This document shows, piece after piece, positions 1 through 64,000 of a stretch of DNA of 64,000 bases. The position numbers and the translations under genes were made by a program. Under the pieces are notes generated by a model, which was not told the origin of the DNA, did not search any database, and worked only from the letters and a program-made list of their open reading frames with translations. Origin of the DNA: Desulfobacteraceae bacterium (GTDB taxonomy: Bacteria > Desulfobacterota > Desulfobacteria > Desulfobacterales > Desulfosalsimonadaceae). Where the stretch lies: the NCBI GenBank assembly GCA_011389515.1, contig JAABUA010000010.1:1-64000 (forward strand). Reading direction: 5' to 3'. The number at the start of each line of letters is the position of its first letter. Within the stretch, counting starts at the first letter, position 1.

Positions 1-86
1 TTGCGGGTGCCCTGATTCCGGGCACCCGCAAGGGGTGCCCCTACGGGCCTTTATTCTGTGGAAATATTTGTCTATACAAGAATGAA
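1..86 (-). repeat. R2 palindromic repeat, copy 1 (partial, reverse orientation)
   Basis: This copy starts before the window. It has the GGGTGCCC/GGGCACCC hairpin core (about 1-45) and ends in TGTCTATACAAGAATG (69-84), the reverse complement of the left terminus of the R2 copies at 13419 and 40336. It contains no gene. Right-end R3-like sequence follows immediately, the same arrangement as in the nested copy near 13.4 kb. Confidence 0.75.
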
Positions 87-91
87 AAAAT

Positions 92-135
92 TAGTAATTC
101 AACAAGCGGATGGAACGAATTCGAATTTTGAGGAT
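92..135 (+). repeat. R3 repeat, right-end fragment
   Basis: The segment from AACAAGCGGATGGAACGAAT to TTTTGAGGAT resembles the right end of the R3 element near 13.61-13.65 kb (AACAAGCGGATAAAACGAAA, then GTTGAGATGG). The final TTCTAA of the terminus is not preserved, so this is a decayed end. Confidence 0.5.
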
Positions 136-209
136 GCTTTTTATCTGCCTGCGAAAATAATATTGTTGGATGAATTCCCGGGTTTCATCATAAAAAGAGG
201 AGAACACGC

Positions 210-641
210 ATGGCTGAAATGAAAAAATACAGGGCAGGGCATATGATAATGGGCAGGTTGGAACATGGCGCCGACCTTTTAGAAGAAATAACGGAGATAT
301 GCCGGAAAGAAGATATCCAGATGGGCCGGGTGGAGGCGATCGGCGCGGTAAGCGGGGCGCGTCTTGGATTTTATAACCAGGATACCCATGAATACGAGTT
401 CTTCACGATTGACCAGCCATTGGAGATACTTTCACTGGCGGGCAATGTTTCCATAAAAGACGGCGAATCAATGGTTCATGCCCATGTCGTATTGGGAGAT
501 AAAGAAGGGAAGGCCTTTGGTGGGCACCTGGCAGTGGGAACGACCGTTTTTGCCTGTGAGTGCATTATCGAAATTCTCGAAGGGCCGACCCTGGAAAGAG
601 CGATTGACGGAAAGACAAAATTGCCCCTCTGGAACATGTGA
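210..641 (+). CDS. PPC/DUF296 domain DNA-binding-like protein
   Basis: This is a 143-residue protein made of a single PPC (DUF296) domain, the fold found in plant AT-hook proteins and in short bacterial proteins. Typical features are the N-terminal RLEHGADLLEEI segment, a central GAVSGARLGFY stretch, and the HAHVVLGDKEGKAFGGHL motif (about residues 90-107), whose histidines line the family's presumed metal or ligand site. The ATG at 210 follows a strong AGAGGAGA ribosome-binding site. The gene stands alone and its 3' end faces the kinase that ends at 665. Bacterial family members have no settled function, and DNA binding is inferred from the domain name only. Confidence 0.85.
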   Translation: MAEMKKYRAGHMIMGRLEHGADLLEEITEICRKEDIQMGRVEAIGAVSGARLGFYNQDTHEYEFFTIDQPLEILSLAGNVSIKDGESMVHAHVVLGDKEGKAFGGHLAVGTTVFACECIIEILEGPTLERAIDGKTKLPLWNM

Positions 642-664
642 GCAGCAGGTTTTGTACATACTGC

Positions 665-2383
665 TCAGACCAGATGCTTATCCGCTTGAACAGCCGTTTT
701 TTCACCCGGAAGATCCGCAGCGGGAAGGTATATGTGAAACGTGCTTCCTTTGCCGGATTCGGATGTTACATCCATAAAACCGTTGTGGCGCTTGATGATG
801 GAAAAGCAGGTTGTAAGTCCTATGCCGTGCGCTTTTGCCTTGGTGGTAAAGTATGGATCGAAGATATGGGGCAAAATATTGCGAGGTATTCCCATACCAT
901 CGTCTTTTATGGAAATTTCGACATAATGGTCTGTGGCGGAAGCCGCTGCGCTTTTTCCCATCACCTTGTTTTTTGCAGAAATTTCCAGAATGCCGCCATT
1001 CACCATGGCCTGGCATGCATTTGTAATGATGTTCTCGATGACCTGCCGTATCTGGTTTTCATCGAAATAGCAGGGCCAGAGATCCTCTGCAACATCGAAG
1101 CGGTATGAGATGTTTGTGCCGGAAAGAAGAAATGTCGTTGTTTCCTGGATGAACGGATATAGAAGCTGCTGTTTTTTTATCGGATCACCTCCCTGTGCAA
1201 AAGTGAGGAGCTGCCGTGTCAGAGAACGCGCTTTTTCAATGGCATCGAGGGCCTTGTCCAGCAATTTTGCCGCTTCTGGATCCGTGTTTTTCAATTTTCC
1301 CAATTCGATATAGCCGAAAACTCCGCCCAGCAGATTGTTGAAATCATGGGCGATACCCCCTGCAAGAAGGCCAAGGGATTCCAGTTTGTCGGTATTCTGC
1401 GCCGCTTCGATCAGTTTCTGTTTTTCGGTGATATCCCGGAATACCAGCACCACGCCGATCAACTGGTTGTTTCTGTCTGTAATGGGGGCGCCTGAATCAG
1501 CAATAAGAAATTTTTTTTTCTCCTTTGAAATCAGGATGATGTTTTCACAAAGGGTCTGCGTTTGACCGGACGCAGTTACGGTTTCCACGGGGTTGGGACA
1601 ACGTTTTCCCGAAGCGCCGTCTATGATGTCAAATACTTCCGTTATTTTCCGCCCCCGGGCATCTTCCTGTGTCCACCCGGTCAAGGATTCGGCTACCTGG
1701 TTTATGGTCGTGACATTTCCCGCAACATCCGTGGTGATAACACCGTCGCCGATGCTTGCAAGTGTTACCGCCAGAAGTTCTTTTTCAGCAATCAGGGCCT
1801 CTTCATTTTGCTTGCGCCTTGTGATATCGAACCCGAAGCCGCATATGAGATCCTCTTTTCCCATGTGCAGGAACACCGATCGCATCTCTTTGGGTATCAA
1901 GGTGCCGTCCATGGCCATGTGTGTTGTCTCAAAAGGGGAAATAACGCCGTCTTTTTTTAATTTTTCGAAGTGTGCTTCAAACGGGGGGCCGTAAACCTGA
2001 TCGAAATCCGAAAGGGACATCCGGACCATTTCATCTGCTGTGTATCCCAGGCTTTTTGCTGCAGCATGGTTGGCATAGACGATGTTACCGTTTTTATCTA
2101 CCAGGTAAATTTCCTGTCCGGCATGTTCTACGATGAATTTGAATTGTTCAAGATGTTTTTGCGCATTTTCCACGGCCACCAACCGGCGTCGTAAAATCAC
2201 GTATAGCATTGCGGCGGTAAGTAGAACAAAGGCAAAACCCTTGTAGATCTGCAAACGAATGATGATTGCCGGATCCCTGACAATCGATTCAACCGCAAGA
2301 TCGCTCAGTAGAATCCATGCACAGCCGACAGCGGCATATAGAAAAGCGATATATCCGGCAGTCCTTTTCATGGACGGTTTCAT
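665..2383 (-). CDS. Membrane PAS-PAS sensor histidine kinase
   Basis: The preferred start is the ATG at 2383, preceded by AGGAAAGGGA; an upstream in-frame start at 2497 would add 38 residues that look non-coding. The protein (about 572 residues) has two membrane helices near 8-28 and 43-63 with almost no periplasmic loop, then two PAS domains (about 81-200 and 210-325). A HisKA box follows with phospho-acceptor His346 in GGIAHDFNNLL, then an HATPase domain with NACQAM, DDGMGIP and PYFTTK. There is no receiver domain, so a separate regulator is needed. None lies beside it on this strand; the AtoC-like gene at 5146 has its own kinase. Signal unknown. Confidence 0.85.
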   Translation of the reverse strand: MKPSMKRTAGYIAFLYAAVGCAWILLSDLAVESIVRDPAIIIRLQIYKGFAFVLLTAAMLYVILRRRLVAVENAQKHLEQFKFIVEHAGQEIYLVDKNGNIVYANHAAAKSLGYTADEMVRMSLSDFDQVYGPPFEAHFEKLKKDGVISPFETTHMAMDGTLIPKEMRSVFLHMGKEDLICGFGFDITRRKQNEEALIAEKELLAVTLASIGDGVITTDVAGNVTTINQVAESLTGWTQEDARGRKITEVFDIIDGASGKRCPNPVETVTASGQTQTLCENIILISKEKKKFLIADSGAPITDRNNQLIGVVLVFRDITEKQKLIEAAQNTDKLESLGLLAGGIAHDFNNLLGGVFGYIELGKLKNTDPEAAKLLDKALDAIEKARSLTRQLLTFAQGGDPIKKQQLLYPFIQETTTFLLSGTNISYRFDVAEDLWPCYFDENQIRQVIENIITNACQAMVNGGILEISAKNKVMGKSAAASATDHYVEISIKDDGMGIPRNILPHIFDPYFTTKAKAHGIGLTTCFSIIKRHNGFMDVTSESGKGSTFHIYLPAADLPGEKTAVQADKHLV

Positions 2384-2620
2384 GAACGCTGTCCCTTTCC
2401 TGTGCCAGACCCCTGAAAGCGTTATTCCTGAAGCGCATAACTTCTGGATACGCCGTTGAAAGCCATGGATTGACCGGCTGATTGATATCTGCGGCAATCG
2501 TGTTATGATTTTCCATATCTACTATAGACAACAGCGATACGTCAAAAAAATTATTTGCGGAAAATACTTTTGCCTGCCACTGTATTGCCGCTTTGGCTTT
2601 CCTGTGCTAAAAACATAATT

Positions 2621-2773
2621 GACGACTTCGCAAAAAGCCCAATATCTGCGTTACGCGCAATTTTCGAAGAATCTCACGTACGGCTAAGTACGCTCAATTC
2701 TTCAAAAAATTGCGCGAGCCTTGATCTTGGACTTTTTTCAAAGTCGTCTGGTCCAGACTTTTTACGGGTTCAT
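2621..2773. mobile_element. R1 MITE-like palindromic element, copy A
   Basis: A non-coding element of about 150 bp that starts GACGACTTCGCAAAAAG and ends ACTTTTTACGGGTTCAT. Internal arms (GCGCAATTTT / AAAATTGCGCG and GTACG / GTACG) fold into a long hairpin. It is flanked by direct repeats of CATAATT at 2614-2620 and 2774-2780 (CATAATTGAC if the next three bases are counted), as expected of a target duplication. It occupies the divergent gap between the kinase at 2383 and the thioesterase at 2847. Copies B and C are at 12917 and 34200. Confidence 0.8.
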
Positions 2774-2846
2774 CATAATTGACTACTTTTTTAATTATGG
2801 GTGTTTTTTCAATTGTTTATCGGATACTATAACATTCAGGACGGTT

Positions 2847-3641
2847 ATGCATCTTTTTGACACAGATACTTTATTTGAAGAGCAAGCGGCGGGCATCTTA
2901 AGCGGGAGGATTACCGACAACTGGTCGATTAACGGTAATCCCAACGGCGGGTACTTAGTGGCCGTTGCCGCTGCGGGTCTTCTTAAAAGCAGCGCAAAGC
3001 GGCATACCCCGGTATTGACAGCCAACTTTATTTCCCGTTGCCAACCCGGCAAAGCGGATCTTTCTATCTGGGAAATTGCGCAATCGAGGCAATTTTGCCG
3101 TATGGAAGCAAGACTGCTTCAGCAGGGCCGGGAAAAAATGCGTATGCTTGCGACATTTGCCGATGAACCCGAAAACTGCCTTGTCAAGCGGTATGAAGCA
3201 CCACCGCCGGAAATGGCGGGGCCTGAGAAATGTGTTCCGGTTCCGGTTCTCCCGAAATATACCATGTATGAAAACGCGGATGTGCGCCTGGACCCATCCT
3301 GTGCGGGATGGATGGAGAACAAGCTGAGCCCTGTTTCTGAAAACAGGGGGTGGTTTTCCTTCCGGGAAGCGCGGCCGTTTGACATATGCGCAATCGCCAT
3401 GGCAGCGGACGCATTTCCCCCTGCGGTTCTGGCGAGCCAGGGGATGATGGCATGGGTTCCCACACTTGAAATTTCCATTAATATTAGGCATATACCTCAA
3501 ACACGCTGGTTGAAATGCCGCTTTCGAACCCGGTTTATCAATTGCGGCCTTTTAGAGGAAGACGGAGAAATCTGGGATGAGAATGGCGAACTCGTGGCGA
3601 TTTCCCGCCAGATTGCCCAGCTGCGGCAGGCGGTGTCATGA
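2847..3641 (+). CDS. Acyl-CoA thioesterase-like (double hotdog)
   Basis: About 264 residues from the ATG at 2847, preceded by CAGGACG. An open frame reaching back to 2721 runs into repeat R1 and is not credible. The N-terminal segment with NWSINGNPNGGYLVAVAAAG is typical of double-hotdog thioesterases of the 4HBT_3/TesB type, and a second hotdog half ends near the C-terminus. Such enzymes hydrolyse acyl-CoA esters in the cytoplasm; the acyl chain preferred here cannot be read. The gene ends 25 bases before the sensor kinase at 3666, so the three genes from 2847 to 6588 may be one transcript. Confidence 0.75.
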   Translation: MHLFDTDTLFEEQAAGILSGRITDNWSINGNPNGGYLVAVAAAGLLKSSAKRHTPVLTANFISRCQPGKADLSIWEIAQSRQFCRMEARLLQQGREKMRMLATFADEPENCLVKRYEAPPPEMAGPEKCVPVPVLPKYTMYENADVRLDPSCAGWMENKLSPVSENRGWFSFREARPFDICAIAMAADAFPPAVLASQGMMAWVPTLEISINIRHIPQTRWLKCRFRTRFINCGLLEEDGEIWDENGELVAISRQIAQLRQAVS

Positions 3642-3665
3642 ATGCATTGATGATTGGATAAGGCC

Positions 3666-5141
3666 ATGAAACTGACTTCCAGGGTGGGGCTGTCATCCAG
3701 AATCATCATCCATCTGGCTTTATTGTCTCTTATCATCTTGATTATGGGTATTGTTTCCATATGGCAGACCATGTCTTCCCAGGGAATTATAAACGAACTC
3801 ATCATCAATGACATGGCCGCCAAAAGTGCCGCGCTGGAAATGCAAAGCGCACTTGCCAATCACAAGGGGTATGCAACGTATTACTACCTGGATTCAGATC
3901 CCAAATGGCTTCATGAACTTTCCCATTACAGAAAAGCCTTTGATGACTGGCTGGAAAAGGCTTTATCTGTGGATAAAGACCCGGACCATGTCGCTCTTTT
4001 TGCCCAAATCCGGAGCAAAAACCGGGAATATATCCGCATGAAGGACGACGTGATCCGTCTCTATGAAGGGGAAAACAGGGCTCTTGGCGAAAGCAGGCAC
4101 TGGGAAGTTCGTGAGTTGTTTTTCGAGTTAAACGCGCTTGTAAATGAATATAATGTACGGATTGAAAAAAAGATATCCGGTATAATGGACGCAAGCCAGA
4201 AGAAAACAATCCGTGCCAACTACATGGTGGTGTCTTTTCTGGCTACGTCCCTTATTCTCGTGGCGGTTTTCGGCATACTGCTTGTCCTTCAGGTGATTGG
4301 TCCCATACGAAGAATCGCAGGCTTGACAAGCACAGACCAGGGAGATGAAAAATCGCAAAACGAGGTAACAGCCCTGGGCAGGCGGTTCCAGAATCTTGTC
4401 AGCGACATCGAAAGTTCCCGCAAGGAACTCACCCACAGCAAAACGCTTCTGATGCATTCGGAAAAAATGGCACTGGTCGGCAACCTTGCAACCGAGGTGG
4501 CCCACAGCATCCGGAATCCCATGACATCCATTAATATGCGTCTTTTTTCCCTGCAGCGAAACCTGGAAATGAATGAAAAGCAGCAGGAAGATCTATCCGT
4601 GGTGGCCGAAGAGATGCGCCGTTTGGACAATATCCTGAGGAATTTTCTCGAGTTCTCCCGGCCGCACAAGCTGAAAAAACAGTACGTCGATATCGCCGGA
4701 ATCGTTAATATGACGATCGATCTGCTTCGATACCGGCTCGAAGGGAGCGGCGTGGAAGCTGTGCAGGAGATGCAGGACGGACTGCCTTTTGTGCCGGCGG
4801 ATGCGGAATTGATAAAAGAAGTTTTTGTCAACCTGATTATCAATGCCTGTGAGGCGATGGTGGATGGCGGGCGAATCATTATTTCAGGATACAAGTCGTT
4901 TGCGGAAGAGATCGGCCCGGTCGTCCGGATTGCAATTGCAGACAACGGTCCGGGCATATCCGAAGAAGCCGCAAATCTTATCATGGAGCCGTTTTATACC
5001 ACAAAGCCCGAGGGGACAGGGCTGGGATTGTTTACCGCCGCCCGGATCGTAAACGAGCATGGCGGGGCCATGACATTTGAATCAACCGAGGGAGGAGGCA
5101 CCACGTTTTTTGTAACGCTTCCGATTGTCAGGGATATATGA
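3666..5141 (+). CDS. AtoS/ZraS-like HAMP sensor histidine kinase
   Basis: About 491 residues. I take the ATG at 3666; a TTG at 3654 is the other option. TM1 lies at about 10-32, followed by a periplasmic helical region of about 150 residues that resembles a four-helix sensor, then TM2 near 182-206 and a HAMP linker. HisKA carries its acceptor His near 280 in LATEVAHSIRNPM, and the HATPase has NACEAM and DNGPGI. The stop at 5141 is five bases from the next start, so the kinase is very likely the cognate partner of the sigma-54 activator downstream. Ligand unknown. Confidence 0.88.
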   Translation: MKLTSRVGLSSRIIIHLALLSLIILIMGIVSIWQTMSSQGIINELIINDMAAKSAALEMQSALANHKGYATYYYLDSDPKWLHELSHYRKAFDDWLEKALSVDKDPDHVALFAQIRSKNREYIRMKDDVIRLYEGENRALGESRHWEVRELFFELNALVNEYNVRIEKKISGIMDASQKKTIRANYMVVSFLATSLILVAVFGILLVLQVIGPIRRIAGLTSTDQGDEKSQNEVTALGRRFQNLVSDIESSRKELTHSKTLLMHSEKMALVGNLATEVAHSIRNPMTSINMRLFSLQRNLEMNEKQQEDLSVVAEEMRRLDNILRNFLEFSRPHKLKKQYVDIAGIVNMTIDLLRYRLEGSGVEAVQEMQDGLPFVPADAELIKEVFVNLIINACEAMVDGGRIIISGYKSFAEEIGPVVRIAIADNGPGISEEAANLIMEPFYTTKPEGTGLGLFTAARIVNEHGGAMTFESTEGGGTTFFVTLPIVRDI

Positions 5142-5145
5142 AAAA

Positions 5146-6588
5146 ATGAGTGAAATACTGATTGTTGACGATGACAGCAGCTTGCTTGAGAGTTTTGCAA
5201 AACTGCTGGCAGAGGAAGGATACGATGTGCGGACGGCCTCATCGGGGGAGGCGGCCATTGCATCTGCAGCGCAGAAAAAGCCGGATCTGATGGTTATGGA
5301 TGTTCGTCTGCCGGGAATCAGCGGGATGGAAGCGTTCGGTAAGATTCGTGAGATCGATGCGAGGCTGCCGGTTATCATCATGACGGCCTTCGGGACGACC
5401 GAGACGGCCATCGAGGCCACAAAACAGGGCGCCTACGACTATATACTGAAACCTTTTGATATCCCGGGTATTTTGAAACTGATCGCCCAGGCGTTGGAAG
5501 CCGGCAGGATGATGCGTTCACGGGTGCGCATGAATGCAGGACCGGAAAGTTTCGAAGCCGATGCCCTGATCGGAAAGAGCGGAGCCATGCAGACGGTCTA
5601 CAAGTCCATCGGTCGCGTTGCCCAGACCGATGCCACGGTTCTCATACGCGGTGAATCCGGGACCGGAAAGGAATTGGTGGCAAGGGCGGTCTACCAGCAC
5701 AGCAGGCGGGCAGAAAAACCCTTTTTGGTGATCAATTGCGTTGCCATCCCGGAAACGTTGCTTGAAAGCGAGTTGTTCGGTTATGAAAAAGGCGCTTTTA
5801 CCGGCGCTGCAGGCCGGCGGGTCGGAAAGATCGAGCAAGCGGACGGAGGGACCGTTTTTCTGGATGAAATCGGCGATATGCCCCTGCCGGTCCAGGCGAA
5901 GATACTGCGGCTTCTGCAGGAGCGAAGTATCGAGAGACTGGGCGGGCAAAGCCCGATACCCGTGGACGTTCGCATCATTGCCGCTACGAACCGCAACCTC
6001 GAAAAGGCCATAGATGAAGAGTCCTTCAGAGACGATCTGTATTATCGTTTGAAAGTGGTGACGATCGAACTGCCCCCCCTGCGGGAAAGAAAAGAGGATA
6101 TCCCTCTCCTGTGCGACTATTTTTTATCCATGTATTCCCATGAAATGGGCATGGAAAACCCCGGTATCAGCAGGGAAGCCGCCCTGTTGTTCGATTCGTA
6201 CGATTGGCCGGGAAATGTTCGGGAGCTGGCAAACAGTATCAAAAAAGCGGTGATTTTCAGCCGCGGATATCCCATTGGACCGGAGGCGTTCAGCCGTGTG
6301 ATTTCAAACTCAAGCCGCCAGCAGGCATATAGTGGCGCAATCCCTGACAGCCCGGATATGGAAACGGCTGTTCAGCAATGGGTTCGGGAAACGCTGTCTA
6401 AAGGGGAAAGTCCGGACCTGTTTAATTTCATGTTGGACCGGTTCGGAAGCATCATCATCGGAGAAGCCCTTCGTATTACGGACGGCAACCGCAGCCGGGC
6501 GGCGAAACTGCTTGGCTTGACACGCCCGACGCTTCAATCGAAAATAGAGAAATACAGGCTTTTTTTCGAAACCAGGGTGAAGGAATAA
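5146..6588 (+). CDS. AtoC/NtrC-like sigma-54 response regulator
   Basis: About 480 residues. The ATG at 5146 is preferred, with CAGGGA upstream; an in-frame ATG at 5125 lies inside the kinase gene. An intact receiver comes first, with acidic DDD near 7-9, acceptor Asp52 in MDVRLPG and a conserved Lys in ILKPFD. Next is an AAA+ sigma-54 activation domain with GESGTGKE (about 168-175), GAFTGA (about 216) and FLDEIGDMP. A Fis-type helix-turn-helix closes the protein (GNRSRAAKLLGLTRPTLQSK). It should oligomerise on phosphorylation and remodel sigma-54 polymerase at distant enhancers. Its partner is the kinase at 3666. No target promoter is evident nearby. Confidence 0.92.
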   Translation: MSEILIVDDDSSLLESFAKLLAEEGYDVRTASSGEAAIASAAQKKPDLMVMDVRLPGISGMEAFGKIREIDARLPVIIMTAFGTTETAIEATKQGAYDYILKPFDIPGILKLIAQALEAGRMMRSRVRMNAGPESFEADALIGKSGAMQTVYKSIGRVAQTDATVLIRGESGTGKELVARAVYQHSRRAEKPFLVINCVAIPETLLESELFGYEKGAFTGAAGRRVGKIEQADGGTVFLDEIGDMPLPVQAKILRLLQERSIERLGGQSPIPVDVRIIAATNRNLEKAIDEESFRDDLYYRLKVVTIELPPLRERKEDIPLLCDYFLSMYSHEMGMENPGISREAALLFDSYDWPGNVRELANSIKKAVIFSRGYPIGPEAFSRVISNSSRQQAYSGAIPDSPDMETAVQQWVRETLSKGESPDLFNFMLDRFGSIIIGEALRITDGNRSRAAKLLGLTRPTLQSKIEKYRLFFETRVKE

Positions 6589-6799
6589 AACCGGAGCCAT
6601 TGTCATGGCGTACAGAGAATTTTACATGATGTAAAAAAAGGCGGCATTTTTGTTGAGCGGCCCTTTGGGGAGGAAGCCGGAAAAATTTTGAAACAGGGAT
6701 ATTGCCGGGAAAAATACCGGATCGGTTCACCGCCGGTCATGATGGTATATTGCTTGCTTACGCTATGCTATATTGATTTACGACGGGAAGCCGATACGA

Positions 6800-7171
6800 A
6801 TGAAAAAGCCGCTTATCCTTATTGCCGACGCCAACCCGCGTATCCTGAGATTTTTGAGTGCCGAATTCTTCGATGCGGGCTTTGATGTGTATGGCGCCGG
6901 AAGCGCGGATGAGGTTATACAAAAAATCAATGCGCATCCGGCCCCGTGCCTGCTGGTGCTGGATCCGGACCTGCCGTTTTCCGGCGGGAAGACGGTGATG
7001 GGAAAAATAGTGTTGCGGGAGCCGAAAATTCCCGTGATTGTATATTCCCCTTATGATGAGTACGCGAAAGACCCTGTTTACCGATCGGCGGATGGGTTTG
7101 TGGAGAAAATCGCAAACCCGGTTTCCCTGATCAATGAAGTAAAAAAGCTTGTGCCTGTTGAATCCCTTTAG
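6800..7171 (+). CDS. Single-domain response-regulator receiver
   Basis: About 123 residues from the ATG at 6800 with GGGAAG upstream; an earlier in-frame start at 6773 is less likely. The whole protein is one receiver domain: an acidic cluster in LIADAN, probable acceptor Asp54 in VLDPDLP, and a Lys in FVEKIANP. No output domain follows. Proteins of this form act as phosphate sinks or relay by protein contact. It lies about 210 bases after the AtoC-like gene, a gap in which I see no other feature. Confidence 0.8.
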   Translation: MKKPLILIADANPRILRFLSAEFFDAGFDVYGAGSADEVIQKINAHPAPCLLVLDPDLPFSGGKTVMGKIVLREPKIPVIVYSPYDEYAKDPVYRSADGFVEKIANPVSLINEVKKLVPVESL

Positions 7172-7196
7172 AACCGATTTCTCGCCTGCACCTGGT

Positions 7197-8174
7197 TTAT
7201 CCCGCCTGCACCAAGTATCCGATATAACCCACGTACATGGTGAGCAGTATCACCCCCCCGGACCGGTGCAGGGTATAATCCCTTTGCATGAGCAGCCACG
7301 GGATAATACCGGCAAGCAGCATGGCGCCGTAATCGATAAACATGCCGCTTTCCATGAAACCTCCGGGAATGACAATGGGCCGGACCATGGCCGCGGCGCC
7401 CAATACACTTAATATATTAAATACATTGCTGCCCACCAGGTTGCCGATGCTGATGTCCATTTCCCGTTTCAGGGCGGCCACAACGGATGTCGCCAGTTCA
7501 GGCAGGGAGGTCCCGAATGCGACCACGGTTAGTCCGACGAACTTTTCGCTTACGCCGATGCTTTCCATAATCGCAACCACGGAATTGATAAGCACCTGGG
7601 CGCCGATGACCACGAAGGCAATGCCCGCAATGATCAAAATTCCCTGTGTGAGCCCCGAATCTATCACGGCGGCCTTTTCCGCATCCTTGTAGATGTCAGC
7701 TGCTTCCCCCTTTTCACCGGCCTGTGATTTCTTCCACAATGAATAATTAAAGCCGATATAGGCGATGATGCCCGCAAACATAACAAGGCCTTCGATCCGT
7801 GTTATCGTGGAATTGATGGAAAGAATCACCAGGAACAGCGAAATGGCAAGCATCAGGGGGATGTCCCGCCGGACCACCGACCGGTCTGCAGGGATCGGCA
7901 TCAAAAGCGCAGCAATACCCAGTACGAGCGTGGTGTTGCATATGTTGCTTCCCACCACGTTCCCCACGGCGATCATTGACCGGTCGGAAAGTGAAGAGGC
8001 CACGCTGATGACCAGCTCCGGTGCGGATGTGCCAAAAGCCACCACTGTCAATCCGATAATGATCGGGGAGACGCCCAGTCGTCTGGCAAGGCTGGCGGAG
8101 CCCTTGACAAGCCATTCCGCCCCTGCGTAGAGCATCGCGAAACCGATTGCGGTCAGTGTGAAGTGAAGCCACAT
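7197..8174 (-). CDS. Calcium/sodium antiporter (CaCA family, YrbG-like)
   Basis: A 325-residue, highly hydrophobic protein with about ten membrane helices. It has the two inverted alpha-repeats that define the CaCA exchangers: VVAFGTSAPEL near residues 46-56 and VVAFGTSLPEL near 212-222. Each is followed by a GN(V/L)VGSN(I/V) segment that supplies ion ligands. Length and arrangement match the bacterial YrbG group of inner-membrane Ca2+/Na+ exchangers. It is on the same strand as the hyp genes but separated by 173 bases, so it is probably transcribed apart. Confidence 0.9.
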   Translation of the reverse strand: MWLHFTLTAIGFAMLYAGAEWLVKGSASLARRLGVSPIIIGLTVVAFGTSAPELVISVASSLSDRSMIAVGNVVGSNICNTTLVLGIAALLMPIPADRSVVRRDIPLMLAISLFLVILSINSTITRIEGLVMFAGIIAYIGFNYSLWKKSQAGEKGEAADIYKDAEKAAVIDSGLTQGILIIAGIAFVVIGAQVLINSVVAIMESIGVSEKFVGLTVVAFGTSLPELATSVVAALKREMDISIGNLVGSNVFNILSVLGAAAMVRPIVIPGGFMESGMFIDYGAMLLAGIIPWLLMQRDYTLHRSGGVILLTMYVGYIGYLVQAG

Positions 8175-8347
8175 GAAGCGAAAATCTCAAATGATACGTG
8201 ATCGGCTGCTATTGTCCGTGATCATTGACAATATCGTCCCGCAACGGTCTTGAATCCGGCGCCGGTTCAAAATGAACGCACTGCTGATGATACGTCCTGA
8301 TTCTTTTACCATCGTTGATTCCAAGATACCAAAAAAATAATTTGCTC

Positions 8348-9358
8348 TCAGCAAATGCGGGGCAATTGCTCGCCGGTGAGCATATTTACAATGCGCTCGC
8401 CGCCGATGGCCGTTTCCATGATCACCTTGCCGCAATGCAGAGAAACCACCTCGCCGATGATGCGCGCATCCCGGCCGCAGGGATCTTCTTTGACTGTCCT
8501 GAGGACGTCGTCGGCATGCTGTTTTTCAACAAAGGCGATAAGCTTCCCCTCGTTTGCCACAAAAAGCGGATCCAGGCCGAGGATCGAACAAAATCCGGCC
8601 ACGTTTTTTTTGACGGGTATGTCCGATTCCCTGATTCGAATGCCGACATTGGATTTCGCGGCAATCTCGTTCAAGGCCGTTGCCACGCCGCCGCGGGTGG
8701 GATCGCGTAAGACATGGATATTTTTTGTGATGTTGAGCATGCGGGCGACAAGGTGGTTCAGCGGCGCACTGTCGCTTTTCATCTGCGCGTCAAAAGAAAG
8801 CCCTTCCCGCTGATGCAAGATGGTGATTCCGTGGTCGCCGATGGTGCCGCTGACAATGATTTTATCGCCGGGTCGCGCGTTTTCCCCCGAGACGTTCACG
8901 CCTTCCGGTATTTGCCCGATGCCTGACGTATTGATAAATATTTTATCCGCCGCTCCCCTGGGAACCACCTTGGTGTCCCCGGTGACGATTTTTACCCCGG
9001 CTTTTTCCGCCGAAACGGACATGGATCGCAGGATTGCTTCCAGATCCTTAATGGAAAAGCCTTCTTCAATGATGAGACCCACACTCAGGTAGAGGGGCAC
9101 AGCCCCGCACATGGCAATATCGTTTACAGTGCCGTTAATTGCCAGATCCCCGATGTTGCCGCCGGGGAAAAAAATGGGATCAACCACATAAGAGTCTGTG
9201 GAAAAAGCCATCCGCCCGTCAGGGATATCAAAAGAGGCGCCATCGTCAAGCCGCGAAAGCATGGGGTTGTTAAATAGCGGAAGCATCATTTCGGCGATCA
9301 GGCGGTTTGCCATCCTGCCGCCGCTTCCATGGTCAAGAAGGATACGGTCTTTTTTCAT
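8348..9358 (-). CDS. hypE: Hydrogenase maturation protein HypE
   Basis: 336 residues. HypE accepts the carbamoyl group from HypF on its C-terminal cysteine, dehydrates it to thiocyanate and passes cyanide to iron on the HypCD complex. The protein begins with the family's LDHGSGG motif, shows the PurM-like ATP-binding pattern (STDSYVVDP, VTGDTKVV, DPTRGGVAT), and ends in PRIC, so the catalytic terminal cysteine is present. It starts 21 bases after hypD and is the last gene of the hypF-hypD-hypE run. Confidence 0.97.
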   Translation of the reverse strand: MKKDRILLDHGSGGRMANRLIAEMMLPLFNNPMLSRLDDGASFDIPDGRMAFSTDSYVVDPIFFPGGNIGDLAINGTVNDIAMCGAVPLYLSVGLIIEEGFSIKDLEAILRSMSVSAEKAGVKIVTGDTKVVPRGAADKIFINTSGIGQIPEGVNVSGENARPGDKIIVSGTIGDHGITILHQREGLSFDAQMKSDSAPLNHLVARMLNITKNIHVLRDPTRGGVATALNEIAAKSNVGIRIRESDIPVKKNVAGFCSILGLDPLFVANEGKLIAFVEKQHADDVLRTVKEDPCGRDARIIGEVVSLHCGKVIMETAIGGERIVNMLTGEQLPRIC

Positions 9359-9379
9359 CTGGGGTCCTTTCCGCTGATG

Positions 9380-10474
9380 TTATCCGTCATCCCCCGCGGC
9401 ATAGTTGTAGTAGGCCGCGCAGGTGCCCTCGCTTGAAACCATGCAGGGGCCCACCGGATCAATAGGCGTGCAGGCTTTGTTATAGAGCGGGCATTGCGGC
9501 GGGGTGATTTTCCCGGTCAGGATTTCGCCGCACAGACATCCGGAAGGAAGGCATGTTTCAGGAAAGGTTATCCCGAAGCGCCTTTGGGCATCAAAATGCG
9601 CATATTCGTCCCGAAAGGCCAGTCCGCTTCCGGGGATCAACCCAAGACCCCGCCATCTGGCATCGCAGGTATCAAATACCGTTTCCATGGTCTTGCGGGC
9701 CGTTGCATTGCCGTTTTCGGGTACCGCCCGGGGATATGCGTTTATTAGCGCCGGGGAACCCTCTGTTATCATTTCCACCAAACGGAGAATGGCCACCAGT
9801 ATGTCCACGGGCTCAAATCCGGCGATTGCGCTTGGGATGCGGTACTTTTGAAAGAAAGGTTCATAGCCTTTTCTGCCGATAATTACGGAAACATGGCCCG
9901 GGAGCAAAAATCCGTCGATATGCATATCCCGATCACTTGCCAGCGCATCCAGCGCGGGGGGCACTCGTTTATGGGTGCAATAAATACTGTAATTGTCAAT
10001 GCCCATACGTTTTGCCGCAACAACGGAGGCCGCGATGGTGGGGGCTGTGGTTTCAAAGCCCACCCCTGCAAAGACCACCTGCTTTGTCGGATTGACCATT
10101 GCCGTATCTATGGCGTCCGTTGCAGAGTATACGATCCGGATGTCACGCCCTTCCGCTTTTTCTTTCTGAAGGGATGAGGATGATCCCGGCACACGCATCA
10201 AATCACCAAAAGTATGGATAATCGTATTATCCTGTCCCGCCAGTTTGATGAAGGCGTCGATATCGCGCTGATCCGTAACGCAAACCGGGCAGCCGGGCCC
10301 GGAAACAAGAAGGATGGATTCCGGCAGCAGGAAACGGATGCCGTGGCGGAATATGGAGACCGTGTGCGTGCCGCAGACCTCCATGATGCGTATCTGCCCT
10401 TTGGCCATCTCTGCAATGCGGTCTGCAAGGCTTCGGCATAGTGCCGGGTTTTGATAATGCGCATTGGGCTTCAA
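9380..10474 (-). CDS. hypD: Hydrogenase maturation protein HypD
   Basis: 364 residues. HypD is the [4Fe-4S] scaffold on which the Fe(CN)2CO unit of NiFe-hydrogenase is built together with HypC. Signatures present are MEVCGTHT, SGPGCPVCVT, GFETTAPT and the cysteine-rich C-terminal part (CLPSGCLCGEI, CPLYNKACTP, CMVSSEGTCAAYY) that binds the cluster. Its ATG overlaps the hypF stop by four bases, so translation is coupled. HypC, its obligate partner in known systems, is not in this operon. Confidence 0.97.
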   Translation of the reverse strand: MKPNAHYQNPALCRSLADRIAEMAKGQIRIMEVCGTHTVSIFRHGIRFLLPESILLVSGPGCPVCVTDQRDIDAFIKLAGQDNTIIHTFGDLMRVPGSSSSLQKEKAEGRDIRIVYSATDAIDTAMVNPTKQVVFAGVGFETTAPTIAASVVAAKRMGIDNYSIYCTHKRVPPALDALASDRDMHIDGFLLPGHVSVIIGRKGYEPFFQKYRIPSAIAGFEPVDILVAILRLVEMITEGSPALINAYPRAVPENGNATARKTMETVFDTCDARWRGLGLIPGSGLAFRDEYAHFDAQRRFGITFPETCLPSGCLCGEILTGKITPPQCPLYNKACTPIDPVGPCMVSSEGTCAAYYNYAAGDDG

Positions 10475-12798
10475 GGGGATTTCCTGTAATTTTGTACGCT
10501 ATGGGTTTTTATGATTGCGGCCGCTGCAACCGCCTGGCCAAGCGATAGCCCGCCATCGTTTGAGGGCACAACCTTATGCGTGTAAACGGAAAAACCTTGC
10601 TGTGCCAGCATAAGGGTCAATCCTTTGAGCAAAATGGCATTCTGAAAGACACCGCCGCTCAACACCACCCGGTGCAAACCGTTTTTTTCGCGAAGCTGCC
10701 GGCACAAATCGGCAAACAGGTAAATGATGGTCCAGTGAAACCGGGTGCTGATCTCCGGCACGGATACCCTTTCACGCATATCCCGGACAACGCCTGAAAT
10801 CAACGGATGGACCGGAATTGATCCCCTGCCGTCTGGCGGCAGGAGGTAGGGGTATGTTTCGGACGGAGGCAGGGGCCTGTCATTGTCTGCTGCTGCCATT
10901 TCCAACTCCATTGCGGCCTGCCCTTCGAAACGGACATGCTTCCGGATGCCCGTGATCGCTGCCACGCCATCAAAGAGACGCCCCAGGCTCGATGTGAGGG
11001 GAGAATTGACGCCCTGTGAAATCATTTTTGCGATCAGATGGGTCGTGTTTTCCGGCAAATCGTCAAACACGGGCAGCCCGTTATCCGCAAAACCGTCTTC
11101 TCCATAGGCATCCATCAGATAGGCGGCTGCCATGCGCCATGGCTCTTTTATGGCAGCGCTTCCGCCTGGCATGGGTACATAGGAGAGGTGGGCAGCCCGG
11201 TCAAATGCGCCATGGGTTGCGATCATTACTTCCCCGCCCCATATGCAGCCGTCCGTGCCATAACCGGTCCCGTCGAATGACAGCCCGATCACCTCCCCGT
11301 CGAGATGGTTCTCCGCCATGCAGGAAACGACGTGGGCATGGTGGTGCTGCACGGGAATCTGCGCGATATCCGTCTGGGCCGATGCATATTGCGAACTCAT
11401 GTAGTCCGGGTGCAGGTCAAACGCGATGGCAACCGGTGAGATGTCCAGGATGCGCTTCATATGTGCCACGGTCAGGTGGAAAAAATCAAGCGTTCGGGCG
11501 TTTTCCATGTCGCCGATATGCTGGCTTAAAAAAGCGTGATCCCCTTTTGTCAGACAGATCGTATTCTTCAGTTCTCCCCCGCAGGCAAGAATCTGGGGGA
11601 TTTTGTTCTTTAAAAAAACCGGGGCCGGTATAAAGCCCCGGGACCGACGGATCATTCGCCTATCTCTTGCTGCATGAAAGACAATGGAATCGTCGCTTCG
11701 TAAATAGATCTCACGGTTGTTCATCAAAAAAGCGTCGGCGATGCCGGCGAGCCGTGACATCGCATCATCATTGTCAATGGAGATGGGTTCTTCGCTGCGG
11801 TTGCCGCTGGTCATGACCAGGGCGGTAAAGCCAGCCGACATGATCAGATGATGAAGGGGAGTGTACGGCAGCATGACCCCGAAGTATCTGTTTTTGGGGG
11901 AGACTTCACTGGCGATCGGGTTTGGCTCTCGTTTTCTTGCCAGCACGATGGGGCGCGCAGGTGATGCCAGCAAATCCTGTTCTTCCGGTGTCAGGATGGC
12001 GTATTGCCAGATTTGCGTCAGGCTCGGGGACATGAGCGCAAAAGGTTTCTCCTCCCTGCGTTTTCTTTGCCGAAGCGTTTGCACCGACTCGCTGTTTGTT
12101 GCATCTGCGGCAAGATGAAACCCGCCCAGGCCCTTTATGGCGACAATCTGTCCGGCTTTCAGCAGACGGACGGCCTCGGCGACAGGGTCGTTTCCATCCA
12201 TTGTGCGACCAGCACTATCGTGCAGACTTACCCGGGGACCACAGGCCGGGCAGGCATTGGGTTGTGCATGGAAGCGCCGGTTGGATGGGTCCTCGTATTC
12301 GGTGCGGCATGCGTCGCACATCGTAAAATGCTTCATGGATGTGGATGGTCTGTCATAGGGAATATCGTCAATGATCGTATAGCGCGGACCGCAATTGGTG
12401 CAGTTGATGAAGGGATAGTGAAAGCGTCGGTCATGCGCATCGAACATCTCTTTCAGGCAGTCATCACAGGTTGCGATATCAGGGGATACAAGGGTGCTGC
12501 GATTTGTCTTTTGCTGACTTGCGGAAATCGTGAACTCCAGCAGCCCTTCATAATCGGCATCATATTCAGCGATATCTGTAATATGGGCCGGCATCGGTTT
12601 TTGGATCATTACTTCCCGGCAAAACGTCTCGATGGCCAGGGGTGCCCCTTCAACATGAACCGTTACACCGGAGGAGGTGTTCGCAACGCGGCCGGCAAGC
12701 TGGTGGCGGCGGGCCAATTGGTGAATGAACGGGCGGAAGCCTACCCCCTGGACAATGCCTTTGATGTGAAGTTTTCGCGCTATAGGGCGGGCTGCCAT
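10471..12798 (-). CDS. hypF: Carbamoyltransferase HypF
   Basis: 775 residues. HypF makes a carbamoyl adenylate from carbamoyl phosphate and transfers the carbamoyl group to HypE. Domains in order: acylphosphatase (about 8-95, GIVQGVGFRPF), two zinc-finger pairs (CDDC...CTNC and CDAC...CPAC, about 112-190), a YrdC-like domain (about 205-385), and a Kae1-like carbamoyltransferase half with the VQHHHAHVVSCMAEN metal site. It is the first gene of the run. No hydrogenase structural gene is in the window. Confidence 0.97.
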   Translation of the reverse strand: MAARPIARKLHIKGIVQGVGFRPFIHQLARRHQLAGRVANTSSGVTVHVEGAPLAIETFCREVMIQKPMPAHITDIAEYDADYEGLLEFTISASQQKTNRSTLVSPDIATCDDCLKEMFDAHDRRFHYPFINCTNCGPRYTIIDDIPYDRPSTSMKHFTMCDACRTEYEDPSNRRFHAQPNACPACGPRVSLHDSAGRTMDGNDPVAEAVRLLKAGQIVAIKGLGGFHLAADATNSESVQTLRQRKRREEKPFALMSPSLTQIWQYAILTPEEQDLLASPARPIVLARKREPNPIASEVSPKNRYFGVMLPYTPLHHLIMSAGFTALVMTSGNRSEEPISIDNDDAMSRLAGIADAFLMNNREIYLRSDDSIVFHAARDRRMIRRSRGFIPAPVFLKNKIPQILACGGELKNTICLTKGDHAFLSQHIGDMENARTLDFFHLTVAHMKRILDISPVAIAFDLHPDYMSSQYASAQTDIAQIPVQHHHAHVVSCMAENHLDGEVIGLSFDGTGYGTDGCIWGGEVMIATHGAFDRAAHLSYVPMPGGSAAIKEPWRMAAAYLMDAYGEDGFADNGLPVFDDLPENTTHLIAKMISQGVNSPLTSSLGRLFDGVAAITGIRKHVRFEGQAAMELEMAAADNDRPLPPSETYPYLLPPDGRGSIPVHPLISGVVRDMRERVSVPEISTRFHWTIIYLFADLCRQLREKNGLHRVVLSGGVFQNAILLKGLTLMLAQQGFSVYTHKVVPSNDGGLSLGQAVAAAAIIKTHSVQNYRKSP

Positions 12799-12916
12799 AA
12801 AAATGATCCCATTTTATTTCGTTCCTTCCTTGTCCTTTCCAATGTCGATGATTTTTGACGGAATTGCAACACTCATCTTTTCTTGAACAGGTTTTCAAAA
12901 CAAACGCCAATCCCTT

Positions 12917-13088
12917 GACGACTGCGCAAAAAGTCCAATATCTGCGTTACGCGCGATCCCTCAGAAGTTGCGGCTTACGCCTTGTAGACATACACGTACG
13001 CTAAGTACGCTGCATTCTTCGGGATCGCGCAAGCCTTGATCTTGAACTTTTTACGAAGTCGTCTGATCAGGACTTTTTACGGGTGGAT
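12917..13088. mobile_element. R1 MITE-like palindromic element, copy B
   Basis: An element of about 172 bp starting GACGACTGCGCAAAAAGTCC and ending GACTTTTTACGGGTGGAT. It is flanked by perfect 9-bp direct repeats CAATCCCTT (12908-12916 and 13089-13097). The inner stem arms are GCGCGATCCC and GGGATCGCGC, different from copy A (GCGCAATTTT) but still complementary, so the arms covary. The element lies upstream of hypF and may affect its transcription. No coding capacity. Confidence 0.85.
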
Positions 13089-13304
13089 CAATCCCTTTCC
13101 ATGATCAAATATTTTTCAATTTGTAAAAATTATAATCACATTCCGCCTGAAAAAGCATGAAACGGTCTTCGGAAAAAGAAAGAGAACCCGGCGCTTGTAA
13201 TGGGGGAGCCTCCTGTTTGAAGCGGTGCTGCCGGGCCCGGGAGGCAATGGCGATCAATTCTGGTACGAAGCAGATGTTGTGGCATATAAGTTGCTATCAA
13301 CTGT

Positions 13305-13655
13305 TTAGAACCCATCTCAAAATTGTTTTTTGGCGCAATTTGTTGGATCGAAATCGAAATCGCAATCGAAGAAAAGAATATTTTAAAAAAAGATGTCGTG
13401 TTCTGTGGATTTTAATTTTTGCATTCTTGTATAGACACGATAAATATTGCCACAGAATGTGGACCCGTAGGGGCACCCCTTGCGGGTGTCCAGATTCCGG
13501 GCACCCGCAAGGGGTGCCCCTACGAGGTCCTCCTGAGCATTATGTCTATTGATAAATGCAAAGGATTGTTAGAAACCGGTTTTGATTTCGATCCCGAAAA
13601 AACCAAATTCAAACAAGCGGATAAAACGAAATCCGAATGTTGAGATGGGTTCTAA
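13305..13655. mobile_element. R3 element with 16-bp terminal inverted repeats, interrupted by R2
   Basis: Perfect 16-bp terminal inverted repeats: TTAGAACCCATCTCAA at 13305-13320 and TTGAGATGGGTTCTAA at 13640-13655. TA at each end would suit a Tc1/IS630-type target, which is inference. The interior contains short ATCGAA-type tandem units and no gene. Between TTCTGTGGATTT and GAAACCGG lies a complete R2 element (13419-13561). The copy at 25666 has only a few bases at that point, so R2 probably inserted here. Confidence 0.8.
13419..13561 (+). repeat. R2 palindromic repeat, copy 2 (nested in R3)
   Basis: The termini TTGCATTCTTGTATAGACA (13419-13437) and TGTCTATTGATAAATGCAA (13543-13561) are imperfect inverted repeats of each other (15 of 19 positions). 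The core is a long hairpin built from GTAGGGGCACCCCTTGCGGG and its complement, a doubled form of the simple core in the copy at 40336. No gene. Confidence 0.8.
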
Positions 13656-13758
13656 CCATTTTCGCTTTGCACAGCCTGCTATGAGTACGCTGCCATTTAA
13701 TCGAAAAGAACGGCAAAAACGGGGTGCGCACCCGAATGCCGGAGCCGGAGGGTATGTT

Positions 13759-14664
13759 ATGAAAAGACTGGACAAGCTTCTGATACTGCTGGACGGTTCA
13801 GAGCGGGCGCTTGACGCTGTCCGCTACGTGGCATCGGTGAAAAGTTTTAATGCAATGTCGGTGGTAGTGCTTTTTAATGTATACGCACATCTCCCGCAGA
13901 GTTATCTCGACCTGGAAAGGACGCCTGAAAGCGCTGAAGAAAAGGCGCATATCAGTTCCTGGTTGTCCGGGCAGCAGAACCACCGGGTCAAATACATGGA
14001 AAAAGCCGAAAAAATACTGAAAGAAGGGGGAATTGCGGAGGTAAGAATCCGGATTCAGCAATTAACACTGGGGGTTGCAAGGGATATCATGGTCGAGGCA
14101 AGACAGGAATACGCGGCGGTGGTGATGACCCGACGGGGCATGGGGCTGCTTGCGGGCCTTCCCATCGGAAGCGTTGCCAACAAGCTACTGCAGAAAATGT
14201 CGTTTGCCCCCATCATCCTTGCCGCAGAAAAGGCAAGTTCCGATCGGGTGTTGATCGCAGTCGACGGTTCATCCGATGCCCGTCGGGCAGTCACATTTGC
14301 AGGTGAAATGTTGGGCCGCGGGCACCAGATCGGCCTGATTCACGTCATACGAAATCTGCCCGGCACGGATTTTATGATGACCAGCACGGATATCCGGCAT
14401 GTAAAGGCGGAAATGGAAGATGTGGTCGTGAAAATGAAGGCGCATCTTGAACAAAGCGGAATCCGGCCGGAGGATGTATCGCTGAAAATCATCGATGATT
14501 CCGGCAGCCGGGCGGGAGCCATACTCCAGGAGGCCATAGAAGGAAGCTATGACACGATCATCCTGGGGCGCAAAGGGTTGTCTAAGGTTTCAGACTTTTC
14601 CATGGGGCGGGTCAGCACCAAGATCGTTCAGATGGCCGACCGGCATGCTGTCTGGCTGGTTTGA
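13759..14664 (+). CDS. Tandem universal stress protein (two UspA domains)
   Basis: About 301 residues from the ATG at 13759, preceded by GGAGGG; the frame runs open back to 13582 but that stretch is repeat R3. Two UspA domains in one chain: residues 1-150 start LDKLLILLDGSERAL and 155-301 start DRVLIAVDGSSDAR. Each ends with a Gly-rich nucleotide-binding loop (RRGMGLLAGLPIGSVA and GRKGLSKVSDFSMGRVS). UspA proteins respond to starvation and redox stress in the cytoplasm, often binding ATP. The second loop is less canonical, so ATP binding may differ between halves. Monocistronic, convergent with the fusion gene ending at 14737. Confidence 0.88.
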   Translation: MKRLDKLLILLDGSERALDAVRYVASVKSFNAMSVVVLFNVYAHLPQSYLDLERTPESAEEKAHISSWLSGQQNHRVKYMEKAEKILKEGGIAEVRIRIQQLTLGVARDIMVEARQEYAAVVMTRRGMGLLAGLPIGSVANKLLQKMSFAPIILAAEKASSDRVLIAVDGSSDARRAVTFAGEMLGRGHQIGLIHVIRNLPGTDFMMTSTDIRHVKAEMEDVVVKMKAHLEQSGIRPEDVSLKIIDDSGSRAGAILQEAIEGSYDTIILGRKGLSKVSDFSMGRVSTKIVQMADRHAVWLV

Positions 14665-14736
14665 CGTCCGGTGAGCAGGCAGGATATGGATTCTAAGCCG
14701 ATGGGATTCATAAGGGGGAAAGCATGAAGGATCCGC

Positions 14737-16716
14737 TTAACAGGCCACGGTCATGCATGCCGTTTCCATTACCGGACTTGCCTGTTGCGGAGCAGACATG
14801 CCGGCATGCTCGATTCGCTGTTCCGCGGCGTTCAGTATCGCCTGGAGCATTTCCGCATAAGAGGTCGATCCGAACCCCGCCATTTTGGCCAGATGTCCGT
14901 CCCAGCACCAACCCGGGTTCGGGTTGACTTCAAGCAGCTTGGGATTGCCGTTTTTGTCCAGGCGCCAGTCGAACCTCCCGTAATCCCTTACACCCAGTCG
15001 CTCAAAAAGCTTCATGCAGCATTCTGTGATGAAGCGCTCCGTGTTTTCATCAAGGCGGGTGGGTACGGATTTGATCCGGTAATACGGGGAGTCCGGGAGC
15101 CACTTGGCTTCGTATCCGCATATCTTCGGCAGGCTATCGGGAACTGCATCATAATTTTCTTCCGTGATGGGCAAAACCGTGTACGACGTCAACGGATTTC
15201 CGATGATGCCGACACTCAGGTCTTTCCCTTCCAGAAATTCCTCCACGAGGATCGGTTTGTCATATCCCAGCTTTTCCCGGATCATGGTGATGGCGCAAAT
15301 GAGCTGTTCATGCGTCCATGCGACGCTTTCCCGGGTGATTCCAAAAGAGGAGTCCCCGAAATTCGGCTTGACGATCACCGGAAAGTCAAAAGGAAGGTGA
15401 AAGGACGTGTCTTCGGATTCCACGAGGAACGCTTCCGGCACCGGTATGTTCATCTCTTTTGCAACCCCGCGGACCAGGGACTTGTCGTAGCAGAATGCCA
15501 GGCACTGTGATGCGGCCCCGGTGTAGGGTATCTTGAGTATGTCGAGCAGCGCCGGAATGTGCAGTTCTTTTGTGGGATCGTTGTCGTATCCCTCATCACA
15601 GAGGTTGACCGCCATGTTGAGCCGTCCCGCGATTTTCTGGAGATCCGCGATGAGGGTGTCGTGGTTCGACAGATAGGTAAAGACATATCCGGGCAACTGG
15701 TGCAGCGCCGATTTCAACGCATCGATCGTATAGAAATCATCATCGTCAAATACCGAAAACGGTTTCAAAGGATCCGGTTTTCGGGGATCGCCCAGTAAAA
15801 CCACAACGTGTTTGGCGTCTTTTTGCGCCTTTTTCGGCGTCCACTGCTTCCGGATCCGACCAGTAATGACAATGCGTTTGCCCATCATTCCAAGATCCTG
15901 GTTTCGCATCGATTGCGTAAACAGGTCGCCGTTGTTCGTGGCGTCTTCAAATCCCGCTTTTTTCAGAATGTCTGTTATTTCATCGCCCGTATAAAGCCGT
16001 TCCGCGTAGAACTGATCGGCAATCACCCCTTTGCTCACGTCGGTGATGACTTCCCTTGAAATCAGGCGTCGTGAATTCGCAGAAAGAGACCTCTCCCGGC
16101 AGACAAACAGTTTTTTACCGATCCATTCCCAGGTTCTTGCCTGGAAATGCTCTTTCATGTGCTGTCCATCCGTCACATCCAGCAAAATGCGTCCCCATGG
16201 TTTGAGCACCCTGCGGATTTCTTCAAGGATGCGGATGTCATCGTGTTCATTGTCAAAATACCCGAAACTGTTCCCCATCATCATCACCGTTTCAAAAGTG
16301 TCCGGTCCATAGGGAAGTTTTCTGGCGTCCCCCTCCTTGAAGCGAACGGAAAGAAACCGGTTTTTTGCCTCGGTCCGGGCTTTCTGGATCAGGTATCGGG
16401 ACCGGTCCAGCCCTTCCACCCGGTAGCCCCTGCGTGCCAGTTCAAGGGCGTGCCGCCCCTGCCCGCAGCATAAGTCGAGAAACGTGTCATCGGCATTCAC
16501 ATTGAGCATGCCGAGAAACAGGTCTATCTCCCGGCACGTGATTTCAGGATCGCTCACTACATCAGCGTCGGTTTTCAGGTAGAGGGGGTTGAAAATCTTT
16601 CGCCACCAGTCCGGCTGTACATGATCTTCCAGTGCCGCTACAGGCCCCAGTATTTTCTGCCGGCCGCTTGGATGAATGTTTTTTCCTTTTTCAACGGCTT
16701 TCATCAAACGTGTCAT
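14737..16716 (-). CDS. SAM methyltransferase / D-Ala-D-Ala ligase-like ATP-grasp fusion
   Basis: 659 residues joining two enzymes. Residues about 30-290 are a class I methyltransferase: FLDLCCGQGRHALELARRG near 78-96 is motif I, followed by EGLDRS and an EGDARKLPY segment. Residues about 325-635 are an ATP-grasp ligase of the D-alanine-D-alanine ligase type, with VIVKPNFGDSSFGI, ILVEEFLEGKDLSVGI and the metal-binding LLEVNPNPGW. The ATP-grasp half would join a carboxylate to an amine, but the substrate is not evident and no peptidoglycan genes are near. The two halves read through with no frameshift. Could make a modified small peptide or amino-acid derivative. Confidence 0.8.
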   Translation of the reverse strand: MTRLMKAVEKGKNIHPSGRQKILGPVAALEDHVQPDWWRKIFNPLYLKTDADVVSDPEITCREIDLFLGMLNVNADDTFLDLCCGQGRHALELARRGYRVEGLDRSRYLIQKARTEAKNRFLSVRFKEGDARKLPYGPDTFETVMMMGNSFGYFDNEHDDIRILEEIRRVLKPWGRILLDVTDGQHMKEHFQARTWEWIGKKLFVCRERSLSANSRRLISREVITDVSKGVIADQFYAERLYTGDEITDILKKAGFEDATNNGDLFTQSMRNQDLGMMGKRIVITGRIRKQWTPKKAQKDAKHVVVLLGDPRKPDPLKPFSVFDDDDFYTIDALKSALHQLPGYVFTYLSNHDTLIADLQKIAGRLNMAVNLCDEGYDNDPTKELHIPALLDILKIPYTGAASQCLAFCYDKSLVRGVAKEMNIPVPEAFLVESEDTSFHLPFDFPVIVKPNFGDSSFGITRESVAWTHEQLICAITMIREKLGYDKPILVEEFLEGKDLSVGIIGNPLTSYTVLPITEENYDAVPDSLPKICGYEAKWLPDSPYYRIKSVPTRLDENTERFITECCMKLFERLGVRDYGRFDWRLDKNGNPKLLEVNPNPGWCWDGHLAKMAGFGSTSYAEMLQAILNAAEQRIEHAGMSAPQQASPVMETACMTVAC

Positions 16717-17164
16717 TGTGCCCCTTTATTTTTCTTTTCAAATGGATGTGAATGCGTCATAATTTATATTCCGGGAAAGCTGTCGCACACGCGACGCAAC
16801 CCTGGCAACTGTTGACCCAGGCGCCGTGTTTTCCTTTTCAGCCTTGCTCTGCATTAAATATGCCAATATCCAGGTTCTTCTTAGAGTCGAAAATCCATGA
16901 CCGGATATGGTTCAACGGCTGGTTCTGGCAGAAGATAAAATTACAAGATTCACGGGCGTATGTGCATGTTTTCCATTCGCCGGCGCACTTGCAGGCAGAG
17001 GGGTAGATCTTTTCCGATATCTGAAATTACGGGACTACAGTTCCATTTACGGTTGCAGGAACATCGATTTGACAAAAAAGGGGAACCAATAATTCCGATT
17101 CTGAAGATAAACCGGAATTATTGGTTCCATGTCTGGATAAGATTTCCGTGGTGGTTTTACGCTG
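16717..17164. other. 448-bp divergent intergenic region
   Basis: The region separates the divergent genes at 16716 (minus) and 17165 (plus). Its only strong signal is the 16-bp inverted repeat at 17082-17128. On the minus strand, 16838-17025 is open with cysteines spaced CxC then C and C..C (CKCAGEWKTC...ESCNFIFC) but has no ATG, GTG or TTG, so it is at most a gene remnant. Confidence 0.5.
17082..17128. promoter_or_regulatory. Perfect 16-bp inverted repeat upstream of sigma-54 regulator
   Basis: GGAACCAATAATTCCG (17082-17097) and CGGAATTATTGGTTCC (17113-17128) are exact reverse complements separated by 15 bases, and the second arm ends 36 bases before the ATG at 17165. There is no T-tract after it, so a terminator is unlikely. 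An operator, possibly autoregulatory, or a leader-RNA hairpin are both possible. Confidence 0.6.
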
Positions 17165-18571
17165 ATGGGCATGAAATACATCCTTGTGGTTTCGAAAAAA
17201 GCGGATGATATCGCAAAAATAAAAAAAGCCTTCGATCCGGCCGATGTTGTGGAACATGCAGCGGATATGGATAAGGCACTGAAAAAATCGCTGCGGCGCA
17301 GGTATGATCTGGTATTGACCGATATTGCCTTGCTGGCCCGTCATAATGGCGGGCGACCCTACCGGGAGGCCATAGATGCGCTCAAGGCCTATTATCCCGG
17401 GATGGATATCGTTGTCATAACGCCGCTGGAAGACATGCGGATGGCCGTGGAGGCGGTCAAATCCGGTGCAAGCGATTATATCACCACCCCCATTACGGTG
17501 GAGGAGGTAAGCCACGTGGCGCGGCGCATTAACAACCATGCAATAAATGAATCCGAACTCGACTACTTCAGAAACAGCTTCTGGCAGGTGGAAGCCGGTG
17601 AAATGATGCAGACCCGGAACCCCTCTATGGAAGCCGTGTACAGCAACTTGCGGGCGGTGGCCCCGACAATGACAACCGTGCTGATTTACGGGGAAACGGG
17701 AACGGGTAAGGGGGTTCTTGCCAAGCTTCTTCACCGGCTCAGCACCCGCCATGAAAACCGGTTTATCAGCGTTCATTGCGGCGCCATACCGGATACGCTT
17801 CTTGAAAGTGAACTTTTCGGGCATGAAAAAGGAGCTTTTACAGGCGCCGTAAAAAGAAAACTGGGAAAATTTGAAATTGCTGGATGCGGTACTATATTTC
17901 TGGATGAAATCGGAACCATATCCGCATCGGCACAGGTCAAGCTGCTCCAGGTGCTTCAGGATGGAACGTATTCCAGAGTCGGGGGTGAGGGGATCCTGAC
18001 GACCAATGCGCGGGTCGTTGCGGCCACCAATTCGGATCTGGCCCGAATGTGCGAAGAGGGGAGTTTTCGACAGGATCTGTATTACAGGCTCAACGTGTTT
18101 CCTATTCACATGCCGCCGTTGCGGGACAGAACCGAAGACATCCCCTTGCTGGCCGATATTTTGCTCAAGCGGCTGCAGGCCCGTATGCCCAAGCCCATCC
18201 GCGGGATTTTCCGGGATGTGATTGCCGCAATGACTCATTATAACTGGCCCGGGAATATCCGTGAACTGGAAAACCTTATTGAGCGGGCATATATTCTGGA
18301 AACATCCGATGTACTCACGCCCCGGAGTTTTCCGTCGGAGCTGTTTTCTGGAATTACGGAGAAAGCCTTGCTTCCCGTTGATCCGGCGATGACGCTTTCA
18401 GATGCCAGGAAGAAGGTCATCGGTGAATTTGAATCAAGATACATTCGTGCGCTGCTGGAATCCAACAGGGGAAGGGTCCGAAAGTCCGCCGAAGACGCTG
18501 GCATCAGTGCACGCCAGTTAAACAAGCTCATGGAAAGATACGGTATAAAAAAGGAATCATATAAGGGGTAG
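17165..18571 (+). CDS. Sigma-54 response regulator with atypical receiver
   Basis: 468 residues. The N-terminal receiver-like domain (about 1-120) has an Asp in LVLTDIALL, but the usual acidic pair near the N-terminus is missing ([10 protein letters not shown]). The conserved Lys of the KP motif is Thr (DYITTPIT), so normal phosphorylation is doubtful. The AAA+ domain is intact: GETGTGKG near 177, [14 protein letters not shown] and the [12 protein letters not shown] sensor. A Fis-type helix-turn-helix ends the protein ([20 protein letters not shown]). It probably acts constitutively or by protein or ligand contact. No kinase adjoins it, and the inverted repeat upstream may be its own operator. 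Confidence 0.88.
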
Positions 18572-18626
18572 CTGTCCGGAAAGCGGATGCCGTAAATACT
18601 TATTATAACAAAAGCATGGAGAAGAA

Positions 18627-20201
18627 ATGTCAAAGACATTGTTTGACGAAAAAGACAGAAAGCAGATACAGGCGCACGGACTGACGGAAGATCAGGTAAA
18701 AAAACAAATTCAGGTTTTTGAAAGCGGCGCACCGTATGCTGACCTGGACAGGCCCTGTGTGGTAGGAGACGGCATTCACCGGCTTACCGCGGAAGAGGTA
18801 AATGAGTATGCGGCTTTCTATGAGAAAGCGGCTGCGACAGGCCGCCGCCTGACCAAGTTTGTTCCCGCTTCCGGGGCCGCCACCCGGATGTTCAAGGCGC
18901 TGCTGAAAATATCCGGCGGCCATGAGCGGGTTGAAAGAAATATTATTGCAAGGGGTGCCGCTGAAAAAGACGGTGAATATGAAGAGGTTTTGGCGTTTAT
19001 CGATAATATCGAAAAATTCGCTTTTTATGATGTTCTGGCCGAAAAGATGAAATCCGATGGCTATGACATCGTCGCCTTGCGTGAATCCGGCGATTTTACA
19101 AAGATCCTTTCATATATCCTGACGAAAAGGGGTTTGGATTATTCAAGAAAGCCCAAGGGGCAGATATTGTTTCATCGCTACCCTACAGGTCCGCGAACGG
19201 CATTCGGGGAACACCTGGTGGACGCGGCGTCATATGTTGCGGATGGAAAAGGGATCTGCTCATTGCATTTCACCGTTTCCCCCGAGCATGAAAACGGTTT
19301 TTCCTCTCTGCTGGAAGAAAAGGGCCCCTCCTTCGAGAAGGCATACAAGGTCCGTTTTGACGTGCGTTTTTCCCATCAGCAGCCACATACGGACACCATT
19401 GCCGTGGATATGGAAAACAGGCCTTTCCGGGACAAAGAGGGAAAACTGGTTTTCAGGCCGGGGGGGCATGGCGCGCTGATCGGCAATCTGAACGACTGTA
19501 AGGGGGATATCGTATTTATAAAGAACATCGACAACGTGGTGCCGGACACCTTTAAACCGGAAACGATTCTGTGGAAAAAGGTGCTGGCCGGATACCTGTT
19601 TCGCCTTGAAAAGGAGATTGAAACCCATCGGGAACGGATCCGCCGAAGCGAGGCCGGTCAAAATGAAATTGCATCCGCCCTTCAGTTTGTTGAAAACCAG
19701 TTGGGCGTCACTGTTTCCGAGCAGGTCAAAAACAGTTCTGCGGAGAAAATCCGGCCGTATCTTATGGACAGGCTGGACAGGCCACTCAGGGTGTGCGGAA
19801 TGGTACCGAGTTCCGGGGAAGCCGGGGGGGGGCCGTTCTGGGTAAAATCTCCGGATGGAAGCCTTTCCATGCAGATCGTGGAAAGCGCCCAGATCGATTC
19901 GGAGTCTGCATCCCAGAAGGATATTATGAAGCATTTGACGCATTTCAACCCGGTGGACATCGTGTGCAGCTTGCGGAATGAAAAAAATGAGCCGTACGAT
20001 CTGTCGCGATTTGTTGATACAAAAGCGGTTTTCATCTCCCGCAAGTCCAAGGACGGACGCGAATTGAAAGCCCTGGAGCATCCCGGCTTGTGGAACGGCG
20101 CCATGGCTTACTGGAATACGGTTTTCATTGAAGTTCCGTTAATTACTTTCAATCCGGTCAAAACGGTAAACGATCTTTTGCGGCGCACCCACCAAGGATA
20201 G
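18627..20201 (+). CDS. DUF4301-like protein
   Basis: 524 residues from the ATG at 18627, with GGAGAAGAA upstream. The sequence resembles DUF4301, found in Bacteroidetes and some Desulfobacterota. Typical stretches are LTEDQVKKQIQVFESG near the N-terminus, KFVPASGAATRMFKAL (about 75-90), a Gly-rich GGHGALIGNLND (about 280) and IFIEVPLxTFNPVKTV-like sequence at the C-terminus. The SGAATRMFK loop is reminiscent of the nucleotide-binding loop of sugar nucleotidyltransferases, but the reaction is not established. No signal peptide, so cytoplasmic. It is followed 32 bases on by the APH/P-loop kinase gene at 20234, suggesting co-transcription. Confidence 0.65.
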   Translation: MSKTLFDEKDRKQIQAHGLTEDQVKKQIQVFESGAPYADLDRPCVVGDGIHRLTAEEVNEYAAFYEKAAATGRRLTKFVPASGAATRMFKALLKISGGHERVERNIIARGAAEKDGEYEEVLAFIDNIEKFAFYDVLAEKMKSDGYDIVALRESGDFTKILSYILTKRGLDYSRKPKGQILFHRYPTGPRTAFGEHLVDAASYVADGKGICSLHFTVSPEHENGFSSLLEEKGPSFEKAYKVRFDVRFSHQQPHTDTIAVDMENRPFRDKEGKLVFRPGGHGALIGNLNDCKGDIVFIKNIDNVVPDTFKPETILWKKVLAGYLFRLEKEIETHRERIRRSEAGQNEIASALQFVENQLGVTVSEQVKNSSAEKIRPYLMDRLDRPLRVCGMVPSSGEAGGGPFWVKSPDGSLSMQIVESAQIDSESASQKDIMKHLTHFNPVDIVCSLRNEKNEPYDLSRFVDTKAVFISRKSKDGRELKALEHPGLWNGAMAYWNTVFIEVPLITFNPVKTVNDLLRRTHQG

Positions 20202-20233
20202 CTTTTTTACGCGTAGCTTATCATGGAATCATA

Positions 20234-21841
20234 ATGTCAGGCGATCCTTCCTCCGAACTGTTCAAACAAATGCAGGACCCGGATTTTTATCCGCATCCGG
20301 CAGACACCGTTGAGATCCGGGAAACCCATATTTCCAGGGTGTTTCTCGCCGGTGAATGTGTGTATAAAATCAAAAAACCCCTCGACCTGGAATTTCTGGA
20401 TTTTGCAAGTCTTGAAAACCGCAAATATTTCTGCCAGCAGGAAGTGTCGTTAAATCGCCGGCTGACTCAAAATGTTTACCTGGGCGTGATTCCCATTACG
20501 TTTGACGGCCGCGCATATCATCTGGAGGGCGAGGGCGCTGTGGTGGAATATGCCGTAAAAATGCGCCGGCTTCCGGACAATTGCACCATGGCGCGCCTTC
20601 TGGAGATCGATGAAATTCATCCGCAGGAAATCAGCGAGCTGGCGAATGTGCTGGTAAAATTTTACGACCGGCCGGAAAATAAGGATCAGGCGGATCGTTT
20701 CGGTACCTGGGAGGTTATTTCCGCCAATTGCGATGAAAATTTCGCACAGACCGCCCGGTTTGCCGGAAAATTATTTGACGCAGACGCTTTTACAATTGTC
20801 CGTGCAGCCATGAAGGCATTTCTGCAGCGAAGAAAACCCCTGTTTGACAAGCGGGCCGTATCTGAAAAAATTCAGGACTGCCACGGTGATCTTCGGACCG
20901 ACCATATCTACTTTGTTGATGATGGCATACAGATCATTGACTGCGTTGAATTCAACCCCTCTCTCCGCTACGGGGATGTTGTTTCGGACCTTGCCTTTCT
21001 GGCAATGGATCTGGACAGTCGGGATCAGGCCGACACGGCAAATCATCTGCTTGCCGAATACGTCCGGCGAACAGGGGACGCAGATCTGTTCGCCCTGGTT
21101 GATTTTTATAAATGCTACCGTGCCATGGTGAGATTCAAGGTGAACTGCATCCGGGCAATGGAAGAAGATGTGACCAGGCCGGAAAAAGAACGCCTGCGTT
21201 CTGAAATTGAAAAGTACCTGAGTCTTGCCTGTGACTACGCCAGGCGGTTCACCCGTCCCGTTCTCTGGATAATATGCGGTTTGCCGGCATCCGGTAAAAG
21301 CACCATTGCCGAAAAACTGGGAGAAGTTTTTCAGATCCCTGTATTTCGATCGGATATGATCCGTAAGCAAAATTTTGCATCCCCGGACGCGGACCTTTCC
21401 CATCTTGCCTTCGAAGACGGCATCTATGCAAAAGGAGTGACCGCCCTTACCTATGGCCGCATGCTGCTTTTGGCGCAGGAAGCCATCGAAAAAGGCAGTT
21501 CCGTTGTGCTGGACGCCACCTTCGGCGTGAGGCATTATCGCCGGGAAGCCCTGCGCCTGGCGGCGGACATGGACGCCAATATTTTTTTTGTGGAATGCAC
21601 CGCCCCGGAGGTGCTGCGCAAAGAGCGTCTTGCAGCCAGAAAGACCGGGTCTTCGCTTTCCGATGCCCGGCTTGCCCATTTTGATGCCTTTCGCAAAAGC
21701 TTTGAGCCGTTGGAGGAAATCCATTCGAACCAGCATATCATCGTGAATACCGATACGTCCATCGACGAGTGCATGGGAAGGATTCTCTATGATGAATACA
21801 TTGCGCTTCCCAAAAAACACGCAAATTTCGGACCATTTTGA
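20234..21841 (+). CDS. Bifunctional APH-like / P-loop kinase protein
   Basis: 535 residues. The first 340 resemble aminoglycoside-phosphotransferase-like kinases: YKIKKPLDLEFLDF for the ATP lysine, CHGDLRTDHIYF for the catalytic loop, and IIDCVEFNPSLRYGDVVSDL for metal binding. Residues about 345-535 are a separate P-loop kinase with Walker A CGLPASGKSTIAE near 347-359, like the COG0645 family. Such two-domain proteins are widespread and their substrate is unknown; drug resistance should not be assumed. It follows the DUF4301-like gene closely on the same strand. Confidence 0.82.
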   Translation: MSGDPSSELFKQMQDPDFYPHPADTVEIRETHISRVFLAGECVYKIKKPLDLEFLDFASLENRKYFCQQEVSLNRRLTQNVYLGVIPITFDGRAYHLEGEGAVVEYAVKMRRLPDNCTMARLLEIDEIHPQEISELANVLVKFYDRPENKDQADRFGTWEVISANCDENFAQTARFAGKLFDADAFTIVRAAMKAFLQRRKPLFDKRAVSEKIQDCHGDLRTDHIYFVDDGIQIIDCVEFNPSLRYGDVVSDLAFLAMDLDSRDQADTANHLLAEYVRRTGDADLFALVDFYKCYRAMVRFKVNCIRAMEEDVTRPEKERLRSEIEKYLSLACDYARRFTRPVLWIICGLPASGKSTIAEKLGEVFQIPVFRSDMIRKQNFASPDADLSHLAFEDGIYAKGVTALTYGRMLLLAQEAIEKGSSVVLDATFGVRHYRREALRLAADMDANIFFVECTAPEVLRKERLAARKTGSSLSDARLAHFDAFRKSFEPLEEIHSNQHIIVNTDTSIDECMGRILYDEYIALPKKHANFGPF

Positions 21842-22158
21842 TGGAAAGGAGAAAACTTGGTCACGTATTCATCAAAGACCGGGCTTTATAATCAACTACA
21901 ACCGAGCGTTTTTTCTCTTTCTTAAAGCCATCCGGGATCATGTCGTCCGATTCAGGACGGCATGAGACCCAATTCTTTTTTTTAAGCAAATGCTATTTTT
22001 GCTTTATTGTTATCTACATGTCTGATAATTGAGGAATCATGCTTGATTGCAAACGTAGTATTTCTTTTTTTTTGTTTCAACCGTCTGCTTTTTCGTAGAG
22101 GAATACACCGAATGGCAGCGTTTCAAAAAAACAAAGGTCCTGATCTCGAGATGAAACC
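21842..22158 (+). other. Intergenic region with possible terminator hairpin
   Basis: A 10-bp stem CATGTCGTCC/GGACGGCATG with a 6-base loop lies at 21939-21964. A run of eight T begins a dozen bases later (about 21976), too far for a textbook intrinsic terminator but in the right place to end the 18627-21841 transcript. Nothing else is recognisable before the kinase start at 22159. Confidence 0.4.
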
Positions 22159-25086
22159 ATGAGCAGCTCCCTGAACAACTCGCTACCCCTCTATAATAGT
22201 CGAATACTCAAAGTTTTTTTGGGGTACATTCAGAAAGATTTCCCTGATATCAGCCCGGATGCGGTTCTCAAGGAAGCACAGATTGAAAGCTACGAGATCG
22301 AGGATCCGGCTCACTGGTTTACGCAGGAACAGGTCGATCGTTTTTACGATGCCGCTCTCAAGCTGACAGGAGAACCAAAGATCGCCCGTTATGCAGGTCG
22401 CTTTGCTTCTTCTGAAGCTCTGGGCGCGATAAAGCAATACATATTGGGTTTAATGACCCCTTCAACGATCTATCAGCAAATGGAAAAGGTGTCCCCGCTG
22501 TTCAGCCGCGGTGCAAATATCAAAACCCAGAAAATCAAGTCCAACGTCTTTGAAATTATTGCGACGCCTACGCCGGGAATCGTCGAAAAGCCCTATCAAT
22601 GTGAAAATCGATCGGGCTTCTTTGAAGCGGTGACCAAGCTGTTTACGGATAAGTACGCAAACATCGAACATAAAGAATGCATTCACAAAGGCGATTCGTG
22701 CTGCCGTTACATCATTTCCTGGCACTTCTCGAGGCTTCATTTCTGGAAGCGGATACGCAACTATTTTTTTATTGGCAGCATTGTAACCTGCGGGGTTCTT
22801 TTTTTTATTCTGCCGATGCAATTCTGGACGATTGCCGTGCTGATAGCCATTTTTTTTGCGGTATTGACCGGCTACAATTTTGAAAGGCTGGAAAACAAGG
22901 CGCTTCTCAAAACAATCGAAAACCAGAAAGAAGCGGCCCAGGACCATTTGCTTGAAAGCAACATGCGTTATAACAGTGCCCTTTTGATGCAGGAAATCGG
23001 CCATGCAACATCAACCATCCGGGATGTCGATCGGATTATCAAGACAGTGGCCGGCGTGATGGAAAGACGTCTTGGTTTTGATCGAGGCATGATCATGCTG
23101 ACGAACAAGCAGGAAACAAAGCTTATTTATAAAGGCGGATATGGGCACACCAGCGACCAGGAAAAATTACTGAGAAGCATTGAATTTCACATTAACAAAC
23201 CCGATTCCAAAGGGCTTTTTGTCATCGCATTGAGAAAGCGAAAACCGTTTCTCATCAAAAATCTGAATGATATTGAAAATACATTTTCTCAAAAAAGCCT
23301 GGAGTTTGCAAAGGAGTTGGGCGGCGAGTCGCTCATCTGTGTTCCGATTGTATATGAGAAAAAATCCCTTGGCATCCTGGCGGTCGACAACAGCAGATCC
23401 AAAATGGATTTACGGCAAAGCGACATGAACCTGCTGATGGGTGTTGCCTCGGAAACAGCCATCAGCATTGTCAATGCACTTTCCTTCGAAAAAATCCGAG
23501 AAAGTGAGGCGCGCTACCGCCTTTTGTCGGACAATATTTCTGACATCATCTGGGTGCTGGACCTGTCTGCAGTACACTTTTCGTACGTCAGTCCTTCAAT
23601 TGAAAATATATTGGGGTATACACCCGAAGAATTCATCGGTTTGCGTCCGGAACAAATTTTCCCCCCCCAGTCGTTGCGGCTGGCAACCGCATTAATAAAA
23701 GAAGAGATCGAAAAAGACAAATCCGGCTCGGCCGACCTGAATCGTTCCAAAACCATCGAATTGAAACAATACTGTAAAGATGGAGAAGTCATATGGCTTG
23801 AGATCACCGCAAAATTCATCAGGGGAAAAGACAATCTCCCCAATAGTGTTTTAGGGGTTTCCCGTGATATTACCGAAAGGAAAAAGGCCGAAGAGGAAAA
23901 AAAACAGCTGGAAGCAAAACTCCAGCAAGCGCAGAAAATGGAAGCCGTAGGCACTCTGGCTGGCGGTATTGCGCATGATTTCAACAATATTCTGTCTGTG
24001 GTTATCGGCTATACGGAATTGGGAATGGAAGAAGTTCTGGATAATGCGGGCCTCAAGAAAAAATTGGGAGAAGTGTTAAAAGCCGGATACCGGGCCCGGG
24101 ACCTTGTAAAGCAGATTCTCGCGTTCAGCCGTCAGACAGAAAATAAATTGGAAACAATACGGGTCAAGTTGATCATCAGTGAAGCGCTCAAACTGCTCAG
24201 GGCATCCATGCCCAGCACCATTGAAATCCGGCATAATCTAATGAGTGATTCCATGGTATTGGGTGACCCAACCCAGATTCATCAGATATTGATGAATCTT
24301 TGCACCAACGCGCAGCACGCAATGAGTGAATCCGGGGGGGTTCTCGATGTCAGCCTGAAGGATGTCACCCTTGACGAAGCCTTTTCAAACAAAAATCCGG
24401 ATACGATGCCGGGCCGATTTGTCTGCCTGTCGGTCAGCGATACCGGTCACGGGATTCCTGAAGAAATGATACAGCGGCTGTATGAACCTTTTTTTACTAC
24501 CAAGGGGCCGGACGAGGGAACCGGACTGGGCCTTTCTGTAGTGCATGGCATCGTGAAAAGCCATGGCGGGGCAATCACTGTTCAAAGCAAACTTGGGGAC
24601 GGGTCTACGTTTGCTGTTTTTCTTCCGGTAGCTGAAAAACAGATTCTGCCGCAGAATGCGATCAGGCAGAAGATACCGACGGGAAATGAGCGGGTCTTGT
24701 TCGTTGATGACGAAAAAAGCATTATGGATTTAGGCCGCCAGGTCCTTACGCAGTTGGGATATCAAGTATCCGCCTTGACCAGCAGTCTTGAGGCTCTTGA
24801 ATGTTTCAAAGCGGATCCGAACAGATTTGACCTGGTTATAACGGATATGACCATGCCCCGGATGACAGGGGTCAAGCTGGCCCAGGAATTATTGCATATA
24901 CGGCCGGATATCCCAGTTATACTGTGCACGGGGTTCAGTCAGTCCATAAGTGAAGATCAGGCGTTAAAAGTAGGAATCCGTGCCTTTATCATGAAACCCA
25001 TCAGCATAGAGGAAATCGCCGGGACCATCCGACATGTTTTAGAAGGCCCGGAAAGTACAACTACCGTAACAGATAAAAGCCGATAA
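22159..25086 (+). CDS. Hybrid sensor kinase: V4R-like sensor, TM, GAF, PAS, HisKA, HATPase, REC
   Basis: 975 residues. The first 190 form a soluble sensor with a CIHKGDSCCRYIISW ending, reminiscent of V4R/heme-NO-binding-associated domains; the Cys cluster may hold a metal. Two membrane helices follow (about 195-235), then GAF (about 280-430), PAS (about 450-570), HisKA with His near 606 in GGIAHDFNNIL, an HATPase (DTGHGIP, PFFTTKG) and a C-terminal receiver with Asp near 894 in LVITDMTMPRM and the KP motif IMKPIS. Phosphate could pass to the receiver and then to an unseen phosphotransfer protein. The 3' end overlaps the convergent PilZ gene by 26 bases. Confidence 0.88.
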   Translation: MSSSLNNSLPLYNSRILKVFLGYIQKDFPDISPDAVLKEAQIESYEIEDPAHWFTQEQVDRFYDAALKLTGEPKIARYAGRFASSEALGAIKQYILGLMTPSTIYQQMEKVSPLFSRGANIKTQKIKSNVFEIIATPTPGIVEKPYQCENRSGFFEAVTKLFTDKYANIEHKECIHKGDSCCRYIISWHFSRLHFWKRIRNYFFIGSIVTCGVLFFILPMQFWTIAVLIAIFFAVLTGYNFERLENKALLKTIENQKEAAQDHLLESNMRYNSALLMQEIGHATSTIRDVDRIIKTVAGVMERRLGFDRGMIMLTNKQETKLIYKGGYGHTSDQEKLLRSIEFHINKPDSKGLFVIALRKRKPFLIKNLNDIENTFSQKSLEFAKELGGESLICVPIVYEKKSLGILAVDNSRSKMDLRQSDMNLLMGVASETAISIVNALSFEKIRESEARYRLLSDNISDIIWVLDLSAVHFSYVSPSIENILGYTPEEFIGLRPEQIFPPQSLRLATALIKEEIEKDKSGSADLNRSKTIELKQYCKDGEVIWLEITAKFIRGKDNLPNSVLGVSRDITERKKAEEEKKQLEAKLQQAQKMEAVGTLAGGIAHDFNNILSVVIGYTELGMEEVLDNAGLKKKLGEVLKAGYRARDLVKQILAFSRQTENKLETIRVKLIISEALKLLRASMPSTIEIRHNLMSDSMVLGDPTQIHQILMNLCTNAQHAMSESGGVLDVSLKDVTLDEAFSNKNPDTMPGRFVCLSVSDTGHGIPEEMIQRLYEPFFTTKGPDEGTGLGLSVVHGIVKSHGGAITVQSKLGDGSTFAVFLPVAEKQILPQNAIRQKIPTGNERVLFVDDEKSIMDLGRQVLTQLGYQVSALTSSLEALECFKADPNRFDLVITDMTMPRMTGVKLAQELLHIRPDIPVILCTGFSQSISEDQALKVGIRAFIMKPISIEEIAGTIRHVLEGPESTTTVTDKSR

Positions 25087-25534
25087 CGTTGTCCGTGTCA
25101 GATGCCCGGTGGAAAATTGCCCCCACGTAGGGCGGTTGAATGTATCGTATTTCCACATTCCTTTCCACCCGGGTTTGATTTTTGTCATCGAGCGTAAACA
25201 TGATATTGAGGAAGCATCCCACATAGAATGAAGGGGGAATATTTTCGAATATCATTTGCAAGCCGCTTCGCGACAGGTCATTGACCGTCATAAATCCCGA
25301 AACCCCCGGTTTTTCATCTTTTGAGATAACCGTATAAAATCCCGGCAGCTCCGTTTTTTTTCGGTAATGTCGCCGGTATTCCAGCTGAATGCCCGAGATG
25401 CTTCCACAAGAACATTTTATCCGCACATGAATATGCCCCTTAAAACGGGATACGTCCAGGTTTTTGGTTTTTTTGCATTTTGGGCAGGAAATGCTCACTG
25501 TGTTGTCAGGTTCTACAAAAAATTTTGCCATCAT
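25061..25534 (-). CDS. Zinc ribbon-PilZ protein
   Basis: 157 residues. The N-terminal 45 form a zinc ribbon: CPKC near residue 18 and CSCG near 42, separated by a basic KGHIHVRIK segment. The rest (about 60-157) is a PilZ-like barrel with VNDLSRSGLQMIFE matching the (D/N)xSxxG motif and RRHYRKK as a possible arginine motif. PilZ domains bind c-di-GMP; the RxxxR is imperfect, so binding is likely but not certain. Its zinc ribbon is clearly related to the one at the C-terminus of the PilZ protein at 28056, where the domain order is reversed. The stop lies inside the 3' end of the kinase gene on the other strand. Confidence 0.78.
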   Translation of the reverse strand: MMAKFFVEPDNTVSISCPKCKKTKNLDVSRFKGHIHVRIKCSCGSISGIQLEYRRHYRKKTELPGFYTVISKDEKPGVSGFMTVNDLSRSGLQMIFENIPPSFYVGCFLNIMFTLDDKNQTRVERNVEIRYIQPPYVGAIFHRASDTDNVIGFYLLR

Positions 25535-25665
25535 TTACACCAAGAATAAGCGTGTTTCTATTCATCCTGTTTCCCTTGGGTATAAAGCCCTTGGGGAGTA
25601 GTAACAATTAAATTCTATCCGGTTTTAAAAGCAGCAATTTTTATGCCACAATATATTTGATTGAA

Positions 25666-25880
25666 TTAGAACCCACCTCAAAATTGTTTTTCGGCCCAAT
25701 CTTTTTGCTGGATAATCGAAATCGAAATCGTAATCGAAAGAAAAGAATAGGTCACTTGGACACGAAAAGCTTTATGACTGCCGTATTTCAAAAGGAAGAT
25801 GTCGTGTTCTGTAGATTTGAGGAAACCGATTTCGATAGCGATTTCGATTTCGGAAAAACGAAATTCAAACAAGCGCATGA
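25666..25880. repeat. R3 element, copy lacking its right terminus
   Basis: It begins TTAGAACCCACCTCAA (one mismatch to the left terminus at 13305) and continues through the same interior: ATCGAA-type units, GATGTCGTGTTCTGTAGATT, GAAACCGATTTCG and AAATTCAAACAAGCG. It then stops matching, and no TTGAGATGGGTTCTAA end is present. No R2 insertion is present, so this copy shows the uninterrupted state at that junction. It lies in the gap 25535-26116, which otherwise holds only a possible promoter. Confidence 0.75.
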
Positions 25881-26019
25881 ACCGACAGTAATCTGCCCAT
25901 TTGTATGATTTTTTAATATAGTATGATAAAATCATACAAAATCAGACGCCTTGATGAATCCCCGGCAATCAACATCTGCGGAAAGAAGCATAGAAGCATC
26001 ATCAAACGGGTATTGTCTG

Positions 26020-26048
26020 TTGACAAAAATTCCTGAACCGTGTTTATT
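26020..26048 (+). promoter_or_regulatory. Possible sigma-70 promoter of the radical SAM gene
   Basis: TTGACA (26020-26025), a 17-base spacer and TTTATT (26043-26048). The -35 box is perfect and the -10 weak. It lies about 70 bases before the ATG at 26117. Confidence 0.4.
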
Positions 26049-26116
26049 CCCTTTCACAAAGGAGCCCGGCCCTTATGTACCCGATGTATGAGCCGATTGA
26101 GTAACTTTTTTGGATA

Positions 26117-27709
26117 ATGAACGATATGAAGATTGCTCTGATTGCGCCGCCGTATCCCCTTGAGGAAGCGCCTTCTCCTCCCCTGGGTATATGCTACGTG
26201 GCTGCTGCCTGTGAAAAGGCAGGGGCAGAGGTGCGGATATTCGACTACATTGTGAGAAAGTACAGCCCGGATAAATTGGAAAAGGATATCAGAGATTTCG
26301 AACCTGATGTGCTGGGAACTACGGCCGTGACCATGAATTACAGGAAAGCGGCAGAAATCCTGTGTACGGCCAAACAGATCAAGCCATCGATGATCACACT
26401 GTTCGGCGGCCCCCACGTATCGTTTGACACGGAAAACACCCTGACCGATTATCCGGAGACCGATATTGTGGTAATCGGTGAAGCCGAACAGACCTTATTT
26501 GAACTGATCCCTGTCCTTCCTGAAAGGGATCAATGGACAAACATCCGCGGCATCGCCTTCAAGGAGAACGGCGCCATCATCCGCACAGAAGCCCGGCCTC
26601 TTATGGATAACCTTGATGATCTGCCCCTGCCATCCCGTCACCTTCTTCCCATGTCCCGTTACCAGGCCCTGGGTTTTCCGGTGAGCATCATCACCAGCCG
26701 GGGCTGCCCCAACAAATGCATTTTCTGTTTGGGGCGGAAAATGGTGGGGTATAAAGTGCGTCACCGTTCGACCAGAAATGTCGTCGATGAGATTGAAAAC
26801 ATCCTGTCCTATGGCATCGACATTATCAATATTGCCGATGACCTGTTCACCGCCAGCAAAGCCAGGGTCACGGAGTTCTGCAATGAATTGGAAGCAAGGG
26901 GCCTGCGTTTCCAATGGAGCGCATTTGCCCGTGTCAACACAGTGGACCTGGCAACCCTGAAACGGATGAAAGAGGCGGGTTGCCGCGCCGTAAGTTTTGG
27001 TATTGAATCCGGAAACACCGACATGCTGGTGCGGGTCCGCAAAGGGATCACCCTTGACCAGGCGCGTGAAGCGGCGAAAGCATGCAAGCAAGCCGGAATT
27101 ATCGCTCATGCGTCCTTTATCGCCGGACTGCCCGGAGAATCCCTGGAAAGCCTCCAGGACTCGGACCATTTCAGCAAGGAGCTGGATATCCTGTACGCGT
27201 ATCATTTTCTGGCACCCTTTCCCGGCACGACGGTACGGGAGCATGCAGGGGATTATGATATTGAAATCTTGAGTGATAACTGGGATCTGTATGACGCTGA
27301 CCATGTGATTGTCCGGACCTCCCGTCTTGAGCCCCAGCAAATCAAGGATTTTGTGGATAAAGCCACAGCCGCGATTACACGCGATTGGGCCGAGCTGGAT
27401 CTTCGTTTCAGGCAAAAAACGACCAATGACAGTGAATACCTCCAGATTGCAGGTTATTACCGCATGGTGATGATTTATAAAATTCTGTCCGAAGACATGA
27501 TTGAAGAATACGCATTACAGTCTGGCGATTTTGAAGAGGCCCTTACCTCCCTTTCCGATGTCATTGCTGAAAAATGCGGTCTTGAAATTGACTTCACGCG
27601 CGATCAGCTCAGCGATCTGATCCAAAAGACCTATATCCGCTTTGAACAAAAAGAAAACATGACCCGTTTTTTCTGGTCCATCAATATTCATATGGCAGAA
27701 GCTGCCTGA
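26117..27709 (+). CDS. B12-binding radical SAM protein
   Basis: 530 residues. The N-terminal part (about 1-150) is a cobalamin-binding-like Rossmann domain with the class B pattern (ALIAPPYP, GGPHVSF, VIGEAEQTL). The radical SAM core follows, with cluster cysteines Cys197, Cys201 and Cys204 in RGCPNKCIFC and later GIESGNTDML and IAGLPGES motifs. The C-terminal 120 residues are helical and not recognised. Family members carry out methylations or ring and backbone changes on lipids, cofactors or peptides; the substrate cannot be told here. It is a single-gene unit between the repeat R3 and the PilZ riboswitch. Confidence 0.88.
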   Translation: MNDMKIALIAPPYPLEEAPSPPLGICYVAAACEKAGAEVRIFDYIVRKYSPDKLEKDIRDFEPDVLGTTAVTMNYRKAAEILCTAKQIKPSMITLFGGPHVSFDTENTLTDYPETDIVVIGEAEQTLFELIPVLPERDQWTNIRGIAFKENGAIIRTEARPLMDNLDDLPLPSRHLLPMSRYQALGFPVSIITSRGCPNKCIFCLGRKMVGYKVRHRSTRNVVDEIENILSYGIDIINIADDLFTASKARVTEFCNELEARGLRFQWSAFARVNTVDLATLKRMKEAGCRAVSFGIESGNTDMLVRVRKGITLDQAREAAKACKQAGIIAHASFIAGLPGESLESLQDSDHFSKELDILYAYHFLAPFPGTTVREHAGDYDIEILSDNWDLYDADHVIVRTSRLEPQQIKDFVDKATAAITRDWAELDLRFRQKTTNDSEYLQIAGYYRMVMIYKILSEDMIEEYALQSGDFEEALTSLSDVIAEKCGLEIDFTRDQLSDLIQKTYIRFEQKENMTRFFWSINIHMAEAA

Positions 27710-27858
27710 TTCTATTCTTCCTCTACTATTATCCCGCCTATTCGATGCAGAGCGGGGCAATTTTTGGTTCCGAAAAATCCGGGAATTTCTTCCGCCTGCC
27801 GTTTTATTGCCGCGGGTGCATTTGTTTCAAGGAAAAAAAATACAAGGAAAAAAAATAT

Positions 27859-27886
27859 TTGACACCTTATTGTTTCGCAGTATTAT
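27859..27886 (+). promoter_or_regulatory. Sigma-70 promoter of the PilZ riboswitch transcript
   Basis: TTGACA (27859-27864), a 16-base spacer and TATTAT (27881-27886). Transcription would start near 27893, just before the first conserved riboswitch bases. Confidence 0.7.
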
Positions 27887-27892
27887 GAACAT

Positions 27893-28018
27893 ACGAAAAA
27901 GCCAAACCAATTGTAAAATTGGGACGGAAAATCACGGATCTTCGCTGCGTCTGAGCTTGCTTATAATTCGATTAAGATAGCCGGATTGCCATTTCAATAG
28001 TGGCATTGCGGCTTTTTT
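27893..28018 (+). promoter_or_regulatory. GEMM-I c-di-GMP riboswitch with terminator, upstream of pilZ
   Basis: The conserved GCCAAACC is followed by a hairpin CCAATT-GTAA-AATTGG closed by a GNRA tetraloop, then GGACGGAAAATCACGGATCTT, a variable loop, AAGATAGCCGG, and an overlapping terminator (stem 27980-28012, then six T). In Vc2 numbering, position 20 is G, which favours c-di-GMP over cGAMP. Positions 21 and 46 are C and G instead of G and C, a compensatory pair change. The PilZ gene starts 38 bases later. Confidence 0.85.
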
Positions 28019-28055
28019 ATTTGTTTTTCAAATATGTATATTAAGACAGGTCGAA

Positions 28056-28625
28056 ATGGACAGCCAGCACAATCAACCCCGCTATAATGAGAAACGAGTG
28101 TGCCCCAGGGTGGAAACCGTAAATAAGGTCGGCTACATTCTGTTGGATAAGCACATGGAAAAAGTCGGGCATGGAAAGGGGAGGACGCTGAACCTGAGTC
28201 AAAAAGGGACGCTTCTGGAAACGCGAAACCCGACGTTTGGCTGTTTTGTTATTCTTGTGGCAACAGATTTGAAGGGAAAACAGCTACAGGTAAAAGGCCG
28301 TTTGGTCAATACCCGTCAATCCGATACGACCGGTTTTTATCTGACTGGGGTCCGATTTTCCGGATCCCGGGAGGAATATATAAATGCCATTGTTGCCTTT
28401 ATAAAAGTCTACCATAACCGCAAACAGCTTAATCAAAATAACCGGCTCTACTCAACGCCGGAAAAAGTATATGTAACTGCCGACAACACGTTCATCATTA
28501 CCTGTCCGCGATGCAAAAAATCAAAAGAACTGGATGGATCCCTGTTAAAGGGGCATATGAAAGTCAGGATCAAATGCCGTTGCGGAAACGTTTGGAAAAA
28601 CTACTTGATCAGGGAAGGTTCCTGA
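28056..28625 (+). CDS. PilZ-zinc ribbon protein under riboswitch control
   Basis: 189 residues. The N-terminal PilZ domain (about 8-120) has the arginine motif in NEKRVCPRVE and NLSQKG as the (D/N)xSxxG motif, so c-di-GMP binding is likely. The C-terminal 45 residues are a zinc ribbon (CPRC near 151, CRCG near 176) with the same KGHMKVRIKC core as the protein encoded at 25061. The gene begins 38 bases after a GEMM riboswitch terminator, so c-di-GMP appears to control both synthesis and activity. No membrane segment, so cytoplasmic. Target unknown. Confidence 0.85.
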   Translation: MDSQHNQPRYNEKRVCPRVETVNKVGYILLDKHMEKVGHGKGRTLNLSQKGTLLETRNPTFGCFVILVATDLKGKQLQVKGRLVNTRQSDTTGFYLTGVRFSGSREEYINAIVAFIKVYHNRKQLNQNNRLYSTPEKVYVTADNTFIITCPRCKKSKELDGSLLKGHMKVRIKCRCGNVWKNYLIREGS

Positions 28626-28713
28626 CATGGAACGAAAGAGCCGCCTATCCACCCTTCATGGTACGCAATTCAAAAAATCGGCCAGGGCAGGGATAATGAA
28701 TCCGAATTCTTTC

Positions 28714-29157
28714 CTATTTCTTCGTGGGAATAACAGTCACAGGAACAGGTGAATGCTTGACAACCCGTTCCGTGATGCTGCCAAAACTGAAATTGCCGCT
28801 TTCGCCCTCTTTTGCCATCACCACACTGTCGATATTTTCATTTTTGATGAATTTCAGGATTTCCGCTGCGGGATCGCCTACTGCAACATGCTTTATAAAC
28901 AGTCTGCATCCCTCCAGGTAATTATCACATATCTGGTCGAGCCTTTCTGACGCCCTGCTCCTCATTTTTTCCATGAGTTTTTCCATATGCCCTTCTTCAA
29001 ATTCACCGTACCAGCTTTCATGGTGCACGATATCATCAATGACATGAAGCAGGTGAATCTCCGACGCATGATTGATCCCGAGCGATTTTACATATGGCAG
29101 TGCGGCCTGGGCGCTGTCTGAAAAATCAGTGGGCCAAAGAACCTTTCGGATTTCCAT
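28714..29157 (-). CDS. Universal stress protein UspA
   Basis: 147 residues, a single UspA domain. It starts RKVLWPTDFSDSAQAALPYV and ends with a Gly-rich loop and hydrophobic strand (GESGNFSFGSITERVVKHSP), which matches the ATP-binding G-x2-G-x9-G-(S/T) pattern. Two such proteins occur in the window; this one and the tandem form at 13759 are only distantly alike. It is divergent from the 7TM hybrid kinase and shares with it the 305-bp region that holds the ACGAAAT repeats and a sigma-54 promoter, though that promoter points to the kinase. Confidence 0.92.
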   Translation of the reverse strand: MEIRKVLWPTDFSDSAQAALPYVKSLGINHASEIHLLHVIDDIVHHESWYGEFEEGHMEKLMEKMRSRASERLDQICDNYLEGCRLFIKHVAVGDPAAEILKFIKNENIDSVVMAKEGESGNFSFGSITERVVKHSPVPVTVIPTKK

Positions 29158-29288
29158 GTGTATATTCTCCTTTTCAGTGTTTGTGCTTTTATAAAAAACT
29201 AATCCCTGCTTTGCTTTTTGTCACTCGCCTTTTTGTCATCGATCGTGATTTTCAAAGATCTCTGATCGATAAATCTGCTACACCTGCA

Positions 29289-29318
29289 ACGAAATTGCGT
29301 ATTTCGTTACTATTTCGT
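29289..29318. promoter_or_regulatory. Candidate enhancer: triple ACGAAAT/ATTTCGT sites
   Basis: ACGAAAT at 29289-29295 and its complement ATTTCGT at 29301-29307 and again at 29312-29318, within a larger GCAACGAAAT...ATTTCGTTGC palindrome. It lies about 90-120 bases upstream of a sigma-54-type promoter. The same half-site forms ACGAAATTTCGT at 34405. Confidence 0.55.
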
Positions 29319-29405
29319 TGCGAAAGACCGTCGCCAGTTGGGTCCATATTCCACACGGAAATCTTTGCGCGCTGTATTTCGCCTTATTGCCTGATTTTAA
29401 ATTAT

Positions 29406-29420
29406 TGGCCCGATTTATGC
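29406..29420 (+). promoter_or_regulatory. Candidate sigma-54 promoter of the 7TM hybrid kinase
   Basis: TGGCCC, five bases, ATGC: the -24 GG and -12 GC are correctly spaced, with two departures from TGGCAC-N5-TTGC. It is 42 bases before the ATG at 29463. Confidence 0.5.
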
Positions 29421-29462
29421 TTTCCAAAAGTGTGATGTGCGTGTAAAAGTTCTTTCATCGGT

Positions 29463-32240
29463 ATGTGGCGATTTTTCTTTATGATGCAAGGCTGGAGCCC
29501 TGTGAAAATATTGTTCCGTTTGATTCGATTTTTTCTGCTGGCCTGGTTCGTGGCAGCGGTAATGACGGGTACTTGGGCGCCCCCTGTCCGGGCAAATCTT
29601 ACCCCTCGGGAAGTGCTTTCCATTTGGGACAATGCAGCGCCGGAAAAATCTCCTGATTTTGCAATAGGGCTGCGCGAGGGGTGGTCGTATCATTACGGTG
29701 ATCATGACCCGGATCTGGACGCTGCCGGCGCTTTTCTTAAGCAGATAGAGGGCAGTGTTGAATGGCGTTCATGGCATTGGCAGCGCCCTGCAGTGAATTC
29801 CCGCCGAGCCAATTCTCTCTGGCTGAAAAACACTCTGCCGGAGGTGGAATATTCCGACAATTCGCTCTTCATGGCGAATATCCAGTGCGATGCCGTTATC
29901 GTATTTTTAGATGGCGAGCCCGTTTACCAAAGCGGTTCTACGACGCCCCGATGGAATCAGCAGCGCCCGGCCAACCGCCTGCACTGGGTCCCCGTGCCGG
30001 ATGATGCGGCCGGAAAAAAAGTGCATATCCTTTTTTACAGCGCCCGGCCGGAGGCCCTTCCTCCCGGCGAAACCGTGATCCTTTATGCATCGCAGTCGAA
30101 ACTGATGCAGCATCTGCTCTCCGGCGCGTGGCTTGGCCAATCGCTCGGCTACCTGTTCCTTCTTGTCGGGATATACGCCCTTTTTGCGCATGCAGTGAGG
30201 CGCCGCTACGGTCTTTCTTTTTCCCCCTGGTTTGCGTTCATGGCCATTTGCCTGGGGGTGAGCCAACTGCTTTCAAGCAACGTCATGTTCATGTTCTCCG
30301 ACCATGCGGAGTGGATTTATCATGCCGGACTTCTGGCTACCCTTCTGTTTCCCTTGGGTTTGTGGCGTTTCATCGAGATCTCCCTCGGCCGCGGCTGGAT
30401 GGGTCTTATTCGCAGGTGCTGGCAGCTGCAGATCGTTGTCGCCGCAGTTATCTGGCCCGCCCACTTTTTCGGATGGATGCCTTTCGGGAATGTAAGCCAG
30501 CTCCTGGGAAACAGCGCCATTGCCCTCCAGCTGCTGGTCGGGGTGGGGGAAGGGATGCGATACATGCTATACGGGCATGGCGTCAAACGTGTTATTGCGG
30601 CAGCCCTTCTGATCTTTTCCGCGACAGGCATTTTTGATATTGTTGCCCATTCGCTATCCCCATCACCGGGCTTTGAGTTGTATCCCCTGGGAATCGTCGC
30701 CCTGATTATCGTGCTGGCATGGGGACAGGAGCGTGCCGCCGGTGAGGCCCAGCAGCAGCTGCGTTTGCAAACCGAGGCCTTAAAACACCATCAGCAAAAG
30801 CTGGAACAAACGGTCGAAGAACGAACCGCGGAACTTCGGCAGGCCATGAACGCCGCCGAGGCTGCCAGCACCGCCAAAAGCGAATTTCTAGCTAATATGT
30901 CCCACGAATTGCGCACGCCGCTGAATGCCATTCTGGGATATGCGCATTTGTTTCAGCGGGACGACGCCCTGTCGGACGACCGGAAAGAACGCGCCGGGAT
31001 CATTCGCCAGAGCGGCGAACATCTGCTTATGCTTATCAACGATATTCTCGACATTGCGAAAATTGAAGCGGGAAAAATGGACATTCAAACCGGTAACGTT
31101 CGGCTGAAGAAGCTGATCAAGAGCGTTGCCGATATGATTGAACCCCGTGCCCGGGCCAAAGATCTTGCCTTTGGTTTTGATGCGTCCGATACCCTTCCGG
31201 ATTGGGTGGAAACGGATGAAAAGAGACTCCGCCAGCTTTTGCTGAACCTGCTCGGCAACGCGGTAACCTTTACCGAGAAAGGAAGCGTTCGATTGTCTGC
31301 GTGGCATGAAGACGGCACGCTTGTTTTTTGCGTGACGGACACGGGGATCGGCATTGCGCCGGCGCATCTCGATACCGTCTTCGAACCCTTCCACCAGGTG
31401 ACGACCCGGCAGGTTCCAGGGCGTCAAAACACTGGATTTACGAAAAATGAAGGCACCGGCCTGGGCCTGGCCATCAGTCGGCGAATTGCGCGGGAAATGG
31501 GCGGGGACGTGCTTTTGCAAAGCACACCCGGCAAAGGAAGTACGTTTCGTCTTGAGCTGCCACTCGTGGCTGCGGAATCCGGCGTTGAATATCCGGACGC
31601 GCCCGTAACGCCCATCACCGGCATTCGCGGTTCCTGCCGCCTGCTCGTGGCCGACGACCGTTCGGAAAATCGAACCATTCTTCGGGACATGCTGTCGCCA
31701 ATGGGCTTTGAAATCATCGAGGCGGCCAACGGCCGGGAAGCGGTCGCACTTGCCCGGGAGCGCATGCCGGATCTGATCCTGATGGATTTGTTGATGCCGG
31801 AAATGAACGGTATTGAAGCAGTCCAGCTTCTGAAGCGCGATCCGGTCCTGGCCGGCATACCGGTCGTGGCCGTCTCCGCCAGCGTTTATGACCAGACGCA
31901 GGCCGAGAGCATTTGTGCCGGCTGCGTCGGTTTTCTCTCCAAGCCCGTTGACCTGGATGCCCTGGTTTCAATACTTCGCGAACGGCTTGATCTGGATTGG
32001 GAGGAGGATGGCACGGGGAATGGTTTGACCATGCCGGCAGACCCCATCGCGCCCTCTCCCCTGCCGCAGGCATTTCATCCTCTCCGGGAGGCGGCCCGCA
32101 TCGGGGATGTTCAGGAAGTCCTGCGGGAAACCGGCAAGCTCAGGGAGCGGTTTCCCGAGCACCGGGTATTTATTTCCCGCATCCATGAACTTGCGGCAGG
32201 CTTTGAGATCTTGGCCTTGCAGCGCCTTCTGGACCACTAG
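29463..32240 (+). CDS. 7TMR-DISM hybrid sensor histidine kinase
   Basis: 925 residues (start uncertain; no clear ribosome-binding site, and Met7 or Met8 are alternatives). After a signal-like helix comes a periplasmic jelly-roll domain (about 40-215, DISMED-like), then seven membrane helices (about 220-425), a coiled coil, HisKA with MSHELRTPLNAILGYA, an HATPase (DTGIGIAP, GTGLGLAIS), and a receiver with acceptor Asp in LILMDLLMPEMNG and KP in FLSKPVD. The last 70 residues are a helical tail, perhaps an Hpt-like remnant. It ends two bases from the convergent sigma-54 regulator (32243-34159), a likely partner. The periplasmic part may read a carbohydrate-like ligand. Confidence 0.88.
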   Translation: MWRFFFMMQGWSPVKILFRLIRFFLLAWFVAAVMTGTWAPPVRANLTPREVLSIWDNAAPEKSPDFAIGLREGWSYHYGDHDPDLDAAGAFLKQIEGSVEWRSWHWQRPAVNSRRANSLWLKNTLPEVEYSDNSLFMANIQCDAVIVFLDGEPVYQSGSTTPRWNQQRPANRLHWVPVPDDAAGKKVHILFYSARPEALPPGETVILYASQSKLMQHLLSGAWLGQSLGYLFLLVGIYALFAHAVRRRYGLSFSPWFAFMAICLGVSQLLSSNVMFMFSDHAEWIYHAGLLATLLFPLGLWRFIEISLGRGWMGLIRRCWQLQIVVAAVIWPAHFFGWMPFGNVSQLLGNSAIALQLLVGVGEGMRYMLYGHGVKRVIAAALLIFSATGIFDIVAHSLSPSPGFELYPLGIVALIIVLAWGQERAAGEAQQQLRLQTEALKHHQQKLEQTVEERTAELRQAMNAAEAASTAKSEFLANMSHELRTPLNAILGYAHLFQRDDALSDDRKERAGIIRQSGEHLLMLINDILDIAKIEAGKMDIQTGNVRLKKLIKSVADMIEPRARAKDLAFGFDASDTLPDWVETDEKRLRQLLLNLLGNAVTFTEKGSVRLSAWHEDGTLVFCVTDTGIGIAPAHLDTVFEPFHQVTTRQVPGRQNTGFTKNEGTGLGLAISRRIAREMGGDVLLQSTPGKGSTFRLELPLVAAESGVEYPDAPVTPITGIRGSCRLLVADDRSENRTILRDMLSPMGFEIIEAANGREAVALARERMPDLILMDLLMPEMNGIEAVQLLKRDPVLAGIPVVAVSASVYDQTQAESICAGCVGFLSKPVDLDALVSILRERLDLDWEEDGTGNGLTMPADPIAPSPLPQAFHPLREAARIGDVQEVLRETGKLRERFPEHRVFISRIHELAAGFEILALQRLLDH

Positions 32241-32242
32241 TA

Positions 32243-34159
32243 TCAAACCGGCCGCTCAATGCCCATGGCCTTCATGCGGGAGCGGAGCGTCGTCGGGCGA
32301 ACATCCAGAAGCTCGGCCGCGCCCCCCGGGCCATCCACCCGCCATTTGGTCCGCTTCAATGCCCGCACCATATTGTCCCGCTGCATATTTTGCCAGTCCC
32401 CCTCACGCACGATGGTGTCTTCTTCAGCTATCGCTGGACCCCTTGGCGCGCCCGCCTCTACAGGTGCTGCAAACGCCGGCGGGCCTCCCCGGGAAAGAAT
32501 CATGGCCCGCTCGACTTCATTCTGAAGTTCGCGAATATTGCCCGGCCATGAATAATCCAGTAGGCAGGCGAGACTGCTGTCGGCGATTTTCGGTGTGGCA
32601 ACCCCCATTTTCCGGGCAATGTGAGCGGCAAAGTGTCTGACCAGCGCAGGGATGTCCTCCCGCCGTTCGCGAAGCGGCGGCAGCGTCAACGGAAAAACGC
32701 TCAACCGGTAATAGAGGTCCTGGCGAAAACGCCCGTTCGCAACAGCCTGTTGAAGGTCGCGATTGGTGGCTGCGATAATGCGGACATCCGTTTTTCGCGT
32801 TTTTTCATCCCCGATGCGCTCAAAGGTGCCTTCCTGGAGCACCCGAAGAAGCTTTCCCTGTAATTCCAGAGGGATTTCCCCCACTTCATCCAGAAACAGC
32901 GTGCCGCCGTCAGCCAGTTCAAAACGTCCGGCCCGGTCCTTGCGCGCACCGGTGAAGGACCCCTTTACATGGCCGAAAAACTCGCTTTCAAAAAGCTCGT
33001 GCGGTATGGCGGCGCAATTGACGCGTATGATGGGCGCGCTGCTTTTACGGCTTCTTTCGTGGAGCACCTGGGCGAACAGTTCCTTTCCGGTTCCGGATTC
33101 ACCCAGCATCAGCACGGCCGCCTCGGTGGGCGCCACCAGATCTACCTGGTCCAACACCCTCTTCAGCGCATCGCTTTTGCCGATGATGGCATCGGAAGTG
33201 GCAGCTGCGCGCACTTCCTCGCGCAGCACCTCGTTTTCCTGCTGGAGTTGTTCTCCCAGGCGGCGGATGGCCTCAAGGGACCGGGCGTGGAAGAGGGCGT
33301 TACCAAGGCTGTTGGCGATCATCTGCTGCCAGCGCCGCCGCTCTTCCGGCGCGTGGATAACCGCGGTTTTGAAAAAAATTCCCAGAACGCCGTAGCAAGC
33401 ATCGTGACAGCAAATGGGGGTGATGATATACCCCTGCAACTCCGAAGATTTGGCCCACGGCGGATAGGGTTGCCACTCGGTTTCGTCTGCAGCCATGAAC
33501 TGTTTTTTTTCCGTGTACGCCCGGCCGATGAGCGGCTCCGATGTCGGAATCCCGGCATAGCTGCCGCTGTTTCGGCGCCAGGTGGACGGAGGGCCACCTG
33601 AAAAACCGGAAGTATGTCCCAGCTTCAGTCCATCACTGTCCGCCATCCATGCAGCTAGTCCGGCCACGTCACGCTGCTCCTCCGCAAGGGGCACAAGCGC
33701 CTTCCATACTGCTTCGGGCGTGTCTGCAGATCCCATTTCCAGCAGAATTCCGGTATGAATTTCCACATCCGCCCACAATCGATGGCGGTTCATTTGCGCA
33801 TTGATCCGCGCCAGCACTTCCTCGTGCACAAGCGGCTTGGTCAGGTAATCAACCCCGCCTGCCTGAAATCCCTTGATTTTATCAGCGGTCTCGTTGAGGG
33901 CCGTCATGAAGATCACCGGAATATGACGGGTTGACGGGATGTTTTTCAACCGCCTGCAAGCCTCGAAGCCGTTTATCCCCGGCATCATGACATCCATCAA
34001 GATCAGATCCGGCCGGCCCAGTTGGGCCTGACGGACCGCGCTCTCGCCGTCTATCGCCGCAAGGGTCCGATATCCGGTGTTTTTTAAGGAATCAAAAAGC
34101 AGCTTGATATTGGTCGGCTTGTCATCCACCACTAGAATCGTGGCCACATGTCCCTGCAT
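32243..34159 (-). CDS. REC-GAF-sigma-54 activator-HTH response regulator
   Basis: About 638 residues from the ATG at 34159, which has GGAGGAAG upstream; the frame stays open to 34240 into repeat R1. Receiver (about 5-120) with acceptor Asp in LILMDVMMPG and Lys in YLTKPL, a GAF-like domain (about 145-300), then AAA+ with GESGTGKE, GSFTGA (Ser in place of the usual Ala) and FLDEVGEIP, and a Fis-type DNA-binding end. It is tail-to-tail with the 7TM kinase, and candidate sigma-54 promoters with a shared ACGAAAT motif lie at both outer edges of the pair. I infer that it binds those sites. Confidence 0.9.
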   Translation of the reverse strand: MQGHVATILVVDDKPTNIKLLFDSLKNTGYRTLAAIDGESAVRQAQLGRPDLILMDVMMPGINGFEACRRLKNIPSTRHIPVIFMTALNETADKIKGFQAGGVDYLTKPLVHEEVLARINAQMNRHRLWADVEIHTGILLEMGSADTPEAVWKALVPLAEEQRDVAGLAAWMADSDGLKLGHTSGFSGGPPSTWRRNSGSYAGIPTSEPLIGRAYTEKKQFMAADETEWQPYPPWAKSSELQGYIITPICCHDACYGVLGIFFKTAVIHAPEERRRWQQMIANSLGNALFHARSLEAIRRLGEQLQQENEVLREEVRAAATSDAIIGKSDALKRVLDQVDLVAPTEAAVLMLGESGTGKELFAQVLHERSRKSSAPIIRVNCAAIPHELFESEFFGHVKGSFTGARKDRAGRFELADGGTLFLDEVGEIPLELQGKLLRVLQEGTFERIGDEKTRKTDVRIIAATNRDLQQAVANGRFRQDLYYRLSVFPLTLPPLRERREDIPALVRHFAAHIARKMGVATPKIADSSLACLLDYSWPGNIRELQNEVERAMILSRGGPPAFAAPVEAGAPRGPAIAEEDTIVREGDWQNMQRDNMVRALKRTKWRVDGPGGAAELLDVRPTTLRSRMKAMGIERPV

Positions 34160-34199
34160 CGCTTCCTCCGGCCGTTTGTGTGCATCCCTTCGAAATTTT

Positions 34200-34354
34200 G
34201 GACGGCTTCGTAAAAAGCCCAATATCTGCGTTGCGCACAATTTTTGAAGAATCTCATCACGCCAAAGGCGTGACTCAATCCTTCAAAAATTGCACGCGCC
34301 TTGATCTTGAACTTTTTACTTTGCCGTCCAAAATCGACTTTTTACGCTTCCCTC
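34200..34354. mobile_element. R1 MITE-like palindromic element, copy C
   Basis: It starts GGACGGCTTCGTAAAAAGCC and ends GACTTTTTACGCTTCCCTC, with inner arms GCACAATTTTTGAAGAAT / TCCTTCAAAAATTGCACGCG and a small ACGCCaaaGGCGT hairpin at the tip. It is flanked by direct repeats AAATTTT at 34193-34199 and 34355-34361. It sits directly upstream of the response regulator gene at 34159. Confidence 0.75.
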
Positions 34355-34404
34355 AAATTTTATGTTCAATGAAACAAGTGTAGGTCAACCGTACAGAATT
34401 CACA

Positions 34405-34416
34405 ACGAAATTTCGT
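34405..34416. promoter_or_regulatory. Candidate enhancer: ACGAAATTTCGT palindrome
   Basis: A perfect 12-bp palindrome using the same ACGAAAT half-site as 29289-29318. It is about 100 bases upstream of the sigma-54 promoter at 34503, a usual distance for an activator site. Confidence 0.55.
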
Positions 34417-34502
34417 AATTATACGAAGGCGCGAGAATCAATCGCTATGCAGTGAAACATATAACTTATTGATACTATTTGATTTGAATTAATTTTCCAG
34501 GA

Positions 34503-34517
34503 TGGCACGCCTTTTGC
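34503..34517 (+). promoter_or_regulatory. Sigma-54 promoter of the barrel/CPBP/hydrolase operon
   Basis: TGGCAC, five bases, TTGC: an exact match to the sigma-54 consensus. Transcription would start near 34528 and give a leader of about 70 bases before the ATG at 34601. Confidence 0.8.
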
Positions 34518-34600
34518 CCTTATGTCTGTCATGCGCAATACGGCAATCCTGGTTTGCCAATAATCAAATCGTCCGAACAGATAAAAAGAGGTCAGGTAAA

Positions 34601-35560
34601 ATGAAAAAAACGGTAAAGCAAATATGGATGACACTGCTGGCAGCAACCGCTACCTGGATGGTTTGTGCAAGCATTCAGGCATCGGAAGGGCACGTACCTC
34701 CGGAATGGGACCAAAACGCCCCGGAGGTGACTCCTCATTTAATAGAAGACGAAAACGAACCGGACATATTGTTGCGCATCACCTTTGGCGGTGTGGTGCG
34801 ATCTGATCTGGAGAATGAAGATGCGGCCTATACGCTGGGATGCAGCGTTCTCGAAGCGGGCGCCGGCCCGGTATGGGGCTCCTTCAAATTGCTGCACTTT
34901 TCCTGGGATCGCCCCGGAGCGTATGTCATCGATACCACGGGGCGTGACCCGTGGAGCGAGCTTTATGAAGTGTCGATCGGCGCAACCCATGGCGGTATGA
35001 TAACCGAGCGCATGAGCTATGCGCTCACGCTCGGCGCAACCTCTGCCCACGAAAGGGAGCCGGATGATTCTTTTTCCGTCATCGGCGGCGGTTATGGCAT
35101 CTTTGCAATCAACCCGAAGTGGACCATTGCAGGAGGCTTACTCTATTCAAAGCACCAGAAGGTCAAAGCCGATTTTGAAGTCATTCCCGTGGCCAGCGTC
35201 TCATGGAACACGGAAACAACCAAGGGGCCGTCATTCACCATCGGCCTCCCCGCCACAGCGCTGGCATGGCATTTCAGCAACACTACAACCTTGACCATAG
35301 ACACCAGCGGGTTTGAAAGCGGAATCTATCGCCTGGCAGACAACAGCCCGGTCCGGAAAAAAGGGTATGTCGAATTTTCCGGCACAACTGGCTCCCTCCG
35401 CTTCGATACCCTGATCGCAGATCGGATCGGACTCCGCGCGGGGATCACGCAGGCGCTTTCCCGCAAGCACAAACTTTTTGATCATAAAGGAAAAAACGAA
35501 ATCAAGTACGACGTGGAAAAAAAGCCCGGTTTTTTCGTTTCCTTGGCAATGCCCTTTTAG
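34601..35560 (+). CDS. Probable outer-membrane beta-barrel protein
   Basis: About 319 residues from the ATG at 34601, preceded by GAGGTCAGG. A signal peptide is evident (MKKTVKQ, then a hydrophobic stretch, cut near IQA-SEG). The mature part has alternating polar/hydrophobic strands, several Gly/aromatic turns and a C-terminal Phe (SLAMPF), the usual outer-membrane barrel signature. I do not recognise a substrate class. It is first in a three-gene unit with a CPBP protease and a serine hydrolase and lies behind an exact sigma-54 promoter. An upstream in-frame ATG at 34502 overlaps that promoter and is not used. Confidence 0.65.
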   Translation: MKKTVKQIWMTLLAATATWMVCASIQASEGHVPPEWDQNAPEVTPHLIEDENEPDILLRITFGGVVRSDLENEDAAYTLGCSVLEAGAGPVWGSFKLLHFSWDRPGAYVIDTTGRDPWSELYEVSIGATHGGMITERMSYALTLGATSAHEREPDDSFSVIGGGYGIFAINPKWTIAGGLLYSKHQKVKADFEVIPVASVSWNTETTKGPSFTIGLPATALAWHFSNTTTLTIDTSGFESGIYRLADNSPVRKKGYVEFSGTTGSLRFDTLIADRIGLRAGITQALSRKHKLFDHKGKNEIKYDVEKKPGFFVSLAMPF

Positions 35561-35617
35561 TCCCCGGGTGTAAATAAACCAACTCTATTTATCCATAAAT
35601 GAAAGGAGATTCAGATT

Positions 35618-36520
35618 ATGAAAACCAATCAACCCGTCACCGGTCAATATCAAATCCCTTTTTCTGCTGCTGTTCCCTTCCTGCTGCTTACTTTCGCTAT
35701 TGCATGGGGAATCCTGGCCCTGTATATCTTTCTTCCGGATCCGATGAGCGCAATATTCGGCCGACTGACCGGCAACCATCCGCTCTTTTTCCTGGCGGTT
35801 TACGCGCCTGCGATCGCCGCTTTCATCATCATCCTTTACCATGCCGGTGTTTCGGGGCTGCGGGCATATCTTTCCCGGTTATTGATTTGGCGCTGCTCGC
35901 CGGTTTGGTACGCTTTTTTGATTGTTGGCCTTCCCATGGTTTTTTACGCCGGGGCTGCCTGGAAGGGAACCCTCTGGTCTGAACCCTTTCCATTTTCATC
36001 CTTTCAAACACTACTGGCGGCGCTGGTTTTGGCTGCCATCAAAGGGCCTGTAGAGGAATTCGGATGGCGGGGACTCGCCCTTCCGCTGCTGCAACGGAAG
36101 TTCGCGCCGATATGGGCCGCGCTGATTCTCGGGGTCATCTGGGGTTTCTGGCACCTACCGGCCTTCCTGTTGAGCGGGACGCAGCAAAGCGAGTGGTCAT
36201 TTAGCGCGTTTTTTGCCGGATGCATTGCAATAAGCGTCATCGTAACCGCTTTATTCAACGCATCGCGCGGCAGCATCCTGCTGTCGGCATTTTTCCATTT
36301 TACCCTCATGAACCCGGTTTTTCCCGATGCACAACCCTATGATACCTACATCCTTATCGGTGTCGCGCTTGTCGTTGTCTGGCTATATAAAAAGACCATG
36401 TTCACGAAAGAAGGCGCCGTCACATCGATTATCCCCAAATACGAACGGGGCGTGACACCTTCTCGTGCGGAAACAATTATCGTCGCGAGCGATGATCCCT
36501 GTTTTGCTGCAAAGAAATAA
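35618..36520 (+). CDS. CPBP-family intramembrane metalloprotease
   Basis: 300 residues, about eight membrane helices. The CPBP (Abi/Rce1-like) motifs are present: Glu146-Glu147-x3-Arg151 in VEEFGWRG, then FWHLPAF with the motif-2 His, and a late helix with an FHFTLMN segment supplying another His. Members cleave membrane-embedded or prenylated substrates, and some give immunity to bacteriocins. It starts at the ATG preceded by AAAGGAGA, 57 bases after the barrel gene and ten before the serine hydrolase. This suggests one envelope-directed transcript. Confidence 0.88.
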   Translation: MKTNQPVTGQYQIPFSAAVPFLLLTFAIAWGILALYIFLPDPMSAIFGRLTGNHPLFFLAVYAPAIAAFIIILYHAGVSGLRAYLSRLLIWRCSPVWYAFLIVGLPMVFYAGAAWKGTLWSEPFPFSSFQTLLAALVLAAIKGPVEEFGWRGLALPLLQRKFAPIWAALILGVIWGFWHLPAFLLSGTQQSEWSFSAFFAGCIAISVIVTALFNASRGSILLSAFFHFTLMNPVFPDAQPYDTYILIGVALVVVWLYKKTMFTKEGAVTSIIPKYERGVTPSRAETIIVASDDPCFAAKK

Positions 36521-36530
36521 GGAAAAAAAG

Positions 36531-37787
36531 ATGACACAGCCATGTAAAAAAATTTTGAAAAAGCGTCAGGGATTTCCTGTTCGGACGGTCGTTCTGGCCG
36601 CTTTCCTGCCCCTGTTAATACTGTTCTGGTTTGTATCGCCGATTGAAACATTTCAGATGGAGTCGGTAAAACCGGCGGCTTCCGAGATTGTGGAAGATTT
36701 TCAATCAGCGCTCGATGCCTTTCAGCGGGCGCATGGCTTCCCCGGTGCAACCGCAGCGTTTGTGCTTCAAGATGGCACATTCGGGGTTGCCGCATCCGGG
36801 GTCGCCGATGTGGAGGCCGGCACGCAGATGACGGCGCAATCGCGCATGCTTATAGCCAGCATTGGAAAGACTTTCGTAGGTGCGGCAGCAGTGGCGCTTG
36901 CGCGCGATGGGATGCTGGAACTTGATGATCCTGTGTCGCGATGGCTCGGAGACCGGGAGTGGTTTGCCCGCCTGCCCAATCACGACACCATAACCATAAG
37001 GCACCTTTTACATCACACCTCTGGATTGCCGGACCATGTGCATCTGGAACGGTTTGCCACCGAGATTTCCCATAGATGGCAGGAAAAAGACAATCCCTTT
37101 CCGCCGGAAGCCTTGATTGCATTTGTATTGGACATGCCGCCGCTTTTTGAGGCCGGTACGGGCTGGGCCTATACAGACACGGGATATATCCTGATCGGAC
37201 TGGTGATTGAAGCGGCAACCGGAAGGCCTTGCTTTGGTGAGATCACAAGTCGCTTCGTGGCCCCGCTCGGCCTGACGCTGACGACACCCTCTGACCGGCG
37301 TTTTCTCCCGGGGCTCGCTTCCGGATACATGGCAGTGGATAACGCGTTTGGATTGCCGCCGAAAACAACCACGTCTGACGGTGAAATGCTGTGGGATCCT
37401 TCTTTTGAATGGGCCGGCGGCGGCCTGGTAAGCAATTCCCTTGATCTTGCGCGCTGGGGCGCAGCCCTTTTCGGGGGAAAAGCGATGCCGGGTGCCTATC
37501 TGGATGAACTCTTAAATGGCGTTCCCATCCGCCGGGATACGGCGAAAATCCGCTACGGCGCAGGGGCTGCGATTTATCTCGAAGGCCCCCATGGTCCGGT
37601 ATACGGCCACGGTGGATGGATACCGGGGTACACCTCCAGTCTCCGCCATTACCCGGACCACGGGGTCACCATTGCGTTTCAGATCAACACGGACATCGGT
37701 ATCGCGGACAGTAAAACGGCGGTTGTCCAGGAGATGGAAGTCGGCCTGGCAAAAGCGGCTATCCATACCGATCCCGGATGCCGTTAA
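36531..37787 (+). CDS. Exported serine hydrolase (beta-lactamase/class C-like)
   Basis: About 418 residues from the ATG at 36531 with AAGGAAA upstream; an in-frame start at 36465 lies inside the protease gene. A single N-terminal membrane anchor or signal (about 15-35) precedes the Beta-lactamase/DD-peptidase fold: Ser109-x-x-Lys112 in IASIGKTF, YTDTGY near 213 in place of the usual YxN, and GHGGW near 358 in place of KTG. Members are esterases, peptidases or penicillin-binding relatives; antibiotic hydrolysis is not implied. Third gene of the sigma-54 operon, acting in the periplasm. Confidence 0.85.
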   Translation: MTQPCKKILKKRQGFPVRTVVLAAFLPLLILFWFVSPIETFQMESVKPAASEIVEDFQSALDAFQRAHGFPGATAAFVLQDGTFGVAASGVADVEAGTQMTAQSRMLIASIGKTFVGAAAVALARDGMLELDDPVSRWLGDREWFARLPNHDTITIRHLLHHTSGLPDHVHLERFATEISHRWQEKDNPFPPEALIAFVLDMPPLFEAGTGWAYTDTGYILIGLVIEAATGRPCFGEITSRFVAPLGLTLTTPSDRRFLPGLASGYMAVDNAFGLPPKTTTSDGEMLWDPSFEWAGGGLVSNSLDLARWGAALFGGKAMPGAYLDELLNGVPIRRDTAKIRYGAGAAIYLEGPHGPVYGHGGWIPGYTSSLRHYPDHGVTIAFQINTDIGIADSKTAVVQEMEVGLAKAAIHTDPGCR

Positions 37788-37922
37788 AGGCTTTTGGCAA
37801 CCTATGTCTTTTCAGCCTAACAGCCCAAAAGGAGCAGTGCGGCGGCAAATCAAGAGAAGGGCAGTTTTTTATAGATATTCTACACAGAATGAAATTTTTT
37901 TCGAAGGAATTTTTAAATTTAA

Positions 37923-37950
37923 TTGACATGTCATTCTATCAATGTATAAA
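37923..37950 (+). promoter_or_regulatory. Sigma-70 promoter of the second riboswitch transcript
   Basis: TTGACA (37923-37928), a 16-base spacer and TATAAA (37945-37950), with transcription expected near 37957. Confidence 0.7.
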
Positions 37951-37956
37951 TTTAGA

Positions 37957-38058
37957 TTATGAAAAAGCCAAACTGATCGTGAGATCAGGACGGAACGTCA
38001 CGGGTCTTAACAAGATAGCCGGACTGCCATTGTAATAGCGGTAGTCCGGTTTTTTTTT
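37957..38058 (+). promoter_or_regulatory. GEMM-I c-di-GMP riboswitch with terminator, upstream of SGNH gene
   Basis: It has GCCAAAC, a hairpin CTGATC-GTGA-GATCAG with a GNRA loop, GGACGGAACGTCACGGGTCTT, AAGATAGCC, then a strong terminator (CCGGACTGCC / GGTAGTCCGG, 38019-38049) and nine T. It has the same G at Vc2 position 20 and the same C21-G46 pair as the copy at 27.9 kb. The next gene starts 240 bases downstream; I see nothing further in 38060-38298. Confidence 0.85.
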
Positions 38059-38298
38059 GGATACTTTTTAGAGTGACAATCCCACCAGAATGGTCATGAA
38101 GTATTGTCTGGTCATGGGAAAAAACGGCATTCACAACCATAAACAAAAAGTTATAGCACGATCACCGTTGGTTTAGCACTATGGTATGCGAATTTGCCAG
38201 GGGGCCTATGATTCAAACGCGTTGGCGTCTGACTTTTCGTGGCATCAACCAATAGGCGTCTAATTGAAACCCTTACTTGAAGAAAAGGAGAATCAACG

Positions 38299-40266
38299 AT
38301 GAGACGCATTTCTTATTTAGTGTGGTTTGGCGCTTTCATGGCCCTATCCTGCCTTATCGCTGCAGGGGCCGGTGCGAGCACGATCGCCCAGAACTCGGAA
38401 TGGAACGTCACGCGGGAGGGTGCCCAGGACACCCTTCGTATTGTCGCCTATGGGGACTCCATTATCGCCGGTTACATAGATACCGACACGATTGCGCAAC
38501 GTGCTTCAACGCACGTTGCCGGTGAATATGGTGCCGCCCTTTTGGGGCAGAACATCGAGATCCGTCGACGGGCGCAATCCGGTGCGGTGGCCAAGGGTAT
38601 CTACGACAGGATCACCTCTTCAACAGATACCGCCTTCATGCAGACCTCAAATACGCGGGGTGTGCATGTTGTTATGTGCGGCAACGACTATCTCCAGGCC
38701 CGCTCCGATTTCGCGGGTCAAACCGGGACATGCGACTATACAGGACTGGAAACCGCGCTTGCCAACTGCATTTACTATACCGATTTGTCCCTGGCCTACA
38801 TCAATGCGATGGCGCATCCGGAGGCAAAGCTCAAAATGCTCGGCAACCTTTATTACCCCGGTTTTGACGCGGACAATGTCCAGACCGACTGCACCGACCC
38901 GTATACCGGGGTGACTTTCAACCGGCGCGACAAGTTCCTTCCCCTTATGGCAGAGAGCAACTGGGAGACCTGCAACCTTGCCGATCAACATGGATGGCAA
39001 TGCGCGGACAACTTTGCGGAAACCATGGCTGCCGACTATGACTCCAACGGGGATGGAATCATTGACAATGAAGCAATCCGCTACATCTCAGGGGAGTCCA
39101 AGACGGATTATATTAACCGCATTGTGGCGGCATACCAGGCTGGCCTCCTGACAGACGCCAATTACAAGGAAATCAGCCCATCTGCCACCGTGGACTACCT
39201 CCTTTCCGACGACACCCATATGACCTATCTGGGCCCCACAGGCAAAGCAGGCACCAGCGGCAATACCCCGGGAGGCGACGTCGAAGTTTACCATGCCACG
39301 GACGGCGCATACCCTGACGGCAAAAACCCCAGCTGGAATATGAACGGGCACGATCGCATGGGCTATGCGCTGGCAACCAACTATGATCTGAACGTGGACG
39401 CAGGCCCTGACGCAACCCTTAATGCAGGCGAAACCTTTCTAAGCCAATGCACATTTAACGACAAGGTGTTTTTCGGGCCATGGAACATCTGGGTGGATTA
39501 CGGCGATGGCACGGGGGAATCGGCCACGGTCTCCGAGATGTCATTTAACCTGAACCACCAGTACACGGCAGGCGGGACTTATACGGTGGAGGTCGTTGTT
39601 GCGGGCGCCTATGGCACGATGTGGGTAGATACCGCAACGGTCACCGTGATTGGTGACGCTGCCACGAATGAAGCGCCGGTAGCTGCGGATGATTCTTATT
39701 CCGTCAATGAAGGGGAAATTTTGAGCGTGTCCGCCCCCGGTGTTCTGGCAAACGATACGGATCCGGACGGTGATCCGCTGACCGCCGTTCTGTATAGTGC
39801 GCCCGCCGGCGGAAGTCTGAGCCTTAATGCGGACGGCTCTTTTACGTATACACCGAATGCAGGCACGACAAGCGATTCATTTCAATATACCGCCAGCGAC
39901 GGCACGGCTGTTTCCGCTCCGGCCACGGTTTCCATTACCGTGAACAGTACCTCGGGCAACCAGCCGCCTGTTGCGGTTGACGATTTTGCGGATACGAAAA
40001 GGAATGTTGCGGTCCATATAAACATGGCCGCCAATGACTCGGATATCGACGGCAACCTCACGGATGCTTATGGAGACGTCAGCGCAGGCCAGTTTACTAT
40101 TGTCACCCCCCCGACCAAGCGCGGCACGGTGGAGCTGGTGACCAACGGGGTCAACTACACGCCGGGGAAAAATTTTACCGGCACGGAATTGTTCACGTAC
40201 ACGGTGAAAGATCTTGATGGGGCTGTATCGAATGAGGCCACTGTCACGGTCAATGTGACCCGGTAG
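38299..40266 (+). CDS. Secreted SGNH-hydrolase-like protein with PKD and cadherin/VCBS-type repeats
   Basis: 655 residues. A signal peptide (about 1-26) precedes an SGNH/GDSL-like domain: VAYGDSIIAGY with Ser54 as candidate nucleophile, VVMCGNDY as a GxND block, and DDTHMTYLG near 304-312 as the Asp-His pair. A PKD-like domain follows (about 375-450, WNIWVDYGDGTG), then two bacterial-Ig/cadherin-type repeats with LANDTDPDGDPLT and ANDSDIDGN calcium-binding patterns. There is no C-terminal anchor, so it is secreted or held by partners. It probably deacylates or binds an extracellular polysaccharide. The c-di-GMP riboswitch upstream fits a biofilm or adhesion role. Confidence 0.82.
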   Translation: MRRISYLVWFGAFMALSCLIAAGAGASTIAQNSEWNVTREGAQDTLRIVAYGDSIIAGYIDTDTIAQRASTHVAGEYGAALLGQNIEIRRRAQSGAVAKGIYDRITSSTDTAFMQTSNTRGVHVVMCGNDYLQARSDFAGQTGTCDYTGLETALANCIYYTDLSLAYINAMAHPEAKLKMLGNLYYPGFDADNVQTDCTDPYTGVTFNRRDKFLPLMAESNWETCNLADQHGWQCADNFAETMAADYDSNGDGIIDNEAIRYISGESKTDYINRIVAAYQAGLLTDANYKEISPSATVDYLLSDDTHMTYLGPTGKAGTSGNTPGGDVEVYHATDGAYPDGKNPSWNMNGHDRMGYALATNYDLNVDAGPDATLNAGETFLSQCTFNDKVFFGPWNIWVDYGDGTGESATVSEMSFNLNHQYTAGGTYTVEVVVAGAYGTMWVDTATVTVIGDAATNEAPVAADDSYSVNEGEILSVSAPGVLANDTDPDGDPLTAVLYSAPAGGSLSLNADGSFTYTPNAGTTSDSFQYTASDGTAVSAPATVSITVNSTSGNQPPVAVDDFADTKRNVAVHINMAANDSDIDGNLTDAYGDVSAGQFTIVTPPTKRGTVELVTNGVNYTPGKNFTGTELFTYTVKDLDGAVSNEATVTVNVTR

Positions 40267-40280
40267 TTTATGATGAAAGA

Positions 40281-40322
40281 AACGTTCCCCCGTCCGTCCG
40301 TCCGTGGCGGGGGAACGTTTTC
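40281..40322 (+). terminator. Intrinsic terminator after the SGNH gene
   Basis: A 12-bp perfect stem AACGTTCCCCCG / CGGGGGAACGTT (40281-40292, 40308-40319) followed by TTTTCC, 14 bases after the stop at 40266. Confidence 0.8.
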
Positions 40323-40335
40323 CTTGTACGAATTT

Positions 40336-40450
40336 TCGCATTCTTGTATAGACACGATAAATATTCCCACAGAATGGCGGCTTGTAGGGGCACCCCTTGC
40401 GGGTGCCCCTACGGGGTCCTCCAGATCATCATGTCTATTGATAAATGCAA
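40336..40450 (+). repeat. R2 palindromic repeat, copy 3
   Basis: The termini GCATTCTTGTATAGACA (left) and TGTCTATTGATAAATGCAA (40432-40450) match copy 2. The core is the simple hairpin GTAGGGGCACCC-CTTGC-GGGTGCCCCTAC with a perfect 12-bp stem. It is about 115 bp long and lies between the SGNH terminator and the membrane-protein gene at 40510. Confidence 0.8.
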
Positions 40451-40509
40451 AGATTCGTATTTTTTGATATTCATCCTGGCAATTCTCAGACAATTTTATT
40501 GATGCATTG

Positions 40510-41379
40510 ATGCCGGAACCCGTCCACGAAGAAACCGTCTTGCACGCCTCCGTGTACCCGATCGCATGGCGCCTCATCGCTGCTGTTTTCTACGCAGTGA
40601 GTCGCGCAAGCCTGTTTGTCATCATGGCGATGATCCTTATTGGCTTTGCAATCTCACCGCCGCTTCTCGTGCGTCTTATCCTTGCCTTCTCGCTTTTGCC
40701 GGGATTGACTGCCGCGCTCATCCGCTTCGCCTTCTCCGTCGACGTTTATATCCGGGAAGGAATGCTCATCCTGCACCGGAGAGGCATCTACAGGCGCGGT
40801 CTTAAAGTAGAGGTGGACCGCGGGAAAACAGAACGCATTGCACCTTGGCGCATACCCTTGCCCGGGCCTGGCATCTCTTTCCGGCTGTCTTCATCAGACA
40901 GGCGCGGGTACACGCTGCAAACCAGCAACCCGGAGGAGATCATGCACGTTATTGGAGCAGAGGAAGGAACACCGGCCGATGGCACCCCGCATCCTTCCGT
41001 GGTATATGCACAGGCAAAGCGGATCGCAGGGTTTTCCCGCTGGCACCACATCTTTTTCAAGTTCGGCATTTTCCCGCTTCTGCCCACCATCATTCTTTTC
41101 AGACTCCACCAATACGTTGCGCACGGGGGAATGTTCGGGCAGTACTATCTATATGGCCTGAAACCCTACCTTTCCACCTTTGCCTATTATTGGATCATTG
41201 TCCTCATCTATCTGGTGCTTTATGCAAGCCTCTGGCGAGCGCTGACAGAAGGCGCTTCACTGCTTGCGGCATATTATGCACCATCGCGGGCGGTTATGGT
41301 GAGGCGGTGGTCCGAACGTGGCACAATGCTCCTCTACTATGGCGGTGTGCCCCTACTGATGGCAATGCGTTTATTATAA
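40510..41379 (+). CDS. Membrane protein of unknown function
   Basis: 289 residues from the ATG at 40510; a TTG three bases earlier is the other option. Two hydrophobic helices near 28-75, then a soluble stretch (about 78-165) with VYIREGMLILHRRGIYRRG and a basic/β pattern resembling bacterial PH-like domains, then two or three helices (about 170-265). I do not recognise the family. Its 3' end overlaps the lnt gene on the opposite strand by 43 bases, so the two mRNAs would be complementary there. An envelope role is inferred only from the membrane segments and the neighbour. Confidence 0.65.
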   Translation: MPEPVHEETVLHASVYPIAWRLIAAVFYAVSRASLFVIMAMILIGFAISPPLLVRLILAFSLLPGLTAALIRFAFSVDVYIREGMLILHRRGIYRRGLKVEVDRGKTERIAPWRIPLPGPGISFRLSSSDRRGYTLQTSNPEEIMHVIGAEEGTPADGTPHPSVVYAQAKRIAGFSRWHHIFFKFGIFPLLPTIILFRLHQYVAHGGMFGQYYLYGLKPYLSTFAYYWIIVLIYLVLYASLWRALTEGASLLAAYYAPSRAVMVRRWSERGTMLLYYGGVPLLMAMRLL

Positions 41380-43016
41380 TTCCGCTTTGTGTGGCGCGCC
41401 GCCATGGACAAGGCCAAGAGCAAGACAGCCGCTGCCAGCGCTGTGGGGCCAAACCAGTCTCCTAAGAGCAGCATCAGGGTCGTTCTGCTTCCCGGTATGA
41501 TGGAACCCACGAGCACGCCGTGTTCCTGCAAACCAAGCATATCAATGATTTCCCCGGTGGGCGTGATGACCGCAGAGATGCCGGTCACTGTCGCACGCAG
41601 CTGGGGCCGCCGCGTCTCGATGCTGCGAAAGGCGGAAAGGGTGAGGATATGACGGGGTGTGTTGCCGTACTCGAACCACGAGTCGTTTGAAAGCGTCAAA
41701 AGCACCTCTCCGCCTTTTCGAACCGCTGCAATGGCGTGCGCCGAGGTCAGGGCGTCGTAGCAGATCATCGGGACCACGCGCAAGGCTCTGCCATCGGCCA
41801 ACGTCAGCACATACACGCTGGGACCCGGCCCGGGCATGAACGTACCGAGCCAGGGTATATGACGGCGAACAAATTCATGGTTTAAGATACCAGGGACCTG
41901 CTCAATAAACGGAAAAGGGCGGGTCTTGCGATAGGTGTTTATTGATACACCGCCGTCCGACAAAGGCTCAAGAAAGAATGCCGCATTAAACCATACCCCA
42001 TCCTCGATATCATACGCACCGAATACGAGCGGCACCTTGGTGCGCGTGACAAGCTCCTCGATACGGCTGTCAAAGGCCGCACTTACTTCACACGGCGGCG
42101 TTTTGAACGGTAACGGATACACTGTCTCCGGCCAGATAAGCAGATCCAGATCCCTGTCTTTCAGCGCGCCCCGGGAAAGTGCCACATGCGTATCGAGGAT
42201 GGTACGCACGGTCATATATTCTCCAAAATCCGCGGCAATATAGGTAAAATGGCTGAAGCCGGCCTGTACGAGACCTGCGGTGACAGGTTTTGTCTCCGCA
42301 TACGTGTTTGTGAACTGATGGAGCCGAACCACCCCGTATCCAAAGGGGACAAGCAGCAGCAAAACAAGACAGACGGCCGGCGCAACTACTTTTCGAGCGC
42401 TTTTTACCCCTTTTTGTAAAAATATATTCCTGATCAGTACCAGTATGCACTCATTTACCAGCAGCAGCAGGAAAGTGAGGCCAAGTATGCCTGCCACATC
42501 CGCGGCCTGGCGAAGGAGCAGGGAGCCGTACAGCATGTGCCCAAGCGTGTCGGAGAAAAATTTCGGGATTGCCCATTCGACACCAACATATGCAAAGGCG
42601 CCGGCAAGAGGGGCCGCCGGGATGAAACGGATTGAACCCCCTCTTGCAAACCGGCGCGCCAATGCCAGTGCAATAAATTGCGGCTGTATAAGCGGTGAGA
42701 TCAGTATTGTGACAATAAGGCTGCTCCCCCACGAGGCTCCGCTGAAACTTTGAATGACATTTGGTACCCAATAGCCCACAGTGATCACGTATGACAGGCT
42801 CATGAGGAGTCCAGCCAGAAATGCACCACCAATGGTTTTGGTGCGGTCGATCGCTGCGAGCCACGGTGTCAGGCCGATAAAACCGAAAATCAGCCATGGC
42901 CACTCGGCCAACGTGAACAACGCCAGCATAATGCCACTCATCCCTGCTGCCAAAACGAGATGGATCAGCGGTAAAAAAGCACGCTCATGGCTTCTGGTAT
43001 ACCATATTGTCAACAT
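41337..43016 (-). CDS. lnt: Apolipoprotein N-acyltransferase (Lnt)-like
   Basis: 559 residues. About six membrane helices in the first 230 residues are followed by a periplasmic nitrilase-fold domain with the Glu-Lys-Cys triad: Glu in LIWPETVYPL, Lys in YRKTRPFPFIEQVPG and Cys in MICYDALT. A last membrane helix follows. Lnt adds the third acyl chain to the N-terminal cysteine of outer-membrane lipoproteins. It is somewhat longer than E. coli Lnt (512 residues) and more divergent, so another acyl acceptor is possible. The 3' end overlaps the gene at 40510. Confidence 0.82.
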   Translation of the reverse strand: MLTIWYTRSHERAFLPLIHLVLAAGMSGIMLALFTLAEWPWLIFGFIGLTPWLAAIDRTKTIGGAFLAGLLMSLSYVITVGYWVPNVIQSFSGASWGSSLIVTILISPLIQPQFIALALARRFARGGSIRFIPAAPLAGAFAYVGVEWAIPKFFSDTLGHMLYGSLLLRQAADVAGILGLTFLLLLVNECILVLIRNIFLQKGVKSARKVVAPAVCLVLLLLVPFGYGVVRLHQFTNTYAETKPVTAGLVQAGFSHFTYIAADFGEYMTVRTILDTHVALSRGALKDRDLDLLIWPETVYPLPFKTPPCEVSAAFDSRIEELVTRTKVPLVFGAYDIEDGVWFNAAFFLEPLSDGGVSINTYRKTRPFPFIEQVPGILNHEFVRRHIPWLGTFMPGPGPSVYVLTLADGRALRVVPMICYDALTSAHAIAAVRKGGEVLLTLSNDSWFEYGNTPRHILTLSAFRSIETRRPQLRATVTGISAVITPTGEIIDMLGLQEHGVLVGSIIPGSRTTLMLLLGDWFGPTALAAAVLLLALSMAARHTKRNYNKRIAISRGTPP

Positions 43017-43159
43017 TTAAGGGTCGCCTTGATGACCTGATTGCCCCGTGTGTAAGCGCCTGTGCAGATCCAGGGACTAAAACCCGATATCTTTGTTGGC
43101 ATCTTATTTCAAATCCTCGAAATACGCGCGTATATCTGCGGTTTGAAACAAGACGCCGC

Positions 43160-43200
43160 AAGGGTCTTGAACCGAAATCCGAACGTTGAGATAGGTTCTA
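43160..43200. repeat. R3 repeat, right-end fragment
   Basis: GAACCGAAATCCGAACG and TTGAGATAGGTTCTA (43186-43200, one mismatch) match the right terminus of R3. The final TA falls in the stop codon of the gene at 43198-43824. Just before it, 43075-43150 holds a short palindromic stretch (ATACGCGCGTAT) with no clear match here. Confidence 0.6.
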
Positions 43201-43824
43201 CTTTTTTGTTTCTGGCAATGGGAGCATGCGTAACGGCAATCCCTCCGGCGCCATTTCCGGCGGCACGATACGATCGGGCGGCACGTCAATGGGATCGCCC
43301 TGCGAATCAACCGGCCTGCGTTTCGGGTGGTACATCAGGATGGGTTCAAGCTGCCTGCCGTCGTCGGACGTCTGGTAATGGCGCACGTACCCTGGCGGCA
43401 GTTCAAAGTCGTCTGGAACAATGATGCCGGAAAGATTCGGCTTTGTGCCCAGCGGCGGAAATACATCAATGCCTACGCGCCCCTGGGAATCATCACCGGG
43501 TGTGGCGTCGCCCGGAGCCGGGTCGGGTGGTTTTATCGCATCCGCACTATCCGTTGTTACGCGTTCAGATGGTGAAGGTTCTCTTGGAGGAGGAGCGGTT
43601 CGCTCCACTTTTTCCGGGGGTTCAGGGTTTTGACGACTGGTTTCGGTAGTCAGTGGAGATTCCGTAGATGGTGCTATCAGTGCGCGTATACCGATGGTGG
43701 CCCCAACCAATACCAGGCAAATTGCCAGAACGATCTGCCAGGTTCTGGGGGGTTTCTGCGTCTCTTTCTTATTGCGCTTGAGCTGGTCGTTTTTGCCATA
43801 GGGCTGGTTTTTCTTCATGGCCAT
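43198..43824 (-). CDS. Membrane-anchored proline-rich protein, unknown function
   Basis: 208 residues. A charged N-terminus (MAMKKNQPYGKNDQLKRNKK) leads into one membrane helix (about 29-50), then a long Pro/Glu/Ser-rich, probably unstructured linker (about 52-110) and a compact C-terminal segment (about 115-195) with PDDFELPPGYVRHY. The topology is type II with the bulk in the periplasm. I do not recognise the family. The stop codon coincides with the terminus of an R3 repeat fragment, so the C-terminal end may have been set by that element. Monocistronic. Confidence 0.65.
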   Translation of the reverse strand: MAMKKNQPYGKNDQLKRNKKETQKPPRTWQIVLAICLVLVGATIGIRALIAPSTESPLTTETSRQNPEPPEKVERTAPPPREPSPSERVTTDSADAIKPPDPAPGDATPGDDSQGRVGIDVFPPLGTKPNLSGIIVPDDFELPPGYVRHYQTSDDGRQLEPILMYHPKRRPVDSQGDPIDVPPDRIVPPEMAPEGLPLRMLPLPETKK

Positions 43825-44344
43825 TGGTAATTCTCCCGATGCATATCAGTGGGCTGTGAATTTCTCTTTTTTATTGTAATCAATCGCACCCTCTGTTTTT
43901 TTCAAAAGTTATATTTGCAATTTTATCTGCTATTTTACAAAGAAAAGGTTTTGTCTGTCAACTTCCATCTCTGTAAAGCTTCTCGACGTTTCGCCAATTA
44001 TTTCCTCCCCAGTCTAATATGAAGCCGTAAATAAACCTTTTTTGCCGCGAAACAATGTATTTCCGGGCTTTTTGAAATTTGCATATTGACTCTGCCAGCC
44101 CTCTCGGGTCCGGGATGCGTTTTATTAACGGGAAACAACTGAAGACAGTCCGTTGCCAAAGATGGATTGCTTTATTGCAAAAACTGCGGTACCTTATAAT
44201 TTTTTGGTGTGTTTTAAAAAAGAAATAGGTGCCGTACATCCTTGATGGATGCAACGGTTCGAGAGATTCGTAAAATGCAAGTTTTTGTCGTCTCAACGGA
44301 ATAACGCCATTGTTTTTACGGAAGAACGGCTTGAGGAGGATTGT
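43825..44344. other. 520-bp intergenic region with possible promoter
   Basis: This gap separates divergent genes. TATAAT at 44195-44200 is a good -10 box, with only a poor -35 (TTATTG, 17 bases upstream), for the cupin operon. Around 44073-44101 a stretch (AATTTGCA..TTGA.TCTGCCA) recurs in the same direction near 45202-45230, a weak dispersed repeat. No convincing gene on either strand. Confidence 0.4.
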
Positions 44345-44692
44345 ATGTTTGTAGGACATATAGAAGATATTGAAAAAACGGAGATCAACTCCCCTGAGCT
44401 CAAAGGAGTGTTGAAACAGGCTCCCATCGGGTCAGAACAGGGATGGGAAGACCATGTAATGCGGATTTTTACCTTGAAAGCGGGTGGATATACACCGAAG
44501 CATACGCACCCCTGGCCCCATATCAATTATGTACTGAAAGGGACAGGTTCCCTGTATCGCGGCGACGGGTTTACGCCCATAAGAGCCGGTTCAGTGGCAT
44601 ACATACCGAACGGGGTGGAGCACCAGTTCGTTAATGACTCGGGTGATGAACTCTCCTTTATCTGCATCGTCCCCAAAGAAGGGGATGTATAG
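44345..44692 (+). CDS. Small cupin-domain protein
   Basis: 115 residues from the ATG at 44345, preceded by an excellent GAGGAGGA; an in-frame start at 44249 is unlikely. A single cupin barrel: motif 1 carries the metal ligands in PKHTHPWPHINYVLKG, motif 2 is PNGVEHQFVN. Such small cupins are metal-dependent isomerases, dioxygenases, or binding proteins. It opens a same-strand run that reaches 51152 and includes a TRAP transporter and hydrolases, so a role in catabolism of the imported compound is inferred. Confidence 0.85.
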   Translation: MFVGHIEDIEKTEINSPELKGVLKQAPIGSEQGWEDHVMRIFTLKAGGYTPKHTHPWPHINYVLKGTGSLYRGDGFTPIRAGSVAYIPNGVEHQFVNDSGDELSFICIVPKEGDV

Positions 44693-44787
44693 GCTACGCT
44701 ACCAGGGAAGCTGCAAGATCCCTCCATACTGTGGCTGCGTCAGCCCTGTTATTGTGCGCTTTTCAATTTTCCCCGGTACTTGAGGTG

Positions 44788-45162
44788 ATGGCCGTGAAAA
44801 ATGACTGTCTGACGCTAAACACCATCCTGTATTGTAAGAAGTGGGAAGAAACCCTCCGGTTTTACCGGGTTCTGCTGGACTGTCCCGGTGATCCGGTCGC
44901 GGACTGGTTTGTTGAGTTTTCCATAAACACAACAGCCCGAATAAGCATTGCAGACGAAAGACGTGCCAGCATTAAAAGCGCGAATGGAAAAGGAATAACG
45001 CTGTCGATACGCACCGAAAATATTGAGCGGCAATGGGATCGCCTGCACAGATCCGGCTTGGCCCCTGGCGAAATTCGTGTCCATCCCTGGGGGGCAAAAG
45101 TATTGTACCTTTTTGATCCGGAAGATCATCGAATTGAAATGTGGACACCGCATCCTCCCTGA
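44788..45162 (+). CDS. VOC/glyoxalase-family protein
   Basis: About 124 residues from the ATG at 44788 (TTGAGGTG upstream); the frame is open back to 44731. One vicinal-oxygen-chelate module pair with TILYCKKWEETLRFYRVLL at the start and LYLFDPEDHRIEMWTP at the end, where the last Glu is a typical metal ligand. The usual first His is not evident, so it may be a binding or non-metal member. Second gene of the run that includes the TRAP transporter. A gap of 269 bases follows, so it could also be transcribed only with the cupin. Confidence 0.78.
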   Translation: MAVKNDCLTLNTILYCKKWEETLRFYRVLLDCPGDPVADWFVEFSINTTARISIADERRASIKSANGKGITLSIRTENIERQWDRLHRSGLAPGEIRVHPWGAKVLYLFDPEDHRIEMWTPHPP

Positions 45163-45431
45163 TTCTGGATACAAGAAGCAAAAACATGTCCGGAAATTTA
45201 TAATTTGCACCTTGATTCTGCCAATCCTCACTGTTTTGAGATTTTCATTGTTGGAGGGGATGGCCGATAGTCATCAGAAAACAGTTGACAGGGTATTTAA
45301 TACTCCATACTCTTTTTTAACGTCTGCAAATATTTGTTTATTTTGTTTGTCGCTGCGATTTATTAAGGATATAGGCAGCTTAGTCAAAAGGATCCAATTT
45401 CAATACGCTTATCGCGAACAGGGAGAATATT

Positions 45432-46136
45432 GTGATCACCCACCTTACTCTTGATGCAAAAGGCCAGGATATTGCCGTTCCCTTTGAATACAGCCGGATG
45501 TTTAATGCTGGCTATGTCGGTAGAAATCAGGAGGAGGTTCGGAAACATGTACGGGAACTAGCGGCAAAAGGAGTTCCTGCCCCATCGTCGACTCCGGCCC
45601 TTTACGCCGTTGGTTGCCATTGCCTGTATGCCGGGGACGAAATTGATGTGTATGGTGATGAAACCTCGGGAGAAGCCGAGTATGTATTGTTTGTTAAAAA
45701 TGAAAAAACCGTTTATATCGGCTTGGGAAGCGATCACACCGATCGTTTTTTGGAAAAAACCGATATTCCCCGGTCCAAACAGATTTGCCCCAATGTTGTT
45801 GGGCGGCAGATCTGGTCGATAGATGACGTTGCCGGCCACTGGGATGACATTATGCTTCGCAGCTATGTTGTCAAAGAAGGAAAGGAAGTCCTCTATCAGG
45901 AGGGTGCGCTGGGTGCTATTTTTTCTCCAGGCCAACTCATGAAGTTCGTGGCTGAAAAAACCGGCACGAACCTTGATGACACCATCCTTTTTTCGGGAAC
46001 CCTAAGCCTTAAAACCGGCGATTTCTTATATGGAGAGGGATTTCGGGCGGAATTGATCGACTCACGGCTGAACCGAAAACTAGAATTGACCTATACCGTT
46101 CGGGCGCTGCATTCCCTGAACCCGGGGGGAGATTGA
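45432..46136 (+). CDS. DUF2848-family protein
   Basis: 234 residues starting at a GTG. The sequence matches DUF2848: GVPAPSSTPALYAVG near 40-55, SGEAEYVLF, YIGLGSDHTDRFLE, and SKQICPNVVG. The fold is reported to resemble fumarylacetoacetate hydrolase-type proteins, which suggests a metal-dependent acid hydrolase or decarboxylase, but no reaction is established. Its stop overlaps the region just before the nitrilase start (12 bases), so it is co-translated with the nitrilase and TRAP genes. This grouping is the main clue to function. Confidence 0.75.
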   Translation: MITHLTLDAKGQDIAVPFEYSRMFNAGYVGRNQEEVRKHVRELAAKGVPAPSSTPALYAVGCHCLYAGDEIDVYGDETSGEAEYVLFVKNEKTVYIGLGSDHTDRFLEKTDIPRSKQICPNVVGRQIWSIDDVAGHWDDIMLRSYVVKEGKEVLYQEGALGAIFSPGQLMKFVAEKTGTNLDDTILFSGTLSLKTGDFLYGEGFRAELIDSRLNRKLELTYTVRALHSLNPGGD

Positions 46137-46147
46137 AAAGGACTGCA

Positions 46148-46939
46148 ATGGAAATTTCCGCCATTCAGATGCAGGTAATAGAAGACAACGTGGACAGCGC
46201 CATTGAAAGTGCTGTGAAGCTGATCCGTCAGTGCCGGGGGTCTGACCTGATTATCCTTCCGGAGCTCTGGAACATCGGTTTCATGAGTTTTGAAAAATAT
46301 CTGTCCGCAGCTGAAACAGAAAGCGAAAAAACCCTGGCCGCGATGAAGGAAATGGCCAAAGAAACGGGTGCCTATCTGCATACGGGCAGTTTTCCGATTC
46401 AAACTGCAACAGGCTGTTACAATGCCAGTTTTTTGCTGTCACCGGCAGGCGAGGTACTTGGCGAGTACCGAAAGATCCATCTTTTTGGATTCAACTCTCG
46501 GGAAAGCGAAATTTTGTCGCCCGGTGAACGCATCTGCGTCATTGAGACGCCGCTGGGCGGCATTGGACTGGCAACCTGTTTCGACCTGCGATTTCCCGAG
46601 TTGTTCCGGCAAATGGTGGACTTGGGGGCAGAGATGTTTCTGGTATGCTCGGCGTGGCCATATCCCCGGCTAGAGCACTGGATGTTGCTCACCCGGACAA
46701 GAGCCATCGAAAATCAATGCATTTTGGTGGCGGCCAATAGTACAGGAGTCAACCGGGGCGTCGCCTTTGTTGGGCACAGTATGATTATTGACCCATGGGG
46801 CACGGTTTTGGCCGGTTGTGGTGATGACGAGGCAATTGCCCGGACCCAAATCGATGCTGGTGTTGTAAAAGACGCCAGAAATCGTTTTCCAGGGCTGGCA
46901 AGCCGCAAAGATTGGTTACAAAAAGGAGATTTGTCATGA
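46148..46939 (+). CDS. Carbon-nitrogen hydrolase (nitrilase superfamily, omega-amidase-like)
   Basis: About 263 residues from the ATG at 46148 with AAAGGA upstream. The catalytic triad is complete: Glu in LPELWNIGF, Lys in YRKIHLFGF and Cys in LATCFDLRFPELF. Length and motifs fit the omega-amidase/carbamoylase branch, which hydrolyses amides of small dicarboxylic acids. The TGA stop overlaps the ATG of dctP by four bases, so hydrolase and transporter are translationally coupled. This implies that the imported compound, or a product of it, carries an amide or carbamoyl group. No signal peptide, so cytoplasmic. Confidence 0.85.
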   Translation: MEISAIQMQVIEDNVDSAIESAVKLIRQCRGSDLIILPELWNIGFMSFEKYLSAAETESEKTLAAMKEMAKETGAYLHTGSFPIQTATGCYNASFLLSPAGEVLGEYRKIHLFGFNSRESEILSPGERICVIETPLGGIGLATCFDLRFPELFRQMVDLGAEMFLVCSAWPYPRLEHWMLLTRTRAIENQCILVAANSTGVNRGVAFVGHSMIIDPWGTVLAGCGDDEAIARTQIDAGVVKDARNRFPGLASRKDWLQKGDLS

Positions 46940-47997
46940 ATAAAATGAGGATGATCAATGGTTTTGGTTTATTGATGTTCAGCGTTCTGGTGTTGGTTGC
47001 GCTTAGTACCCAGGCGTTTTCAGCGGAAAAGGACTTCCGGGTTGTGGGAAGCTGGAGCAACCTTACGATGTATAAGCAACTTGAAGAGCCTTTCTGGACA
47101 AAAGAACTTCCCGCTGCTACGGACCAGCAATTTACAGCAACCATGACCAATTTGGGCCAGATTGGTTTCGGCGGAGAGGCCGTACTTCGACAATTGGGCA
47201 GGGGAACATTTGACGTTGTCCACACGGTAATCGACTACGTGGTGGCGGACTCTCCTGAACTCGCAGGGCTTGATTTTCCGGTGCTGGCCCCCGATCTGGA
47301 GCAGGCATACAAGGTCGCCGAGGCATATCGACCCATTATTGATAAATATCTGCAAAAGAATTTCAATGCCAAGCTGCTGAGCATTGCTCCTTATCCGGCC
47401 CAGGTTCTTTTCAGCCGTGTAGAAATCAACGGACTCGATGATCTAAGCGGTATGAAAATCAGGGCCAGCGGCTGGACAACAGCCAAGTTTCTGGATGCCG
47501 CAGGGGCTACCGGCGTAACCCTCTCTTTTGCAGAGGTTCCCCAGTCGCTGCAGCGCGGTGTGGTCGATGGGGCGGTAACAGGCAGCCTGTCGGGTTATTC
47601 CGCGGGGTGGGGGGAAGTTTCTAATTACGTATATCCCCTGCCCATCGGCGGGTGGGATCATGTAATCGGCGTTATGAACCTGGATACATGGAACAGCCTG
47701 ACACCGGCCCAGCAGGATCAGATTACGGCGCTGATCAGCGAAAAAATTGAGGCGCCGGGCTGGGAGGTAACCTTGAAAGAAACCCGTGAGGGGGTTGAAT
47801 GTCTCACGGGCAAGGAATGCCCTTACGGCAAATCGAACAATCTTACGGAAGTTCCCGTTACAGAAGCGGATCTGGCAAAAGCCAGGAAACTGCTGATCGA
47901 TGTTGTCATGCCGGCATGGGCTGAAACCGTCAGTCCCGATGTTGTCCAGGAGTGGAACGATACGATCGGCAAGCAGGTGGACATTCAAATTCAGTAA
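46936..47997 (+). CDS. dctP: TRAP transporter substrate-binding protein (DctP family)
   Basis: About 353 residues from the ATG at 46936 with AGGAGA upstream. A Sec signal peptide (about 1-30, cut near AFSA) exports it to the periplasm. The DctP pattern is clear: SGMKIRASG supplies the conserved Arg that salt-bridges a substrate carboxylate, and AEVPQSLQRGVVDGAV follows. The insert CLTGKECPYGK near the C-terminus has two cysteines and is unusual. It binds an organic acid; which one cannot be told. A GC-rich hairpin lies between it and dctQ. Confidence 0.9.
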   Translation: MNKMRMINGFGLLMFSVLVLVALSTQAFSAEKDFRVVGSWSNLTMYKQLEEPFWTKELPAATDQQFTATMTNLGQIGFGGEAVLRQLGRGTFDVVHTVIDYVVADSPELAGLDFPVLAPDLEQAYKVAEAYRPIIDKYLQKNFNAKLLSIAPYPAQVLFSRVEINGLDDLSGMKIRASGWTTAKFLDAAGATGVTLSFAEVPQSLQRGVVDGAVTGSLSGYSAGWGEVSNYVYPLPIGGWDHVIGVMNLDTWNSLTPAQQDQITALISEKIEAPGWEVTLKETREGVECLTGKECPYGKSNNLTEVPVTEADLAKARKLLIDVVMPAWAETVSPDVVQEWNDTIGKQVDIQIQ

Positions 47998-48011
47998 TTT
48001 TCAAACAATAA

Positions 48012-48036
48012 GGCCGGGTCCGGAAAGGGCCCGGCC
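48012..48036 (+). promoter_or_regulatory. Intercistronic hairpin between dctP and dctQ
   Basis: A 10-bp stem GGCCGGGTCC / GGGCCCGGCC with a GGAAA loop (48012-48036) and no T-tract. It may protect the dctP mRNA 3' end or reduce read-through, giving more binding protein than permease. Confidence 0.6.
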
Positions 48037-48053
48037 CCAAAAACGAGCAGGCA

Positions 48054-48626
48054 ATGAAAACGTTTCTTCGGGTTATAGAGCTTTTTTCACGGATTTGCGC
48101 ATGGATATGCGGTTTTCTGCTTCTGGCGACCACAGTGATGATTGGTGTTGAAGTCATCTTACGCCGTTTTTTTGCCATGTCGATCGGCGGCGCAGACGAG
48201 ATTTCCAGCTATGTGCTGGCCATTATCTGCAGTTGGTCTCTGGGGTATGCCCTGTACCACAAAAGTCACATCCGGATAGACGTTTTATATTATTACCTGC
48301 CGGCCGTGGTACGCGCCGTCCTGGATACTCTGGCACTGGCACTCTTTTTTGTTTATATAAGTATGCTGACCTATTTCGCCTGGGACCTTCTGCACACTTC
48401 CATTATCCGGGAATCAACCGCCAATACACCCCTGCAGACGCCCATGTGGATACCCCAATCCATATGGTTTTTTGGTCTGGTGGGTTTTACACTGATCATT
48501 GCGGGTATGTTGGTTGCTCTGATCTATTACCAGCTCAAAGGGGATCTGCGGTCTGCTGAAAACATTGCCGGATCCCCGAATGCGCTTGAAGAGCTCAAAC
48601 CGGATACCAACACCCCGGAAAGTTGA
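48054..48626 (+). CDS. dctQ: TRAP transporter small permease (DctQ family)
   Basis: 190 residues with four membrane helices (about 12-35, 48-70, 88-110, 128-155) and the DctQ core ISSYVLAIICSWSLGYALYHKSHIRIDVL. DctQ forms the small subunit of the TRAP permease and is required with DctM. The C-terminal 30 residues are polar and cytoplasmic. The stop sits two bases before the dctM start. Confidence 0.9.
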   Translation: MKTFLRVIELFSRICAWICGFLLLATTVMIGVEVILRRFFAMSIGGADEISSYVLAIICSWSLGYALYHKSHIRIDVLYYYLPAVVRAVLDTLALALFFVYISMLTYFAWDLLHTSIIRESTANTPLQTPMWIPQSIWFFGLVGFTLIIAGMLVALIYYQLKGDLRSAENIAGSPNALEELKPDTNTPES

Positions 48627-48628
48627 TC

Positions 48629-49906
48629 ATGCCACTTTTTTTCGCTTTTATCATTCTTCTGATTTTGCTTGTGCTCAGCGTTCACGTTGCAGCGGCACTT
48701 GGTGTACTGGCACTGGTGCTGGATAAATTATTTACCCCTTTTCCGCTTTTCCAGGCCATCGGTGAGATCACCTGGAGCGCCAGTACGGATTTTGTGCTGC
48801 TGGCCATACCCCTTTTCGTTCTTCTTGGAGAAATTCTCCTGAAGGCCGGGATAGCGGACAAGGTTTACGATGCACTGGACAGTTGGCTTTCATGGCTTCC
48901 CGGGGGAATGCTCCATGCCAATATTGGTACCAGCGCGATGTTTTCGGCAACCTCCGGATCCAGCGTCGCGACGGCGGCTACAATATCTACGGTGGCGCTG
49001 CCGCAGGCCCGCAAATTCGGGTATAATGAAAGCTTTTTCGCTGGATCCATCGCCGCCGGCGGGACACTGGGCATCCTGATCCCCCCTTCGATCAACCTGA
49101 TCGTATACGGTGTTCTCACCAATACTTCTATCCCCCAGTTGTTCCTGGCCGGCATCGTACCGGGTATCACGCTGATGTTTATATTCATGCTCTTCATACT
49201 GTTGGCATGCATGATATGGCCGCAGTTGGGCAGCGATGCAAAAAAATACACCTGGAAACACAGGTTTTCCAGCCTGAGACATTTCCTGCCGGTACTGTTT
49301 ATTTTTTTCGTCGTTATTGGAACCATATACGCAGGCTTTGCCACCCCCACAGAAAGCGCCGCGCTTGGCGTGCTGGCTGCCATCGTGCTGGCGACATGTT
49401 ATGGCAAGTTCCGGTTGTCCTTTTATAAGTCCGTTATCGAGGGGACTATGCGGACGACGGCGATGATCATGCTGATTCTCATCGCGGCCAAGTTCCTTAA
49501 TTTCATCCTGGCCTCCATCGGGCTCACCCAGATACTGACCAGTTTTCTGAACGAGCTGGGGCTAACGGCGCTCGGAACGCTTATCGTCATCATTTGTGTT
49601 TACATTGTATTGGGGTTTTTCATTGAGACGCTTTCCCTCATGGTCATCACGATTCCAATCGTGACCCCGATCGTTGTCAGTATGGGATATGATCCGGTAT
49701 GGTTCGGTATCCTGCTGATTCTGCTGATAGAAATGGCGCTGATCACCCCACCTGTTGGGTTGAACCTCTATGTTGTCCAGGGTGTCCGGCAGCAGGGGAG
49801 CATCACGGATGTGATGGCCGGCTGCGTACCCTTTGTTTTTATGATGTTTGTAATGATCGTTGTTTTGATTGCTTTTCCGGGGTTGACGCATATTCTGATC
49901 CCGTAA
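48629..49906 (+). CDS. dctM: TRAP transporter large permease (DctM family)
   Basis: 425 residues from the ATG at 48629, with about twelve membrane helices. Family signatures are FVLLAIPLFVLLGEIL, GTSAMFSATSGSSVATAATIS, GTLGILIPPSINLIVYG and EMALITPPVGLNLYVVQG, which form the two helical-hairpin substrate sites. It is the transport channel, driven by Na+ or H+ gradient. Together with DctP and DctQ it completes one TRAP system. Confidence 0.93.
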   Translation: MPLFFAFIILLILLVLSVHVAAALGVLALVLDKLFTPFPLFQAIGEITWSASTDFVLLAIPLFVLLGEILLKAGIADKVYDALDSWLSWLPGGMLHANIGTSAMFSATSGSSVATAATISTVALPQARKFGYNESFFAGSIAAGGTLGILIPPSINLIVYGVLTNTSIPQLFLAGIVPGITLMFIFMLFILLACMIWPQLGSDAKKYTWKHRFSSLRHFLPVLFIFFVVIGTIYAGFATPTESAALGVLAAIVLATCYGKFRLSFYKSVIEGTMRTTAMIMLILIAAKFLNFILASIGLTQILTSFLNELGLTALGTLIVIICVYIVLGFFIETLSLMVITIPIVTPIVVSMGYDPVWFGILLILLIEMALITPPVGLNLYVVQGVRQQGSITDVMAGCVPFVFMMFVMIVVLIAFPGLTHILIP

Positions 49907-49975
49907 GTAGATAACCCGGAATGGCTTTGCCAACAAACCGGTCAGGGAATAAATCGAAATACAGGAGAAACTGCA

Positions 49976-50761
49976 TTGAACGCACAGCATTGGAACGCAA
50001 GCAAGTTGCGCCAGGAGATACGGAGCGGCAATTGGATTGGACAAACATCAGGAGCCGCAACCGGTTATGTTCAGGCAAACATGGTAATGCTTCCCAAAGA
50101 AAACGCCTTTGACTTTCTATTATTCTGTAACCGGAACCCCAAACCGTGCCCCATTCTCGACGTTCTGGAACCCGGTCGTTTTTCACCCACTATTGCCAAA
50201 GATGCTGACGTTCGGACAGATCTTCCCAAATACAGTATTTATAGAAACGGCGTGCTGGAATCCGAGGTAAACGATGTCTCAGAAATGTTCGGCGAAGATA
50301 CGGTAACGTTTTTGCTTGGATGCAGTTTTTCATTTGAGAAGGCGCTGATGGCGGCCCATGTACCCGTGAGAAACATTGAAGAAGGAAAAAACGTATCCAT
50401 GTATATCACAAACAAGGACTGTCGCGGTGCCGGTGATTTTTCGTCGAAACTGGTAGTAAGCATGCGGCCCATGACACCGGAACAGGCTGTCCGTGCGGTC
50501 CAGATTACCACTCGTTACCACATTACCCATGGCGCCCCCATTCACATGGGATCGCCGGATCAGATCGGTGTCTTTGATCTCTCCCGGCCGGATTACGGCG
50601 ACCCGGTGACCATAATGGAAGGCGAAATACCCGTTTTCTGGGCCTGCGGCGTGACATCCACTCTGGCGGCGCTTTCCATTAAAAGTCCTTTGGTCATTAC
50701 CCATTCACCGGGACACATGTTCGTCTCTGATTTGCTCGACGAAGAAATGGCGATTTTTTAA
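49976..50761 (+). CDS. DUF1445 putative hydro-lyase / D-glutamate cyclase family protein
   Basis: 261 residues from a TTG at 49976, justified by AGGAGA nine bases upstream. The sequence matches DUF1445: GYVQANMVMLP near 30-40, FLLGCSFSFE, MRPMTPEQA and HGAPIHMG, and the C-terminal WACGVTSTLAALSIKSPL and ITHSPGHMFVSDL. One family branch is D-glutamate cyclase (5-oxo-D-proline formation) and others are unassigned hydro-lyases. Between the TRAP permease and the second cupin, it probably acts on the imported acid. Confidence 0.85.
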   Translation: MNAQHWNASKLRQEIRSGNWIGQTSGAATGYVQANMVMLPKENAFDFLLFCNRNPKPCPILDVLEPGRFSPTIAKDADVRTDLPKYSIYRNGVLESEVNDVSEMFGEDTVTFLLGCSFSFEKALMAAHVPVRNIEEGKNVSMYITNKDCRGAGDFSSKLVVSMRPMTPEQAVRAVQITTRYHITHGAPIHMGSPDQIGVFDLSRPDYGDPVTIMEGEIPVFWACGVTSTLAALSIKSPLVITHSPGHMFVSDLLDEEMAIF

Positions 50762-50807
50762 CGGGCGCTGAATACGGCGCTTGTCATATTAAAAAGGAAT
50801 GCTTGTC

Positions 50808-51152
50808 ATGCCCAAACCGGAGGTTGAATTCACTGATTCTGATACCGCCTATGAATGGCAATCCGTTGAAGGCGTCTTACCGGGCATAAAGCAAAAGATA
50901 TTGAGCTATGATCCCGAAACCGGTAATTACACACGGCTTTTGAAGTTTCCCCCGGGAATCGAGACCATAGAAACCCTCGTTCACGACTTTTGGGAAGAGG
51001 TTTGGATTCTTGAAGGGTCCCTGTATGACAAAGCGAAAAAGGAAACATACCTACCCGGATACTACGCATGTCGTCCTCCCGGAATGATCCATGGCCCTTA
51101 TGCCATACCTTATGGATGTCTGACGTTTGAAATCCGTTATTTCAATTTATAG
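50808..51152 (+). CDS. ChrR-type cupin protein
   Basis: About 114 residues from the ATG at 50808, which has AAGGA upstream. One cupin barrel with VHDFWEEVWILEGSLYD and PPGMIHGPY, resembling the C-terminal cupin of ChrR anti-sigma proteins and acetylacetone dioxygenase-like cupins. There is no anti-sigma domain. It is the last gene of the TRAP run and may be a second enzyme or a binding protein for a pathway intermediate. Confidence 0.8.
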   Translation: MPKPEVEFTDSDTAYEWQSVEGVLPGIKQKILSYDPETGNYTRLLKFPPGIETIETLVHDFWEEVWILEGSLYDKAKKETYLPGYYACRPPGMIHGPYAIPYGCLTFEIRYFNL

Positions 51153-51242
51153 TAAAAATGGCGAACGTGAAACGGTTTCTCAGAGATCCGTATAAAGCAT
51201 CGTGCATTACTTGCCAGTCCAGAAAATAAAAGACCCATTTGG

Positions 51243-51278
51243 TTTTTGTAATCCCGGATGTGCAAGGCAATAAGGAAA
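51243..51278. repeat. R4 dispersed repeat, copy 1
   Basis: TTTTTGTAATCCCGGATGTG, then CAAGGCAATAAGGAAA, agrees with 56103-56138 at 32 of 36 positions. It supplies the AAGGAAA ribosome-binding site of the oxidoreductase that starts at 51284. Confidence 0.7.
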
Positions 51279-51283
51279 GGATT

Positions 51284-52393
51284 ATGGGTAAGCGACTCCT
51301 CCTGCTCGGCGGCGGCCATGCGCACATGGTCACCCTGGCCAATATTCATAAGCTGCAAAGTCAGGGGCATCAGGTCACAGTGGTACAGCCGGATGAATAC
51401 CACTACTATTCTGGTATGGGGCCGGGCATGCTAAGCAAAATTTATGCCCCGGAGGAAATCCGCTTTGCTACCAGGCGGACAGTAGAAAAGCAGGGGGCCG
51501 GATTTGTGCGGGCAAAAGCCACCGCGATTCTGCCCCAGAAGAAAAGGGTCCGTCTGGATAACGGCCAGGACTTGGAATATGATGTCTTGTCCTGCAACGT
51601 GGGCAGTGCTGTGCCTGCAGTCAAAGGGCAGGGAAAAAGTCTTTGTTTTCCCGTCAAGCCCATAGCCTCTTTGCTCCAGGTTCAGAAAAAAACTTTGCAA
51701 CTGCTCTCTCAAGGGCAGGTCCGCCTTGGGGTGATAGGGGGTGGGCCTGCCGCGCTGGAAGTTGCCGGCAATCTGCAGCGCCTGGTGCAGGATGCCGGAG
51801 GCAAAAAAGCGCAGGTTACCCTTTTTGCCGGTCGAAAATTTCTGGCCAATCTCAAGGAGCCGATCCGGAAACTGGCGAGAAAAAATTTTGTGCGTCGAGG
51901 AATCGAGATTGTGGAACCGGGGTATGTTGGTCAGCTGGGCCCGGATACGATTGAACTGGAAAACGGTGAGAACTATGAAAGCGATTTGACCCTGTTGGCC
52001 GTAGGGGTCATGCCTTCGCCACTTTTTGTTGATTCAGGGTTGCGTACCGGCCCTGACGGCGGACTGTTGGTCAATGAGTACCTGCAGCATCCGGATTATC
52101 CAGAGATCTTCGGAGGGGGAGATTGCATCTTCTTTAAAAACCAGCCTTTGGACAAGGTGGGGGTCTATGCCGTCCGCCAGAATCCCATCCTTTATCACAA
52201 CCTGCAGGCAAGCCTGAACAGGAACGAACTCAAATCTTTCCATCCCGGAGGGGATTATCTTTTGATCTATAACCTTGGGGATGGTACCGGCATCTTCAGC
52301 AAGGGGAGCCTGACATTTGGGGGTCGGCCCGCTTTCTGGATCAAGGACTGGATAGACCGCAGATTTATGAAGCGTTTTCAAGTTATGGACTGA
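51284..52393 (+). CDS. FAD-dependent pyridine nucleotide oxidoreductase (NDH-2/SelD-N-like)
   Basis: About 369 residues from the ATG at 51284, whose AAGGAAA site lies in repeat R4; the open frame from 51239 is repeat-derived. The N-terminal FAD motif is LLLGGGHAHM, the NAD(P)H motif is LGVIGGGPAALEVAG (about 145-160) and the C-terminal FAD contact is FGGGDCIFF. HYYSGMGPGML near 40-50 resembles the FAD domain fused to selenide, water dikinase in some bacteria. It likely oxidises NAD(P)H with a quinone or other small acceptor; whether it is a true NDH-2 cannot be told. No membrane anchor. Monocistronic. Confidence 0.8.
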   Translation: MGKRLLLLGGGHAHMVTLANIHKLQSQGHQVTVVQPDEYHYYSGMGPGMLSKIYAPEEIRFATRRTVEKQGAGFVRAKATAILPQKKRVRLDNGQDLEYDVLSCNVGSAVPAVKGQGKSLCFPVKPIASLLQVQKKTLQLLSQGQVRLGVIGGGPAALEVAGNLQRLVQDAGGKKAQVTLFAGRKFLANLKEPIRKLARKNFVRRGIEIVEPGYVGQLGPDTIELENGENYESDLTLLAVGVMPSPLFVDSGLRTGPDGGLLVNEYLQHPDYPEIFGGGDCIFFKNQPLDKVGVYAVRQNPILYHNLQASLNRNELKSFHPGGDYLLIYNLGDGTGIFSKGSLTFGGRPAFWIKDWIDRRFMKRFQVMD

Positions 52394-52416
52394 TTTCTGG
52401 CAAGCAGGTATCCTGA

Positions 52417-52596
52417 AAAAGCAGCCTCAAGGTTCCGGTCATTTTTTTCGAAACCATCCGGGCCTATGCCGAAAAGCAGGGCAAGGCCATCGATGAGGCG
52501 GAGACCTGGTTTCTGCTGATCCATTACTGGAGCCAGTTGCATGTTGCATTTTTGACGGCCGCGCTCTTTTTTTTTAAATCTCAGTTGATTATTTGA
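52417..52596 (+). pseudogene. Possible gene remnant
   Basis: The frame 52417-52596 reads as plausible protein (VIFFETIRAYAEKQGKAID, then an ETWFLLIHYWSQLHVAFL segment) but opens directly after a stop and has no ATG, GTG or TTG before the sequence begins. I take it as the 3' end of a lost gene. The family is not recognised. Confidence 0.35.
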
Positions 52597-52621
52597 CTTT
52601 GAGTTCCGGCCGGTTTATTCT
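52593..52621 (+). promoter_or_regulatory. Sigma-70 promoter of the kaiC leader
   Basis: TTGACT (52593-52598), a 17-base spacer and TATTCT (52616-52621), placed relative to the GEMM-like element just as the promoters at 27859 and 37923 are. Confidence 0.6.
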
Positions 52622-52629
52622 TATTGAAA

Positions 52630-52716
52630 ACAAAGTAAAGCCAAGCCAATTGTGAGATTGGGCCGGAAAGTCAAAGGTCTTTTCGAAACTGGTTTTCCAG
52701 GTTCATACTGCTGACT
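52630..52716 (+). promoter_or_regulatory. Degenerate GEMM-like element upstream of kaiC
   Basis: AAAGCCAAGCC is followed by a hairpin CCAATT-GTGA-GATTGG with a GNRA loop and GGGCCGGAAAGTCAAAGGTC, so the first half matches the two GEMM riboswitches of this window. The second half (TCTTTTCGAAACTGG) departs from the consensus AAGATAGCCGG. A different ending, with a CTGGTTTTCCAG palindrome and an AAGTCA/TGACTTTTT pairing, could form a terminator. It may be a diverged or decayed riboswitch. It ends about 115 bases before kaiC. Confidence 0.5.
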
Positions 52717-52831
52717 TTTTCTCGCCCCCATTCTCGATTTAAGATATTAATTTTATATATCTTTTTTTATAGAAGCTAACCCCCGAGGCTTCTTTGTCCC
52801 ATCATTACTGCAAATGGATACAGGCTGACCA

Positions 52832-54364
52832 ATGAACCAGCATACAGGCGCCAACCATTTTATCCCCATAGATCAGATTCAATCCATTCCCAAAATAGTC
52901 ACCCGCATTCACGGACTGGACGAAATCCTGGAAGGTGGATTGCCCGAAGGCCATATCACGGCTGTTGTCGGCGGTCCCGGTGCCGGCAAGACCGTAATAG
53001 GCCTTGAATTTGCCTATCGAAGCGCACTGGCTGGAGAACCTTGTATTTTCGTATCTTTTGAAGAACGGGCGTCCGACCTGCGCACAAATGCCCTGGCCAT
53101 GGGCTGGGATCTCAAGCGCCTCGAAGATACCGGCAAACTGTTTCTTATCGATTCCCGGCCCGGACCGGATGTGATCCGCGACGGCGAATATAATCTCAAT
53201 GGCCTGCTGGCGATACTGGAGGGAACGTCCGAAGCTATGAACGCCCGCAGGCTGGTCATTGATTCCATGGACGTGATACTGCGAATCTTCAAGGATTCCA
53301 CCCGACAAGAGGACCAGCTTTACCAGTTGACGGACTGGTTGAATAAAAAAGCCATCTCAGCGATACTTACCGCCCGGATGATTTCCGAGACCAATACATT
53401 TACCAGCCATCGGTTCCTGGAGTTTGCGGCCGACTGCCTGATCAAGATGGACGCCCGGGTAGACGGGCAGATTGCCACCCGTCGACTTCGAATCGCGAAA
53501 TACCGGGGGTCGAGCTTCGGAAGCAACGAATACCCTTATATTATCAGCCAGGGCGGCCTTTTCCTGCTGCCCATCAGCACGATGGGGCTGAAACACGCCC
53601 CCCTGGGTAAACCGATCTCAAGCGGCAGACCGGAAATAGACGAGGTTCTGGGCGGCGGTTATCGACGTGCATCCAGTATACTTGTCACGGGAGGCGCAGG
53701 CACCGGAAAAACCACCCTGCTATCGACCTTTGTCGAGGCGGCCTGCAAGCGCGGGGAAAAAGTGCTGTTCGTCAACTTCGAGGAATCCGCCGAAGCCATG
53801 ATGAGCGCGATGTCAAGCATCAACATTGACCTGGACCCTTTCTTCAGGGACGGAACGATGCAAATGATCACAGCCATGCCTGAGTCCATGGGGGCCGAAG
53901 AACATTTTTTCCGGGTCTTTCAGGCAATTGAACAATTTGTACCGGATCATGTTTTGGTGGACGCGGTCTCGGCGACACTGCGAATAGGCACGCCGCAGGC
54001 AGCTTTCGAATATATGATGCGGCTGGTCAACACATGCAAGGAACTCGGCATCACGGCCCTGATGAGCAATCAGGGGAGCGGCAGTGCGATAAATATTGAA
54101 AAAAGCAGCAACCTGGGCATCTCTTCGCTCGTGGACGCCCTGCTCCTGCTGCGCTACGTGCCCAAAGGCGCCGAAATCGGCCGCCTGCTTGTCGTTGTCA
54201 AATCGCGTGGCATGGCCCACTCGAATCAATATCATGAATTTAAGATTACCGATCAGGGAATTGTTCTTCTGGAGCCGTTTGGAGAGGGCGGGCATCCAGG
54301 ATCGGATCTGAAGGGGGAACAGGGAACTCCTGCAATTCATCCGCGAAACTGGGAGAGTAGATAA
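52832..54364 (+). CDS. kaiC: KaiC-like dual RecA ATPase
   Basis: 510 residues, close to the 519 of cyanobacterial KaiC. Two RecA-type domains: CI with Walker A GGPGAGKT near 47-54 and the catalytic Glu pair in SFEERASDLR; CII with GGAGTGKT near 286-293 and NFEESAEAM. Ser431 and Ser432 (GISSLVD) align with the autophosphorylated Ser431/Thr432 of Synechococcus KaiC, and Ser426 with Thr426. It is the first gene of a coupled kaiC-kaiB-kinase operon with overlapping stops and starts. KaiA is absent from the window, as is usual outside cyanobacteria. Output may be stress or timing; a true clock is not implied. Confidence 0.88.
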   Translation: MNQHTGANHFIPIDQIQSIPKIVTRIHGLDEILEGGLPEGHITAVVGGPGAGKTVIGLEFAYRSALAGEPCIFVSFEERASDLRTNALAMGWDLKRLEDTGKLFLIDSRPGPDVIRDGEYNLNGLLAILEGTSEAMNARRLVIDSMDVILRIFKDSTRQEDQLYQLTDWLNKKAISAILTARMISETNTFTSHRFLEFAADCLIKMDARVDGQIATRRLRIAKYRGSSFGSNEYPYIISQGGLFLLPISTMGLKHAPLGKPISSGRPEIDEVLGGGYRRASSILVTGGAGTGKTTLLSTFVEAACKRGEKVLFVNFEESAEAMMSAMSSINIDLDPFFRDGTMQMITAMPESMGAEEHFFRVFQAIEQFVPDHVLVDAVSATLRIGTPQAAFEYMMRLVNTCKELGITALMSNQGSGSAINIEKSSNLGISSLVDALLLLRYVPKGAEIGRLLVVVKSRGMAHSNQYHEFKITDQGIVLLEPFGEGGHPGSDLKGEQGTPAIHPRNWESR

Positions 54365-54690
54365 TGAAGTCTCTCGACAAAAACAATTCCGCTCAAAAGG
54401 GGGTTTCCTGGAGCCAGCCCCCGCAGCTTATTCTCTTCGTGGTGGGCAATGAACCCAATTCCCTGCAGGCCCGCCAAAACATGAAACATCTATGCGAGAT
54501 AATTGACGGGCCTGTTGAATACGAGGTAATCGATGTGCTCGACAATTTTCAAACCGCCCTGGAATACAATATCCTGGCAACCCCCGCACTCGTGCGGGTA
54601 TCCCCCGAGCCCCAATTAACCATACTGGGCAACATGAGCGATACAAAACGGATCCTGACGTTGTTGGATTACAAGGAGCCCGCAAGATGA
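54364..54690 (+). CDS. kaiB: KaiB-like thioredoxin-fold protein
   Basis: 108 residues starting at the ATG that overlaps the kaiC stop (TAATG). The KaiB pattern is clear: LILFVVGNEPNSLQARQNM, VIDVLDNFQTALEYNILATPALV and a GNMSDTKRILTLLD end. KaiB binds the CI ring of KaiC and, in cyanobacteria, switches folds to form the night complex. A Pro-rich 20-residue N-terminal extension precedes the fold. The ATG of the kinase gene overlaps its stop by four bases. Confidence 0.9.
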   Translation: MKSLDKNNSAQKGVSWSQPPQLILFVVGNEPNSLQARQNMKHLCEIIDGPVEYEVIDVLDNFQTALEYNILATPALVRVSPEPQLTILGNMSDTKRILTLLDYKEPAR

Positions 54691-56003
54691 ATGAACCCAG
54701 GCCATCCTATGAGGAGCTCGAAGCTCGCCTGGCCCGGGCAGAAGATTTGATTGCGGCACTCAAGGGCTCTGAAGTGGACGCGGTCCTCGGGCTGGAGGAT
54801 ATTGCCTTTGTCCGGGAACGCAGCGCCGAAGAGCGCGCACGGGCATTTCAAGCTGAACTCGAACGCCAGGTGGCTGAACGCACAGAATTGGCCGAGGCCA
54901 GGGCGATGCAGCTTCAGACCATGGCAGGGGAACTGCTCGAGGCGGAAGAGCGTGAGCGAAGGAGAATCGCCCAGATTCTTCACGATGACCTGCAACAGCA
55001 TTTGGCCAGTGCCAAACTGCAGTTGCAATCGGTTGACCAATATGCGTCCAATGACCCCATCTTAATTAAGATTGATGAATTGCTGAAGGATTGCCTTGCC
55101 AAAGTACGCAGCCTGTCCCATGAACTGAGCCCCCCGGTGCTGAATCACTCAGGGCTATATGCCGCCCTGGAATGGCTGGCCCAACATCTCAAAGAACGGT
55201 TCGGATTTCTCGTGCAGCTTGAAATTGACACGGAGGCTTGGTTTGAGAACGAAACGTTTAAGATATTCCTTTTCCGGGCAGTGCAGGAACTATTATTAAA
55301 CGCGGTTACGCATGCTGGTGTAAGAAATGCGCGGGTCGGCCTTTCAACCTCAGATGACCGTCTCGTTGTAGTAGTAAGCGATCAGGGAAGCGGATTTAAC
55401 CCCGACCCGAAGTCTCTTTCTGCAAAAAACGGCCTTGGACTGCTAAGCCTGTGGGAACGCACCCAGTTTGTGGGTGGTGAGCTGACAATCGAAAGTGCGC
55501 CCGGCCATGGCAGCTGTTTCACGCTGGCGGTCCCTTTGCCAAAAACCAGAGAAAATTCACCAGGCGACCTTAGGCTCGGGAAAGAGCTCAGGCCAACGAA
55601 CAGGACGATTGATGCTTCTGCAGATGAAAACATTCGGGTTCTGATTGTAGACGATCACGAGGTGATGCGTCAGGCATTGAGTGCGATGCTCCGCAATCAC
55701 CCGAAAATCCATGTCGCAGGACAGGCGTCCAATGGATGGGAATCCGTTGAGAAAGTACGAGATTTAAGTCCCGATATCGTCTTGATGGATGCCTCTATGC
55801 CCGGGATGAGCGGGGCGGAAGCCACGCGGATGATCAAGACCGAATGGCCCGAAGTGATCGTAATCGGGTTGTCAATGTATGATGATAATCAGATCGTGCA
55901 GAAAATGCAACAAGCGGGAGTTGAAGAATTCATAAACAAGTCGGCCTCTTCAAATGAACTGCTGCAGGCCATTTACAAGACAGTCCGTTGCGAGCAGAAG
56001 TGA
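54687..56003 (+). CDS. HisKA_3 histidine kinase with C-terminal receiver, coupled to kaiBC
   Basis: 438 residues. An N-terminal coiled coil (about 5-90) holds an SEVDAVLG sensor-like motif but no membrane helix. A HisKA_3 (NarX-type) segment follows, with His in AQILHDDLQQHLA near 98, then HATPase_c (about 190-285; DQGSGFN, NGLGLLSLWER), a linker, and a NarL-type receiver (about 315-430) with acceptor Asp in DIVLMDASMPG. There is no DNA-binding domain. Its ATG overlaps the kaiB stop. By position it takes the role of SasA, but it lacks the KaiB-like sensor domain of SasA, so the contact with KaiC is unknown. Confidence 0.88.
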   Translation: MNEPRPSYEELEARLARAEDLIAALKGSEVDAVLGLEDIAFVRERSAEERARAFQAELERQVAERTELAEARAMQLQTMAGELLEAEERERRRIAQILHDDLQQHLASAKLQLQSVDQYASNDPILIKIDELLKDCLAKVRSLSHELSPPVLNHSGLYAALEWLAQHLKERFGFLVQLEIDTEAWFENETFKIFLFRAVQELLLNAVTHAGVRNARVGLSTSDDRLVVVVSDQGSGFNPDPKSLSAKNGLGLLSLWERTQFVGGELTIESAPGHGSCFTLAVPLPKTRENSPGDLRLGKELRPTNRTIDASADENIRVLIVDDHEVMRQALSAMLRNHPKIHVAGQASNGWESVEKVRDLSPDIVLMDASMPGMSGAEATRMIKTEWPEVIVIGLSMYDDNQIVQKMQQAGVEEFINKSASSNELLQAIYKTVRCEQK

Positions 56004-56055
56004 AATTCTTTGCCAAGCTGCTATCCATGAAACCTTATCACGCGCAATCCATGCG

Positions 56056-56505
56056 TTATAGACTGGACTTGGCAGACTCCTGGAGAAGTTCAGCTGGGGG
56101 CGTTTTTGAAATCCCAGAGGTACAAGGCAATAAGGAAAAAACGGTAACATCGTATCTGCTGAAAATGGTATCGCGGGTGATGATGCACAGTTTTTCCAGG
56201 TGGGCCTGGGCGATAATCATTCTGTCAAAGGGGTCGCGATGGTGCATTGGAAGCCCGCCTGCTGCATACGCATGATCCGTGGTGATGGATAAAAGCTCAA
56301 ATCCCTGATCTTTGATAACGGGATAAAAATCCGCTGAAATTTCCAGTTTTCCAAGCGCCTGCTTGATCCGCATTTCCCAGATCACGGCAGCACTCACAAC
56401 AATAAGGTTTCCCGGATCAGCGATAGCATTTCGTTCAGCATCGGAGAGATAAGGACTATCATCCAGCCACCACAGCAGCACATGGGTGTCGAGAAACAGA
56501 TTCAT
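56056..56505 (-). CDS. vapC: PIN-domain toxin (VapC-like)
   Basis: 149 residues. A PIN ribonuclease fold with the acidic site: Asp6 in FLDTHVLLWW, Glu in VIWEMRIKQ near 44, Asp residues in RDPFDRMIIAQA near 90-94. It likely cleaves RNA and is neutralised by the antitoxin encoded just upstream; the two genes overlap by four bases. The last 25-28 residues (after FSRYDVTVFS) fall on dispersed repeat R4 and sequence beyond it, so the toxin tail is longer than the usual length of about 125 residues. Confidence 0.85.
   Translation of the reverse strand: MNLFLDTHVLLWWLDDSPYLSDAERNAIADPGNLIVVSAAVIWEMRIKQALGKLEISADFYPVIKDQGFELLSITTDHAYAAGGLPMHHRDPFDRMIIAQAHLEKLCIITRDTIFSRYDVTVFSLLPCTSGISKTPPAELLQESAKSSL
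56103..56138. repeat. R4 dispersed repeat, copy 2
   Basis: TTTTTGAAATCCCAGAGGTA, then CAAGGCAATAAGGAAA, agrees with 51243-51278 at 32 of 36 positions. It lies in the 3' coding part of the PIN toxin. Confidence 0.7.
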
Positions 56506-56741
56506 TTGTCCGTCATGCCGAATGCTTCGGCGATATCATCCGGAAGTACATCGAAATCATTCGCAATCTTTATTTTTCCCTTTAAGGCGCCGGGCCGTCG
56601 CGGCTGTCGGTTATTCTCATACTTGATGATGCGGGCTACCGGCTTTCCAGCCTTGCCGATAATCACTTCTTCTCCGGCCATGACTTTTTCAATCAGCGCG
56701 GATAACTGAGCCTTTGCTTCTGAGATATTGGCAATATGCAT
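56502..56741 (-). CDS. Phd/YefM-type antitoxin
   Basis: About 79 residues from the ATG at 56741, with GGGAGGTG upstream; the frame stays open to 56840. The N-terminal NISEAKAQLSALIEKVMAGEEVII is the typical Phd/YefM DNA-binding segment, followed by GKAGKPVARIIKY and a flexible C-terminal part that would wrap the toxin. It overlaps vapC by four bases and should repress its own operon with the toxin. Confidence 0.88.
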   Translation of the reverse strand: MHIANISEAKAQLSALIEKVMAGEEVIIGKAGKPVARIIKYENNRQPRRPGALKGKIKIANDFDVLPDDIAEAFGMTDK

Positions 56742-56767
56742 GTTTACACCTCCCGTATACAAACATA

Positions 56768-56795
56768 GTCTGACCAGACCAGACCATTTTGTCAA
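56768..56795 (-). promoter_or_regulatory. Operator/promoter of the antitoxin-toxin operon
   Basis: On the minus strand TTGACA (56795-56790) is followed by direct GGTCT repeats and the inverted repeat GTCTG-N2-CAGAC (56779-56768), 27 bases before the ATG. The repeats are a plausible autoregulatory operator. The -10 box is not clear. Confidence 0.45.
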
Positions 56796-56961
56796 GCGAT
56801 ATTTGATGACCTTCCCCCGTTGTTTGTAAATCTTACACAAGAAATAGTTTGTCGTCTCCTTTCCAAAACACCATGCATGTTTATTTTAAGAAATGATACG
56901 TTTGCATTTTTATTGCTGATCATTGCGCAATGCTGGATGCCACGGAGCAGGGAGAAAGAAT

Positions 56962-59900
56962 ATGCATGGAAGCGATCCAGACACCAAAAAAAAAGAAAAA
57001 CCGGACCATCAGGTCCAGCTGATTTCTCCAGAGCTGCTGATGGACGCCCCCATTGGTATTTATACGACCACGCCCGAAGGCCGTTTTTTATCCGCCAATC
57101 GGACCCTGGCCAGAATGCTGGGATATGATACGCCCAACGAGTTGATTGAATCCATAACGGATTTGAGCAAGCAGGCTTATGTCAATCCGGATGACAGGCA
57201 AAATGCAAAAACCCTTCTGGAAACCTACGGAGAAGTAAGCGATTATGAATGTCAATGGCGTCGCCGCAACGGAAAGGGGTTATGGATATCTCTCAATGCG
57301 AGGGCTATAAAGGATGAAAGCGGAAACACTTTATACTATCAGGGTTTTGCATCCAACATTGCAAAACGGAAACATAATGAAGAAGATCTCCGGAAAATCG
57401 AATGGATGCTTTCCGGTGATCAATCAGTTGATTCTGTTCAAGAGATTTCGCCAGAAACGAATGACCCGCCATACGGTGATTTGACAAATCTCAATACCAG
57501 CCGTTTGATACTTGATGCGGTTGGGAAAGAAACCCTCAGAAACATTGTCAATGACTATCTTGAAATGCTCGGCACATCCGCTGCGGTTTATGAAAAAAAC
57601 GGCGATTATGCCCTGGGTATATTTTCTTCCTCCTGGTGCCGTTTTATGGACCAGTCATCCCGTCGCTTGTGCAATACGGATGACGACGGCAAAGCCCTTG
57701 CCTCCGGAAAATGGCTTTGCCATGAATCCTGCTGGAATATTTCCAAACAATGTATTGAAACAGGCAATCCGGTAGATGCCGAGTGCTCCGGAGGGCTGCG
57801 ACTCTATACGGTCCCTGTTCGGGCAGGCGGCGAAGTAATCGGCGCCCTTAGCTTCGGATATGGCAACCCGCCGACAGATTTCGCCACGCTTGACCGTCTG
57901 GCTTCGCAATACGCAGTTTCCAAAAAAGCGCTGCGGCAAAACGCAAGGAGCTATGAAACCCGCCCGCCGTTTATCATTGATCTTGCCAAGCGGAGAATCC
58001 GGTCCGCGTCCTATTTAATCGGCGAAATAGTGGAGCGAAAGCAGGCGGAAGCCGCTTTGCGGGAAAAGACCCAATTGCTTCAAAGCATAACGGACAACAT
58101 GTACGACCTTGTTGCATTGACGGACATGCAGGGAAACTTTACCTATGTGGGCCGATCCCATGAAATCCTTGGCTACGATCTTGATTCTCTGATTGGTAAG
58201 AATGTATTGGACTTTGTCCATCCAGACGATTATCCGGATGTATTATCTGCTTTTGGTGAATTGGTTGCAAAACAGGATGATGATCGAAAAACTGAATACA
58301 GATACAGAGATGCAGACGGAACATACCGCTGGTTTGAAACGGTGGGCCGGATCATCCGTGACGAAAACGGCGATCCAAAGGAAATGATATTCAGCACCAG
58401 GGATTTCACAGATCGCAAATTGTCCGAGGATCTGCTCCGGGATCGGGAGGCCTTTACGTGGACGATCTTGGATAATCTCCCTATAGGGCTATCCATTAAT
58501 ACAGTGGATGATTCTGTTGATTTTACCTACATGAATGACAATTTTCCCAGGGTTTACAGAACTACGCGACAAGCACTCGAAGGTGCCGATTCTTTTTGGG
58601 ATGTCATCTATGAAGATCCCGTTTACCGTGAGCAAATCAAGCAACGGATACTCGCGGATTGTGCCAGCGGCAATCCGGAACGCATGCAATGGGACGATAT
58701 TTCTTTTACCAGAAATGGGCAGACCTACTTCATTTGCGCTCGAAACATCCCCTTTCCGGATGAAAAATATATGATATCAACCGTTTGGGATGTCACCGAG
58801 AGCAAACAGGCTGAACATAAACTGCGCGAAAGTGAAGAAAAATATCGATTCATGACAGAACAGATGAATGATGTGATCTGGACCTCGGATCTGGATATGC
58901 GGGTTACTTACATCAGCCCATCTGATGAGCGAATCCTGGGTTTCACCCGGGAAGAACGAATAGGACATACCCTCGCCGACATGTTGACGCATGCCTCACA
59001 AGAAAAAGCCATGGAGGCACTGTCGAAGGAATATGCCCTTGAAGAAACGGGTTCGACTGGCCTCAGTCGCAGCGTAACCATCGAGTTGGAATACCGACAT
59101 AAGGACGGCTCAACCCGGTGGCTTGAGACCCTTGCGGCAGGAATTCGCAATGATGAAGGTCGCTTGATAGGCACGCACGGCGTATCACGCGATATTTCCG
59201 AACGCAAGCAGACTGAAAAAGCGCGGTGGGAAAGTGAGGAGAAATCCCGCCATCTGGAGGAGCAGTTATACCATGCCCAGAAAATGGAATCCATGGGCCG
59301 ACTGGCTGGAGGGGTTGCCCATGATTTCAATAACATGCTCACCATTATCAACGGGTATGCAGAAATGATGGCAGATGTCCTGCCATCTTCCGACCCCATG
59401 TATGACAGCGTTCAGGAAATCCAGGATGCCGGTAAACGCTCCGCGGTTATCGTGCGCAAGCTGCTGGCGTTTGCAAGGAAGCAAAACATCGCCCCTGTCC
59501 CCTTGAACCTGAACGACAGCGTATCCGGCATGCTCAAAATGCTTCAGCGGCTTATCGGAGAGAACATCGACCTGCTCTGGAAGCCCTGCCAGGATGCCTG
59601 GCTGACAAAAATGGACAACGCCCAGGTGGACCAGATCCTTGTCAATCTTGTGGTCAATGCCCACGATGCCATCGCCGATATCGGCAAAATAACCATTGAG
59701 ACCGAAACCATCGAGTTTGACGAACAATACTGCGCAGATCATGCAGGATTTTTCCCTGGGCAGTTTGTCATGCTTGCGGTAAGCGACAACGGCTGCGGCA
59801 TGGACAAGCATGTGTTGGACAACCTGTTCGAGCCGTTTTTTACGACCAAGGAAATTGGCAAGGGCACCGGCCTGGGCATGCCGACGGTCTATGGAATCGT

Positions 59901-60399
59901 GAAGCAAAATAATGGCTTTATAAACGTTTACAGCGAACCGGGGCAAGGCACCACGATCCGGATCTATTTTCCGCGGTATTTAAGCGATGCCGATATTCCG
60001 GATAGAAAAAAAGAAAAAACGCCGGCAAAGGGGCGCGGAGAAACGATCCTTGTGCTGGAAGATGAAACCGTCGTTCTGAATCTCACCCGCATCATGCTTG
60101 AGAGGCTTGAGTATAAAGTCATTATGGCAAACAGCCCGAGCGAGGCCATGGAATTGGCCAAAACGCACGACGGTAATATCGACCTCCTGCTGACCGATGT
60201 CGTCATGCCGGAAATGAACGGCCGGGAATTTGCCGATCAGCTCAACGGCCTTTTTCCGGAGATCAAGGTACTGTTCATGTCCGGTTACACGGCGAATGTG
60301 ATCGCCCACCATACGGTTTTGGATGAAGGGATGCACTTTATTGAAAAGCCGTTTTCCATTAACAGGCTGGCGGCCAAGGTAAGAGCGGTGCTGGAGTAA
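56962..60399 (+). CDS. Hybrid sensor kinase: PAS, PocR, three PAS, HisKA, HATPase, REC
   Basis: About 1145 residues from the ATG at 56962 (GGGAGAAAG upstream). PAS (about 25-137), a PocR-type sensory domain (about 175-330; ILDAVGKETLRNIVNDY, CHESCWNISKQCIETG, SFGYGNPPTD), then PAS near 360-480, 490-610 and 620-750, HisKA with His in GGVAHDFNNML near 775, HATPase (DNGCGMD, PFFTTKEIG) and a receiver with Asp in LLLTDVVMPEMNG. There is no membrane segment, so it is a cytosolic sensor. PocR domains are tied to small hydrocarbon-derivative or metal-cluster sensing. The C-terminal 400 residues are very similar to the kinase at 60793, a paralogue. Confidence 0.9.
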   Translation: MHGSDPDTKKKEKPDHQVQLISPELLMDAPIGIYTTTPEGRFLSANRTLARMLGYDTPNELIESITDLSKQAYVNPDDRQNAKTLLETYGEVSDYECQWRRRNGKGLWISLNARAIKDESGNTLYYQGFASNIAKRKHNEEDLRKIEWMLSGDQSVDSVQEISPETNDPPYGDLTNLNTSRLILDAVGKETLRNIVNDYLEMLGTSAAVYEKNGDYALGIFSSSWCRFMDQSSRRLCNTDDDGKALASGKWLCHESCWNISKQCIETGNPVDAECSGGLRLYTVPVRAGGEVIGALSFGYGNPPTDFATLDRLASQYAVSKKALRQNARSYETRPPFIIDLAKRRIRSASYLIGEIVERKQAEAALREKTQLLQSITDNMYDLVALTDMQGNFTYVGRSHEILGYDLDSLIGKNVLDFVHPDDYPDVLSAFGELVAKQDDDRKTEYRYRDADGTYRWFETVGRIIRDENGDPKEMIFSTRDFTDRKLSEDLLRDREAFTWTILDNLPIGLSINTVDDSVDFTYMNDNFPRVYRTTRQALEGADSFWDVIYEDPVYREQIKQRILADCASGNPERMQWDDISFTRNGQTYFICARNIPFPDEKYMISTVWDVTESKQAEHKLRESEEKYRFMTEQMNDVIWTSDLDMRVTYISPSDERILGFTREERIGHTLADMLTHASQEKAMEALSKEYALEETGSTGLSRSVTIELEYRHKDGSTRWLETLAAGIRNDEGRLIGTHGVSRDISERKQTEKARWESEEKSRHLEEQLYHAQKMESMGRLAGGVAHDFNNMLTIINGYAEMMADVLPSSDPMYDSVQEIQDAGKRSAVIVRKLLAFARKQNIAPVPLNLNDSVSGMLKMLQRLIGENIDLLWKPCQDAWLTKMDNAQVDQILVNLVVNAHDAIADIGKITIETETIEFDEQYCADHAGFFPGQFVMLAVSDNGCGMDKHVLDNLFEPFFTTKEIGKGTGLGMPTVYGIVKQNNGFINVYSEPGQGTTIRIYFPRYLSDADIPDRKKEKTPAKGRGETILVLEDETVVLNLTRIMLERLEYKVIMANSPSEAMELAKTHDGNIDLLLTDVVMPEMNGREFADQLNGLFPEIKVLFMSGYTANVIAHHTVLDEGMHFIEKPFSINRLAAKVRAVLE

Positions 60400-60472
60400 A
60401 CATTTTTTGTTGCCGGATAACGCTGTAAAAAGAAGCCGGAGGTAAGGGTATGGCAAATCAAAGGACTGCGTC

Positions 60473-60673
60473 ATGATCGATGAAAAATTATATCGGAATT
60501 ATTTTCAGGCACTTCTCGCCGGTCGGCGGGCCCAGTGTCGTGATATCGCCCAAACGCTTATAGACAAGCAGATTGCGATTAAAATGCTTTATTCCGACCT
60601 GTTTCAGCGCAGTATGTATGAAATCGGTGAGCTTTGGGAGAACAATCGCATCACCGTTGCCAACGAAATCTAA
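60473..60673 (+). pseudogene. Truncated B12-binding domain protein
   Basis: The 66 residues match the helical cap (B12-binding_2, MtbC1/MerR-type) of cobalamin-binding regulators: NYFQALLAGRRAQCRDIAQ and LFQRSMYEIGELWENNRITVANE. A stop codon then comes where intact homologues continue with a His-Leu-Ala-Thr segment and the Rossmann B12 domain. The following 120 bases show no match in any frame I can read. Likely a deletion remnant between two duplicated kinases. Confidence 0.7.
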
Positions 60674-60792
60674 ATCCCAGATATATGCTGGAGTGTGGGG
60701 CAGCCTGTATTTGCCAATTCCCCGCCTTGCTGTTATTTTATAAAAAACAGGGACGGATTGTTGGAAGGGTCCAAAAAATTTACAGGAAAAAA

Positions 60793-63108
60793 ATGACAGA
60801 TTCGAAAATATGCGAAGATGAAGCCCCCGAATACGCCGAGGGCATCATGAACGCGGTTCGTGAACCCTTAATCATTCTGGATAATGATTTACGGGTTATT
60901 TTTGCCAGTCGTTCCTTTTATAACGCCTTTACGGTAAAGCCTGAAGAGACCGTGGGTCAGCTTATCTATGACCTGGGCAACAAACAGTGGGATATCCCCC
61001 AGCTGCGACAACTGCTCGAAACCCTCCTCCCCCGGCAAACATCCCTTGAGGACTACGAGGTTGAACACGAATTTGCCGACATCGGCAGCCGCACCATGCT
61101 TCTCAATGCCTTGGAAATACATAGAAAATCCGGAAAAGAACGGCATATCCTCCTTGCCATAGAAGACATCACCGAGCGCAAACGGCAGGAAAATTTGTTA
61201 TCAGAATCGGAAGAACGCTACCGGCGGCTTTTTGAGACCGCAGATGACGGAATGGTGCTTCTGGAAAAAGCCGAAGGAAAGATAACCCATGCCAATCCTG
61301 CCATCGCTGAGATGTTGGGTTGTAATCATGATGCGCTTATTGGAAAAGGGGTAAAAGATATCGGTTTTCCCGGAGATATCGGGACCATTCAGGAAATCAC
61401 CCAGGCACTGGAAAGAAACGGCATACTTAATTACAAAGATGCGCTGGTACAGGCAAAGGCCGGGCAGGGCATTTATACCGATATTTATATGGTCGATAAG
61501 GCAAAGTTGGTTCAATGCAATGTTCGCGATATCACCGATCGCAAACAGATGGAAGAGGGGTTGCGAGAGCGCGAAGAGCTGTATCGGTTACTGGTTGAAG
61601 CGTCAAACGATCTTGTCTGGATCTACGATTTACCGAGCATGAAATATACGTATTGTTCCAAATCGGTGGAAAGGATTCTTGGCTATTCTCAAGAAGAGGT
61701 AAAGGGCTTTACGCTGGAAGATGTCTTTCCGCAAGAGACAAAAAACAAGGTTATTGCCGCCTTTGACAAGGCTCTCAAAGGAGAAACCGATTCAGACCAG
61801 ATTTTAATGGAAGCAGAACATCTCCACAAAGACGGCCACCTGGTTTGGATGGAAATCAGTGCGGTAATGCGCAGGGATAACCAGGGGCAGCCGATAGCAT
61901 TTACCGGTGTCTCCCGGGACATCACCGAGCGCAATCAGTCCGAAGCGGAGCACAAAAAGCTTCAATCCCAACTGCTCCAGTCCCAGAAACTGGAATCCGT
62001 CGGCCGCCTGGCCGGCGGTGTGGCCCATGATTTCAATAACATGCTTACCATCATCAACGGTTATGCAGAAATGATGACCGATGTGCTTTCTCCTATCGAA
62101 CCGCTGTATGATGATGCGTTGCAAATCCATGAAGCGGGAAAAAGGTCAGCAGCGATGGTTCGCAAACTGCTGGCTTTTGCCAGAAAGCAGACTTTCTTCC
62201 CGGAAGTAATGAATTTAAACGACAACGTGTCCAGTATGCTCAAGATGCTTCATCAGCTCATCGGGGAAAATATCGACCTCCTCTGGCAGCCCGGTAAAAA
62301 TCTCTGGCTGATAAAGATGGATTTTTCCCAGCTTGACCAGATACTTGCCAATCTGGTGGTCAATGCCCGTGATGCCATTGCAGGCATCGGCAAACTAACC
62401 ATAGAGACGCAAAACGTTGAATTTGACGAGCAATACTGCGACAGTCATGTGGGCTTTGTGCCGGGGCAGTTCGTAATGCTGGCGGTAAGCGATACCGGCT
62501 GCGGCATGGAAAAGAACGTCTTTGACCATCTGTTTGAGCCGTTTTTCACGACCAAAGAGATCGGTAAGGGCACCGGGCTGGGCCTTCCGACGGTTTACGG
62601 CATTGTCAAGCAGAACAACGGCTTTATCAATGTGTACAGTGAGCCGGGACAAGGCACAACCTTCAGGATATACCTGCCGCCCCATGCCGGGGAGGCAGTA
62701 ACATCGGGCCAAGAAAGCCGGGAGCAATATCCCCTTGGCAACGGCGAGACGATACTGGTAGTGGAAGACGAGATTCGGGTTTTGAATGTAGCCAAAATCA
62801 TGCTTGAAAAACTGGGATACAAGGTGCTGGCGGTAAATTCAGTCCATGAAGCGTTGGCACTTATCGAATCCCGCGGCGGCGCAATCGATCTGCTGTTAAC
62901 CGATGTGATCATGCCGGAGATGAACGGCCGCGATTTTACCGCTCAGGTCAACACGCTTTACCCGGACATTAAAGCACTTTTCATGTCCGGATATACCTCC
63001 GATGTCATCGTTCGTCACGGGATTTTGGAAGAAGGCGTCCGTTATATCCAAAAACCCTTTTCCATTAGAGATCTGGCGATCAAAGTGCGAAAGGCGGTTG
63101 AGGAGTAA
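60793..63108 (+). CDS. Hybrid sensor kinase: three PAS, HisKA, HATPase, REC
   Basis: About 771 residues from the ATG at 60793, with AGGAAAA upstream; an in-frame start at 60634 reads through the broken B12 region and is rejected. Three PAS domains (about 15-135, 140-255, 258-380), HisKA with His in GGVAHDFNNML near 413, HATPase with DTGCGMEK and PFFTTKEIGKG, and a receiver (about 650-770) with Asp in LLLTDVIMPEMNG and KPFS. It has no membrane helix. It is a paralogue of the kinase at 56962 but lacks its PocR domain. One base separates its stop from the next start, so it is co-translated with the GGDEF gene. Confidence 0.9.
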   Translation: MTDSKICEDEAPEYAEGIMNAVREPLIILDNDLRVIFASRSFYNAFTVKPEETVGQLIYDLGNKQWDIPQLRQLLETLLPRQTSLEDYEVEHEFADIGSRTMLLNALEIHRKSGKERHILLAIEDITERKRQENLLSESEERYRRLFETADDGMVLLEKAEGKITHANPAIAEMLGCNHDALIGKGVKDIGFPGDIGTIQEITQALERNGILNYKDALVQAKAGQGIYTDIYMVDKAKLVQCNVRDITDRKQMEEGLREREELYRLLVEASNDLVWIYDLPSMKYTYCSKSVERILGYSQEEVKGFTLEDVFPQETKNKVIAAFDKALKGETDSDQILMEAEHLHKDGHLVWMEISAVMRRDNQGQPIAFTGVSRDITERNQSEAEHKKLQSQLLQSQKLESVGRLAGGVAHDFNNMLTIINGYAEMMTDVLSPIEPLYDDALQIHEAGKRSAAMVRKLLAFARKQTFFPEVMNLNDNVSSMLKMLHQLIGENIDLLWQPGKNLWLIKMDFSQLDQILANLVVNARDAIAGIGKLTIETQNVEFDEQYCDSHVGFVPGQFVMLAVSDTGCGMEKNVFDHLFEPFFTTKEIGKGTGLGLPTVYGIVKQNNGFINVYSEPGQGTTFRIYLPPHAGEAVTSGQESREQYPLGNGETILVVEDEIRVLNVAKIMLEKLGYKVLAVNSVHEALALIESRGGAIDLLLTDVIMPEMNGRDFTAQVNTLYPDIKALFMSGYTSDVIVRHGILEEGVRYIQKPFSIRDLAIKVRKAVEE

Positions 63109-63109
63109 A

Positions 63110-64000
63110 GTGAATAAGCGGTTTTTGCAACCATCACTGCGTGCCGGCCATTTAATATTCTTGGCCGGGACAATCTGGATCGTTGTTATCGCGGCATCCT
63201 TTGTGTGGAATTGGCACCAGGTCGGTGATTCCATGATGATCCGGGTTGAAAACGAGTTTCAGTCCTTTTCTTCCGGAAACCAGCGAACGGGGGTGGCCAT
63301 TGTTCATGTGTTGATCGGTTCCCTTGGCCTGGTCGGGCTGGAGATCGGGCGGAGGCAGTATGAAAGTTCCGTAAGGAAATTGCGGGAAAACGAATCACTG
63401 GTGCGTGCCCTCTACGAGTCGGCCCAGGATGCCATTGTCGTGATGGATGCCGGAGGGCGGATTTCCTACTGGAATCCTGCGGCTGGTCATATTTTTGGCT
63501 ACACGAACGATGCGGCTATCGGGCAGAACCTTCATTCCATGCTTGCCCCGTCGCGTTATAAAAAGGTATATGATCCGGCTTTGCTGAAATTCCAGCATTC
63601 AGGCCGCGGCGATGCCATTGGTAAAACACTGGAGTTAAAAGCGCTGCGGAAAGGCGGAGAAGAATTTCCCATGGAACTGTCCCTTTCCGCTGTGCAGCTT
63701 AAGGACGGGTGGCATGCAGTTGGTATTATACGCGACATCACCGAGCGCAAGCAGGCCGAGGAGACGATCCGACAGATGGCCTATCATGATTCCCTAACAG
63801 GTCTTCCCAACCGGAAACTTTTCTCTGATCGCACAGAGGTTGCCTTAGCGCAGGCCGGGAGGAGTCAAAAAAATGTCGCAATTATAATGCTTGACCTCGA
63901 TAATTTCAAGGACATAAACGATACCCTGGGCCATGATGTCGGGGACTCCCTCCTCAAAACCGCCGCAGAGCGGCTGAAGGCAGCAATGAGAAAAAGTGAC
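63110..64000 (+). CDS. Membrane PAS-GGDEF protein (diguanylate cyclase), cut by window end
   Basis: The frame is open from the GTG at 63110 (GAGGAG upstream) to the last base, 297 codons. Two membrane helices (about 13-33 and 63-83), a PAS domain (about 95-215; ALYESAQDAIVVMDAGGRI), then the start of a GGDEF domain: YHDSLTGLPNRKLFSD, IIMLDLDNFKDINDTLGHDVGD. The GGDEF signature itself lies beyond the window, so activity and a possible EAL domain cannot be judged. Placement one base after the hybrid kinase suggests that it acts in the same signal path, and it is the only c-di-GMP-making candidate seen here. Confidence 0.85.
   Translation, partial: MNKRFLQPSLRAGHLIFLAGTIWIVVIAASFVWNWHQVGDSMMIRVENEFQSFSSGNQRTGVAIVHVLIGSLGLVGLEIGRRQYESSVRKLRENESLVRALYESAQDAIVVMDAGGRISYWNPAAGHIFGYTNDAAIGQNLHSMLAPSRYKKVYDPALLKFQHSGRGDAIGKTLELKALRKGGEEFPMELSLSAVQLKDGWHAVGIIRDITERKQAEETIRQMAYHDSLTGLPNRKLFSDRTEVALAQAGRSQKNVAIIMLDLDNFKDINDTLGHDVGDSLLKTAAERLKAAMRKSD

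Follow-up and report, generated by a model that had tools for sequence, protein, structure and literature searches.

How might a single second messenger come to govern both the supply and the activity of one of its own receptors? The question is raised by a locus, in a bacterium akin to the sulfate reducers, at which a leader of the c-di-GMP-I (GEMM-I) class stands ahead of a gene for a PilZ protein; the window, that is, the whole stretch of 64,000 nucleotides that was analysed, corresponds to contig C11 in a draft genome of 3.24 Mb. The reading favoured here, at a probability of roughly 0.7, is that an ON-type, transcription-terminating c-di-GMP-I riboswitch controls a single PilZ-zinc-ribbon gene in a coherent feed-forward arrangement. 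The fuller proposition, in which c-di-GMP acts twice by turning on the receptor gene through the ON riboswitch and then binding the receptor so made, is put forward tentatively, at slightly less than even odds. The elements that a sequence-only reading of the locus had listed, namely a promoter, a GEMM-I core with a GNRA loop, a C21-G46 pair, a terminator and a PilZ gene, were all confirmed, the promoter as a promoter-like site (Table 1).

Table 1. Features of the riboswitch-PilZ locus, in window coordinates
Feature	Positions	Strand	Detail
Sigma-70-like promoter	27859-27886	+	TTGACA (27859-27864), 16-nt spacer, TATTAT (27881-27886); 11 of 12 consensus letters
c-di-GMP-I (GEMM-I) riboswitch aptamer	27892-27994	+	RF03167, 62.4 bits; RF01051, 66.2 bits (27891-27993)
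P2 hairpin	27902-27927	+	GUAA loop 27913-27916; C21-G46 pair 27902/27927
P3	27930-27987	+	5' strand 27930-27940; 3' strand 27976-27987
Intrinsic terminator (predicted)	27979-28018	+	5' arm overlapping P3 3' strand; hairpin 27979-28013, then TTTTTT (T-tract 28013-28018)
PilZ protein, 189 aa, C-terminal zinc ribbon	28056-28625	+	ATG 28056, stop 28625
RxxxR motif, R14-R18	28095-28109	+	both arginines conserved in all 13 aligned sequences
NxSxxG motif, N46 S48 G51	28191-28208	+	invariant in 13 of 13
Zinc-ribbon-like region	28494-28598	+	PF13717, 21.3 bits, below cut-off of 30.3

Leader, promoter and ligand

The aptamer match is better than chance, with an E value of 2.4e-12 against RF03167 (gathering threshold 59) and a score above the gathering threshold of 35 for RF01051. 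The P2 loop is of the GNRA type, and P1 is weak, two of its three Rfam-model pairs being non-standard in the window copy. For comparison, 104 RF01051 matches were collected from the 25 genomes of the bacterial family (G000-G024), 23 of which have matches. Three sub-cut-off matches, in G006, G009 and G018, were left out and 101 used; two of these 101, both in the window's genome, also score below the family cut-off.

The promoter match by itself is weak proof and is not significant alone, because three sites with at least 9 of 12 consensus letters were found where shuffles gave an expectation of 2.9. Promoter-like sites occur in 64 of the 101 real family leaders versus 48 of 101 shuffled ones, and the gap to the aptamer is 3-6 nt in 33 of the 64 leaders that have a site; the window copy, with a gap of 4-5 nt, falls within this peak. 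Transcription would start at, or just ahead of, the aptamer. At the other end of the leader, an AGG 5 nt upstream of the PilZ ATG is at best a weak ribosome site. The PilZ gene looks monocistronic, since the next large frame (28714-29157, with a universal-stress-like product) lies on the opposite strand.

The canonical contact bases G20 (27901) and A47 (27928) indicate c-di-GMP, rather than cGAMP, as the probable ligand. Three contact residues of the Vc1 riboswitch are named in PMC4744006. Among the family's 101 aptamers, 98 have G20 and 99 have A47. We take two of the three Vc1 residues to correspond to G20 and A47, and the third, C92, presumably falls at C27981 or C27982, both of which are C.

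An A at position 20 is the usual mark of cGAMP (GEMM-Ib) riboswitches; it was sought in the window aptamer, where it is absent and the base is G. It does occur in three of the 101 family aptamers, so that the bacterial family may hold cGAMP-like variants, of which the window copy is not one. Cyclic GMP-AMP-making GGDEF domains carry a serine, as described in PMC8835794. The window's genome has 13 GGDEF domains, and the ten of them that were read by pattern are all GHxxGD, with the cGAMP-type serine variant in none. The place of the serine within the GGDEF motif, as applied to this readout, is our assumption. It is accordingly very improbable that the window aptamer senses 3',3'-cGAMP and that its link to a c-di-GMP receptor represents cross-talk of two signals: the A20 copies in the family and a terminator layout that resembles, by analogy, that of the cGAMP pilM switch would suit such a sensor, but the G20 of the window copy disfavours cGAMP as its ligand, and so do the GGDEF domains that could be read.

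Terminator, switch sign and leader subtypes

The predicted terminator hairpin folds at -19.0 kcal/mol, and its 5' arm, which starts at 27979, belongs to the 3' strand of P3. Aptamer and terminator are thus mutually exclusive, which predicts a transcriptional ON switch. The complementarity between the aptamer 3' end and the downstream sequence exceeds chance: the 3' end with the next 40 nt folds at -19.9 kcal/mol, versus -11.1 +/- 2.7 kcal/mol for shuffles, of which 2 in 1000 were as good. By permissive criteria, 80 of the 101 family leaders have a hairpin, followed by a T-tract, that overlaps the aptamer 3' end by at least 8 nt. The window terminator, whose stem has two mismatches, was not listed by a consensus terminator scanner. 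In the best RNAfold structure of the whole leader (-37.6 kcal/mol), the A-rich 5' stretch pairs with the tail of the terminator, and the aptamer and the complete terminator are both absent; enforcing the aptamer gives -16.8 kcal/mol. The folding order during transcription is here taken as decisive over the thermodynamic fold.

An OFF switch, in which the ligand favours termination and c-di-GMP lowers the amount of receptor in an incoherent feed-forward loop, is unlikely. The class includes OFF switches, such as Cd1 (PMC9262584), and the weak P1 together with the RNAfold outcome leaves space for an unseen antiterminator; however, the terminator takes the aptamer's own P3 3' strand, which makes a bound aptamer and a terminator incompatible. 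In the preferred ON reading, the P3 3' strand would, without ligand, join the downstream sequence in the terminator, and transcription would stop before the PilZ gene; with c-di-GMP, the folded aptamer would keep that strand, the terminator would be blocked, and the gene would be transcribed.

The C21-G46 pair, earlier described as compensatory, proved to be real without being a private oddity of this leader. In a MAFFT alignment of the 101 family aptamers, positions 21 and 46 covary, with C-G in 78 copies, G-C in 18, U-G in three and no pair in two; C-G is thus the local norm in the bacterial family. In GEMM RNAs, the GAAA loop and the 11-nt receptor co-occur. When the two unpaired copies are excluded, a GAAA loop is present in 13 of 18 G-C copies versus 5 of 81 C-G or U-G copies, and 10 of the 18 but 0 of the 81 have the CCUAA receptor element. 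These counts do not represent independent events because the aptamer copies are related, so a Fisher p-value computed from them overstates what it appears to show and is not to be read literally. A rough test for a paired arm with a U run in reach was positive in 69 of 80 C-G copies versus 4 of 18 G-C copies (three of the 101 aptamers were unclassed, and one of the 80 C-G copies was too short). Many G-C copies show instead a CCTCC...GGAGG arrangement by which the ribosome site could be masked.

Two coupled GEMM-I subtypes can be discerned among the 101 aptamers, the first with C21-G46, GUGA, GUAA, GCGA or GCAA loops and terminators, and the second with G21-C46, GAAA loops, the CCUAA receptor and apparent masking of the ribosome site. 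These observations add data on a Desulfobacterales GEMM-I subtype whose 21-46 pair, P2 loop and expression platform vary in concert. Outside the bacterial family, an order-level genome (G044, contig C109) carries six tandem GEMM-I aptamers within about 520 nt (locus L077, 690-1206).

The PilZ protein and its pairing with a riboswitch

The encoded protein matches PF07238 (PilZ) over residues 32-116 with 26 bits (cut-off 22.5) and no NCBIfam model. R14, R18, N46, S48 and G51 are invariant in alignments of 13 and of 19 sequences. An AlphaFold2 model reached a mean pLDDT of 77.9 and a pTM of 0.56, with a poor N-terminus and linker. Its top 22 PDB structure matches all contain PilZ, several with c-di-GMP, the first being MotI/DgrA, cellulose synthase PilZ, MrkH and Alg44 with c-di-GMP; the best E value is 6.6e-4, and the whole-query TM-score (TMq) is only about 0.4 because the ribbon is unmatched. 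A PDB sequence search with a PilZ profile gave no relative and one chance-level match. The protein is a probable c-di-GMP receptor on the strength of sequence and structure models, which also back the riboswitch class and the probable c-di-GMP ligand proposed earlier.

Since the product carries the PilZ residues for c-di-GMP binding, one signal would raise the amount of the receptor as well as its activity, and the ON-switch anatomy would make this a coherent feed-forward loop. The sequence-only reading had left the choice between feed-forward and feedback; coherent feed-forward is the better reading given the ON anatomy, and feedback is unsupported and was rejected, as neither Pfam nor NCBIfam gave any sign of a protein that makes or degrades c-di-GMP. 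If the proposal is true, the RNA-plus-protein loop would steepen the response, and PilZ output would wait for sustained c-di-GMP; the locus would then be a small natural system in which to see how a c-di-GMP response is shaped when one ligand governs both synthesis and activity of a receptor.

A paralogue on contig C100 of the genome is 53% identical to the window protein, and both this paralogue and a relative in the same-genus genome G001 have a second PilZ-like part beyond the ribbon that is missing in the window gene. The relatives of the protein (22 loci) come, where genomes are named, from Desulfobacteraceae, Desulfobacterales or Deltaproteobacteria metagenome genomes. A companion ribbon-PilZ gene lies in the window at 25061-25534 (-), with a ribbon 56% identical and a PF07238 score of 20.9, just below the cut-off of 22.5.

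A PilZ gene is the directly next gene after one of the 101 family aptamers, the window copy alone, as counted with our own profile from 26 PilZ sequences of these genomes, which a very divergent PilZ could escape; seven of the 101 have no downstream frame of at least 90 codons within the stretch examined. Similarly, 38 order-level aptamers out of 39 (all but G046 C204, at a contig edge) were examined, and no PilZ was found in the stretch downstream of any of them. Conversely, no c-di-GMP leader reaching the Rfam gathering score precedes PilZ at 34 PilZ loci, five of them in the window's genome, or at 20 of the 22 loci of relatives noted above (all but L184 and L185), which partly repeat genomes of the 34-locus set. 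At L181, a riboswitch (3561-3646) is placed after its PilZ frame (3001-3363). On contig C59 of G009, the gene after a riboswitch at 8090-8164 (-) is TetR-like, and a PilZ gene follows on that strand at a distance of about 2.6 kb, so that these possibly form one operon; a second riboswitch there, at 4373-4476 (+), points towards this PilZ gene from the opposite strand. Control of a PilZ gene by a c-di-GMP riboswitch is not reported in the titles and abstract openings searched, which does not show its absence from print.

The pairing is either a lineage-special target or a local accident. A reading in which the leader was recently brought to the PilZ gene by rearrangement, or is in decay, and has little regulatory role would fit a pairing found at one of the 139 aptamers examined, a weak P1 and a protein that resembles a PilZ-ribbon-PilZ relative minus its last domain; against it, the leader retains an undamaged aptamer core, promoter-like site and terminator in register with an intact start codon, and the protein retains both PilZ motifs, which leaves this account improbable and regulation of the PilZ gene by the leader preferred.

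A second c-di-GMP-I riboswitch in the window, at 37958-38032 (+), scores 61.9 bits and has an overlapping terminator, its 3'-end/downstream complementarity being equalled in 0 of 1000 shuffles; it is followed by a gene (38299-40266) for a large protein with tandem-95-like repeats. This arrangement recurs with a closely similar secreted-protein gene on contig C30 of the same-genus G001, whereas the PilZ pairing was seen at no other locus examined. A sub-threshold, probably decayed GEMM-I-like leader at 52631-52716 (+; 27.1 bits) precedes a gene (52832-54364) that looks KaiC-like by eye, and in the same-genus G005 (contig C254) a GEMM-I aptamer over the cut-off stands before a protein very similar to the product of that gene.

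Relation to known riboswitches and PilZ receptors

With the c-di-GMP-I class (RF01051 and RF03167), the window aptamer shares the overall fold, a GNRA P2 loop, G20 and A47, and a 5' leader position. It differs in its C-G pair at 21-46, in GUAA in place of GAAA, in lacking the CCUAA receptor, and in A47, a position at which RF03167, to which the Rfam scan assigned the leader, has a consensus G; all of these deviations are common among the aptamers of the bacterial family. The closest parallel to the proposed mechanism is the Geobacter pilM cGAMP riboswitch, an ON switch in which aptamer and terminator are mutually exclusive and the ligand-pairing C is sequestered (PMC9262584); both build the terminator from the aptamer's own 3' strand, but the pocket of the window copy, with G20, is of the c-di-GMP type. 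With the PilZ receptors YcgR, Alg44 and MotI/DgrA, the window protein shares the PilZ domain, the RxxxR and NxSxxG motifs and a similar predicted fold; unlike them, it is short and carries a C-terminal zinc ribbon. The parts of the locus are known or ordinary, and it is their combination that is uncommon.

Follow-up and report, generated by a model that had tools for sequence, protein, structure and literature searches.

A KaiC–KaiB–kinase operon behind the probable remnant of a c-di-GMP-I riboswitch in a Desulfobacteraceae genome

The operon and its relatives

The stretch of DNA analyzed here (the window) covers 64,000 nucleotides of a Desulfobacteraceae genome of 3.24 Mb in 156 contigs, from a relative of sulfate reducers that presumably comes from a soda lake. 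Three genes on its plus strand form a compact operon: kaiC (52832–54364), kaiB (54364–54690), and a gene for a hybrid kinase with HisKA_3, HATPase_c, and receiver domains (54687–56003). The first two genes share one base (TAATG at 54362–54366) and the last two share four (ATGA at 54687–54690). An operon of this composition, joined by overlapping stop and start codons, had been proposed from the sequence in an original prediction, and its genes, domains, and overlaps are all confirmed. Domain scans and profile searches identify the three products, and for KaiC an alignment and motifs add to these.

The KaiC protein is of the double-domain, KaiC2-like kind. A Pfam scan matches PF06745 in two stretches, and the two ATPase domains each carry a Walker A motif (residues 47 and 287) and a catalytic glutamate pair (residues 77–78 and 317–318). 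The phosphorylation sites are two serines, S431 and S432. The protein exceeds the cut-off of profile NF006799 (469 bits against 408) and scores far under the strict KaiC model TIGR02655. KaiB has the KaiB thioredoxin-like domain (PF07689, 62 bits against a cut-off of 27) and does not reach the cut-offs of two stricter models, TIGR02654 and NF006798. The kinase contains neither a KaiB-like domain nor a PAS domain in a Pfam scan, which bears out the prediction of an output kinase that lacks the SasA-type domain. The operon itself contains no kaiA gene.

The closest characterized counterpart is found with the KaiBC system of Rhodobacter sphaeroides, a KaiA-less hourglass that likewise has kaiC, kaiB, and a histidine kinase gene in one operon (PMC10076222). 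The window KaiC aligns over 478 residues with chain 8db3, the R. sphaeroides KaiC minus its coil (PMC10076222), and the double serine of the R. sphaeroides KaiC2 type is shared, with GISSLVD in the window aligned to GLSSLMD. At 510 residues compared with 568, the window protein is the shorter one; it has no C-terminal coiled-coil extension, and the alignment stops at residue 496. The kinase differs from that of the R. sphaeroides system in having a receiver and no KaiB-like domain. Cyanobacterial SasA is also a kinase that adjoins the Kai genes, but the window kinase lacks its N-terminal KaiB-like sensor domain.

Other families of the order and phylum share the gene order kaiC–kaiB–kinase, which is common in the Desulfobacterota and also occurs in Gallionella and Planctomycetales. 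The KaiC proteins at these loci are about 40–53% identical to that of the window, and several of the loci show conservation of the first 50–60 kinase residues. Several of these kinases carry an insertion after the N-terminal part, unlike the window kinase. Earlier work described both a histidine kinase encoded within a kaiBC operon and, outside the cyanobacteria, SasA homologs that lack a KaiB-like domain (PMC5520375), and neither the operon type nor a kinase without that domain is new.

The same genome holds a second kai locus (G000:C68:88745-90154) with one kaiC beside two kaiB genes, a layout found in several other genomes. Downstream of the operon in the window, the minus strand carries two small genes (56056–56840) that resemble, by eye only, a PIN-domain toxin and a Phd-type antitoxin. 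They are followed by genes for two large PAS hybrid kinases (56923–60399 and 60634–63108) and a GGDEF protein that runs from 63779 to the window end.

The leader RNA and its intact counterparts

The genome that holds the window has six intact c-di-GMP-I-GGC RNAs (RF03167; GEMM clan CL00126) and four weak ones; among these 10, the kaiC leader scores lowest by the lineage model described below. Two of the intact RNAs lie in the window itself, away from kaiC, at 27892–27994 and 37958–38032 at the Rfam gathering level. The former stands before the gene for a PilZ-domain protein (28056–28622), PilZ being a c-di-GMP receptor family; the latter precedes an open reading frame of at least 411 amino acids with no Pfam match. 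Together with the 13 GGDEF domains encoded in the genome, the PilZ gene behind one of the switches fits c-di-GMP as the ligand. In one relative (G027:C121:729-1016), three c-di-GMP-I aptamers are found in tandem.

Intact RNAs of the family provided the reference for judging the kaiC leader. An alignment of 35 copies supports the three helices, with 98.6% of cells paired and 12 of 18 pairs showing changes on both sides, a level that 0 shuffles reach; as the structure was known beforehand and the copies were found with Rfam, this support confirms the model and does not discover it. A covariance model built from this alignment (R1) gives intact copies 68–91 bits, and although the 35 training copies match it by construction, intact copies outside the training set score 64–90 bits, except one at 55.9. 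In 30 of the 35 copies, a strong pairing is possible between the 3′ strand of the aptamer helix P3 and a strand up to 70 bases downstream, and most of these terminator helices are followed by a T run; when the downstream sequence is shuffled, 9% of the shuffles reach the helix score. With a terminator that overlaps the P3 3′ strand, the unbound RNA would terminate and the bound RNA would read through, so the switches are probably turned on by the ligand.

The earlier proposal of a GEMM-like element before kaiC holds in part. At the Rfam gathering level no GEMM RNA is present there: In a relaxed search, the leader reaches 31.4 bits against RF03168 (cut-off 65.9) and 27.1 bits against RF03167 (cut-off 59). 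With R1, the leader nevertheless scores 40–41 bits, with an E value of about 1e-9 over 220 kb, and it is homologous to c-di-GMP-I RNAs. Matches of the leader to miRNA, snoRNA, and similar Rfam families were set aside as sub-threshold noise.

The anatomy of the leader shows which half survives. A promoter-like sequence, TTGACT-17-TATTCT (52593–52621, plus strand), had been predicted and stands where the genome's intact riboswitches have their promoters, though it is a weak match when taken alone (0.8 expected by chance). Downstream, the 5′ half of a GGC-type c-di-GMP-I aptamer remains at 52631–52685 on the same strand, comprising J1/2, P2 with a GUGA loop, and the start of P3. Read side by side with the intact copies, the leader shares the stretch AAAGCCAARCCAATTGTGAGATTGGG(A/C)CGGAAAGTCA at an equal spacing from the promoter. 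The P2 hairpin and its GNRA loop, which follow AAAG(C)CAAACC, are perfect, and the G before P2 is retained. This G and the C after P3 are the presumed ligand-contacting positions, probably corresponding to G20 and C92 of Vc2. Of 10 positions in the 5′ half that are invariant in the 35 intact copies, two have changed (A15 to G and C44 to A). The promoter placement, J1/2, P2 with its loop, and the P3 start are thus homologous to those of the six intact copies in the genome.

The 3′ half is a different matter. The stretch at 52686–52740 (plus strand) stands where an intact copy would have the 3′ strand of P3, the C presumed to pair with the ligand, and the terminator, and all seven of the positions invariant in the 35 intact copies are lost from it. 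The 3′ strand GATAGCCGGACTGCC of the intact copies is missing. The P3 strands CACGG and AGCCGG are not kept, with CAAAGG in place of the former and no AGCCGG strand downstream. A pairing scan finds no terminator helix above shuffles in this leader or in that of the sister described below; a simple terminator scan also finds nothing in either, which carries little weight given that it misses the terminator of an intact copy. The predicted fold of the window RNA is no better than that of shuffled sequences (z = −0.58), a weak test in that the intact copy at 27892 likewise lies at shuffle level (z = −0.52). Judged by sequence, the kaiC leader is a real relative of the c-di-GMP-I RNAs, yet not an intact riboswitch.

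Two more 5′-only remnants of the riboswitch were found at G000:C64:38193-38285 (L007) and G000:C114:2604-2673 (L010). The three copies could be taken for a distinct RNA class consisting of the 5′ half only, a candidate that was rejected: In L007 the sequence past the break reads as gene interior, which suggests deletion remnants.

The sister copy and the spread of the element

By kaiC, the closest relative with a name is SLPT01, a Desulfobacteraceae metagenome-assembled genome (MAG) from the "CSSed" sediment data set, presumably from a soda lake. Its kaiC start (in SLPT01000082.1) is 86% identical in protein to that of the window. A stretch corresponding to 52541–56034 on the plus strand of the window, with promoter, leader, kaiC, kaiB, and kinase, is shared with two contigs of this MAG: SLPT01000082.1 aligns from 52541, and SLPT01000150.1 covers the remaining operon up to 56034. 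The two contigs overlap at 91.8% identity, indicating that the MAG holds two alleles, and the leader is visible for one only. Sequence upstream of 52541 is not common to the window and the sister. It is thus unlikely that the riboswitch belonged to the site of the upstream gene and not to the operon, because promoter, leader, and operon are shared as one stretch and the upstream sequence is not.

The sister leader has the promoter TTGACA-17-CATTAT and keeps both aptamer halves, with 63.6 bits by R1 and 44.4 bits by Rfam (cut-off 59), the latter in a match of 105 bases. It is damaged by mismatches in P2 and a change of one invariant G, and it has no terminator helix above chance, but the aptamer core is nearly complete. 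From its sequence, it is possible that the sister copy still functions.

Comparison of the two leaders places the change in the 3′ half. In the 5′ half, 45 of 55 positions are identical, compared with 104 of 141 in the flanks (p = 0.27), while in the middle and 3′ half only 22 of 55 are identical against the same flanks (p = 2e-5); as the segments were defined after viewing the alignment, both p values serve as description only. In kaiC, the two share 86% identity at fourfold-degenerate sites. The figures for the leader would fit a 3′ part that was replaced in one of the two lineages, and because the strand is canonical in the sister, the window lineage is the one indicated. A search of the genus DNA found no donor of the replaced stretch. 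With the sister MAG as the one ortholog with a readable leader, constraint on the remaining 5′ half is not demonstrable, this half being no more conserved than the flanks.

A survey of kaiC leaders in related genomes, as had been suggested, uncovered the more complete element at the corresponding site of the sister and no GEMM element outside the genus. None was found near other kaiC homologs in about 35 genomes (relatives, Gallionella, Planctomycetales, order, and phylum), including the leaders of the loci with the same gene order, although at a few loci the contig begins shortly before kaiC and little of the leader is visible. As far as seen, a GEMM element before kaiC is confined to this genus. 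The operon is carried by two of six genus genomes, several of which are incomplete. In genome G003, the gene that stands upstream in the window (51239–52393) is followed by different sequence, and the contig ends about 50 bases later.

A probable, lapsed link between c-di-GMP and a timer

The reading that accounts best for these observations, and one held with good confidence, is that the operon once stood behind a c-di-GMP-I riboswitch that has since eroded to leave the promoter, with the Kai proteins acting like those of other KaiA-less KaiBC systems. The ancestral mRNA would have begun with the riboswitch, and binding of c-di-GMP would have allowed read-through past the terminator. In the lineage of the window, unrelated sequence would have taken the place of the terminator and the aptamer's 3′ half. 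An accessory KaiC–KaiB–kinase set would then be driven by the remaining promoter, through a leader some 200 bases long that retains the P2 hairpin. With those parts gone, transcription of kaiC should no longer depend on c-di-GMP. By analogy with the R. sphaeroides system, KaiC most likely autophosphorylates on its two serines and hydrolyzes ATP; as in KaiBC systems elsewhere, KaiB would bind KaiC, with the kinase probably carrying the output.

The alternative that survives best, though it is itself rather unlikely, extends the decay from the leader to the whole operon, which would be a passing accessory element under relaxed selection or fast divergence. The patchy distribution in the genus, combined with low constraint on kaiB (dN/dS of 0.86 against the sister, from few sites), means that the whole operon may be drifting, and the unshared upstream flank is consistent with such a history. 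The values of 0.30–0.36 for kaiC and 0.41 for the kinase can be read as loose constraint, but they lie below 1, and all three frames are open with the catalytic motifs of KaiC intact.

It is distinctly unlikely that in the genus the operon is, or until recently was, under the control of a c-di-GMP riboswitch, with a sister copy that may still bind c-di-GMP. Less probable again is that the window leader remains a functional c-di-GMP switch whose P3 has diverged and whose expression platform is of a different type, such as translation or Rho control. The intact P2 and GNRA loop, the retained promoter, the GGDEF complement of the genome, and the nearly full-length sister copy would suit such a switch, and a P3-like helix, AAAGUCA/UGACUUU, can still form. 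This pairing probably reflects chance, and the loss of every invariant 3′ position, the two changes in the 5′ half, the absence of a terminator helix, and the fast change of the 3′ half all argue against function. Within 52631–52723, the UGACUUU partner stands just before a T-rich stretch, and a similar pairing is found in L007.

Changes at the ligand-pairing base of the Vibrio Vc2 aptamer alter its specificity, and in an unfiltered model alignment the window has UUU instead of GCC after GACU, which puts U in the position of the base expected to pair with the second G of c-di-GMP. A switch of ligand, perhaps to an adenine-containing dinucleotide, is very improbable, however, as the alignment is loose there, the surrounding P3 core is also gone, and no relative keeps the UUU form of this single copy. 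A chance or convergent resemblance to GEMM, which could be argued from scores under all Rfam cut-offs, is effectively eliminated by the R1 match, the equally distant promoter, and the far better sister match in the same place.

The eroded riboswitch remains the preferred account, and the original prediction was mostly right on anatomy and mostly wrong on regulation for the window genome. It had suggested that expression of the operon might be set by c-di-GMP or some related dinucleotide. In this genome such control of the timer is unlikely: The terminator and the 3′ strand of P3 have been lost, as apparently has the presumed ligand-pairing C, and constraint on the 5′ half could not be demonstrated. 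For the window itself, the result removes an attractive but unsupported claim. A link between the c-di-GMP signal and the timer probably existed in the ancestor and was most likely lost here, an example of riboswitch death by replacement of one half, with the promoter left in place.

The inputs of KaiBC systems outside the cyanobacteria are poorly known. Recent work on Synechococcus showed that c-di-GMP shifts the clock through factors not yet known (PMC13001216). A c-di-GMP riboswitch before a kai operon, even a lapsed one, would be the first direct genetic link of this kind found in the literature searched, and what retains interest is that the two were probably joined in an ancestor of these bacteria. 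If the sister copy still binds c-di-GMP, it would tie a second messenger to a clock-like module directly through RNA.
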